A stretch of 37,324 nucleotides of DNA, taken from positions 1 to 37,324 of the forward strand of contig JANXZX010000181.1 of NCBI GenBank assembly GCA_025355325.1, given 5' to 3'. Positions 1 through 37,324 of this stretch are shown here, in pieces (the first letter of the stretch is position 1; every line of letters starts with the position of its first letter). The DNA comes from Geobacteraceae bacterium (GTDB lineage: Bacteria > Desulfobacterota > Desulfuromonadia > Geobacterales > Pseudopelobacteraceae). The notes under the pieces are model-generated. The model had not been told where the DNA came from. It searched no databases and saw nothing but the letters and a program-made list of their open reading frames with translations. Both the position numbers and the translations under genes were made by a program.

Positions 1-2324
<2,324 letters not shown>

Positions 2325-2386
2325 AAAAACCTCCTGAAATGTGGGGAGAACAAGCGACCCAGTTGAATCGCCGGTTCAAAGCTATA

Positions 2387-3367
2387 TTATTTGCTGCCTT
2401 CGGCCATGGTCATAAACAAATGATCGAGAGCCAGCTTGGGATTTGCATTGCGCTGAACGTCGCGCCTTGTTTCATAAATACGTTCGAGTAATTCCAGATT
2501 GCGCGGAAACGACCGTCTGGTTGCTATGGATTCAATTGCCGTCCTGAGTGACCGGTTGACAATGTCTCCGCTGCCTGCCCCAAGGTGAACCGCATCCCGG
2601 AAGAAGGAGAGCAGCATGTCAAGCAGCTCAAGTGTTGCATCCCGGTTGCCGGACAGCTCTTCGGAGGCATCAAAAACCGAGGCGATATGACGAATATCCA
2701 GCTGATCCACCCGGGACAGCACCGTTTCACGGCGTGCGGCAAGTGCCTCATTGTCCAGCTCCTGGGCTCTTTGCAGACTGCCGCCCGACATGGGGGCAAT
2801 AAGCGCGGCTGCATCAGGAGACATTCCGCTCCGTTCGAGCAGCGATAACACATGCTCCGGGGAAAGCGGCGCAAATCTGACCAGTTGACAGCGGGAGCGA
2901 ACCGTTGACAAAAGCATCCCGGCATTTTCGGTCAGCAGAATAATCAGGGCATTGCCGGGAGGCTCTTCAAGCGTTTTCAGCAAGGAGTTGGCGGCGCTTA
3001 CACTCATCCGTTCCGCAGGATCAATGATACATATCTTGCGGGGAGCCTCGTAGGGGCGGAGAGACAGTATGTGCTGCATCTCCCGCAACTGCTCGATGCT
3101 TATATCCCGCTTGTCCGGTAACGGTGCAATCTGGTGGATATCGGGGTGGTTGCCGCTCTCTATCTTTCGGCACGAAGGGCAGGTTCCGCAGGCATCATCC
3201 GCCAGGGTCGTGCAAAACAGCGCCTGAACCAACGTTAGCGCCGTCTTTTTCCGGCCACAGCCGGGCACACCCTCAAACAGATACGAATGCGCGGTTTTGC
3301 CGCAGCGCAGTGAACGCCGCAGAACCTCAATTATCCGGTCATGTCCCAAAATATCAGCAAACGACAC
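2387..3367 (-). CDS. holB: DNA polymerase III delta' subunit
   Basis: Clamp-loader delta' subunit, 326 residues, acting with gamma/tau and delta to load the beta clamp. The N-terminal AAA+ module has a degenerate Walker A (GVPGCGRK, with Arg where the catalytic Lys would be), as expected for the non-hydrolysing delta' subunit. A zinc module follows (FC...CGTCPSC). The segment SLLKTLEEPP and the SRC motif (VRSRCQ) are both typical. The gene overlaps the end of tmk by 14 bases, so the two are coupled; 62 bases separate it from ricT. A frame starting further in has no support. Confidence 0.95.
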   Translation of the reverse strand: MSFADILGHDRIIEVLRRSLRCGKTAHSYLFEGVPGCGRKKTALTLVQALFCTTLADDACGTCPSCRKIESGNHPDIHQIAPLPDKRDISIEQLREMQHILSLRPYEAPRKICIIDPAERMSVSAANSLLKTLEEPPGNALIILLTENAGMLLSTVRSRCQLVRFAPLSPEHVLSLLERSGMSPDAAALIAPMSGGSLQRAQELDNEALAARRETVLSRVDQLDIRHIASVFDASEELSGNRDATLELLDMLLSFFRDAVHLGAGSGDIVNRSLRTAIESIATRRSFPRNLELLERIYETRRDVQRNANPKLALDHLFMTMAEGSK

Positions 3368-4019
3368 GCAGCTCCTCCGGAATCCGGGCGACTACCTGGG
3401 CGGAAATGGCATCAAAAATATGTTCAATCGTATCAGCGCCGTTGATGATCAAAAAGCGGTCCGGTTCATCGGCGGCCAGTTGCCGGTAGCCGGCGCGAAC
3501 GCGTTGATGGAACGCCAGCGCCTCCAGCTCAAAGCGTTCCTCGCGAGGCCCGCTGGTCGCCTCTATTCTCTGGCGAGCCCGCTCCAGGCCCAGTTGCGGG
3601 TCGCAATCGACCAGCACCGTTAGATCCGGCGATTCCCCCTGGCATGCATACAGATTCAAGCTGTCGATAACATCCCGGTCGATGCCGCGTCCGAAGCTCT
3701 GGTACGCTACCGTGGCATCGCAGAAACGGTCGCACAGGACAATCTTTCCCGCTTCGAGAGCCGGAGCAATAACCTCGGTTACGTGTTGGGCGCGGGCTGC
3801 AGCATACAGCATCAGTTCGGATAGAGGGGAGAGCGCCTGATTTTCGGCATCGAGCAGGATTGCACGAATCTTGTCAGCAATCGGACAACCGCCCGGTTCG
3901 CGCGTCAGGGTGGTCTGCATGCCGCGAGTTACCAAAAACTCGGACAGCAGCTTGATCTGGGTGGTTTTACCGCACCCCTCGACCCCTTCAAATGTGATAA
4001 AATAGCCCACGAATTTCAC
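3354..4019 (-). CDS. tmk: Thymidylate kinase
   Basis: Phosphorylates dTMP to dTDP. It has the P-loop GVEGCGKTT near residues 12-20, the DR(F/Y/H) region seen here as DRFCDATVAYQ, and the LTREPGG motif, all standard for TMK. The frame opens at a GTG at 4019 (221 residues), but the better start is probably the second GTG at 4010 (218 residues). An AGGGTG lies just upstream of that one at a normal distance, and the protein then begins near-canonically as MGYFITFEG. It is the first gene of the tmk-holB-ricT-metG operon and is read from a strong promoter at 4062-4090. Confidence 0.96.
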   Translation of the reverse strand: MKFVGYFITFEGVEGCGKTTQIKLLSEFLVTRGMQTTLTREPGGCPIADKIRAILLDAENQALSPLSELMLYAAARAQHVTEVIAPALEAGKIVLCDRFCDATVAYQSFGRGIDRDVIDSLNLYACQGESPDLTVLVDCDPQLGLERARQRIEATSGPREERFELEALAFHQRVRAGYRQLAADEPDRFLIINGADTIEHIFDAISAQVVARIPEELRVVC

Positions 4020-4061
4020 CCTGATATGCTGTGTCGGTTCAATAGTACATGTAAAAGCGGA

Positions 4062-4090
4062 ATTATAGGCAACCGCCCCTGATTTATCAA
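4062..4090 (-). promoter_or_regulatory. Sigma-70 promoter for tmk operon
   Basis: On the minus strand TTGATA (4090-4085) and TATAAT (4067-4062) are separated by exactly 17 bases. The expected start of transcription is about 35-45 bases upstream of tmk. It is oriented away from the rnc promoter at 4131-4159. Confidence 0.75.
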
Positions 4091-4130
4091 CTTAAATTCC
4101 CACATTCGTTTTATATCCGGTGACTTTCGA

Positions 4131-4159
4131 TTGCCAAAAACAGATCAGGTGGCTATAGT
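4131..4159 (+). promoter_or_regulatory. Sigma-70 promoter for rnc operon
   Basis: TTGCCA (4131-4136) and TATAGT (4154-4159) are separated by 17 bases, about 20 bases upstream of the rnc start codon. This gives a very short leader that still includes the GGAG ribosome site. Confidence 0.65.
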
Positions 4160-4179
4160 TTAGAGCCTTTGGAGATTCT

Positions 4180-4890
4180 ATGACGACAGATATTCGACAA
4201 CTTGAGCAATTGCTGGAATACACGTTCCGTGATCAAGGCCTTCTTCTTCAGGCTCTGACACATCCATCGTATCAAAATGAAGTCGGCGGCAGTTTTGGCG
4301 GTGATTATCAACGCCTCGAATTTCTTGGCGACTCCATTCTTGGTCTGCTGTTGGCCGAAATGTTGTATGAGCGGTATCCTGACTGGGATGAAGGTGCTTT
4401 GTCGCAACTCCGTTCCCGGTTGGCCGGTCAGGATGTTCTGGCGGATCGGGCGCGTTCGTTGGGAATTGGCGATTTTATCCTGCTGGGTCGAGGGGAGGAG
4501 CAGACCGTCGGCCGGGAAAAAGATTCAATTCTCTCCGATGTTCTGGAGGCCCTGATTGCTGCCCTGTACCGGGATTCCGGTCTTCAGGCGGCGCGCACCC
4601 TGGTGACCCGCCTTTTTGAACGGGTAGCAGCCGCTCCGGAGCTGCTAGTTCTGGGGCGTGATTCGAAGAGTGAGCTGCAGGAGTACCTGTCGTCCCACAA
4701 TCTTCCTCTGCCGGAATACCTTCTGATTGAGGAGTCCGGTCCGCCCCACGACCGCCAGTTTCTTTTTCATATTCAGGTTGAGAACCGGATTATCGGCGTC
4801 GGGCAGGGGAAATCGAAAAAAATTGCCCAGCAGGTTGCCGCTGCCGAAGCACTGGCCGTGCTTAAGTCCGATTCGGGGCAGAGTGCGTGA
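4180..4890 (+). CDS. rnc: Ribonuclease III
   Basis: Double-strand-specific endoribonuclease for rRNA and mRNA processing, 236 residues. The catalytic domain contains RLEFLGDSILG with the metal ligands E47 and D51, and the second pair D120/E123 in SDVLEALIAALY. These match the E. coli catalytic set with a constant offset of six. A C-terminal dsRNA-binding domain (about 160-232) ends in the typical KKIAQQVAAAEAL helix. The ATG has GGAG six bases upstream. The stop overlaps the start of the radical SAM gene as GTGA. Confidence 0.97.
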   Translation: MTTDIRQLEQLLEYTFRDQGLLLQALTHPSYQNEVGGSFGGDYQRLEFLGDSILGLLLAEMLYERYPDWDEGALSQLRSRLAGQDVLADRARSLGIGDFILLGRGEEQTVGREKDSILSDVLEALIAALYRDSGLQAARTLVTRLFERVAAAPELLVLGRDSKSELQEYLSSHNLPLPEYLLIEESGPPHDRQFLFHIQVENRIIGVGQGKSKKIAQQVAAAEALAVLKSDSGQSA

Positions 4891-5936
4891 AAAAGGTCAC
4901 GGTTCCGTTTTTTATCAGTCACCAGGGGTGTCCGCATACCTGCGTCTTTTGTGATCAGCGCGTAATTTCCGGCGCAGACGGCCATCTCCCCACTGCCGAA
5001 CAGATCAGCGACAAAATTGCCCTCTGGCGGTCAACGGCGGGTGAAAGTCCTCTGGAGGTTGCCTTTTTTGGCGGGACCTTTACCGCACTTCCTGAAGACA
5101 CCCAATCAAAACTGCTTGCACCTTTGCGGCCGTTTCTTGAAAATGGTACGCTCGATTCGATCAGAATATCAACCCGCCCCGATTACATAGACGACCATCG
5201 TGTGGCGTGGCTCTCGGAACGAGGTGTGCGAACTATTGAATTGGGAGTGCAGTCGATGGACGACGCTGTTCTTGCGGCATCTGGTCGCGGGCACTCCGGC
5301 GCTGATTCACTGAACGCCATCCGAAGTATAAAAAAATGGGGGTTGCAGGCGGGAGCCCAGCTGATGCCGGGGCTGCCGGGTGATACTCCGGAAATATCGC
5401 TTGAATCACTGGAGCAGGTCATCGCTGCCGGGGCTGATTTCCTTCGAATTTATCCGACGGTCGTTCTGAAAGGAACCGAATTGGCTCAGCGGTATGCCGC
5501 CGGTAACTTCACTCCTCTTTCACTTGATCGCGGGATTTCCCTGTGCAAGCAGTTGCTGCATTGTGCCATGAAGGCGGACGTTCCGGTTATACGCATCGGT
5601 CTGCAGGCTGATACCGGTCTTGATGAGGAAAATGTTCTGGCCGGTTGCTGGCACCCCGCTCTGGGACAACTGGTGCGCTCGCAGCTGTATGATGATCTCG
5701 TCAGGCGTTTTGTGGCAGACGGGGAGTGCGTAACCGTTCATTGTCACCCGGTGCGGGTATCCGATGTAACCGGCGTTGCGCGGGGCAATCTTCTCAGTCA
5801 GACACAGCGCGGAGTGCATGTGCAGATCACACCGGACGCAACTCTCCACAAAGATGAACTCAGAATCCAAAAAGAAGATTCATGTACCACATATTCGATA
5901 ATTTCAGATCTTCACTATTCCATTCACGAGGTGTAA
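4887..5936 (+). CDS. Elp3-like radical SAM protein
   Basis: A 349-residue radical SAM enzyme with the iron-sulfur motif CPHTCVFC (C15, C19, C22), the FFGGTFT loop and a GVQSMDD strand like those of the Elp3/MiaB-type radical SAM fold. It lacks the C-terminal acetyltransferase domain of true Elp3, so tRNA uridine modification should not be assumed. The substrate is unknown. Its GTG start overlaps the rnc stop (GTGA), so translation is coupled. A link to RNA metabolism is suggested only by this position. The M42 peptidase follows after 3 bases. Confidence 0.85.
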   Translation: MKKVTVPFFISHQGCPHTCVFCDQRVISGADGHLPTAEQISDKIALWRSTAGESPLEVAFFGGTFTALPEDTQSKLLAPLRPFLENGTLDSIRISTRPDYIDDHRVAWLSERGVRTIELGVQSMDDAVLAASGRGHSGADSLNAIRSIKKWGLQAGAQLMPGLPGDTPEISLESLEQVIAAGADFLRIYPTVVLKGTELAQRYAAGNFTPLSLDRGISLCKQLLHCAMKADVPVIRIGLQADTGLDEENVLAGCWHPALGQLVRSQLYDDLVRRFVADGECVTVHCHPVRVSDVTGVARGNLLSQTQRGVHVQITPDATLHKDELRIQKEDSCTTYSIISDLHYSIHEV

Positions 5937-5939
5937 CCG

Positions 5940-7013
5940 ATGCGCAAAGAATCACTCAAATTTCTTGAACAACTGCTTGATGCCCCCAGTCCTTCCGGTT
6001 ATGAACAGCCTGCCCAGCGGGTGTTTCGTGACTATGTGGCCCCCTTTTGCGATGAGCTGACCACCGATGTCATGGGCAATGTTTTCGGCCGCATCAGCGG
6101 CAAGGGCAAGAATCTCCCCAAGGTAATGATTGTCGGCCACACCGATGAAATCGGGCTCCAGATCAAGTACATCGATGACAAAGGTTTCCTCTATTTTGCT
6201 GCAGTAGGCGGGGTAGATGCCCATCTGACACCGGGTAAGCGGGTCGCGGTCCATACAGCCAACGGTGCATTACCGGGGGTAATCGGCAAAAAGCCGATCC
6301 ATCTGATGGACAACAAGGATCGTGAAACCGTCGTCAAGCTTGAATCACAGTATATCGATATCGGCGCAAAAGATAAGAAGGAGGCGCAGAAGCTGGTAAG
6401 GGTAGGGGATGCCGTCACTTTTGACAGTGCTTTCACCCGTCTTCATGGTGACCGGGTTGCTTCACGCGGGTTTGATGATAAAGCGGGCTGCTTTGTCGTT
6501 GCCGAGGTGTTGCGTCAGGTGGCCGCTTCCGGTAAAAAACTGGCGGTTGATCTATATGGTGTTTCATCAGTCCAGGAGGAAATCGGTCTGCGGGGCGGCA
6601 CCACCAGTTGCTATACGGTCAATCCGGATGTAGGCATCTGCGTCGAGGTCGATTTTGCCACCGATCAGCCGGATGTGGAGAAAAAGCACAACGGTGAAGT
6701 CGCGCTCGGCAAAGGGCCGATTCTTGCTCGCGGAGCCAATATAAATCCGCATCTGTTTGAATTGTTGTCGGCAACGGCTGAGAAAGAAAAAATCGCGATC
6801 CAGCATACCGCCACGCCGCGCGCAACCGGGACGGACGCCAATGTCATGCAGATATCACGCGGCGGTGTTGCAACCGCCCTGGTCAAGATTCCGCTGCGGT
6901 ATATGCACACCCCGGTTGAGACGGTTTCACTGACCGATCTGGAAGACGCTGCCAAGCTGATTGTTGCCGCGCTTGGGCGGATAACTTCCAAGGAAGAGTT
7001 TATTCCGAGGTAA
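5940..7013 (+). CDS. M42 family metallo-aminopeptidase
   Basis: A 357-residue FrvX/PepA-like M42 peptidase, a family of dinuclear metal aminopeptidases that form tetrahedral dodecamers. Metal-site motifs are visible in order: GHTDEIG (H67), FDDKAG, QEEIG, VEVDFATD and MHTPVET near the C-terminus. The start ATG has GAGGTG five bases upstream and lies 3 bases after the radical SAM stop, so these genes probably share the rnc transcript. It is likely cytosolic, trimming peptides released by proteases; the specificity cannot be told from sequence. Confidence 0.9.
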   Translation: MRKESLKFLEQLLDAPSPSGYEQPAQRVFRDYVAPFCDELTTDVMGNVFGRISGKGKNLPKVMIVGHTDEIGLQIKYIDDKGFLYFAAVGGVDAHLTPGKRVAVHTANGALPGVIGKKPIHLMDNKDRETVVKLESQYIDIGAKDKKEAQKLVRVGDAVTFDSAFTRLHGDRVASRGFDDKAGCFVVAEVLRQVAASGKKLAVDLYGVSSVQEEIGLRGGTTSCYTVNPDVGICVEVDFATDQPDVEKKHNGEVALGKGPILARGANINPHLFELLSATAEKEKIAIQHTATPRATGTDANVMQISRGGVATALVKIPLRYMHTPVETVSLTDLEDAAKLIVAALGRITSKEEFIPR

Positions 7014-7086
7014 CTCGAACCAATTGGTACCGATGCCGCGTTACTGTGGATAATAAAAAACTTCTTGCCCCGAACGCTCATTTATG

Positions 7087-7121
7087 AAACAGTATGGCCA
7101 TAAGCAATGGCCATACTGTTT
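7087..7121 (+). terminator. 14-bp perfect hairpin before ccdAB
   Basis: A 14-base arm (7087-7100) and its exact complement (7108-7121) flank a 7-base loop, 73 bases after the M42 stop and 8 bases before the ccdA ribosome site. It is followed by a GT-rich rather than pure T tract. It may terminate the rnc transcript, act as the autoregulatory operator of ccdAB, or do both. Confidence 0.55.
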
Positions 7122-7139
7122 GGTTGTTTGGAGGTTGTC

Positions 7140-7388
7140 ATGCAACTACATTTTTTTGATCCGGATGCGCCCAAAAAAAACACTCACCTGAGCATTAACA
7201 GCGATCTTCTGCGCCTGGCCAGGGAGGAAAAGATCAATTTGTCTCAAACGCTGGAAAAGCATCTTGCCGAATCCATGTTGGAGATAAAAAGAGAGAGATG
7301 GCGTGAAAGCAGTCGGGAAGCAATTAATGAATACGCTCAATTTGTTGAAACACACGGGTGTTTTGGCGATTCATTGAGGTCCTTCTGA
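7140..7388 (+). CDS. ccdA: CcdA-family antitoxin
   Basis: An 82-residue antitoxin of a type II TA pair. Residues 1-45 look like a ribbon-helix-helix DNA-binding domain (THLSINSDLLRLAREE). The C-terminus RWRESSREAINEYAQFVE aligns with the toxin-binding tail of F-plasmid CcdA (RWKAENREGMAEVARFIE). The ATG at 7140 is preferred over a longer frame opening at 7107 because GGAGG lies five bases before it. It overlaps ccdB by one base (TGATG). The pair is probably autoregulated, perhaps at the hairpin immediately upstream. Confidence 0.9.
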   Translation: MQLHFFDPDAPKKNTHLSINSDLLRLAREEKINLSQTLEKHLAESMLEIKRERWRESSREAINEYAQFVETHGCFGDSLRSF

Positions 7389-7702
7389 TGGCGCAATTTG
7401 ATGTGTTTGAAAATCCAAACCAAGATACATGCGGGGTGTTTCCGTACCTCCTTGATGTCCAGGCCGATATTCTGGATGAACTGCCGACAAGGGTTGTCGT
7501 GCCTCTCGCATCGTCTTCAACACTACACAAGACCATCCCGATTTTGACCCCGCTATTCAGGATCGTGGAAACTGAAGTCAGGATGGTAACGCCTCAGATA
7601 GTTGGGGTTCACATGCATGTTCTCGGCAAAAAAATCTGTTCACTCAAGGATCAGAGAAGTGAAATTGTTGCTGCGCTCGATTTATTGATTACAGGTTTTT
7701 AA
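7388..7702 (+). CDS. ccdB: CcdB-family toxin
   Basis: A 104-residue CcdB-like toxin. It aligns over its whole length with plasmid CcdB (DVQADILDELPTRVVVPLAS; RMVTPQIVGV; AALDLLITGF). The family poisons DNA gyrase through its C-terminal residues. In F-plasmid CcdB these are W99-G100-I101, whereas this protein ends T-G-F, so the key tryptophan is missing. Gyrase poisoning may therefore be weak, altered or directed elsewhere. The ATG overlaps the ccdA stop. No terminator is seen before the guaB promoter. Confidence 0.9.
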   Translation: MAQFDVFENPNQDTCGVFPYLLDVQADILDELPTRVVVPLASSSTLHKTIPILTPLFRIVETEVRMVTPQIVGVHMHVLGKKICSLKDQRSEIVAALDLLITGF

Positions 7703-7766
7703 GTAGTTACGTTCTTTACTATTTTTCCAAAAAAGTATACGTGGCATCCCATCCATTTCCCTTGAC

Positions 7767-9291
<1,525 letters not shown>

Positions 9292-9303
9292 CAAGCCTGA
9301 ATG

Positions 9304-9336
9304 AAAATGCCCCGGGTAGTTTTACCGGGGCATTTT
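9304..9336 (+). terminator. Hairpin between guaB and guaA
   Basis: A 12-bp stem (9304-9315 with 9325-9336) and a 9-base loop, ending in TTTT. It has the form of an intrinsic terminator with a short U tract. It may lower guaA expression relative to guaB, since no clear guaA promoter follows. Confidence 0.65.
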
Positions 9337-9363
9337 CGTCAAGGTTGAACAGAAAGGAAAATT

Positions 9364-10923
9364 ATGTCTGATATCCATAGCCAGAAAATTTTGATCCTTG
9401 ATTTCGGTTCCCAATACACCCAGCTGATCGCGCGCCGGGTTCGGGAAGCCCATGTCTTTTGCGAATTGCACCCGTTTGATATGGATCTTGCTGCGATACG
9501 GACGTTTGCTCCGTCCGGCATCATACTTTCCGGCGGCCCCTGCTCCGTGTACGATCCGGGCGCTCCCGCTGTTGCAGAAGAACTGTTTGAACTCGGTGTG
9601 CCGGTGCTTGGCATCTGCTACGGCATGCAGCTGATGAGTCGACATTTCGGCGGCGAAGTCGTACCGGCTGGCAAACGGGAATTCGGCCATGCCGACTTGC
9701 TTTCGGTCGGTCAACCGGGTCCGCTGTTTGACGGCTTCTTTGTTGATGGTTCCAGTTCGGTCTGGATGAGTCATGGCGACCACGTGGCCCGTGTTCCTGA
9801 CGGTTTTGACATTGTTGCCGAGACCGCCAACGCCCCGGTTTGTGCCATCCAGAATGTCGAAAAAAATCTTTACGGAGTACAGTTTCACCCTGAGGTAAAC
9901 CATACGCCGCGCGGCGAGCAGTTTATTGATACGTTTGTGCGCGGGATTTGCGGATGCAGCGGTCTTTGGACGCCCGGTCAGATTATCGAAGATTCCGTTG
10001 AGCGGATTCGGCGCACCGTTGGCACCGATACCGTCATTCTGGGACTTTCCGGCGGTGTTGACTCTTCGGTTGCCGCTGCGCTGATCCACCGCGCCATCGG
10101 CGACCAGTTGACCTGTGTTTTTGTCGATAACGGCCTGCTGCGTCTGGGCGAGGGTGATCAGGTAATGGCGACGTTTGCCAAAAATCTTGGGGTTAAGGTG
10201 ATTCGGGTTGATGCCGAAGAGCGCTTCCTGTCCGGTCTGGCTGGCGAGAGTGATCCCGAAAAGAAGCGCAAGATCATCGGCGGTCTGTTTGTCGATATTT
10301 TTGAAGAGCAGTCAAAGCTTATCGTCGATGCCAACTGGTTGGCACAGGGAACCATCTATCCGGATGTGATCGAATCTGCCGGGGCAAAAACCGGCAAGGC
10401 CCACAATATTAAAAGCCATCACAATGTCGGCGGTCTGCCGGATTATATGAAGCTGAAGCTGCTTGAGCCACTCAGGGAACTGTTCAAGGATGAAGTCAGG
10501 GCCATCGGGGAAGAGCTTGGCTTGCCCCGCCAGATGGTATGGCGGCATCCGTTCCCCGGTCCGGGGTTGGGTGTCCGCATCCTGGGTGAAGTGAAAAAAG
10601 AATATTGCGATATCCTGCGGCGCGCCGATGCCATTTATATTGAAGAGCTTTATTCGGCGGGACATTATGACAAAATTAGCCAGGCGTTTGCCGTGTTTTT
10701 GCCGGTCAAAAGTGTCGGAGTCATGGGCGATGGCCGCACCTATGAGTATGTTGTCGCCCTGCGCGCCGTAGAAACCAAGGATTTCATGACCGCCGGCTGG
10801 TATCCGATGCCCTATGAAGATCTTGCCCGCATCAGTGGCCGCATTATTAATGAAGTGAAGGGCATCAACCGGGTAGTCTATGATATTTCCAGCAAGCCAC
10901 CGGCAACCATCGAGTGGGAATAA
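9364..10923 (+). CDS. guaA: GMP synthase (glutamine-hydrolysing)
   Basis: Converts XMP to GMP using glutamine and ATP; 519 residues, normal for the two-domain bacterial enzyme. The class I amidotransferase domain has its nucleophile in GICYGMQ (C85) and the His-Glu pair in FHPEVNHT (H175, E177). The ATP pyrophosphatase domain has the P-loop LSGGVDSS (229-235). The C-terminal dimerisation domain ends in the usual [15 protein letters not shown] upstream of the ATG is the ribosome site. It forms the guanine branch with guaB. Confidence 0.98.
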
Positions 10924-10977
10924 TCAGTTTCCGCATAAAACACATTCCACCTGATTAGCACTGACATCTCCCCAATT

Positions 10978-10998
10978 CCTTCTCCATAAGGGAGAAGG
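10978..10998. repeat. Small palindromic repeat after guaA
   Basis: CCTTCTCC (10978-10985) pairs with GGAGAAGG (10991-10998) across five bases, followed by GGCCGAAGGCC, another small inverted repeat. It looks like part of the dispersed palindromic repeat family that also includes the hairpin at 11051-11085. The rest of 10924-11050 shows no coding potential. Confidence 0.5.
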
Positions 10999-11050
10999 TG
11001 GCCGAAGGCCGGACGAGGGGAATCTGAACAGCATAAATCAGCACAGTCAT

Positions 11051-11103
11051 CCCCTCACCCTGACCCTTTCCCTCAGGGTGAGGGGATTGTTTTTTGTTGC
11101 AAT
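11051..11103 (+). terminator. Strong terminator-like repeat, left edge of island
   Basis: A perfect 13-bp stem (11051-11063 with 11073-11085) and a 9-base loop are followed by ATTG and a run of T. It is a plausible guaA terminator. Its tail TTTTTGTTGCAAT (11091-11103) recurs at 19391-19403 beyond a similar C/T- and G/A-rich hairpin. Confidence 0.7.
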
Positions 11104-11210
11104 TTTCCTTGTAACCATTTCATGTAACAGAATAGCTACTTGCTAATTCTGGACCGGATTTTGGTACGGGCAACTCTTTCCGCCAAACAAGACCCTATCT
11201 TTCTTTGACT

Positions 11211-11249
11211 TTGACAAATTGTCTATATACGTTTAGACTATGTTTAAAC
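11211..11249 (+). promoter_or_regulatory. mazEF promoter with repeated operator
   Basis: TTGACA (11211-11216) and TAGACT (11234-11239) have a 17-base spacer. Two direct repeats, GTTTAGAC (11231-11238) and GTTTAAAC (11242-11249), are spaced 11 bases start to start and cover the -10 and start region. GTCTA...TAGAC (11221-11238) also forms a small inverted repeat. This fits autorepression by the MazE AbrB-type domain. Confidence 0.6.
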
Positions 11250-11269
11250 GGCTTATTAAGGGAGAATTT

Positions 11270-11524
11270 ATGGTACAGGCTGAGACTGTTCTTGATATCA
11301 AGCAGTGGGGAAACAATCTGGGAGTTCGTCTACCACAGGTGGTTGCGCGTGCAGCCCATTTACATCGTGATCAACGTGTGAAAGTAACAGTGGAAGATGG
11401 TCGTGTGGTGATTACTCCTGTTGATGCAACACCAACACTTGAAGAAATGATCGCTTCATTCAATCCTGCCAAACATGGTGGCGAAGTCATGGTGACTAAG
11501 CCTGTAGGTGCCGAAAAATGGTAG
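11270..11524 (+). CDS. mazE: MazE-family antitoxin (AbrB fold)
   Basis: An 84-residue SpoVT/AbrB-type DNA-binding antitoxin. The swapped-hairpin domain is seen in IKQWGNNLGVRLPQVVARAAHL followed by VKVTVEDGRVVITPV. The acidic and aromatic C-terminus (LEEMIASFNPAKHGGE) is the usual toxin-neutralising tail. The ATG at 11270 has GGGAG five bases before it and is preferred over the upstream in-frame ATG at 11240, which falls inside the promoter. It overlaps mazF by 7 bases. Confidence 0.9.
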   Translation: MVQAETVLDIKQWGNNLGVRLPQVVARAAHLHRDQRVKVTVEDGRVVITPVDATPTLEEMIASFNPAKHGGEVMVTKPVGAEKW

Positions 11525-11904
11525 ATATGGTAGAAAATAATTGGGTACCGGATCGGCAAGAAGTAGTATGGATTAATTGCAATCCGCAGGCGGGGAACGA
11601 AATGCGCGACATACATCCGTTTTTAGTGTTGTCACCCAAATCTTTCAATGAGAAGACTTCGCTGGTCATCGGATTGCCGATGACCACAGCGGAATACAAT
11701 GCTGACAATCTGTTCGCGGTGAATGCAGGGAAAGCACAAGGCAAGAAATCTGACAAAACAAGTTATGTGCTTTGCTATCAAATCAAGTCTTTTGATTGGC
11801 GTATGCGGAAGTGTTCTTCTCACCCAAAAGGCAGACTTTCTGACGAAATCTTTACAGAATGTTGTGCACGACTTAATCAGATAATTCAACTCTCCCAGCA
11901 ATAG
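11518..11904 (+). CDS. mazF: MazF/PemK-family mRNA interferase
   Basis: A 128-residue PemK/MazF toxin, a family that cleaves mRNA at short single-stranded sites. The fold motifs are WVPDRQEVVWINCNPQAGNE, HPFLVLSPKSFNEKT and GLPMTT. Aligned with E. coli MazF, Glu24 and Thr52 are retained, but Arg29 is replaced by His (RDIHP instead of GHRP), apparently a subgroup feature. The start is ATG at 11518 or a second ATG at 11527. It overlaps mazE and is expected to be co-transcribed with it. Cleavage specificity cannot be predicted. Confidence 0.88.
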   Translation: MVDMVENNWVPDRQEVVWINCNPQAGNEMRDIHPFLVLSPKSFNEKTSLVIGLPMTTAEYNADNLFAVNAGKAQGKKSDKTSYVLCYQIKSFDWRMRKCSSHPKGRLSDEIFTECCARLNQIIQLSQQ

Positions 11905-12008
11905 CTGCCGGTCACAAACTGCGCCATCGGCCTTTGAAGATGGTGCGATCTTTCGAGATAATCAACTCCAACTCCTTTGCGAAAGAATTTAGCCTGGTTC
12001 TTTTGTAG

Positions 12009-12129
12009 TTGAGCTACAAAGGACGAATTCTGATGGTTGTCTATACTTACAGAGATGAAAACAATACGGATCATATCTGCCTGGAAAGCAAATGAGCCGC
12101 AACGGAGGTGCTATGAAAGTCAGTTCTGA
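12009..12129 (+). pseudogene. Decayed BrnT toxin C-terminal remnant
   Basis: Two adjacent frames together spell the second half of a BrnT toxin. From 12009 the first frame reads SYKGRILMVVYTYRDEN. After a one-base shift near 12060 the second frame reads TIRIISAWKANEPQRRCYE, ending in TGA at 12127-12129. BrnT proteins carry a VVYT(Y/E)R...IRIISARKA...RRxYE pattern, and the intact copy at 17718 has the related IRIISVRKAN. No N-terminal half (FEWD...KHG) is seen upstream, and TAG at 12006 closes the frame. The other bases of 11905-12283 hold no intact gene; a 7-bp hairpin lies at 12002-12020. Confidence 0.7.
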
Positions 12130-12163
12130 CAAAATGCATGAAAAAGGAGTCTCTGGCTGTTAA
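12113..12163 (+). pseudogene. Stub of antitoxin following the BrnT remnant
   Basis: An ATG at 12113 overlaps the end of the BrnT remnant, in the arrangement usual for brnT-brnA pairs, and is preceded by GGAGG (12104-12108). It opens a frame of only 16 codons before TAA. It is probably the truncated start of the partner antitoxin. The sequence is too short to identify independently. Confidence 0.4.
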
Positions 12164-12283
12164 TATTGTCAACTTAGCACTAGAAGTAAACCAAGTTAAC
12201 TACTCCCCATGGTCGTCCCATTCCAATTCAGCCTAATCATAGTCATTCACTGCAGAGATAACCGTCGGTTTAGTTAACCTGTC

Positions 12284-12589
12284 TCATGCTGCGAGAGGTA
12301 ATGGGTGAACCTCTTTATCCAAGCGATCTTCCAGTATTTCGAGAGCAACTTCCATATCATAATGGCTCTGAAGATTCATCCAGAATTGTGCCTCCATATT
12401 AAAGAACCGCCCCAGACGGAGTGCTGTGTCTGCAGTAATCCCACGACGACCATGCACAATCTCGTTTATACGCCTTGGAGTTACACCAATATTCAATGCC
12501 AGCCGATACTGACTAACTCCCATCGGCCCAAGAAATTCTGCAACCAATATCTCACCGGGATGAATAGGGGAAAAATCACGCTTTGCCAT
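12284..12589 (-). CDS. higA: HigA-family antitoxin (XRE)
   Basis: A 101-residue HigA/VapI-type antitoxin. The N-terminus FSPIHPGEILVAEFL is the family hallmark. A helix-turn-helix covers VSQYRLALNIGVTPRRINEIVHGRRGITADTALRL, and the C-terminus has the usual FWMNLQSHYDME segment. The ATG at 12589 is chosen over a longer frame because GAGGTG lies five bases before it, directly after the higB stop. It is the second gene of the higBA pair, toxin first, which is the normal higBA order. Confidence 0.93.
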   Translation of the reverse strand: MAKRDFSPIHPGEILVAEFLGPMGVSQYRLALNIGVTPRRINEIVHGRRGITADTALRLGRFFNMEAQFWMNLQSHYDMEVALEILEDRLDKEVHPLPLAA

Positions 12590-12600
12590 ATAAGCACCTC

Positions 12601-12882
12601 TCAATGGTAGTCAACAATCTCAACATCAAATGCGTCACCGCCGTACCAGACAAAACAAATACGCCACTGCTTATTTATTCTGATGCTGTATTGTCCTTCT
12701 CGGTCATGATGCAAAGCCTCCAGGTGGTTTGACGGTGGCACACGAAGAGTATCAACAACAGTAGCAGCATTAAGCATGTTGAGCTTGATAGCCGCTGCTC
12801 TCTGAATATCCTGTGGCAGTTTTGTTGAAAATCGGCCTTGGAATAGTTTTTCAGTCTCCTTGCACCTGAACGTTTTGATCAT
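12601..12882 (-). CDS. higB: HigB-family toxin (RelE fold)
   Basis: A 93-residue HigB toxin, a RelE-superfamily ribosome-dependent mRNase. Family features are FRCKETEKLFQG at the N-terminus, RAAAIKLNMLNAAT, PPSNHLEALHHDREGQYSIRINKQWRICF and the end VEIVDYH. The start ATG at 12882 has no well-placed Shine-Dalgarno, and the -10 box is only five bases upstream, so the mRNA may be leaderless. The higA start follows 11 bases after the stop. Confidence 0.93.
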   Translation of the reverse strand: MIKTFRCKETEKLFQGRFSTKLPQDIQRAAAIKLNMLNAATVVDTLRVPPSNHLEALHHDREGQYSIRINKQWRICFVWYGGDAFDVEIVDYH

Positions 12883-12887
12883 GGCTC

Positions 12888-12916
12888 ATATTATCCTCTC
12901 AGGATATTATCGTCAA
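12888..12916 (-). promoter_or_regulatory. higBA promoter with embedded operator
   Basis: On the minus strand TTGACG (12916-12911) and TAATAT (12893-12888) are separated by 17 bases. The spacer and -10 contain the inverted repeat TATCCT-GAG-AGGATA, extended to 10-base arms with one mismatch (12888-12897 and 12901-12910). This is a natural HigA binding site. The predicted transcription start is at or within two bases of the higB ATG. Confidence 0.7.
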
Positions 12917-12980
12917 TAGATATTAGTTGTTCGCCTGACTATCCTGAAATATATTTTTCCTCGACTGACGACTTGATTCG

Positions 12981-13000
12981 GAATTCAGTGAACTGAATTC
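12981..13000. repeat. 20-bp perfect palindrome
   Basis: GAATTCAGT (12981-12989) and ACTGAATTC (12992-13000) flank a 2-base centre, in the 230-base space between higB and the DUF1330 gene. It has the form of a dimeric repressor site, but no gene starts next to it. The remaining sequence of 12917-13112 shows no intact gene. Confidence 0.55.
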
Positions 13001-13112
13001 ATAGTACAAAATGTAAAAAAATAAAGGGAATCAGAGAGCTGTTACTGCTCGTTTAAAGAAGCCAAGGGAAAGCCAGGGACATCCATGATAAGTTTTGTCA
13101 AGGACAGACTCC

Positions 13113-13412
13113 TCAGTTCTCACCAGGGTTGTCTTCCGTCAGAACTAAATTCATATCGCAGGCATCCTTACGCAACTCTTTCCACGGTCGGTATTCCTCA
13201 GAATCATACCAGGCATGAAAGTGCTTCACACTTGGCCATTCATGAATCACCAACAATTTAGGAGACCAGTTGCCGGTTATCACCAGCGGCTCAAGTCCCC
13301 GAGAGATTATCCTGCCGCCGTACTGTTCTATTGTCGGCAAATGACCAGCTACATATTGTTTGAGTTTCTCCATATTTTTTACTGAAACGTCAATAACAGC
13401 ATAGACAGCCAT
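13113..13412 (-). CDS. DUF1330 family protein
   Basis: A 99-residue DUF1330 protein of the dimeric alpha-beta barrel (ferredoxin-like) type. Visible features are AVIDVSVKNMEKLKQYV, GGRIISRG, LVIHEWPSVKHFHAWYDSEEYRPW and a short acidic tail. The biochemical role of the family is not established. The ATG has AGGAGG seven bases upstream. It lies 37 bases after the cupin gene on the same strand and may be co-transcribed with it. Confidence 0.85.
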   Translation of the reverse strand: MAVYAVIDVSVKNMEKLKQYVAGHLPTIEQYGGRIISRGLEPLVITGNWSPKLLVIHEWPSVKHFHAWYDSEEYRPWKELRKDACDMNLVLTEDNPGEN

Positions 13413-13449
13413 TATGAGGCCTCCTTGTCAGTCATAGAATAGCGGTCAA

Positions 13450-13806
13450 TTAACTTTGATTTTGGTATTTACCCATTACCGGTGACCAAGCGTCAACAGC
13501 CTTTACTGCCGCATCCGTTGTATAAACCGCATGTGGAACATTTGATGGAATGGCTATAGTTTCACCGGCTTTTACCTCAAAAATCTTCTCGCCTTGTTCG
13601 AAATACAGCACCCCTTCCAGCACCAATGTGATTTGTTCGCTTTCGTGGGAATGATTGTTAAACGTGCAGTCCGGATCAACTTCAAAATAGGTCAGCATGG
13701 TATTATTCAGCGAAACCGCCCACTGCCTCGCACCGGGGACATCATCTGAAAGTTTAAGTGCATCTTTGGGGTAATATTGGATTTCCTGGTTTGGTTGGTT
13801 ATTCAT
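13450..13806 (-). CDS. Small cupin-domain protein
   Basis: A 117-residue single-domain cupin. The first cupin motif is seen as NNHSHESEQITLVLEG, containing HxHxxxE metal ligands, and the second as GETIAIPSNVPHAVYTT with its histidine. It probably binds a divalent metal; the substrate is unknown. The ATG at 13806 is chosen over an upstream in-frame ATG at 13845 because GGAG stands at a suitable distance. A 10-bp hairpin lies between it and the ATPase gene upstream. Confidence 0.82.
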   Translation of the reverse strand: MNNQPNQEIQYYPKDALKLSDDVPGARQWAVSLNNTMLTYFEVDPDCTFNNHSHESEQITLVLEGVLYFEQGEKIFEVKAGETIAIPSNVPHAVYTTDAAVKAVDAWSPVMGKYQNQS

Positions 13807-13852
13807 GTTGATTGCTCCATAATTTTTGAACGTTATATCTTTCAACGGTTGA

Positions 13853-13881
13853 GCGCAACACCGGGTTCACTGGTGTTGCGC
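13853..13881. terminator. 10-bp hairpin between ATPase and cupin genes
   Basis: GCGCAACACC (13853-13862) pairs exactly with GGTGTTGCGC (13872-13881) across nine bases. It lies 24 bases past the stop of the minus-strand ATPase gene. There is no T tract on the minus strand, so it may be a weak or Rho-assisted terminator, an mRNA-end stabiliser or an operator. Confidence 0.45.
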
Positions 13882-13905
13882 CTGGTTGGAAATTATTTTT
13901 CACGA

Positions 13906-16170
13906 TTATTGTTTTTTATCTCGTTCTGATTTGGCGATCTTTTTCACTTTTTCACGTTCATCAATCTTGTTCCGTATGGATTGAATCCGATCTCTGACAT
14001 CTTTAGCAACTTCAAATATTTCCGTAGCGACCTGAACTTCTTCACCCAGATAGAGCTTAATGCCAACAATCAACGGCTCAATTTTATCCGCTACCGGTGA
14101 TTTGACAAGCAAATCAAGAGCTTGCCTGCCGCAGCCTGCCGCAGTCAGGCCGGCAAAAATTTCAATGGTGTCGTCAACATGTTCCGATGCAAGTTTGCTA
14201 TTCTGAAGATACTTTTGTGTCGGCGCAAGTGCTTCATCGCCCCTGTCCATTGCACAAAGAATGCAAGCATATGTATGTTGATAAAAAGTATCTTCTTTTG
14301 GGTTAAGGGCAATGGCTTTTGTTATCCACTCATTCGCTTCTTTAAGACAGCTCCCGTTAGCATATTTGTAAATAGCCCAAGCTGCAGAGTTAAGTATTTC
14401 TGCTGTACCACCTGAACTCTCAATTAATGATTCTGTCATCACTCGGGCTAAATCGGGTAATTCACGTTCAACAATAAAGAACTTTAATAATCCCTCAATA
14501 GAAATCTTAATATCTTGCCCACGGTATACGGCATCAGAGTACGTTTTAAAAGTATCCTTATTGCTATAAGCAACATTAGCCAAAACTATCCAGTGGAACG
14601 CAAACTGTTTGCCGCCCTTGCTAGCTTTTACGAATGCCTGTTTGGCCTTGTCATATTGATGTTCTGTATGGAATAGGCATCCAAGAAGTGCCCAAGCATC
14701 ATAATTTTTCGGATTAGTTTTGACTTTGGTTTCTAATCCTAATAGTAATTTATCAATTGTTTCTTTCTCCATGTCTTTGGACATTATTGAGAGACTTTCA
14801 GAGGCAACTTCATTCTGGGGGCTTCTTGAATTGCTGAATTCTGGAAAGAATCTTTGCATTGATTCAATAAATTTTATCGGTGCTGAAGTTAGTATTTGGG
14901 ACTTGATTTCCTCAGAAGATAATTTTTTCAAAATTGCATCATAGGCAACAAAATGATCTCGACAAAGCTCCGGCGCGAGCTCACATGCCTCTTCTGCTAT
15001 CGATCGGGTTACATCCATCAACTCATCATGCCCGTAAAACGACACCATGAAATTTACCACCGCCTTTACCCGCTCTGATGGCGCACCACGTTTCCGCATC
15101 AGATAGTAGATGTTGTACATCCTCTCTGTCGTTTGGTAGAACTTTGTCCGCTTGCCCTGTTCGCTGACCTTGACAGCGCCACGGCCCACCAATCGAGCCA
15201 TGAGCGAACTAGTCTTGTTCACATCCAATCGCGCCAGTCGTGCAATATCCTTTGCTGTGGACGGGTCCCACAGTTCTGCCAGCGCCAGATACGCTTTACG
15301 CTCAATAGGTGGTAAATTATCCAGATGGCTTTTGAAATATTCTGTGTTGTCATCTACCAGATTTAATAAATCACCCATCAGATCTTGAAAAGACAGTTTT
15401 GATCCAAATGAGGAAATGATGCTGAGTAGCCGAGGGTTGCCGCCGGTCAGAATCTGGATGGGTCGGATGCGATCATCTTCCAAATGTTGCCCGGTAACCG
15501 CCTCCCAAACGGCAATACACTCATCTTTTTCGAGGGGCTTGAGATCATGTTGTTTGAATAATTCGTACATCGCGCTGCCGGAGTTATCTACCTGATCCAT
15601 CCGGCTTGTCGCGCTGGCAAGCAACATAATACGGGGCTCGTTGATCAAAGTGTGTCTGAGTGTCCAGGCATCTTGATCACTAATTTGACCATCGAAAAGC
15701 ATATTAAAGTTTTCGATAATAAGCAGTAAGCGCCTTCCATGGCTGTCGGCAAAATCCATGAGTTTTGCCAATGCCCGTTCACCAAGGCGCTTATCGTCTT
15801 TTTCATCATTTAACTCTTCAACTATTCGCTCCCATTTTTTGTCACCGGTCTGTTGTGCCAGATGAAACAGCGCTTCCAGCCAGAATTCACCGACACTGCA
15901 AATGCTGTAACTTTCCTCCGCAAACACTATCGGATACCACTTATCCTTCAAATCATCTGCCGTGCGAGATTCAAGGCCGATTCTGAGCAAAAGAGTGGTC
16001 TTGCCGATACCGCGAGGGCCTATGACCAACACATGCTGGTTTGCGTTTGTGGTGTTCTCGCGGATAATCCGAATTATAATGTCAAAGTCTGTCTGGCGGA
16101 CGGCAAATGAGTGCAGCAGTTCTTCGTCGGTCAAAAACGCGGGGTTATACTTCATGATACGTCTTGTCAT
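13906..16170 (-). CDS. STAND/AAA ATPase with wHTH and TPR repeats
   Basis: A 754-residue protein with a signalling-NTPase layout. Walker A is GPRGIGKTT (51-59). The Walker B strand LLLIIEN (148-154) has Glu-Asn in place of Asp-Glu. LLASATSRM resembles a sensor 1 strand, and GGNPRLL matches the sensor 2-like motif of archaeal-type/STAND ATPases. A winged-helix segment lies about 290-360 (STAKDIARLARLDVNKTSSLMARLVGRG). From about 470 onward helical TPR-like repeats are visible (YDAWALLGCLFHTEHQYDKAKQAFVKA). The basic tail is rich in Lys and Glu. The ATG is 1 base after the upstream ATPase stop with GGAGG six bases before it, so the two are coupled. The function is not known. Architectures of this kind occur among transcriptional activators and anti-phage STAND sensors. 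Confidence 0.8.
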   Translation of the reverse strand: MTRRIMKYNPAFLTDEELLHSFAVRQTDFDIIIRIIRENTTNANQHVLVIGPRGIGKTTLLLRIGLESRTADDLKDKWYPIVFAEESYSICSVGEFWLEALFHLAQQTGDKKWERIVEELNDEKDDKRLGERALAKLMDFADSHGRRLLLIIENFNMLFDGQISDQDAWTLRHTLINEPRIMLLASATSRMDQVDNSGSAMYELFKQHDLKPLEKDECIAVWEAVTGQHLEDDRIRPIQILTGGNPRLLSIISSFGSKLSFQDLMGDLLNLVDDNTEYFKSHLDNLPPIERKAYLALAELWDPSTAKDIARLARLDVNKTSSLMARLVGRGAVKVSEQGKRTKFYQTTERMYNIYYLMRKRGAPSERVKAVVNFMVSFYGHDELMDVTRSIAEEACELAPELCRDHFVAYDAILKKLSSEEIKSQILTSAPIKFIESMQRFFPEFSNSRSPQNEVASESLSIMSKDMEKETIDKLLLGLETKVKTNPKNYDAWALLGCLFHTEHQYDKAKQAFVKASKGGKQFAFHWIVLANVAYSNKDTFKTYSDAVYRGQDIKISIEGLLKFFIVERELPDLARVMTESLIESSGGTAEILNSAAWAIYKYANGSCLKEANEWITKAIALNPKEDTFYQHTYACILCAMDRGDEALAPTQKYLQNSKLASEHVDDTIEIFAGLTAAGCGRQALDLLVKSPVADKIEPLIVGIKLYLGEEVQVATEIFEVAKDVRDRIQSIRNKIDEREKVKKIAKSERDKKQ

Positions 16171-16171
16171 A

Positions 16172-17419
16172 TCACACCTCCCGTTCCAGAACCGGCGTAT
16201 AGAAAAGAAAATTTCGTTTTTTCCACCAATCCCGTATCAGGTTCGAGACGAAGACATAGCCATCGCTGCCAGGAACAACGTAACCATCGTGCTCAAGTAC
16301 GCTGATGATCTCCTGTTGCGCCTCAATACCGGTAAGGCCTTCAAAACTGTAGAGCTTCCTGAACGCCTCCAACGCTTTTCGAGACAGAACGCCTGTGATG
16401 GCTGCCTCTGACAGCATTTCTACAGCAAGTGTGTTTAAATCGGGGCCAAGAACACTTTTCAGTCTTTCTTCGTAATGTGTCAGCTCTTTCTGGCAACGTA
16501 CGCCGAGCATCTCTTTTTCGTAAATCCCCTCAACCTCGTCCGCCTTAAACTCAAAGCGCTTCCTTCTCTCGCAGGCTTCTAAAACGCTGTCGAAGAAGAT
16601 CTGTACATGATGAGGGATGCAGCATCCAATGCGCTTGACTATTGCCTTGTCGGCATCATCTATAAACGTAATGCCATATTCTTTTGCAAGTGCGTTCAGG
16701 CATCCGACAGCAGTTGGTTCGTCCCATGGTTTGAGTTCAAAAGGAGGAAAGTTGTTCATGGTGGCACTCAATCCGGCTTGTCTTAGAATCGGGTCCAATC
16801 CGATGCTCCCTGACACCACTATTCTGAGTTGTCCCTGGTATTGAATGCTGTTTTTTCTCAGCCACGACATAAAATCATCCGCTTTGCCACGTCTCTCCGA
16901 AGTAATCGTAAAGTCATCACCTTTGAGCATGCGGTTCACAAGTATCGGCAATTCATCCAGAAACAGCAGTACTGGCTTGTCTGAATCAGCCAGGATAGCC
17001 ATTAGCTGGTCTCCTTTATCGCTCCAGTCAGCGGAAGTTAAACCGCCACGGATGGCTATACCGATCTCACTTATATTGATAGTATCGATACGATCTAAAA
17101 TTGTGCTGACGATATTAGAGAAAGCACCCACGACCTTTCCCTACAGCTTTTTGTGCGGATAAATGGCTTTGCTCAGCTCTACCATGGCATCTGCGGAATC
17201 GCGGCATTTTTGAAAGTCTACATATAGACACGTATAGGATTCACTTAGAAGGCGCGCAGTTTCTTTCATCAGGCTTGTTTTGCCCATACGACGTTGAGCA
17301 AGCAACACTTGGTGCGCCCCTTCGTGAATCTTTTTCTGAAAAAGGCGAAGATCATCTTCCCTACCCCAAAAACGATCGCCTTCAACATAGTTACCGTGTG
17401 CTTGCTTAAGTTTTTCCAT
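16172..17419 (-). pseudogene. AAA/STAND ATPase interrupted by in-frame amber codon
   Basis: One continuous frame of 416 codons broken by a single TAG at 17143-17141 (codon 93). Before it are 92 residues with the Walker A variant QRRMGKTSL typical of the archaeal-type ATPase family. After it, in the same frame and with no shift, come GKVVGAFSNI... and a clear Walker B, VLLFLDELP (DE at about 155-156). A sensor-like RIVVSGS strand and a C-terminal winged-helix-like end (HDGYVVPGSDGYVFVSNLIRDWW) follow. A GTG at 17131 could restart translation but would lack Walker A. ATG at 17419 has GGGAGG eight bases upstream. The downstream ATPase gene starts 1 base after the stop. It is either a recent nonsense mutant, a suppressed stop, or a sequencing error. 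Confidence 0.85.
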
Positions 17420-17440
17420 AATGTAGACCTCCCAACATAA

Positions 17441-17522
17441 TTGTTGCCAACAGTTCTGTTTGAATTATAGGTGACGCCAAAACTATTGTCAATAGATGTG
17501 ACAACAATTCTGTTGGCAACAG
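17441..17522. promoter_or_regulatory. Inverted operator-like pair around the promoter
   Basis: TGTTGCCAACAG (17442-17453) lies just downstream of the -10, and its exact reverse complement CTGTTGGCAACA (17510-17521) lies upstream of the -35. The distal element is also a perfect 13-base palindrome, CTGTTGGCAACAG (17510-17522). A weaker TGTT half-site follows each copy toward the promoter (AACAGTTCTGTT; ACAACAATTCTGTT). This suggests repressor dimers bound on both sides of the promoter, possibly looping. No candidate repressor gene is adjacent. The rest of 17523-17680 holds only a small GCCTC/GAGGC hairpin (17546-17563). Confidence 0.65.
17464..17492 (-). promoter_or_regulatory. Perfect consensus promoter for ATPase pair
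   Basis: On the minus strand TTGACA (17492-17487), a 17-base spacer and TATAAT (17469-17464) match the sigma-70 consensus at all twelve positions. The start of transcription should fall near 17457, about 38 bases before the ATG at 17419. Confidence 0.85.
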
Positions 17523-17680
17523 ATCGGTTGGTGTCATACTGGGTTGCCTCCTCCAGGAGAGGCGTAAACGCAAAGCAGCCCTGAAGTACCTAAGTCCAGC
17601 TTGAATATTCCGAAAATCTGTATTAGTTCCTCGATATTCCTAATTCCTTGATAACACGCTTTGAGTGACCGTGTGATCGT

Positions 17681-17709
17681 TTGACAATAAATACATTTGT
17701 ATATACAAT
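17681..17709 (+). promoter_or_regulatory. brnTA promoter with palindromic operator
   Basis: TTGACA (17681-17686), a 17-base spacer and TACAAT (17704-17709) precede brnT. The perfect 12-base palindrome TTGTATATACAA (17697-17708) covers the -10, the expected place for the BrnA autorepressor. The leader to the brnT ATG at 17718 is at most a few bases, with no strong Shine-Dalgarno. Confidence 0.75.
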
Positions 17710-17717
17710 AAGAGCGT

Positions 17718-17987
17718 ATGAAGTTTGAATGGGACGACCCCAAAAATGCAGTAAACATTGAGAAGCACGGTATTGATTTCAACGATGCTCACGAGTTGTT
17801 TGAGGGTGACAAGCTCATTATCCAAGATGATCGCAAGGATTATGGGGAGAGAAGAGATATTGCAATTGGCCGGATCGATGGGCGGCTTGTAATAGCAGTA
17901 TTTACTCAAAGAGGCCAAATAATCCGGATCATCTCTGTCAGAAAGGCGAATAGTCGTGAAAAAGAACGATTTGGAAAAGCAGTCTAA
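17718..17987 (+). CDS. brnT: BrnT-family toxin
   Basis: An 89-residue BrnT toxin with a RelE-like fold that inhibits translation. The hallmark N-terminus FEWDDPKNAVNIEKHGIDFNDA and C-terminal RGQIIRIISVRKANSREKERF are both present, and the length is standard. The ATG at 17718 is close behind a strong promoter with a palindromic operator, so the transcript is nearly leaderless. It overlaps brnA by 32 bases. A broken second BrnT remnant exists at 12009-12129. Confidence 0.93.
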   Translation: MKFEWDDPKNAVNIEKHGIDFNDAHELFEGDKLIIQDDRKDYGERRDIAIGRIDGRLVIAVFTQRGQIIRIISVRKANSREKERFGKAV

Positions 17988-18246
17988 GACGAATTGGGAA
18001 CGGGTTGATGCTATGGGTGATGAGGATATCGACTATTCAGATATCCCTGAGCTTACCGATGATATTATTGCCAAAGCTACATTTGTTCCAGCAAAACAAC
18101 TAATCTCGATCAGGCTTGATACCGACGTGGTCGCTTGGCTTAAGAAATCTGGTAGAGGATATCAGACTCGTGCTAATAAGCTTTTGCGATCTTTGATGGA
18201 GCAACAGGAAAAAACAACAAAAAGGACACGGGCCCGGGCGGCTTAG
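17956..18246 (+). CDS. brnA: BrnA-family antitoxin
   Basis: A 96-residue antitoxin of the brnTA pair. The central DIDYSDIPELTDDIIAKATFVPAK is the toxin-binding part, and ISIRLDTDVVAWLKKSGRGYQTRANKLLRSLM is the ribbon-helix-helix DNA-binding domain, usual for BrnA. The start taken is GTG at 17956; an ATG at 18013 inside the frame would give a protein lacking only the Lys-rich N-terminus. The tail is Arg- and Lys-rich. Confidence 0.92.
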   Translation: MKKNDLEKQSKTNWERVDAMGDEDIDYSDIPELTDDIIAKATFVPAKQLISIRLDTDVVAWLKKSGRGYQTRANKLLRSLMEQQEKTTKRTRARAA

Positions 18247-18295
18247 CGAAAGATAATTTCTGTTTCGTCAGTTATCCCAAGGAGGCACTAAACTT

Positions 18296-18643
18296 ATGGC
18301 TTTCTCTGAATTTGAGCAGAAAAAAATCGAAAAGGCACTGACTGCTTTCCTTGCCAAAAGACGTCCAGCTCCACACATCCGCCCGAAGCTAGACTTTGGT
18401 TATAGACTTTCAGGCCAAAGTGTTGAGCTTTTCGAAATCCGTCCGCAATGGGATGACCCAACCCGAATTCGGGAGCAACCATTTGCAAAGGCAACCTACG
18501 TCAAAACGCAAAATGCCTGGAAGGTGTTCTGGCAACGTGCCGACTTAAAATGGCATGGCTACCAACCAAATCTTATGGTTTCATCCATCGAAAAGTTTCT
18601 GAAAGTAGTGGATGCAGACGAGTATAACTGTTTCTTTGGTTAG
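18296..18643 (+). CDS. DUF3024 family protein
   Basis: A 115-residue protein recognised as DUF3024 by the ordered motifs KIEKALTAFLAKRRPAPHIRPKLDFGY, VELFEIRPQWDDP and the Trp-rich WKVFWQRADLKWHGYQP. The function of the family is unknown, but it often sits among accessory and TA genes. AAGGAGG stands ten bases before the ATG. It follows brnA by 49 bases on the same strand. Confidence 0.8.
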   Translation: MAFSEFEQKKIEKALTAFLAKRRPAPHIRPKLDFGYRLSGQSVELFEIRPQWDDPTRIREQPFAKATYVKTQNAWKVFWQRADLKWHGYQPNLMVSSIEKFLKVVDADEYNCFFG

Positions 18644-18736
18644 TTACCCGTGCCAGCGGTATCTCACGCATGTTGAAGAAATAAGTTCTGTCTCCTGAAC
18701 TCACACGGAAATAGTTATACACCTGCACAAAAGGGA

Positions 18737-19342
18737 ATGACGGACATGATCAAGGTGCTTGCAATTAATGGTTCATATCGGGTTGATGGCATTACCGATC
18801 AATCTGTCGAGGCTCTTGCACAGGCTCTTGAGTTGGGTGGTGCGGAAGTCGAGGTAATACTTCTTCGTGAATTTCCTATCGAGTTTTGCCTGAATTGCCG
18901 TGCCTGTACCCAACAGCCCGGTGTGGCACCGGGGAAGTGTGTGATCTGTGACCGTATGCAGGAATTGATCGATAAGATCGAAAGGGCGGATTGCTATATT
19001 CTTGCTGCTCCGACCAACCTTGGCTCAGTTACGGCTATCTTTAAACGCTTTATGGAGCGGTTGGCTGTGTATGCCTTTTGGCCATGGGATATGAATGGAC
19101 CACAGTTTAGAAAAGAGCAGGCGCCGAAGAAAAAAACACTGCTGGTCTCCTCGTGTGCAGCTCCGGGAATTTTGGGGCGCGTTTTTTTTGGAACCAGCAA
19201 ACAACTCAAAATGTCGGCAAAAACGATTGGCGCCGAAGTTGTTGGTACACTTTTTACCGGTATGATTGCCAAGCAGCAACACCCGAAGCTGCCGGAACGC
19301 GTACGGACTAAGATTAAAGCTTTAGCGGTAAGACTGGTTTAG
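18737..19342 (+). CDS. Iron-sulfur flavoprotein-like NAD(P)H-dependent reductase
   Basis: A 201-residue flavodoxin-fold reductase. The N-terminal INGSYRVDG loop is the FMN phosphate-binding segment. A compact cysteine cluster C51-x2-C54-x2-C57 with C68-x2-C71 resembles the 4Fe-4S motif of iron-sulfur flavoproteins. LAAPTNLGSVTAIFKRFMERL is the second flavin-contacting region. It may reduce quinones, oxygen species or an electron carrier; the substrate is not predictable. The start is ATG at 18737 or ATG at 18746. A terminator-like hairpin follows. Confidence 0.82.
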   Translation: MTDMIKVLAINGSYRVDGITDQSVEALAQALELGGAEVEVILLREFPIEFCLNCRACTQQPGVAPGKCVICDRMQELIDKIERADCYILAAPTNLGSVTAIFKRFMERLAVYAFWPWDMNGPQFRKEQAPKKKTLLVSSCAAPGILGRVFFGTSKQLKMSAKTIGAEVVGTLFTGMIAKQQHPKLPERVRTKIKALAVRLV

Positions 19343-19354
19343 AAAAACTCTTGT

Positions 19355-19403
19355 CCTCTCCCTCAGTATCCACTTGGGGAGAGGGCTTGATTTTTGTTGC
19401 AAT
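19355..19403 (+). terminator. Terminator-like repeat, right edge of island
   Basis: CCTCTCCC (19355-19362) pairs with GGGAGAGG (19377-19384), followed by a T run. Its tail TTTTTGTTGCAAT (19391-19403) is identical to 11091-11103, and 17 of 19 bases match over the extended tail. It probably terminates the reductase transcript. Confidence 0.6.
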
Positions 19404-19434
19404 AGCGGATGAATGATTCTATTCAGTACTTCCT

Positions 19435-21177
19435 ATGACTGAACATTCAGAAGAGAGTTTCGAAGATTGCGCCCAACGTGACACCGGCGCTGAATCCTGG
19501 CTGCTTGAAGAGGCCCGGAAGATGCGCTGGCTCTTGTTGGGCGTTGTTTTTCTGGCCGCTCTCATCGGAGTGCTGGTGGTTTTTCAGGCGCGTCTGCTCG
19601 CTTCGGCCTGTCATAAAGTGGTGATGTCAGGCGAGGGCGTGGCGTCAATTATGTCGTTTGCCGGGATACTTATTCTGATTGCTGCAGGGCGCAGTCTCTG
19701 CTCATATGGTATGGAAGTGCGTTCGTCGGCAGCCGCAGCCAGAATCAAACAGACGGTTCGCAGTACACTCTATCGCAAGATTCAATCCCTTGGACCGGCT
19801 GGTTTGGCGGGCAATGAAACCGGTTCTTTGATCGAAACCGTTACCAAGGGTGTTGATGAGCTGGAACACTACTTTACCCGCTTTATTCCCCAGCTTTTCC
19901 TCGCGGCGCTCCTGCCGCTCATGTTTATTATCGTAATTGTTCCCTCTGAATGGCGTGCAGGTCTGATGCTGCTCTTTTCTGCCCCCTTTATACCTTTATT
20001 CATGATTTTAATCGGTCGCGGATCCGAGAAACTCCACCGCCGTCAGTGGGGTCGTCTTTCCCGCATGGCCGGTCATCTGCTCGATCTGCTTCAAGGTCTG
20101 CCTGATCTTATCATCTTCGGCACCGCAAAAAAGGAGGCGACGGTCGTAGCCCGTGTTTCCGAAGATTACCGGATCGCTACGATGGCGGTTTTGCGGGTTG
20201 CCTTTCTTTCCGCGTTTGCTCTGGAATTCTTTGCTACCGTTGGAACCGCCGTGGTTGCAGTCATCATTGGTTTCAGGCTATTGGGGGGTAATCTGACCCT
20301 TCAGGAAGGGCTCTTTGTCCTGCTTATGTCGCCGGAATTCTACCTGCCGCTGCGCAATCTGGGGCTGTCGTATCATGCCCGGATGCAGGGTGTGGCTGCC
20401 GCAGAACGGATAGCTCCGCTTCTGGCCAGGCCGTTACCGGAAGGTTTTGCGGGTACACTGCCAGCGCCGGATGGGCCGCCTGCCGTCTCCTTTGAAGCGG
20501 TTTCATTCCGGTATGGCGGCAACAGGGGAGGGGTCACCGGCTTCGACCTTGAACTGCCGCCCGGCAGTATTACCGCTCTTGCGGGGGAAAGCGGCTCCGG
20601 GAAGACGACGCTGGCGCGGCTTCTGGCCGGTCTGGCCAGGCCCGAATCGGGGCGCATCCTGATCAATGGCCAGGATCTGACCAACCTCGCCCCGGATTCC
20701 TGGCGATCTCGTTTGGCCTGGGTGCCGCAAACTCCCTACTTTACCTCGGGAACTGTGCGGGAAAATCTTCTCTTAGGGCGTCCTGACGCCGATGAAAACG
20801 ACATACATGATTCCCTGAAAGCTGCTGCTGCCGATCAGTTTATTGGCCGTCTTCCGCATGGCTTGGATACCGTTCTCGGAGATCGCGGTGCCGGATTATC
20901 CGGAGGGGAATTGAAACGCCTGGCCCTTGCCAGGGCTTATGTGTGCCATGCGACGCTGGTGATTTTGGATGAGCCGACGGCGGGTCTTGATGCGGAAAAC
21001 GAACTGCTGGTATGTGAGGCTTTGGAGCGGCTGGCGCACGGGCGCACGGTTCTGGTTATCAGTCATCGGGAGCAAACCCTGACCCGAGTTGACCGGGTGG
21101 CGGAAATGATCGATGGCCGCATCGAGCGGGTAGTGTCCCCGTCAATCTTTCTGACGCCATGGGAGAACCCGGTATGA
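19435..21177 (+). CDS. cydD: ABC exporter subunit CydD
   Basis: A 580-residue half-transporter with six membrane segments in roughly residues 30-300 and an ATPase domain. Walker A is GESGSGKT (384-391), the ABC signature is LSGGELKRLALARAY and Walker B is LVILDEPTAGLD. With CydC it forms the glutathione/cysteine exporter required to assemble cytochrome bd. PLIYNGLG-type family features are replaced by PEFYLPLRNLG. The ATG has only a weak ribosome site. It overlaps cydC by 19 bases. Confidence 0.93.
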   Translation: MTEHSEESFEDCAQRDTGAESWLLEEARKMRWLLLGVVFLAALIGVLVVFQARLLASACHKVVMSGEGVASIMSFAGILILIAAGRSLCSYGMEVRSSAAAARIKQTVRSTLYRKIQSLGPAGLAGNETGSLIETVTKGVDELEHYFTRFIPQLFLAALLPLMFIIVIVPSEWRAGLMLLFSAPFIPLFMILIGRGSEKLHRRQWGRLSRMAGHLLDLLQGLPDLIIFGTAKKEATVVARVSEDYRIATMAVLRVAFLSAFALEFFATVGTAVVAVIIGFRLLGGNLTLQEGLFVLLMSPEFYLPLRNLGLSYHARMQGVAAAERIAPLLARPLPEGFAGTLPAPDGPPAVSFEAVSFRYGGNRGGVTGFDLELPPGSITALAGESGSGKTTLARLLAGLARPESGRILINGQDLTNLAPDSWRSRLAWVPQTPYFTSGTVRENLLLGRPDADENDIHDSLKAAAADQFIGRLPHGLDTVLGDRGAGLSGGELKRLALARAYVCHATLVILDEPTAGLDAENELLVCEALERLAHGRTVLVISHREQTLTRVDRVAEMIDGRIERVVSPSIFLTPWENPV

Positions 21178-22817
21178 ACCAGATTATCCGGTTTCTGAAA
21201 ATCTCTCGAAATCAATGGCGGTGGATGGCTGCGGGCATAGTGCTGGGAGTTGTGGTTGTCATCGCAAATACGCTGCTGATGGCGGTATCCGGCTGGTTTA
21301 TTGCCTCCATGGCCGTTTCCGGCAGCAGCGGGGCGGCATTCAATTATTTTTTCCCTTCGGCAAGTATCCGTTTTCTGGCCATAGCCAGAACTGTCGGCCG
21401 CTATGCGGAGCGACTGGTGACTCACGAAGCAACGTTCAGAATTCTTGCCGAACTGCGGGTGTGGTTGTTCAAACGCTTTGAACCGTTGGCTCCGGCCTGT
21501 CTGGAGCGCTATGCTGATGGTGATGTCGCCGGAAGATTGCGAGCCGATGTCGATGCTCTGGAAACGTTATACCTGAAATTTGTTGCGCCGCTGGCAGTTG
21601 GAATAATTTCCATTATTACCGGAGTTGCCTTTCTCGCCTGTTTCAGTCTCCCGTCGGCGTTGTCGATGCTGTTTTTTCTCACGATTGCCGGAATCGGGCT
21701 GCCATTGGTGATAAGCCGTATCTCGGAACAGCCGGGCAGGCAAGCCGCACAACTGTCTGCTGCACTGCGCAACAAGGTGACAGAGGGGCTTCAAGGTGTT
21801 GAAGAGCTGATACTGCTGGGTGCTGTGGATCGCCAGGCCGCAGTTGTCGATGACTTGTCGGAAAAGCTGGTTGCGGCACAGGAACGTTTAGGCCGTATCA
21901 ATGCTTTCTCCCTTGGTGGAATGGTGCTTCTTGCCGGTTCCGGCGTTGTCTCTGTTCTGGTAGCCGCCACTACCCAGGTTGCCGCCCACCAGATTCCTCC
22001 GCCCAATCTGGTGATGCTGCTGCTCTTTTCCGCAGCGCTCTTTGAGGCTGCGGGACTTCTTCCCTCAGCCCTGTATCTGCTGCCGGTCGCGCGGGAGTCT
22101 GCGTCGCGCATTTTCGAGCTTGCCGATGCCCCCGTTCCGGTCCCGGACACCCCCGTTTCCGGCGCTGTTCCTTTCGACAACGGAATCAGCTTTACCAACG
22201 TCTCGGCTTCATATTTTCCGGGTGTGCCGGTTTTGCACACTATTTCCCTGACGGTTCCACCTGGCGGCTGCCTTGTGCTGACCGGTCCCAGCGGCAGCGG
22301 CAAAAGTCTCATTGTCGAAATTCTGCTCCGTTTCCGGACCTATGAAGGGAACATTACTGTGGGGGGAATTGAAATCAGTGATTTGGCAAAAGATGCCGTA
22401 CACGACCTGATTGCCGCTGTTCCGCAGCGGCCGCACCTGTTCAACGGCACTATCAGGGATAATGTTATGCTCGGCAATGTATTGGCAGATGAGGAACAGC
22501 TTCACCGTGCGCTCTACGACAGTGGACTTGATGCGTGGGTGGCGAGCCTTCCGGACGGGCTGGCAACGCAGGTCGGGATCAATGGCTCTGCGGTTTCCGG
22601 AGGGGAGGGGCGCCGTATTGCTCTTGCCAGGGCGCTGCTCAAAAATGCGCCCATTCTGCTGCTGGACGAACCTACCGAAGGTTTGGACGCAGCCACCGAG
22701 CGGGAAGTAATTTCACGACTACAGTCCAGAATTCGTGATGCGAAAGAAACTACCATGCTGATAGTCAGTCACCGGCCGGCATGCCTCACTCTTGGTGACT
22801 CCGTTATTCGTCTGTAA
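21159..22817 (+). CDS. cydC: ABC exporter subunit CydC
   Basis: A 552-residue partner of CydD. The N-terminal membrane domain begins with ISRNQWRWMAAGIVLG and NTLLMAVSGWFIASMA, characteristic of CydC. Walker A is GPSGSGKS (376-383), the signature is VSGGEGRRIALARALL and Walker B is ILLLDEPTEGLD. The start lies inside cydD, indicating coupling. It is followed by 271 bases before cydA, so oxidase and exporter may be separately promoted. Confidence 0.93.
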   Translation: MGEPGMNQIIRFLKISRNQWRWMAAGIVLGVVVVIANTLLMAVSGWFIASMAVSGSSGAAFNYFFPSASIRFLAIARTVGRYAERLVTHEATFRILAELRVWLFKRFEPLAPACLERYADGDVAGRLRADVDALETLYLKFVAPLAVGIISIITGVAFLACFSLPSALSMLFFLTIAGIGLPLVISRISEQPGRQAAQLSAALRNKVTEGLQGVEELILLGAVDRQAAVVDDLSEKLVAAQERLGRINAFSLGGMVLLAGSGVVSVLVAATTQVAAHQIPPPNLVMLLLFSAALFEAAGLLPSALYLLPVARESASRIFELADAPVPVPDTPVSGAVPFDNGISFTNVSASYFPGVPVLHTISLTVPPGGCLVLTGPSGSGKSLIVEILLRFRTYEGNITVGGIEISDLAKDAVHDLIAAVPQRPHLFNGTIRDNVMLGNVLADEEQLHRALYDSGLDAWVASLPDGLATQVGINGSAVSGGEGRRIALARALLKNAPILLLDEPTEGLDAATEREVISRLQSRIRDAKETTMLIVSHRPACLTLGDSVIRL

Positions 22818-23088
22818 TTCCTATTCCAACACAATTTATCGAACAATTCATAATTTCTGTTGACATTCGTTCCATTCCCTATTAAAGATAAAAAGGCTCT
22901 TGTTTATGCTGAATGTCATTTGCTCTTTAAATTTAGCAGTCAGTCTTACCTCTTTCAGCAGATTCAGCCTGTAAGCATCTCTAAAATAATCTCCGTTACA
23001 GTCGTAATTTTAAAAAAAGAAGGTACACTTATTTCACCGTATCTTGCCGTGGTATTTCTGCGGCAAATAACTACACAAGGGGGGAAGT
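22818..23088 (+). promoter_or_regulatory. cydAB upstream region
   Basis: AT-rich, without a convincing gene. A TTGACA at 22860-22865 has the weak -10 candidates TATTAA (14-base gap) and TAAAGA (17-base gap) behind it. A TTGCCG/CGGCAA hairpin (23044-23049 with 23061-23066) sits close to the unusually G-rich ribosome site AAGGGGGGA before cydA and could affect translation. I found no clear FNR- or Rex-type palindrome. Confidence 0.35.
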
Positions 23089-24435
23089 ATGAATGTAGTT
23101 ACGCTCAGTCAGCTGCAGTTTGCGGCAACCTGCATGTTTCATTGGATTTTCGTTCCACTTACGCTGGGGCTGTCCATTATGACAGCCTGGATGGAAACGA
23201 AATATGTAACAACCGGTGACGAGACATGGTTACGCATGACCAAATTTTGGGGCAAGCTGTTTCTGATCAACTTCGCTCTGGGAGTTGTCACCGGCATTAC
23301 CATGGAGTTCCAGTTCGGCCTTAACTGGGCAGAATATTCCCGCTACGTGGGGGATATCTTTGGCGCTCCGCTGGCGATGGAGGCAACAATAACCTTCTTC
23401 CTTGAATCAGTATTCATCGGCGTATGGATCTTTGGCTGGAATAAAATCCCCAAAAAGACCCATGCCGTTTCGATCTGGCTTGCCGCGATCGGTACTAATA
23501 TGTCCGCTCTTTTTATTCTTCTCGCCAATGCCTGGATGCAGCATCCGGTAGGGTACGTAATCCGCAACGGCAGAGCCGAAATGACCGATTTTCTGGCCGT
23601 TGTTACAAACCCCTACGGCTGGATCAAATTTTCACACACACTGATGTCAGGTTATGCCCTGGCGGCATTTGTTATCATGGGTGTTTCTGCATGGCATTTG
23701 CTGAAAGCCAATGAAACCGACTTCTTCAAACGCTCGTTCAAAATGGCAGCCGGATGGGCTTTTGTCGCATCTCTCCTCGTTGCAGTTACCGGTGATTTTC
23801 ATGCTGTTGAAATAGCAAAGAATCAACCTTCCAAGTTTGCCGCCATGGAATCAATCTGGGAAACGAAACGAAATGCCGGTATGTGCCTGTTCCTTATTCC
23901 GGATTCAAATAATGAGTGCAATGCTGTTGAAAAACTGGTCATCCCCGGTATGTTAAGCTTCCTGGCCTTTCACGATACCAATGGGGAAATAAAAGGGCTC
24001 AAAGACTTCCCGAAAGATATGCGCCCCATGGTTACCCCGACGTTCCTGAGTTTCCGATTGATGGCCGGCCTCGGGACGTTCATGATAGTTGCCAGTTTTG
24101 TCGGAGTTATCCTTTCCCGCCGGAAAACCTTTATCGATAATCGCCTGTTCCTTTACGTCATGGTTTTTGCGATTCCCGTTCCGTACCTGGCCCAGCAATT
24201 TGGCTGGGTAGTCGCTGAACTCGGGCGTCAGCCCTGGATCGTCTATGGCGTGATGAAAACATCTGACGCGGTTTCCAAATCCGTCACCGCCACCCAGATT
24301 ATTCTATCGCTTCTCGGCTTCGTCGTACTGTACGGTTTTCTGGGTGCCATCGATATTTTCCTGTTGGTGAAATATGCCAAGAAGGGGCCGGCTAAAGATA
24401 CATCAAGCATACTCGATATGAAGGGGAGGGGATAA
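23089..24435 (+). CDS. cydA: Cytochrome bd oxidase subunit I
   Basis: A 448-residue subunit carrying haems b558, b595 and d. H18 (CMFHWIF) fits the haem b595 ligand. H183 (FSHTLMSG) and M325 (SFRLMAGLG) fit the b558 ligands, and the signature GRQPW is at 379-383. The acidic helix MEATITFFLES carries the conserved Glu. At 448 residues it belongs to the short Q-loop form, shorter than the 522-residue E. coli protein. Quinol oxidation and oxygen reduction occur in the inner membrane. Its stop is 3 bases before cydB. Confidence 0.97.
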   Translation: MNVVTLSQLQFAATCMFHWIFVPLTLGLSIMTAWMETKYVTTGDETWLRMTKFWGKLFLINFALGVVTGITMEFQFGLNWAEYSRYVGDIFGAPLAMEATITFFLESVFIGVWIFGWNKIPKKTHAVSIWLAAIGTNMSALFILLANAWMQHPVGYVIRNGRAEMTDFLAVVTNPYGWIKFSHTLMSGYALAAFVIMGVSAWHLLKANETDFFKRSFKMAAGWAFVASLLVAVTGDFHAVEIAKNQPSKFAAMESIWETKRNAGMCLFLIPDSNNECNAVEKLVIPGMLSFLAFHDTNGEIKGLKDFPKDMRPMVTPTFLSFRLMAGLGTFMIVASFVGVILSRRKTFIDNRLFLYVMVFAIPVPYLAQQFGWVVAELGRQPWIVYGVMKTSDAVSKSVTATQIILSLLGFVVLYGFLGAIDIFLLVKYAKKGPAKDTSSILDMKGRG

Positions 24436-24438
24436 CCC

Positions 24439-25494
24439 ATGGATATTTCAGTATATCAAATTACCTGGTTTGTTTTGTGTAGTGTTCTCTGGGCTGTCTA
24501 TTTCATGCTGGATGGATTTGTGCTCGGAACAGGCTTCCTGTCAACATTCATTGCCAAAAATGATACGGAAAAGCGTATTCTAATCAATGCTGTCGGTCCG
24601 GTGTGGGACGGCAATGAGGTATGGCTCCTCACCGCTGGCGGTGCGACCTTCGCCGCATTCCCGACCACCTATGCTCTCATGTTCTCTAACCTGTATTCGG
24701 CTCTGATCCTGCTCCTTTTCTCCCTGATTGTGAGGGGCGTATCTTTCGAATTTCGCGGCAAGATGGAAGGTGCGTCATGGAAAGGTGGCTGGGATAAAGC
24801 TATTCTCGTCTCCAGTTTCCTCCCCGCCCTGTTGTTCGGTGTGGCATTCGGCAATATTTTTCGCGGCATCCCGATGCGTAATGACTTTACGACGCTACAG
24901 TTCAGCTACGAAGGATCGCTCATTGGTCTGCTGAACCCGTATGGATTGGTAACCGGCGTGCTGTTTGTGATGCTTTTCGCCGTACACGGCGCTCTCTATA
25001 TTTCTCTCAAAACGGTTGGCGATCTGAACAAGCGAGCTACAGCTATGGCCAATAAACTCTGGCCGATACTTCTGGTCGTTGCGGTAGTGTTCCTCGGCTT
25101 TACCTGGCCAGCCACAAAACTCTATGATAATTTCATCAAGGTACCGGTCCTGCTCATTATTCCGGTTGTCGCCGTTGTTTCCCTCCTTATGGTGAAGGTT
25201 TTTGCCGGCAAGAATGAATGCGGAAAAGCATTTATTTTCTCATGCCTGACCATTCTTTTTGTTGTCTTTACCGGTGTTGCCGGATTGTTTCCGAATCTGC
25301 TTCCTTCGAATCTTGATGCAGCTTCGAACCTTACCATCTTCAACTCTTCGTCAAGTCTGCTGACCTTGAAAATAATGACAGCGGTGGCGTTGATAATGGT
25401 TCCTATTGTCATCTGCTACAAGATTTGGGTATATCGGATCTTCAGGGCCAGAATCACCGAAGATGACGTTTTGACTAATCCTGACGCCTACTGA
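24439..25494 (+). CDS. cydB: Cytochrome bd oxidase subunit II
   Basis: A 351-residue membrane subunit with about nine hydrophobic helices. The family motifs are YFMLDGFVLGTG, the strongly conserved GPVWDGNEVWLL, and FSLIVRGVSFEFR. It pairs with CydA; together with cydDC upstream the locus is self-sufficient for oxidase production and assembly. It is followed by a strong terminator. Confidence 0.97.
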   Translation: MDISVYQITWFVLCSVLWAVYFMLDGFVLGTGFLSTFIAKNDTEKRILINAVGPVWDGNEVWLLTAGGATFAAFPTTYALMFSNLYSALILLLFSLIVRGVSFEFRGKMEGASWKGGWDKAILVSSFLPALLFGVAFGNIFRGIPMRNDFTTLQFSYEGSLIGLLNPYGLVTGVLFVMLFAVHGALYISLKTVGDLNKRATAMANKLWPILLVVAVVFLGFTWPATKLYDNFIKVPVLLIIPVVAVVSLLMVKVFAGKNECGKAFIFSCLTILFVVFTGVAGLFPNLLPSNLDAASNLTIFNSSSSLLTLKIMTAVALIMVPIVICYKIWVYRIFRARITEDDVLTNPDAY

Positions 25495-25522
25495 GAATCA
25501 TTTTTCAATTTTCCAACAAATC

Positions 25523-25565
25523 ATGCAGCCATTTCGCCAAATGCGGAGATGGCTGCATTTTTTTT
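25523..25565 (+). terminator. Intrinsic terminator after cydB
   Basis: ATGCAGCCAT (25523-25532) pairs with ATGGCTGCAT (25549-25558), with a short inner CGC/GCG pairing. It is followed by eight T residues. Confidence 0.85.
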
Positions 25566-25599
25566 GAAAATTCCGTCCACTCAAATCATACGTAAATAA

Positions 25600-25628
25600 T
25601 TGTACATAATGCTCAATCATGCTATATA
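25600..25628 (+). promoter_or_regulatory. Candidate promoter for cheX operon
   Basis: TTGTAC (25600-25605), a 17-base spacer and TATATA (25623-25628) lie about 80 bases upstream of the cheX-like gene, in AT-rich sequence. Confidence 0.45.
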
Positions 25629-25707
25629 AAAACCAAATTCCGGTATGAAATCAAAGAATTATGAAATTATATTAAACTGATAGCAACTACTTTTGGAGGG
25701 TACCCGA

Positions 25708-26208
25708 TTGGCAACTATATCATTTGAAGAGATTATGTTTACCATCATGTCTGCAACGCAGGACACGTTCAAAAGTTACATGAATATTGACCTTTTGGCC
25801 GGCAAGGTTGAAAAAAAGGTTGAACCGGTTGATTCCGATGTGACCGCCATTGTCGGCATAGCCGGCGACCGGGTTGGATATATTATCATCGCCACGGACA
25901 AATCGAGCGCACAATGCGTGGCGAAAGAGTTGTTGATGGTGGATGAAGCCGATGATGATTGCATCAGGGATGCGATGGGTGAAATGGCCAATAATATCGC
26001 CGGTGCTTTCAAAACCAAGTATCACGAGCAGTACGGGAGCGTCGCACTTGGATTGCCATTGGTGGTGTCCGGTCAATTACGGACATTGGCTGATCCACCT
26101 GATGCCAATGATACCGGGTCGAGTATCAACGTGCAGTGCAAAGGTGTGACGATTCCCTTTAAAACGGCAGACGGCTCGATTTCCATAACCATAATGGTGT
26201 ATATGTAA
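25708..26208 (+). CDS. cheX: CheX-like chemotaxis phosphatase
   Basis: A 166-residue CheX/CheC-type protein that dephosphorylates response-regulator receiver domains such as CheY-P. The active-site helix reads DAMGEMANNIAG, containing the ExxN pair (E92, N95), so catalytic competence is predicted. The start is TTG at 25708, chosen because GGAGGG stands seven bases before it; an upstream TTG at 25693 would overlap that site. No other chemotaxis gene is in the window, so it may act on a pilus- or kinase-linked receiver. It is followed by the YkgJ-type gene after 2 bases. Confidence 0.85.
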   Translation: MATISFEEIMFTIMSATQDTFKSYMNIDLLAGKVEKKVEPVDSDVTAIVGIAGDRVGYIIIATDKSSAQCVAKELLMVDEADDDCIRDAMGEMANNIAGAFKTKYHEQYGSVALGLPLVVSGQLRTLADPPDANDTGSSINVQCKGVTIPFKTADGSISITIMVYM

Positions 26209-26210
26209 TT

Positions 26211-26885
26211 TTGGATGAGCTGCTTGATCGATATGGGATGTTATTAGGCGAGGTGGATGCGTGGTTCACGCGCTGCCTCGCCCAACACCCGGAACTGATT
26301 TCCTGTAGCAACGGCTGTTCAGCCTGCTGCCGGGGTCTTTTTGATATTACCCTCCTTGATGCGTTTTACCTCAAACGCGGCTTTGACAAACTTACCGAAC
26401 CAATTAAAAATGATCTGCAGTCCAGGGCCACGCGCCGTCTGGAGCAGTTGTCGCTCGTAAATCCCTCGTTTGTTGAACCCTGGTTGTTGAACGCAATTCC
26501 TGAAGATGAATGGGATGCACTGATGCCGGAAGAGGATGAAACGCCGTGCCTGCTGCTGTCGGAAACCGGGGGGTGTCTGGTCTACGATCACCGTCCCATG
26601 ACCTGCCGACTGAATGGTATTCCTTTGATTGATGTTTCGGGAGAAGAGCTTTTTGATGAGTGGTGTACCCTCAATTTTACCCGGGATGATCCCCGGCTTC
26701 TCAGCGATCTGCGCTTTGGATTTACGGAGTTGTTTTCCAGGGAACTGCTTCTGTTTCAGGAGCTTGTTTATAGCTTGACCGGGAGTATCCGAAACGAGGT
26801 TGATCTGTTCATACCTGCTGCAATGGTCATTGATTGCGATAAAATTACAGCGGCAATTGATGAGTTAAACACGGATTACCGCTAA
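26211..26885 (+). CDS. YkgJ-type cysteine-cluster protein
   Basis: A 224-residue protein of the zinc/iron-chelating YkgJ group. The first cluster is SCSNGCSACCRG and the second C(x9)C...MTCRLNG. The family is thought to bind metal or an iron-sulfur centre; its role is not established. The start is given as TTG two bases after the cheX stop, but an internal ATG at 26238 is also possible. The stop overlaps nudC as TAATG, so it is part of a tight operon. Confidence 0.8.
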   Translation: MDELLDRYGMLLGEVDAWFTRCLAQHPELISCSNGCSACCRGLFDITLLDAFYLKRGFDKLTEPIKNDLQSRATRRLEQLSLVNPSFVEPWLLNAIPEDEWDALMPEEDETPCLLLSETGGCLVYDHRPMTCRLNGIPLIDVSGEELFDEWCTLNFTRDDPRLLSDLRFGFTELFSRELLLFQELVYSLTGSIRNEVDLFIPAAMVIDCDKITAAIDELNTDYR

Positions 26886-27751
26886 TGGAGAAGGTTCGCA
26901 TGTCACATTCCCTGCCGTTCAATTCAGCAATGATCAACGGCCTGTTTACACCGCTTCCACCTGAACCGGAACTTGATGAAACCCCGGGATTTCTGGCGAT
27001 TCTGCTAGGATCTTCACTTGTGGTGTTTTCCGAAGCGCCGCACACGCTTCTTCAAGAGGGGTGTCTCCCGGCAGAGATCGTTCCTCCGGAAAAGAAGCCT
27101 CTCAAGATCGGTCTCTGGCAGGGAAAACCGCTGCGTGCCGTTCGGATTGCCACGGACACTGTTCTGCCGGTCGAATATGAAGCGTTGCCGTTTCAGGGAC
27201 CGGACATGCGGCTGGACAATACCCTTGCAACCATTGCCGGCCGGGCCGCTCAAATTCTGCATTGGGAACGGCGCAGCCGGTTCTGCTCCCATTGCGGCGG
27301 TGAGCTCATCAGAATACCGGGAAGTTGGGGCAAACGGTGTCCGTCGTGTGGTGATGAGCACTTCCCGCACATCCATCCCTGTATCATTGTCCTGGTCAAA
27401 CGCGGAGATGATCTGCTGCTGATTCGCAACGCCGCATGGAGTGCGGGGCGTTTCAGTCTGGTTGCGGGCTTTCTTGATTTTGGCGAGTCTCTGGAAGAGT
27501 GTGTCCAGCGGGAGGTGCGTGAAGAGTCAGGAATAGAAGTAACGAATATTCGTTATGCGAACAGCCAGTGCTGGCCTTTTCCGAGTCAACTGATGGTCGG
27601 TTTTCTGGCCGACTATGCCGGGGGTGAGATAAAGCCTGATGGCGTTGAAGTTGTGGAGGCCGGCTGGTTCAACAAAGATAATCTGCCGTTGTCTCCGGGA
27701 GGCTTACGCAGTATTTCCCGGTGGCTTATCAATACCTACCGTAACGTCTGA
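26885..27751 (+). CDS. nudC: NADH pyrophosphatase / NAD-cap decapping Nudix hydrolase
   Basis: A 288-residue Nudix enzyme splitting NAD(H), and in homologues removing NAD caps from RNA. A zinc ribbon (CSHCGGEL...CPSCG) precedes the Nudix box, which begins at G195 (GFLDFGE...REVREESGI). The NudC-specific motif SQPWPFPxS is present as SQCWPFPSQ, with Cys in place of the first Pro. The start is the ATG at 26885, overlapping the previous stop, or ATG at 26900, which has a better AGAAGG site. It converges with the nucleotidyltransferase gene 17 bases further. Confidence 0.92.
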   Translation: MEKVRMSHSLPFNSAMINGLFTPLPPEPELDETPGFLAILLGSSLVVFSEAPHTLLQEGCLPAEIVPPEKKPLKIGLWQGKPLRAVRIATDTVLPVEYEALPFQGPDMRLDNTLATIAGRAAQILHWERRSRFCSHCGGELIRIPGSWGKRCPSCGDEHFPHIHPCIIVLVKRGDDLLLIRNAAWSAGRFSLVAGFLDFGESLEECVQREVREESGIEVTNIRYANSQCWPFPSQLMVGFLADYAGGEIKPDGVEVVEAGWFNKDNLPLSPGGLRSISRWLINTYRNV

Positions 27752-27768
27752 AGAAAAAGGTCTCAGGT

Positions 27769-29058
27769 TCACACAATATGGAAATTTGTATGAATAATTT
27801 TTTGCAGGTCTTCGATCTTGATCATGGCCTGACGGATTTGTTCCTGCTCTGCCGTTGAAAGCTGATAGGGATTCAAGTAGTGACAATCCTGCTGAATTCC
27901 CTTCAGATTCCGTATCTGTATCAGTATTCGCTGCTTAGTGAGGACGTGGTAGGCATCGATAAGTTCCCGGGCAAATGCTGATGAAAAACTTCCTTCAACC
28001 TCTAACAGGGAAATACGCTCCAACGTACTTGTTGCAGGTATACTCTGATTAATGGCCAAAATACGAACATTCATGACGAGCGGAGCCCAGGCCAGCAATT
28101 TAACATTAAATTCACCTTTATGATCGCCGCTTCCTTCAGTCCAGATGCGCTTCATAAAACCGAGAGCCAGTTTCATCTCCGTAGCAGCCTTGGCCATCCC
28201 CCATAAAACCTGAAAATAATCCCGCTCCATGTTTCTGATCATATCGATCAGATCAGTGGCGAGTTCCAGATCACCGGCTACATAGCGGGCGTCAGACATC
28301 ACAATCAGATCCATGACATTCTTGCCGATGTCTTCAACTTCGTACCTGACAATCGAAAAGAGCCGTTTGCGCCACTGGCTGAATGAGCCGCGCCACGTCT
28401 GGTTGGTTGGCATGATGTCGCCTGTGCAGCGCTTAAAGCCGGCCTCTTCCAAACCGTCAACAAGGCGTGAGGAGAATTCTATAAAGTATTGATCGGCTGC
28501 TTCACCACCACCATCTCCATAGACGATAAGGTTGTCCTGATCTGTAATCAGCGTCTGCTCTTCACGGCCGTCACTGCCCATGCTGATCAGCGCGAAGGGT
28601 ACCGAAGGGCGCACCAGACCGGCTAAATCCATATCAGCGAATACGATGCTCATGACACGCTGTGCCAGTAAATCACGATAGTGGGTGCATGACCGGTGTA
28701 ATTCGCTTACCGAGGGAACGAGCAGGAAGCGCTCCATTTCAATCCGGTTGAGAGCCTCATGGATGTCTTTCAGCGCAGGGCCCCTCGTGGACTGAATTGA
28801 TTCTATGAGCTGCTCACTGGTATGCTTCCAGTCCAGGATATGATTACAGTTTGACTGCACGGCCCCCTTGATCATTTGCAGGAACGGTTCAATGTCTTCC
28901 ACCCGGCAATATCTTGTAATATCGGTAAGATCGGGTAGTTTTGTGTGATGTATCTGTGCTGAAAATGGCATTGTTTCGTGAACCCCGGTGTAGTAACGGA
29001 CTTGACCTGAAAATACTATAGCATAACATTCAGAAAAATTTATGTCTTTCGTTGTCAT
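27769..29058 (-). CDS. DUF294-type nucleotidyltransferase
   Basis: A 429-residue protein with a GlnD-like nucleotidyltransferase core: MGSDGREEQTLITDQDN is the conserved GS...DxD metal site (about residues 167-185). The DUF294 C-terminal helical domain follows (about 280-420). Most family members have cyclic-nucleotide and CBS domains in front; here the first 100 residues are a short helical region without them, so it is a short form. The target protein is unknown. The ATG at 29058 lacks a clear ribosome site, so an internal start is possible. Confidence 0.82.
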   Translation of the reverse strand: MTTKDINFSECYAIVFSGQVRYYTGVHETMPFSAQIHHTKLPDLTDITRYCRVEDIEPFLQMIKGAVQSNCNHILDWKHTSEQLIESIQSTRGPALKDIHEALNRIEMERFLLVPSVSELHRSCTHYRDLLAQRVMSIVFADMDLAGLVRPSVPFALISMGSDGREEQTLITDQDNLIVYGDGGGEAADQYFIEFSSRLVDGLEEAGFKRCTGDIMPTNQTWRGSFSQWRKRLFSIVRYEVEDIGKNVMDLIVMSDARYVAGDLELATDLIDMIRNMERDYFQVLWGMAKAATEMKLALGFMKRIWTEGSGDHKGEFNVKLLAWAPLVMNVRILAINQSIPATSTLERISLLEVEGSFSSAFARELIDAYHVLTKQRILIQIRNLKGIQQDCHYLNPYQLSTAEQEQIRQAMIKIEDLQKIIHTNFHIV

Positions 29059-29149
29059 TTTTGTGCAAATATGCGATAGGAAATACAGATTATGTGATTT
29101 ACAACGGTAACCTCTTGTTCATGTCCAATTTTTTTATAGCGGGGCATCG

Positions 29150-30604
29150 ATGACATTGCTTAACAGTATAATCCTCGTAGTTATAACCACGTCCATTGCC
29201 TTGACCTCTGTTTTGGTAAGCGAGTCGGTTTCATTTGTTCATATCGTCATAGCAGTGGCTGTGACCGGCAGTGTGTTGTTCTGTTCCATGTTCTTGTTTT
29301 TTCAGAAAACGGTTGTGGAAGGTTTACATTCGCTTAACGCTCGGGTGAACAAAATTTCCGAGACGAGAGATCTCTCGTCGCGTGTGCCCTATTTATCGCA
29401 CCATGACGAATTTAAAACGCTGGCGATGTCTATAAACAGCATGCTTGAGGCGCTTGAAAGAGCCGAGACGGGTATGCGGGAAAGCGAAGAACGGTATCGG
29501 TTGCTGTTTGAACGGGCTCCAGACTCAATCATCATTATCGGATTGGAGGGAGATGAGGCCGGACGCATTGTGGAGGCTAATCAAGCCGCAGCAGACCAGC
29601 ATGGCTATTCAGTGGATGAGTTGTGCAGTTTGAAAATTTATGACCTGAATACTGCTGAAACCAATAAAATTGCCGGTAATATCTCCGCTGCAGTTGTTGC
29701 CGGAGAGTGGGTAACCACAGAAGTCTGGCACGTGAAAAAGGATGGTACTCCCTTCCCGATCGAAATCCACGCGGGAGTAATAAAGATAGGCGGCAAAAAC
29801 TATATATTGGGTTTTGACAGGGATATCACCCAGCGTAAAATCGACGAAGATTCACACCACAGGCACCATGAACGGATTCGCCATCTTAACGAGGAATTGA
29901 GCCACAAAGCGCTTGAACTTGCCGCAGCCAATGATGAGCTGGAAGCATTCAATTATTCTGTTTCGCATGACATGCGCGGACCTCTCACCCGGATTGCGGG
30001 CTATTGTCAGTTGTTGCTTGATGATGATAACAATCTCGAACCACATGTCAGAGGATATATTGAAAAAATTTATGAGTCGGAAATCTGGTTGAATGAAGTT
30101 ATAGATGCTCTACTGAAGCTCGCACAGCTAACCCGTGTAGAAATTGTTTCGGGTCACGTTAACCTGAGTGTCATAGCCGAATCGGTGCTGAAGGAACTGC
30201 ATTTTGAAAATCCCGGGCGCACTGTTGCTACACGAATCGAACCGGATATTGTTGTCGCCGGAGATTCGCGACTTCTGAAAATAGTCATGGTTAATCTGTT
30301 GAACAACTCCTGGAAATACAGCTCTTTCAAGAGTGATGCTCTAATAGAGTTTGGTGTCGATCAGGCCGATTCAGGCCCGGTGTATTATGTTCGCGATAAT
30401 GGCGCCGGTTTTAATATGAAGGATGTGGATAAGCTTTTTCGGGCTTTCTCTCGACTTCATGATTGCGCCCAGTTTGACGGCTCCGGCATTGGTCTCGCGA
30501 CAGCCCAGCGTATAATATTCCGGCATGGCGGCACGATTTGGGCCAAATCCGAACCGGGAACAGGAGCAACGTTTTACTTCACCCTGTCGCCTCATGTGAC
30601 ATGA
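29150..30604 (+). CDS. Membrane sensor histidine kinase (HAMP-PAS)
   Basis: A 484-residue kinase. Two membrane segments lie in residues 5-52 with almost no periplasmic loop between them. They are followed by a HAMP-like linker (about 53-105), a PAS domain (about 112-235; RYRLLFERAPDSIIII, DGTPFPIEI, DRDITQRK) and the transmitter. The phospho-acceptor is H273 in SVSHDMRGPL, the N box is NLLNNSWKYS, the G1 box DNGAG lies near 416 and the G2 box GSGIGLA near 444. The His box followed by DMRGPL is of the phytochrome-like type. No response regulator is adjacent, so it is an orphan. The short sensor loop suggests a membrane or cytoplasmic signal. Confidence 0.9.
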   Translation: MTLLNSIILVVITTSIALTSVLVSESVSFVHIVIAVAVTGSVLFCSMFLFFQKTVVEGLHSLNARVNKISETRDLSSRVPYLSHHDEFKTLAMSINSMLEALERAETGMRESEERYRLLFERAPDSIIIIGLEGDEAGRIVEANQAAADQHGYSVDELCSLKIYDLNTAETNKIAGNISAAVVAGEWVTTEVWHVKKDGTPFPIEIHAGVIKIGGKNYILGFDRDITQRKIDEDSHHRHHERIRHLNEELSHKALELAAANDELEAFNYSVSHDMRGPLTRIAGYCQLLLDDDNNLEPHVRGYIEKIYESEIWLNEVIDALLKLAQLTRVEIVSGHVNLSVIAESVLKELHFENPGRTVATRIEPDIVVAGDSRLLKIVMVNLLNNSWKYSSFKSDALIEFGVDQADSGPVYYVRDNGAGFNMKDVDKLFRAFSRLHDCAQFDGSGIGLATAQRIIFRHGGTIWAKSEPGTGATFYFTLSPHVT

Positions 30605-30642
30605 ACTGATTTCTTTCATACAAAAATATCGTTGGTTTTTTG

Positions 30643-30673
30643 AAGGTGCCACTCACAGATTGGCACCTTTTTT
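30643..30673 (+). terminator. Intrinsic terminator after histidine kinase
   Basis: AAGGTGCCA (30643-30651) pairs with TGGCACCTT (30661-30669), followed by further T residues. Confidence 0.85.
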
Positions 30674-30805
30674 CGTTTTTTATAGATTGAAATAATTGCG
30701 TACTGATGCGGCATAATTCGTACTGAAGTATGCAAATATTGCATGAATTAAAAGTATAACGTTAAAAAAGGCATAATAATCAATGTTTTACGAATTTTTA
30801 ATAAA

Positions 30806-30820
30806 TGGCATCAATATTGC
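30806..30820 (+). promoter_or_regulatory. Sigma-54 (-24/-12) promoter for pilus genes
   Basis: TGGCATCAATATTGC fits the RpoN consensus (TGGCAC, five further bases, TTGC) with exact GG-to-GC spacing. Transcription would start near 30832, giving a leader of about 165 bases to pilY1. The stretch 30674-30997 is otherwise AT-rich and non-coding, with two CGTACTGA repeats (30700-30730). I found no GEMM-type riboswitch core in it. Confidence 0.7.
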
Positions 30821-30997
30821 TAAGACACGCTAATTAATTTTATATCTATAAAAGAATCGTTTTTGTTAAAAGAGTTGCTTTTTAGTCTCTTCGTTTCTCG
30901 CGTAATTTTAGCACCTCAGTTCATTACAGTAGAGGAAGAATGCAGCGGGGAGTTATTCTTGTTGGTGTAGATAAACGTATGAACAAATTGGGTGGAT

Positions 30998-33575
30998 ATG
31001 AAAATATTTTATCGTATGTTTTTTATAGTTGTTATAGCTATGGTGCCGGTACCGGGTTTAGTTCATGCAAGGCTATGCTCGATCTCAAAGACGTCATGTT
31101 TCTCAGCTTCAGAATGTAATCCCTCAGGGCAAACCTGTGATGCTGAAAATAAAGACTATTGCGTTACTCCACCGTTTATTTCTGCTGGAGTCCAACCCAA
31201 CCTGCTCCTGATGATAGACAACTCTGCAGGTATGTACGATCTAGCCTATGCTGATGAAGGGCAACGAGACGGCAGGGGGAATCTTACCAGACAGCCTTAT
31301 TACTGCTACGATCAGACATATCAAACAAATGTATGCTCCTCCGATAGTTCCCGCAGTTGTAGTGCCGACACCGATTGTGCAGCTTCACAGACCTGCCTCA
31401 ACGTGTATGCCGGATATTTCAAAGGCAACACCCGGTACGAATATGACTTTACCAACCAGTTTTTCTATATTCCGACCGTTTTTCCAAATGCTGCCGACTG
31501 TAGCAAGTACATCACCAACACGCTATGCGTCGGCTTCGAATCCGGTACCGGAAATTTGAACAAGTTTGTAGCAAAAGGTAATTACCTCAACTGGCTTGCT
31601 GCTTCCAGGTTTGATGTGGAGAAGCAGATACTGAATGGTGGAAAATATGTCAGCAGGGTCTGTTCCGGTAATCCGGATCGTGCCTGCTTAGTTGCTGGTG
31701 ACTGTCTCTCGGGTCAGACGTGTGACGCTCTGACGACCAGGTTCATCCAGGGGGAGACAAGGGGATGCCTCGGACGGGGTTTTATCAAGGATGCTCTGGC
31801 AACAAATTATATCAATTATCCTTCAACATCCGTTGATCCCAACAAGACTCATAAACTCGGAGTCGCCTTCTTGATCACCGGCCCGGAAGAAGTCAGCACA
31901 CCAGCACCTTCTCAAGGTGGCCAGACCTGCATAAAACTGTTTGAAGGCGATTACAATGCCGGAAATTGTCAGAAAGTAATTGAACTGTGGAACAAAAAGG
32001 GTGTCAGCCAGAAGAAGCTCTCCGACGCTTTGGATGTATGCATTAATTACAACTCAAAGGCGCCAGACTCCTGCAAAGGTGACCCTGTCTGTTCGGGATT
32101 GGTAAAGGCAAAGATCGCTTTGAGCGAAGCGACCGATACGTGCCGGCAATCTAACAATAAAAATGGCTCTCTCGATATCTCTGATATCGCCGGTTTGACC
32201 ACTGGCGGAAAGTGTACCGACGTTTATGCCGCTTCTGGTGTCTGTTCAGGAAATCACAGCAATCGGTGCGGAGTTGATGGTGATTGCCAGGTCACATCCG
32301 GCCTCGGGGGCACATGTCTTCGCGGCCCGGCCTATTTGCTGTCGGGTAACCGATCCGACCGTTCCCAGGCTGCTTTGGGAGTTCAACGATCCGGGTCTGG
32401 GATATGCCACGTCCGGTCCAGCCATTGTACGTGTTGGAAATTCACAGAAAAACGGCAAGTGGTTTGCGGTATTCGGTTCCGGCCCTACAGGTCCGATTGA
32501 CAAGGCCACCAATCAGTTTCTGGGCCGCTCAAACCAGACTCTGAAGTTCTTTGTAGTTGATCTGCTAAGCGGCACTCTCATCAAGACTATTGATACGGGG
32601 ATTGAATATGCGTTCTCTTCAACATTGGTGGGAGGCTCAATCGACACTGACCGCTGGAATCCAGGGGTTGCCGGTAACTATCAGGATGATGCCATCTATG
32701 CCGGATATGTGAAAAAGTCAGCTTCCGGAACCTGGACCGATGGTGGAGTTGTGCGTATTTTGACCAAAGAAAGCATTGATCCCAATGACAGCGCCAATCC
32801 GTGGGTCTGGAGTACAGTAATTGACGGTATCGGACCTGTAACTTCTTCAATTGCACGGATACAAGATAAAAACAGCCGAAATTTATGGCTCTATTTCGGT
32901 ACGGGCAGATATTTTTTCAGGGACGGCATCAGCGTCGATGACAGTGACGGGGTACGGTCTCTCTACGGAGTCAAGGACCCGTGCTACAACAAAAACAATA
33001 TTGGTAATTATCTGAGTAAGGATTGTTCTGAAGCCGACAAAGTATCCAGGGCCCTGGTAAACCAGTCAACAACAATCACCCCATCCCTTTCCTCTGCCGA
33101 CCCCGGCTGGATTATCAATCTGGATTCCGCAACATCGGGCAAGGTGTGCTCGACCACGACTTCGCAGGCTTGTACGGGTGATTACGACTGTAATGCCGGG
33201 GAAACATGTCAGAAGTACGAAGCGGAGCGGGTGGTCACAGATACAGTTGCCCTGACCAACGGCACGGTTTTTTTTACCTCATTCAAGCCGATTCTTGATG
33301 CATGCGGTTATGGTGGAAATTCTTACCTCTGGGCGATCAATTACAATACGGGTGGCCAAGCTGCGGAGAATGCACTTCAGGGCAAGGCACTTGTCCAACT
33401 CTCCACCGGTGAGTTCAAAGAGATCGATCTTTCCAAAGTCTTCACTGACTCAAGTAAGGGTTACAGACGAATGTTGCCGCCGATGATCGGTAAATCTCCG
33501 TCTGAGGCACCGCCGATAATCAGCAGCAGTCAGAACAGGCCGCTTAAGAAAATTCTGCATATCAGGGAACGATAG
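30998..33575 (+). pseudogene. pilY1: PilY1-like pilus tip protein, frameshifted and internally deleted
   Basis: The first frame (30998 to about 32340) has a signal peptide (KIFYRMFFIVVIAMVPVPGLVHA), a VWA-like opening PNLLLMIDNSAGM with a partial MIDAS, and LNWLAASRFDVEKQIL. The second frame (+1, about 32345 to 33575) resumes as VTDPTVPRLLWEFNDPGLGYATSGPA and then a propeller-like region with GGSIDTDRWNPGV...YQDD. Together they give about 860 codons, whereas PilY1 proteins usually exceed 1000. The rest of the VWA domain and the propeller opening (the GANDGMLHAF-type blade) are absent. I therefore infer a large internal deletion at the frameshift. PilY1 promotes pilus assembly and adhesion. 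It is first in the minor-pilin operon. Confidence 0.75.
31076..33209 (+). repeat. Five Cys-rich C-x-C modules within pilY1
   Basis: Five four-cysteine modules of the form CS(x4-6)C(x5)C(x5-7)C lie at 31076-31138, 31334-31396, 31661-31723, 32243-32317 and 33147-33209. Examples are VCSGNPDRACLVAGDC and VCSTTTSQACTGDYDC. They look like small disulfide knots inserted at separate places. The fourth is immediately before the frameshift. Confidence 0.7.
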
Positions 33576-33580
33576 TTTTT

Positions 33581-34087
33581 ATGAGAGAACGCGGATTTAC
33601 GCTTGTTGAGCTGATTGTCGCCATGGCGATTATGGTAATTCTGCTCTCGATTGCTGTCCTGAGCTGGAGCGAAATGCTGAATAAGTCAGCTGTCGAAAGT
33701 CAGATTAAAACGATACATGCTGATCTGATGCAGGTTCGCCTTAAAGCTCTCTTTGGCAAGAGAAGTCGCTGTGTGGTTATCAACGAAAAGGAACAGGTAT
33801 TCAAAATATATTCATCGGAGGTCACTTCGGTGCCAGCGCTTGAGACAAAGCAGCTCAGGTTTCCTATCATCTCGAACGTTAAAAATGCGTTGAGCTTAAG
33901 TGTATTGACCTTCGACGCTCAGGGATTGCTTAACGGATCCGAAAGATCTTTGTGCATTCTTCCGACTGACAACCTGCTGGTTATTAACTCGGCAGCGGTT
34001 GACAGTATAGTAATTTCACAGGCGCGGCTGAATATGGGGAAAAGAACTGAGGTAACGTGTGCCAGTGATTCTATTGAACAGCAATAA
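33581..34087 (+). CDS. fimU: Type IV minor pilin, FimU/GspH-like
   Basis: A 168-residue prepilin. The short leader MRERG is followed directly by FTLVELIVAMAIMVILLSIAVLS, the class III signal with Glu at +5, to be cut by PilD. The remainder is a small globular domain like FimU/FimT/GspH. It starts 5 bases after the pilY1 frame. The weak ribosome site suggests coupling. It overlaps the next gene by 29 bases. Confidence 0.88.
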   Translation: MRERGFTLVELIVAMAIMVILLSIAVLSWSEMLNKSAVESQIKTIHADLMQVRLKALFGKRSRCVVINEKEQVFKIYSSEVTSVPALETKQLRFPIISNVKNALSLSVLTFDAQGLLNGSERSLCILPTDNLLVINSAAVDSIVISQARLNMGKRTEVTCASDSIEQQ

Positions 34088-34469
34088 CAGCGGGTTCTCT
34101 CTTCTTGAGGTAATGGTTGCCATTGTAATTATGATGGTCGGAATGCTGGGGGTACTTGAATCGATAAATGTTGCGATGGCGCATAATCTGAGAAACCAGC
34201 TTCGCGATGAGGCGGTATTCGTGGGTGAGAAGTATATAAATATTCAGAGATCAAAACACTTTGATCTGCTTTCAACCTCCTATGGCACACGATTCGAGCC
34301 TAGTAAAGTCAGGGGGGCCGGTGAGCTATACAGCGTTGATATGAAAGTCTCCGAACTTTCGTCTGATCCCGTGACGCCTTTGAAACAGCTGGATGTAACG
34401 GTTTCATGGATCCACAGAGGTGTCACCTATCAGAACAGAGTGACTGCTCCTGTTTCTGTGACCAGGTAA
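34059..34469 (+). CDS. pilV: Type IV minor pilin PilV-like
   Basis: A 136-residue prepilin with leader MPVILLNSNNSG and then FSLLEVMVAIVIMMVGMLGVLES, a PilV-type N-terminus. The start is GTG at 34059 with GAGGT five bases before it. The C-terminal half ends in a beta-rich segment (LDVTVSWIHRGVTYQNRV). It overlaps the fimU-like gene by 29 bases. Confidence 0.88.
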   Translation: MPVILLNSNNSGFSLLEVMVAIVIMMVGMLGVLESINVAMAHNLRNQLRDEAVFVGEKYINIQRSKHFDLLSTSYGTRFEPSKVRGAGELYSVDMKVSELSSDPVTPLKQLDVTVSWIHRGVTYQNRVTAPVSVTR

Positions 34470-34507
34470 GTGTGCAACGGATGATTATGGAATACAGGAA
34501 TAGCAGT

Positions 34508-35305
34508 ATGCTTATTAAAAACCGGCAGGGATTTTCCCTGGTGGAAATAACTGTCGTCATGGTTATTACTTTGGTGGTTATCATGGTTACGTCTTCGGCC
34601 TTCCAGAGGATAATAACCAACTCATCGCAGCAGTCCAGGTCTGTTGAGTCACAGAATGAGGGGATTGTCGGTCTTGAAGTTCTCAGGGCGGACCTTGAAC
34701 AAGCCGGATTCGGTCTCCCATGGTCGTTTCAGAATGCAATTACTTATGTGGAAGCGACTAATGCGGCCACAAAACCGTCGGCATTCTGGCCGACCGGTAA
34801 AAGCCCCGCTTCCTTCAACGATGCGCCGGGCAATCCTCCTCGTGCAATTTTGAGCGGCACAACCACCTTTAACAAAGATGCGGCAGGCATTGGTTCCAGC
34901 TATTTAGTAATAAAGTCGATTATGGCTGCTGCCAATGACAGCTCTAAAAAGTGGACTTCGTTTTCATATGACAAGGATAATAATCTGGTTTCTCCCAGAT
35001 TATGGGGCTCTACCGAGCGGGATTTAACTCGTTCAGAACAGGTTATCGTTGTTAAGAACCTCCTGACAGACGATGTGAGGAACCAGATCAGAGAAATCCG
35101 GGTGTATATACTTGCTCAGGAGGGAATTATGGATCTGCGGTACAGCTACCCTTCCCGAACAGTCGATGTTGGCGAATCTTTTGATGGTGGTGCAACAGTT
35201 ACGGGAAGGCGCTTTGATTTGTTGGATCGTATCGGTGCGGATTACAAGTATTACCGCTGGAAGGTTTATACGATAGTTGTCAGACCGAAGAACCTGATTC
35301 AATAA
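34508..35305 (+). CDS. pilW: Type IV minor pilin PilW-like
   Basis: A 265-residue prepilin. The chosen ATG at 34508 gives the leader MLIKNRQG and the cleavage site G/FSLVEITVVMVITLVVIMVTSSAF. Earlier in-frame starts at 34481 or 34487 would add an untypical leader. AGGA lies eight bases before the chosen ATG. The body contains the PilW-like EVLRADLEQAGFGLP segment. The frame extends upstream into pilV but without a ribosome site. Confidence 0.85.
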   Translation: MLIKNRQGFSLVEITVVMVITLVVIMVTSSAFQRIITNSSQQSRSVESQNEGIVGLEVLRADLEQAGFGLPWSFQNAITYVEATNAATKPSAFWPTGKSPASFNDAPGNPPRAILSGTTTFNKDAAGIGSSYLVIKSIMAAANDSSKKWTSFSYDKDNNLVSPRLWGSTERDLTRSEQVIVVKNLLTDDVRNQIREIRVYILAQEGIMDLRYSYPSRTVDVGESFDGGATVTGRRFDLLDRIGADYKYYRWKVYTIVVRPKNLIQ

Positions 35306-35321
35306 TGAAGACGGTGAATAT

Positions 35322-35972
35322 ATGAAATTTCTGCGAAATGAAGACGGTATTGCTCTGATTACTGCTCTTATGTTCGTCATGCTCTGTCTTGGTATGATCA
35401 TGACACTACTCTACTACGTGATTGCCGGAACGAAGATGTCGGCTGCCCAGAAACGTTACAGAAGTGCCCTGGAGGCTTCGTACGGCGGTGCCGAGTTTGT
35501 AACAAAAACCATCATTCCCCGTCTTTTCAACAACTATTCGGCTGGAAAAAGTCTTCTGTTGACTGATTTCAGTGCATTGAACCATCTTGGACTACAGGTG
35601 GGCGGGGCTGGTGGTACCACAAGCTCAGCAATTCTGAAGATAAAGCTTGAAGCTTCGACAGCAGATTGGAATGCCGGAATTTCAGGAAAATCCGTGGATC
35701 CAAAAGTAATGCCTGACTTTATATTTACTCTTCAGGGGCAAAATACAAATACCGATTATCTGGTTTATTCAAAAATTGTCAACACGGTTGCCGGTGTGGG
35801 ACTTCTCGACGCCAGTGGAATCGATTATCTGGATGCGGGTATCGGTGTGGCAGGTTCAAACGCCAGTACATCGCCACCTCGAACTCCGAATGTTTATTCG
35901 GTTGAAATCCAGGGAGAGGCTGCGGTTAATCCTGCGGAAAAAGCAGGAGTTACGGTATTATACGCATATTAA
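35322..35972 (+). CDS. pilX: PilX-like minor pilin
   Basis: A 216-residue protein with the PilX-type N-terminus EDGIALITALMFVMLCLGMIMTLLYYVI. The hydrophobic helix follows a Gly cleavage position, and Ala-Leu replaces the usual Glu at +5. A helix LEASYGGAEFVTKT follows, as in PilX N-terminal domains. The remaining region is Gly/Ser/Thr-rich. It lies 16 bases after pilW and is the last of the minor-pilin run. Confidence 0.82.
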   Translation: MKFLRNEDGIALITALMFVMLCLGMIMTLLYYVIAGTKMSAAQKRYRSALEASYGGAEFVTKTIIPRLFNNYSAGKSLLLTDFSALNHLGLQVGGAGGTTSSAILKIKLEASTADWNAGISGKSVDPKVMPDFIFTLQGQNTNTDYLVYSKIVNTVAGVGLLDASGIDYLDAGIGVAGSNASTSPPRTPNVYSVEIQGEAAVNPAEKAGVTVLYAY

Positions 35973-36138
35973 AACAGTAAAAGGTCTGAATAAGTTTTGT
36001 TAGGGTATGCTTGTTAATGTATGTTTATGTGTAAAAAGTTAGCTACACTTGTATATAATTATATATAAAAAATGTTGACAATTATTTTATTTGCTGTAAA
36101 TGGTATACAAAAGATAATCCTATGTATCGGATGTTTGA
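35973..36138 (+). promoter_or_regulatory. XRE/pilM upstream region
   Basis: Very AT-rich. It holds a 14-base palindrome TATATAATTATATA (36052-36065), a TTGACA (36075-36080) whose spacing to the next -10-like box is too long (23 bases), and an extended -10 TGGTATACA (36101-36109). A four-codon ORF MFE* (36131-36142) overlaps the start of the regulator gene. A sigma-70 promoter for the regulator is plausible. Confidence 0.4.
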
Positions 36139-36342
36139 ATGAGTGGACTGAACAAAGTTAAGACAATTCGTGAATCGCGGCTGATGAGCAAATCGGAGCT
36201 CGCCAGAAAAGCGGGGGTTTCAACTCTGACAATTGATCGCATTGAACGCGGTGAAAAATGCCGTATGGAAACCAAACGGAAAATTATTTTGGCCTTGGGA
36301 TATAGTCTTGAAGACAAAAACAAGGTATTTCAGGAACAGTAA
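36139..36342 (+). CDS. Small XRE-family HTH regulator
   Basis: A 67-residue helix-turn-helix protein: VKTIRESRLMSKSELARKAGVSTLTIDRIERGEKCRMETKRKIILALGY covers nearly the whole length. It lies 15 bases before pilM and directly after the minor-pilin genes. It may control the pilM operon or itself. The ribosome site is weak and the start overlaps a mini-ORF, so it may be translated at low level. Confidence 0.85.
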   Translation: MSGLNKVKTIRESRLMSKSELARKAGVSTLTIDRIERGEKCRMETKRKIILALGYSLEDKNKVFQEQ

Positions 36343-36357
36343 TTAACGGGACTGGCT

Positions 36358-37324
36358 ATGTTTCTTTTTAAAAAGAAAAAAGACGTTATCGGTGTTGACA
36401 TCGGATCAAGTTCCGTTAAAGTTGTTCAGTTGAAGGACAATAAGGGAACTTTCCAGTTGCTGAATGTGGGGATTTTTCCTTTACCACCTGAGGCAATAGT
36501 TGATAACACATTAATGGATAGTTCCTCTGTTGCCACGGTTATACGAAATCTGGTTCAAAACCTTGACATCAAGTCAAAAGATGTCGTTTGCTCGATTTCG
36601 GGAAACTCGGTAATTATCAGAAAAATTATTCTTCCGACGATGCCGCAGGAAGAGCTTGAGGATCAGATTTCATGGGAGGCCGAGCAGTATATTCCATTTG
36701 ATATTAATGATGTAAATATGGATTTTCAGATATTGTCGCCTGACAGCCATGACCAAACAAAAATGAATGTGCTGCTGGTTGCAAGTAAAAAAGATATTAT
36801 CAACGATTACGTAGCGGTTTTCAGTGAAGCCGGAATGCAGCTTTCGGTTATTGACGTTGACTCATTTGCGATTCAAAACGCATTTGAAGTTAATTATGAC
36901 TATGATTCGAACGATATTATTGCGCTCGTTAATATTGGCGCAAGTATTATGAATATAAACGTTATAAAGGATGGCCTCACGCTTTTTACCAGAGACGTAC
37001 AGATGGGGGGCAACTTATATACGGAAGAGATTCAAAAGCAGGTGGGATTGAGCAGCAAAGACGCAGAAAACGGAAAGCTGCTTGTGAATGAGTCAACTGA
37101 CAAACCACTTCGGAATGTTGTCTTAAAAGTAAATGAAACTATTGCTCAGGAAATCCGGCGTTCACTTGACTTTTACAATTCGACAGCAAGTGATGATCGT
37201 ATATCGCGTGTCTTTATGAGTGGCGGTTGTTCGAAAGTGTACCACCTGATAAACGCTATTTCAGAACAGGTTGGCTTGCCGGTTGACAGACTGAACCCGT
37301 TTGCAAAACTTAAATATAATGAAA
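36358..37324 (+). CDS. pilM: Type IV pilus assembly protein PilM (5' part)
   Basis: An actin-like ATPase of the pilus alignment complex; 322 codons visible, running off the right edge. The N-terminus FLFKKKKDVIGVDIGSSSVKVVQL carries the phosphate-1 loop, IALVNIGAS the second, and MSGGCSKV the adenosine loop; the usual length is about 350. It binds the PilN cytoplasmic tail in homologues. The ATG at 36358 follows GGGA at a normal distance. PilN, O, P and Q would be expected beyond the window. Confidence 0.95.
   Translation, partial: MFLFKKKKDVIGVDIGSSSVKVVQLKDNKGTFQLLNVGIFPLPPEAIVDNTLMDSSSVATVIRNLVQNLDIKSKDVVCSISGNSVIIRKIILPTMPQEELEDQISWEAEQYIPFDINDVNMDFQILSPDSHDQTKMNVLLVASKKDIINDYVAVFSEAGMQLSVIDVDSFAIQNAFEVNYDYDSNDIIALVNIGASIMNINVIKDGLTLFTRDVQMGGNLYTEEIQKQVGLSSKDAENGKLLVNESTDKPLRNVVLKVNETIAQEIRRSLDFYNSTASDDRISRVFMSGGCSKVYHLINAISEQVGLPVDRLNPFAKLKYNE

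What the first reader, a model, noticed from the sequence alone, without database searches (positions are those of the whole stretch)
13906..17419. Tandem STAND/AAA ATPase pair as a candidate undescribed two-gene system
Two adjacent P-loop ATPase genes of the archaeal/STAND kind, one small (Walker A RRMGKTS, Walker B LDELP) and one large with wHTH and TPR-like repeats, are translationally coupled by a one-base gap. They lie in a TA-rich island. The large protein has a sensor-effector layout, and its Walker B acid is changed (IIEN). This combination fits a sensing system such as anti-phage defence or conditional regulation, but nothing in the sequence proves a function.
Basis: partly seen in the sequence, partly recalled or inferred. 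Interest (0 to 1): 0.72.

Follow-up and report, generated by a model that had tools for sequence, protein, structure and literature searches.

The report
Self-repressing two-ATPase sensor operon
Two adjacent ATPase genes form a module that has spread between bacterial phyla together with a conserved DNA switch in front of it; the larger protein probably sits on that switch and lets go when its repeat arm senses something, perhaps a virus, which would be an undescribed way of wiring a bacterial alarm.

Summary
The pair is real and conserved. The upstream gene (SMALL, 415 codons) is one frame broken by an in-frame TAG at codon 93; the downstream gene (BIG, 754 aa) is intact. In 20 of 21 close relatives from six phyla, and in 14 loci related at roughly 22-49% identity, SMALL lies directly before BIG. 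The odd Walker B of BIG (EN) is the family rule, not decay. In the window they bracket a perfect promoter. Six loci that lack SMALL keep the palindromes, and the recognition helix of BIG's winged helix tracks them at 24% ATPase identity. So BIG very probably reads its own operator. BIG's C-terminal TPR array varies from almost none to very long. The window's copy lies in an 8.5-kb toxin-antitoxin island absent from two congeners; plasmid relatives sit beside Pycsar and Qat. Best reading: a self-repressed STAND/ORC-like sensor module, probably for conflict with phages or other elements. Binding, trigger and output are untested; no effector domain was found.

The parts
16172..17419 (-). SMALL: ORC/STAND-like P-loop ATPase with C-terminal winged helix, 415 codons, interrupted by in-frame TAG at 17143-17141 (codon 93)
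   Evidence: open in relatives; model pLDDT 84.7, best fold matches 2qen and 2fna at Z 24; dN/dS 0.037 before and 0.032 after the stop against L002, so the lesion is recent or a sequence error
13906..16170 (-). BIG: 754 aa, STAND/ORC-like ATPase (1 to about 280), TrmB-like winged helix (288-346), conserved helical linker to about 437, TPR array (about 460-650), conserved C-terminal block
17464..17492 (-). perfect sigma-70 promoter, TTGACA-17-TATAAT (12 of 12)
   Evidence: chance expectation of any promoter-like site in the 341-bp stretch 0.9
17502..17530 (.). upstream operator block: two palindromic sites 15 bp apart (17517-17530 CAACCGATCTGTTG, 17502-17515 CAACAGAATTGTTG, read on the - strand)
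17433..17461 (.). downstream operator block over the expected transcription start: two sites 15 bp apart (AAACAGAACTGTTG, CAACAATTATGTTG, read on the - strand)
   Evidence: both blocks are nearly unchanged against L002 while the DNA between them has diverged
10924..19434 (.). 8.5-kb insertion between guaA and cydD that carries MazEF, HigBA, the pair and BrnTA; guaA and cydD lie 15 and 25 bp apart in two congeneric genomes

Best explanation
The locus is a horizontally spread two-gene module. BIG is an ORC/STAND-type ATPase whose winged helix binds palindromic operators on both sides of its own strong promoter and keeps the operon off. Its catalytic Walker B glutamate is replaced by Asn, so it should bind ATP but hydrolyse it poorly; SMALL keeps a normal DE and is the active ATPase partner. 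A ligand caught by the variable TPR arm switches BIG, frees the promoter and lets SMALL and BIG accumulate and act, most likely as a conflict or defence response. Shown by sequence: the pair, the operators, their link with the recognition helix of BIG, the TPR variability. Inferred: repression, the nucleotide switch, the ligand, the output. In the window SMALL is broken while BIG and the operators are intact, so at best BIG and its self-control remain there.
For: Pair adjacent in 20 of 21 close loci with upstream DNA and in 14 distant ones; in 390 genomes of the phylum every SMALL with E < 1e-100 (8 of 8) has BIG next to it. Gene gap -4 to +3 bp in 14 of 15 and Mantel r 0.956 between SMALL and BIG distances, though co-inheritance alone would give this. 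Operators: 20 of 21 close loci with 2-4 sites in 300 bp against about 0.02 expected; spacer 4 stands out with z 14; genome-wide the double unit falls nearly only at this operon. Who reads it: operators persist in 6 loci without SMALL (L012, L040, L041, L043, L052, L053), and these fall at 3 places in the tree; among distant members (ATPase identity 21-29%) the recognition helix matches the window at 31-62% where the canonical site is present and 12-38% where not. Sensor: TPR units of 105 and 129 bp repeated at DNA level; the C-terminal part evolves fastest (dN/dS 0.03 SMALL, 0.09 BIG N-part, 0.23 BIG C-part). Conflict setting.
Against: No binding or repression was measured. No effector domain in any member, and no other clustered operator in the genome, so the output is unknown. 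Neighbourhood evidence for defence is patchy and has no statistical control. BIG without SMALL exists, so the two-ATPase division of labour cannot be universal. The operator geometry in the most distant pairs rests on few loci. Several relatives are MAG contigs, where frameshifts may be errors. The BIG model is of moderate quality (pLDDT 76, pTM 0.46).
Confidence: 0.52

Rival explanations
1. A MalT-like STAND transcription regulator of an ordinary physiological stimulus, autoregulated, without any defence role; SMALL is an accessory ATPase.
For: ATPase-wHTH-TPR layout and operators; many chromosomal copies lie among housekeeping genes; the related genomes of L040 and L041 hold BIG at a conserved, vertically inherited place.
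Against: No regulon: clustered operators occur only at its own promoter. Sparse distribution (22 of 395 genomes even with weak hits), horizontal spread, island setting and very variable repeats are unlike a housekeeping regulator.
Confidence: 0.2
2. A toxin-antitoxin-like module: SMALL is costly or toxic, BIG restrains it and represses the operon.
For: SMALL is damaged or lost while BIG stays open in the window (TAG), L017 (P-loop deleted in frame), L067 (P-loop deletion) and L012 (gene missing); autoregulatory operators are typical of TA modules; three TA pairs are neighbours.
Against: BIG is damaged with SMALL open in L019 and both are in L071, so the asymmetry is small; SMALL is under strong purifying selection (dN/dS 0.03), and no toxin fold was seen.
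Confidence: 0.12
3. An ORC/Cdc6-like or TnsC-like DNA machine: the palindromes are iterons or target sites for replication or transposition.
For: Best fold matches of BIG include A. pernix ORC2 (1w5t, Z 17.2); TnsC and MuB appear lower; Pfam ORC-CDC6-like passes its cut-off.
Against: No replication, partition or transposase gene is conserved beside it, there is no motif at the 3' end, and the sites bracket a sigma-70 promoter.
Confidence: 0.05
4. The operators are read by an unrelated host repressor, for example a MarR-type protein.
For: The site resembles common MarR-type inverted repeats (general knowledge); single sites occur elsewhere in the genome (15 against 3 of the control pattern).
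Against: The same site is kept in hosts from at least six phyla and on plasmids; it changes with the recognition helix of BIG.
Confidence: 0.08

Closest known systems
Avs (AVAST) and other antiphage STAND/NLR-like proteins
   Same: STAND ATPase core followed by a helical repeat sensor; sporadic, horizontally spread
   Different: No N-terminal nuclease, SIR2, TIR or other effector; an operator-reading winged helix; a second ATPase gene in the operon; no match among PADLOC Avs models
MalT and other STAND transcription regulators
   Same: ATPase, winged helix, TPR-like sensor, link to DNA
   Different: DNA is apparently read by the winged helix next to the ATPase, no LuxR-type C-terminal HTH; clustered sites only at its own promoter
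Archaeal Orc1/Cdc6 proteins and the archaeal STAND-like ATPases 2qen and 2fna
   Same: Fold: AAA+ core plus winged helix; Orc proteins bind inverted repeats near their own gene (general knowledge)
   Different: TPR arm, bacterial sigma-70 promoter between the sites, no replicon
CapW, BrxR and RptR repressors of defence operons (PMC9122588, PMC9122601, PMC12255303)
   Same: A defence-linked operon silenced by a repressor on palindromic or repeated sites in its promoter
   Different: Those are separate small regulators; here the repressor would be the STAND sensor itself
LypABC CARD-NLR system (PMC13236601)
   Same: LypB has an Orc1-like AAA+ domain followed by TPR-like repeats
   Different: LypABC has a partner with an endonuclease domain; nothing comparable is in this pair; sequence relationship not tested here

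Membership tests
STAND / ORC-Cdc6-like P-loop ATPase (fold superfamily) | P-loop AAA+ core with C-terminal winged helix | tested here: met
   SMALL to 2qen and 2fna Z 24, BIG to 1w5t and 2qen Z 17; AAA_16 and TrmB profiles in 19 and 18 of 19 BIG
STAND / ORC-Cdc6-like P-loop ATPase (fold superfamily) | Acidic Walker B pair (DD or DE) | tested here: not met
   BIG has invariant E-N; SMALL has D-E. This lowers hydrolysis claims for BIG, not the fold
Avs / AVAST | Match to Avs models | tested here: not met
   PADLOC gives only weak partial mad8 and PDC-S hits; EfAvs5 appears among fold matches at Z 13.4, like many NLRs
Avs / AVAST | N-terminal effector domain | tested here: not met
   The ATPase begins at about residue 10; no extra domain in any member scanned
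MalT-type regulator | C-terminal LuxR-type HTH | tested here: not met
   C-terminal block is helical with no HTH profile
MalT-type regulator | ATPase, winged helix and TPR-like sensor in this order | tested here: met
Autorepressed operon (CapW/BrxR/RptR-like logic) | Conserved sites overlapping or flanking the operon promoter | tested here: met
Autorepressed operon (CapW/BrxR/RptR-like logic) | The encoded protein binds the sites and represses | not testable with these tools
   Only indirect: the sites follow BIG and its recognition helix
Antiphage defence system | Protection against phage | not testable with these tools
   No assay possible
Antiphage defence system | Neighbourhood enriched in defence genes | tested here: inconclusive
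   Pycsar, AbiE, Qat, Cas6, IetA/WYL and TA near some loci, none near others; no background rate measured
Type II toxin-antitoxin system | Match to a known toxin or antitoxin family | tested here: not met
   No Pfam or NCBIfam TA match for SMALL or BIG

The most novel reading that the evidence does not exclude
A class of immune or conflict sensors in which the STAND/ORC-like receptor is itself the repressor parked on its own promoter: ligand binding to an evolvable TPR arm both frees the promoter and arms a second, catalytically active ATPase, so that detection and induction are one event.
Probability: 0.28. Interest if true: 0.82.

Novelty: new variant of a known kind. Interest (0 to 1): 0.62.

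Why it matters
If BIG is both sensor and operator-bound repressor, it would merge two parts that are separate in the known antiphage systems compared here (receptor, and CapW- or BrxR-type regulator). It also hands experimenters a ready test: the operator is defined to the base, conserved across phyla, read by a named helix, and a promoter-reporter can be used to fish for the trigger of the TPR arm.

Tried and rejected
Frameshift in SMALL: rejected, the two pieces are in one frame and an in-frame TAG divides them. Degenerate Walker B as decay: rejected, family-wide. Phage or virus origin: no relative in IMG/VR or phage records; viral fold matches to BIG have TM-scores of 0.25 or less and mean nothing. 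Known defence family: PADLOC, NCBIfam and Pfam give only partial, sub-threshold hits apart from a weak ORC-CDC6-like match. Third conserved gene: none. Operator sites at the 3' end (transposon-end reading): none. General rule of a 6-4-6 palindrome in all distant pairs: the statistic is blurred by nested palindromes in a few loci, so it is only reported as seen by eye in L044, L054, L067, L068. Distant SMALL-like ATPases in the phylum (profile E 1e-13 to 1e-48) are not paired with BIG and were left out. Literature searches found no description of this pair, but the library is partial.

Full report
What is in the window. BIG runs from 16170 to 13906 on the minus strand (754 aa). Directly before it, with one base between, ends SMALL (17419-16172). 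In the nearest relative (L002, Geobacter L1geo, 95% identical) and the others with full sequence the frame is open there. The codons after the stop are under the same strong selection as those before it (dN/dS 0.032 and 0.037), so the break is recent or an error of the assembly.

Conservation of the pair. A scan of one genome per species brought 19 loci from Desulfobacterota, Planctomycetota, Hydrogenedentota, Kiritimatiellota, Bacteroidota and others. SMALL lies directly upstream of BIG in all that hold the upstream DNA except L012. Further loci from the window's phylum and from Planctomycetota, at about 22-49% identity, keep the order SMALL-BIG. In 390 genomes of the phylum all eight SMALL genes of the family have BIG beside them. 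Stop-to-start distance is -4 to +3 bp in 14 of 15. The tree of BIG places a Bacteroidota sequence within Desulfobacterota and the two Geobacter lineages apart, so the module moves horizontally.

The operators. Upstream of the operon stand sites CAACA-N4-TGTTG, mostly in tandem with a 15-bp period, in two blocks; elsewhere in the loci there are only rare single sites. In 20 of 21 close loci there are 2-4 sites (one mismatch allowed) within 300 bp against about 0.02 expected; the one exception, L016, has the coherent variant AAACA-N4-TGTTT. Palindromes with a 4-base spacer exceed shuffles by z 14. In the window a perfect TTGACA-17-TATAAT promoter (17492-17464) lies between the blocks. Start-to-start distances between the nearest sites of the two blocks are 51-57 bp in most loci and 42 bp in two, about five and four helical turns (read). 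Over whole genomes the double unit is found nearly only at the operon.

Which protein reads them. SMALL is missing from L012, from plasmids of Agrobacterium and Sphingobium (L052, L053) and from a Desulfobacterota family (L040, L041, L043), yet all six keep the sites. These cases sit at three places of the BIG tree, although one origin for some of them is not ruled out. L040 and L041 share only 24% of the ATPase domain with the window but 62% of the winged helix's recognition helix, and have canonical sites; distant members without such sites have 12-38% there. I conclude, as inference, that BIG binds the operators.

Anatomy. SMALL models well (pLDDT 84.7) and matches the archaeal ATPases 2qen and 2fna at Z 24, then NLR and ORC proteins. 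BIG (pLDDT 76) matches A. pernix ORC2 and 2qen at Z 17 and consensus TPR superhelices in its C-terminal half. SMALL keeps Walker B D-E; BIG has invariant E-N, so it should be a poor hydrolase. Between residue 437 and the conserved end the proteins differ from almost no TPR (L015, L018) to very long arrays (L016, 1154 aa), built of 105- or 129-bp units still alike at DNA level. No effector domain was found in any member scanned.

Setting. In two congeneric genomes guaA and cydD are 15 and 25 bp apart; in the window 8.5 kb lie between them, with MazEF, HigBA, the pair and BrnTA. Relatives lie beside two Pycsar-type cyclases (L052), a Pycsar cyclase and effector plus AbiE (L053), a Qat system (L054), Cas6 (L042), and IetA/WYL genes (L055). 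Other copies lie among housekeeping genes. No copy was found in viral contigs or phage records.

Mechanism. Most likely BIG holds the operon off at two operator blocks, the TPR arm detects a ligand, nucleotide state changes, the promoter is freed, and SMALL plus BIG accumulate and act. Steps shown by sequence are the sites, the promoter and the link of sites with BIG. Repression, trigger, ATP switch and output are inferred. Because no other gene carries clustered sites, the output probably lies in the pair itself, which argues against a plain transcription regulator. SMALL is broken or missing while BIG is open in the window, L017, L067 and L012, which fits a costly effector half, but L019 and L071 show the reverse or both, so this is weak.

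Comparison. It works partly like CapW, BrxR and RptR (repressors of defence operons, PMC9122588, PMC9122601, PMC12255303) and partly like Avs or MalT (STAND sensors), but is a member of none of these by the tests made. No paper found in the searched library describes it.

Noticed in passing
window 11240-11904, 12284-12882, 17718-18246: Three complete toxin-antitoxin pairs (MazE/PemK-like, HigA/HigB-like, BrnT/BrnA) within one 8.5-kb island; an 11-of-12 sigma-70 promoter-like site at 17681-17709 (+) precedes BrnT.
   Followed up: partly
window 10924-19434 against G709:C29 and G712:C125: guaA and cydD are nearly adjacent in two congeners; the stretch downstream of guaA is an insertion place for a TA/defence island. 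No integrase was seen in it.
   Followed up: partly
L017:4921-5997 and L067 about 5740-6552: SMALL has lost its P-loop segment in both (in frame in L017, with frameshift in L067) while BIG stays open.
   Followed up: partly
L053:4200-5524 and L052:5087-7826: SMALL-less BIG on conjugative plasmids lies next to Pycsar cyclase genes, in Agrobacterium two cyclases and a ThiF-like gene; whether BIG takes part in that system is open.
   Followed up: no
L040, L041, L043 (one Desulfobacterota family): BIG alone, with canonical operator sites, at what looks like one conserved chromosomal place: a vertically inherited branch.
   Followed up: partly
G000 whole genome: Single CAACA-N4-TGTTG sites occur 15 times against 3 of the reversed control pattern; outside the operon none is clustered, but the excess is unexplained.
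   Followed up: partly
window 36001-37000: GC falls to 0.376 with strong GC skew at the end of the contig, unlike the rest.
   Followed up: no
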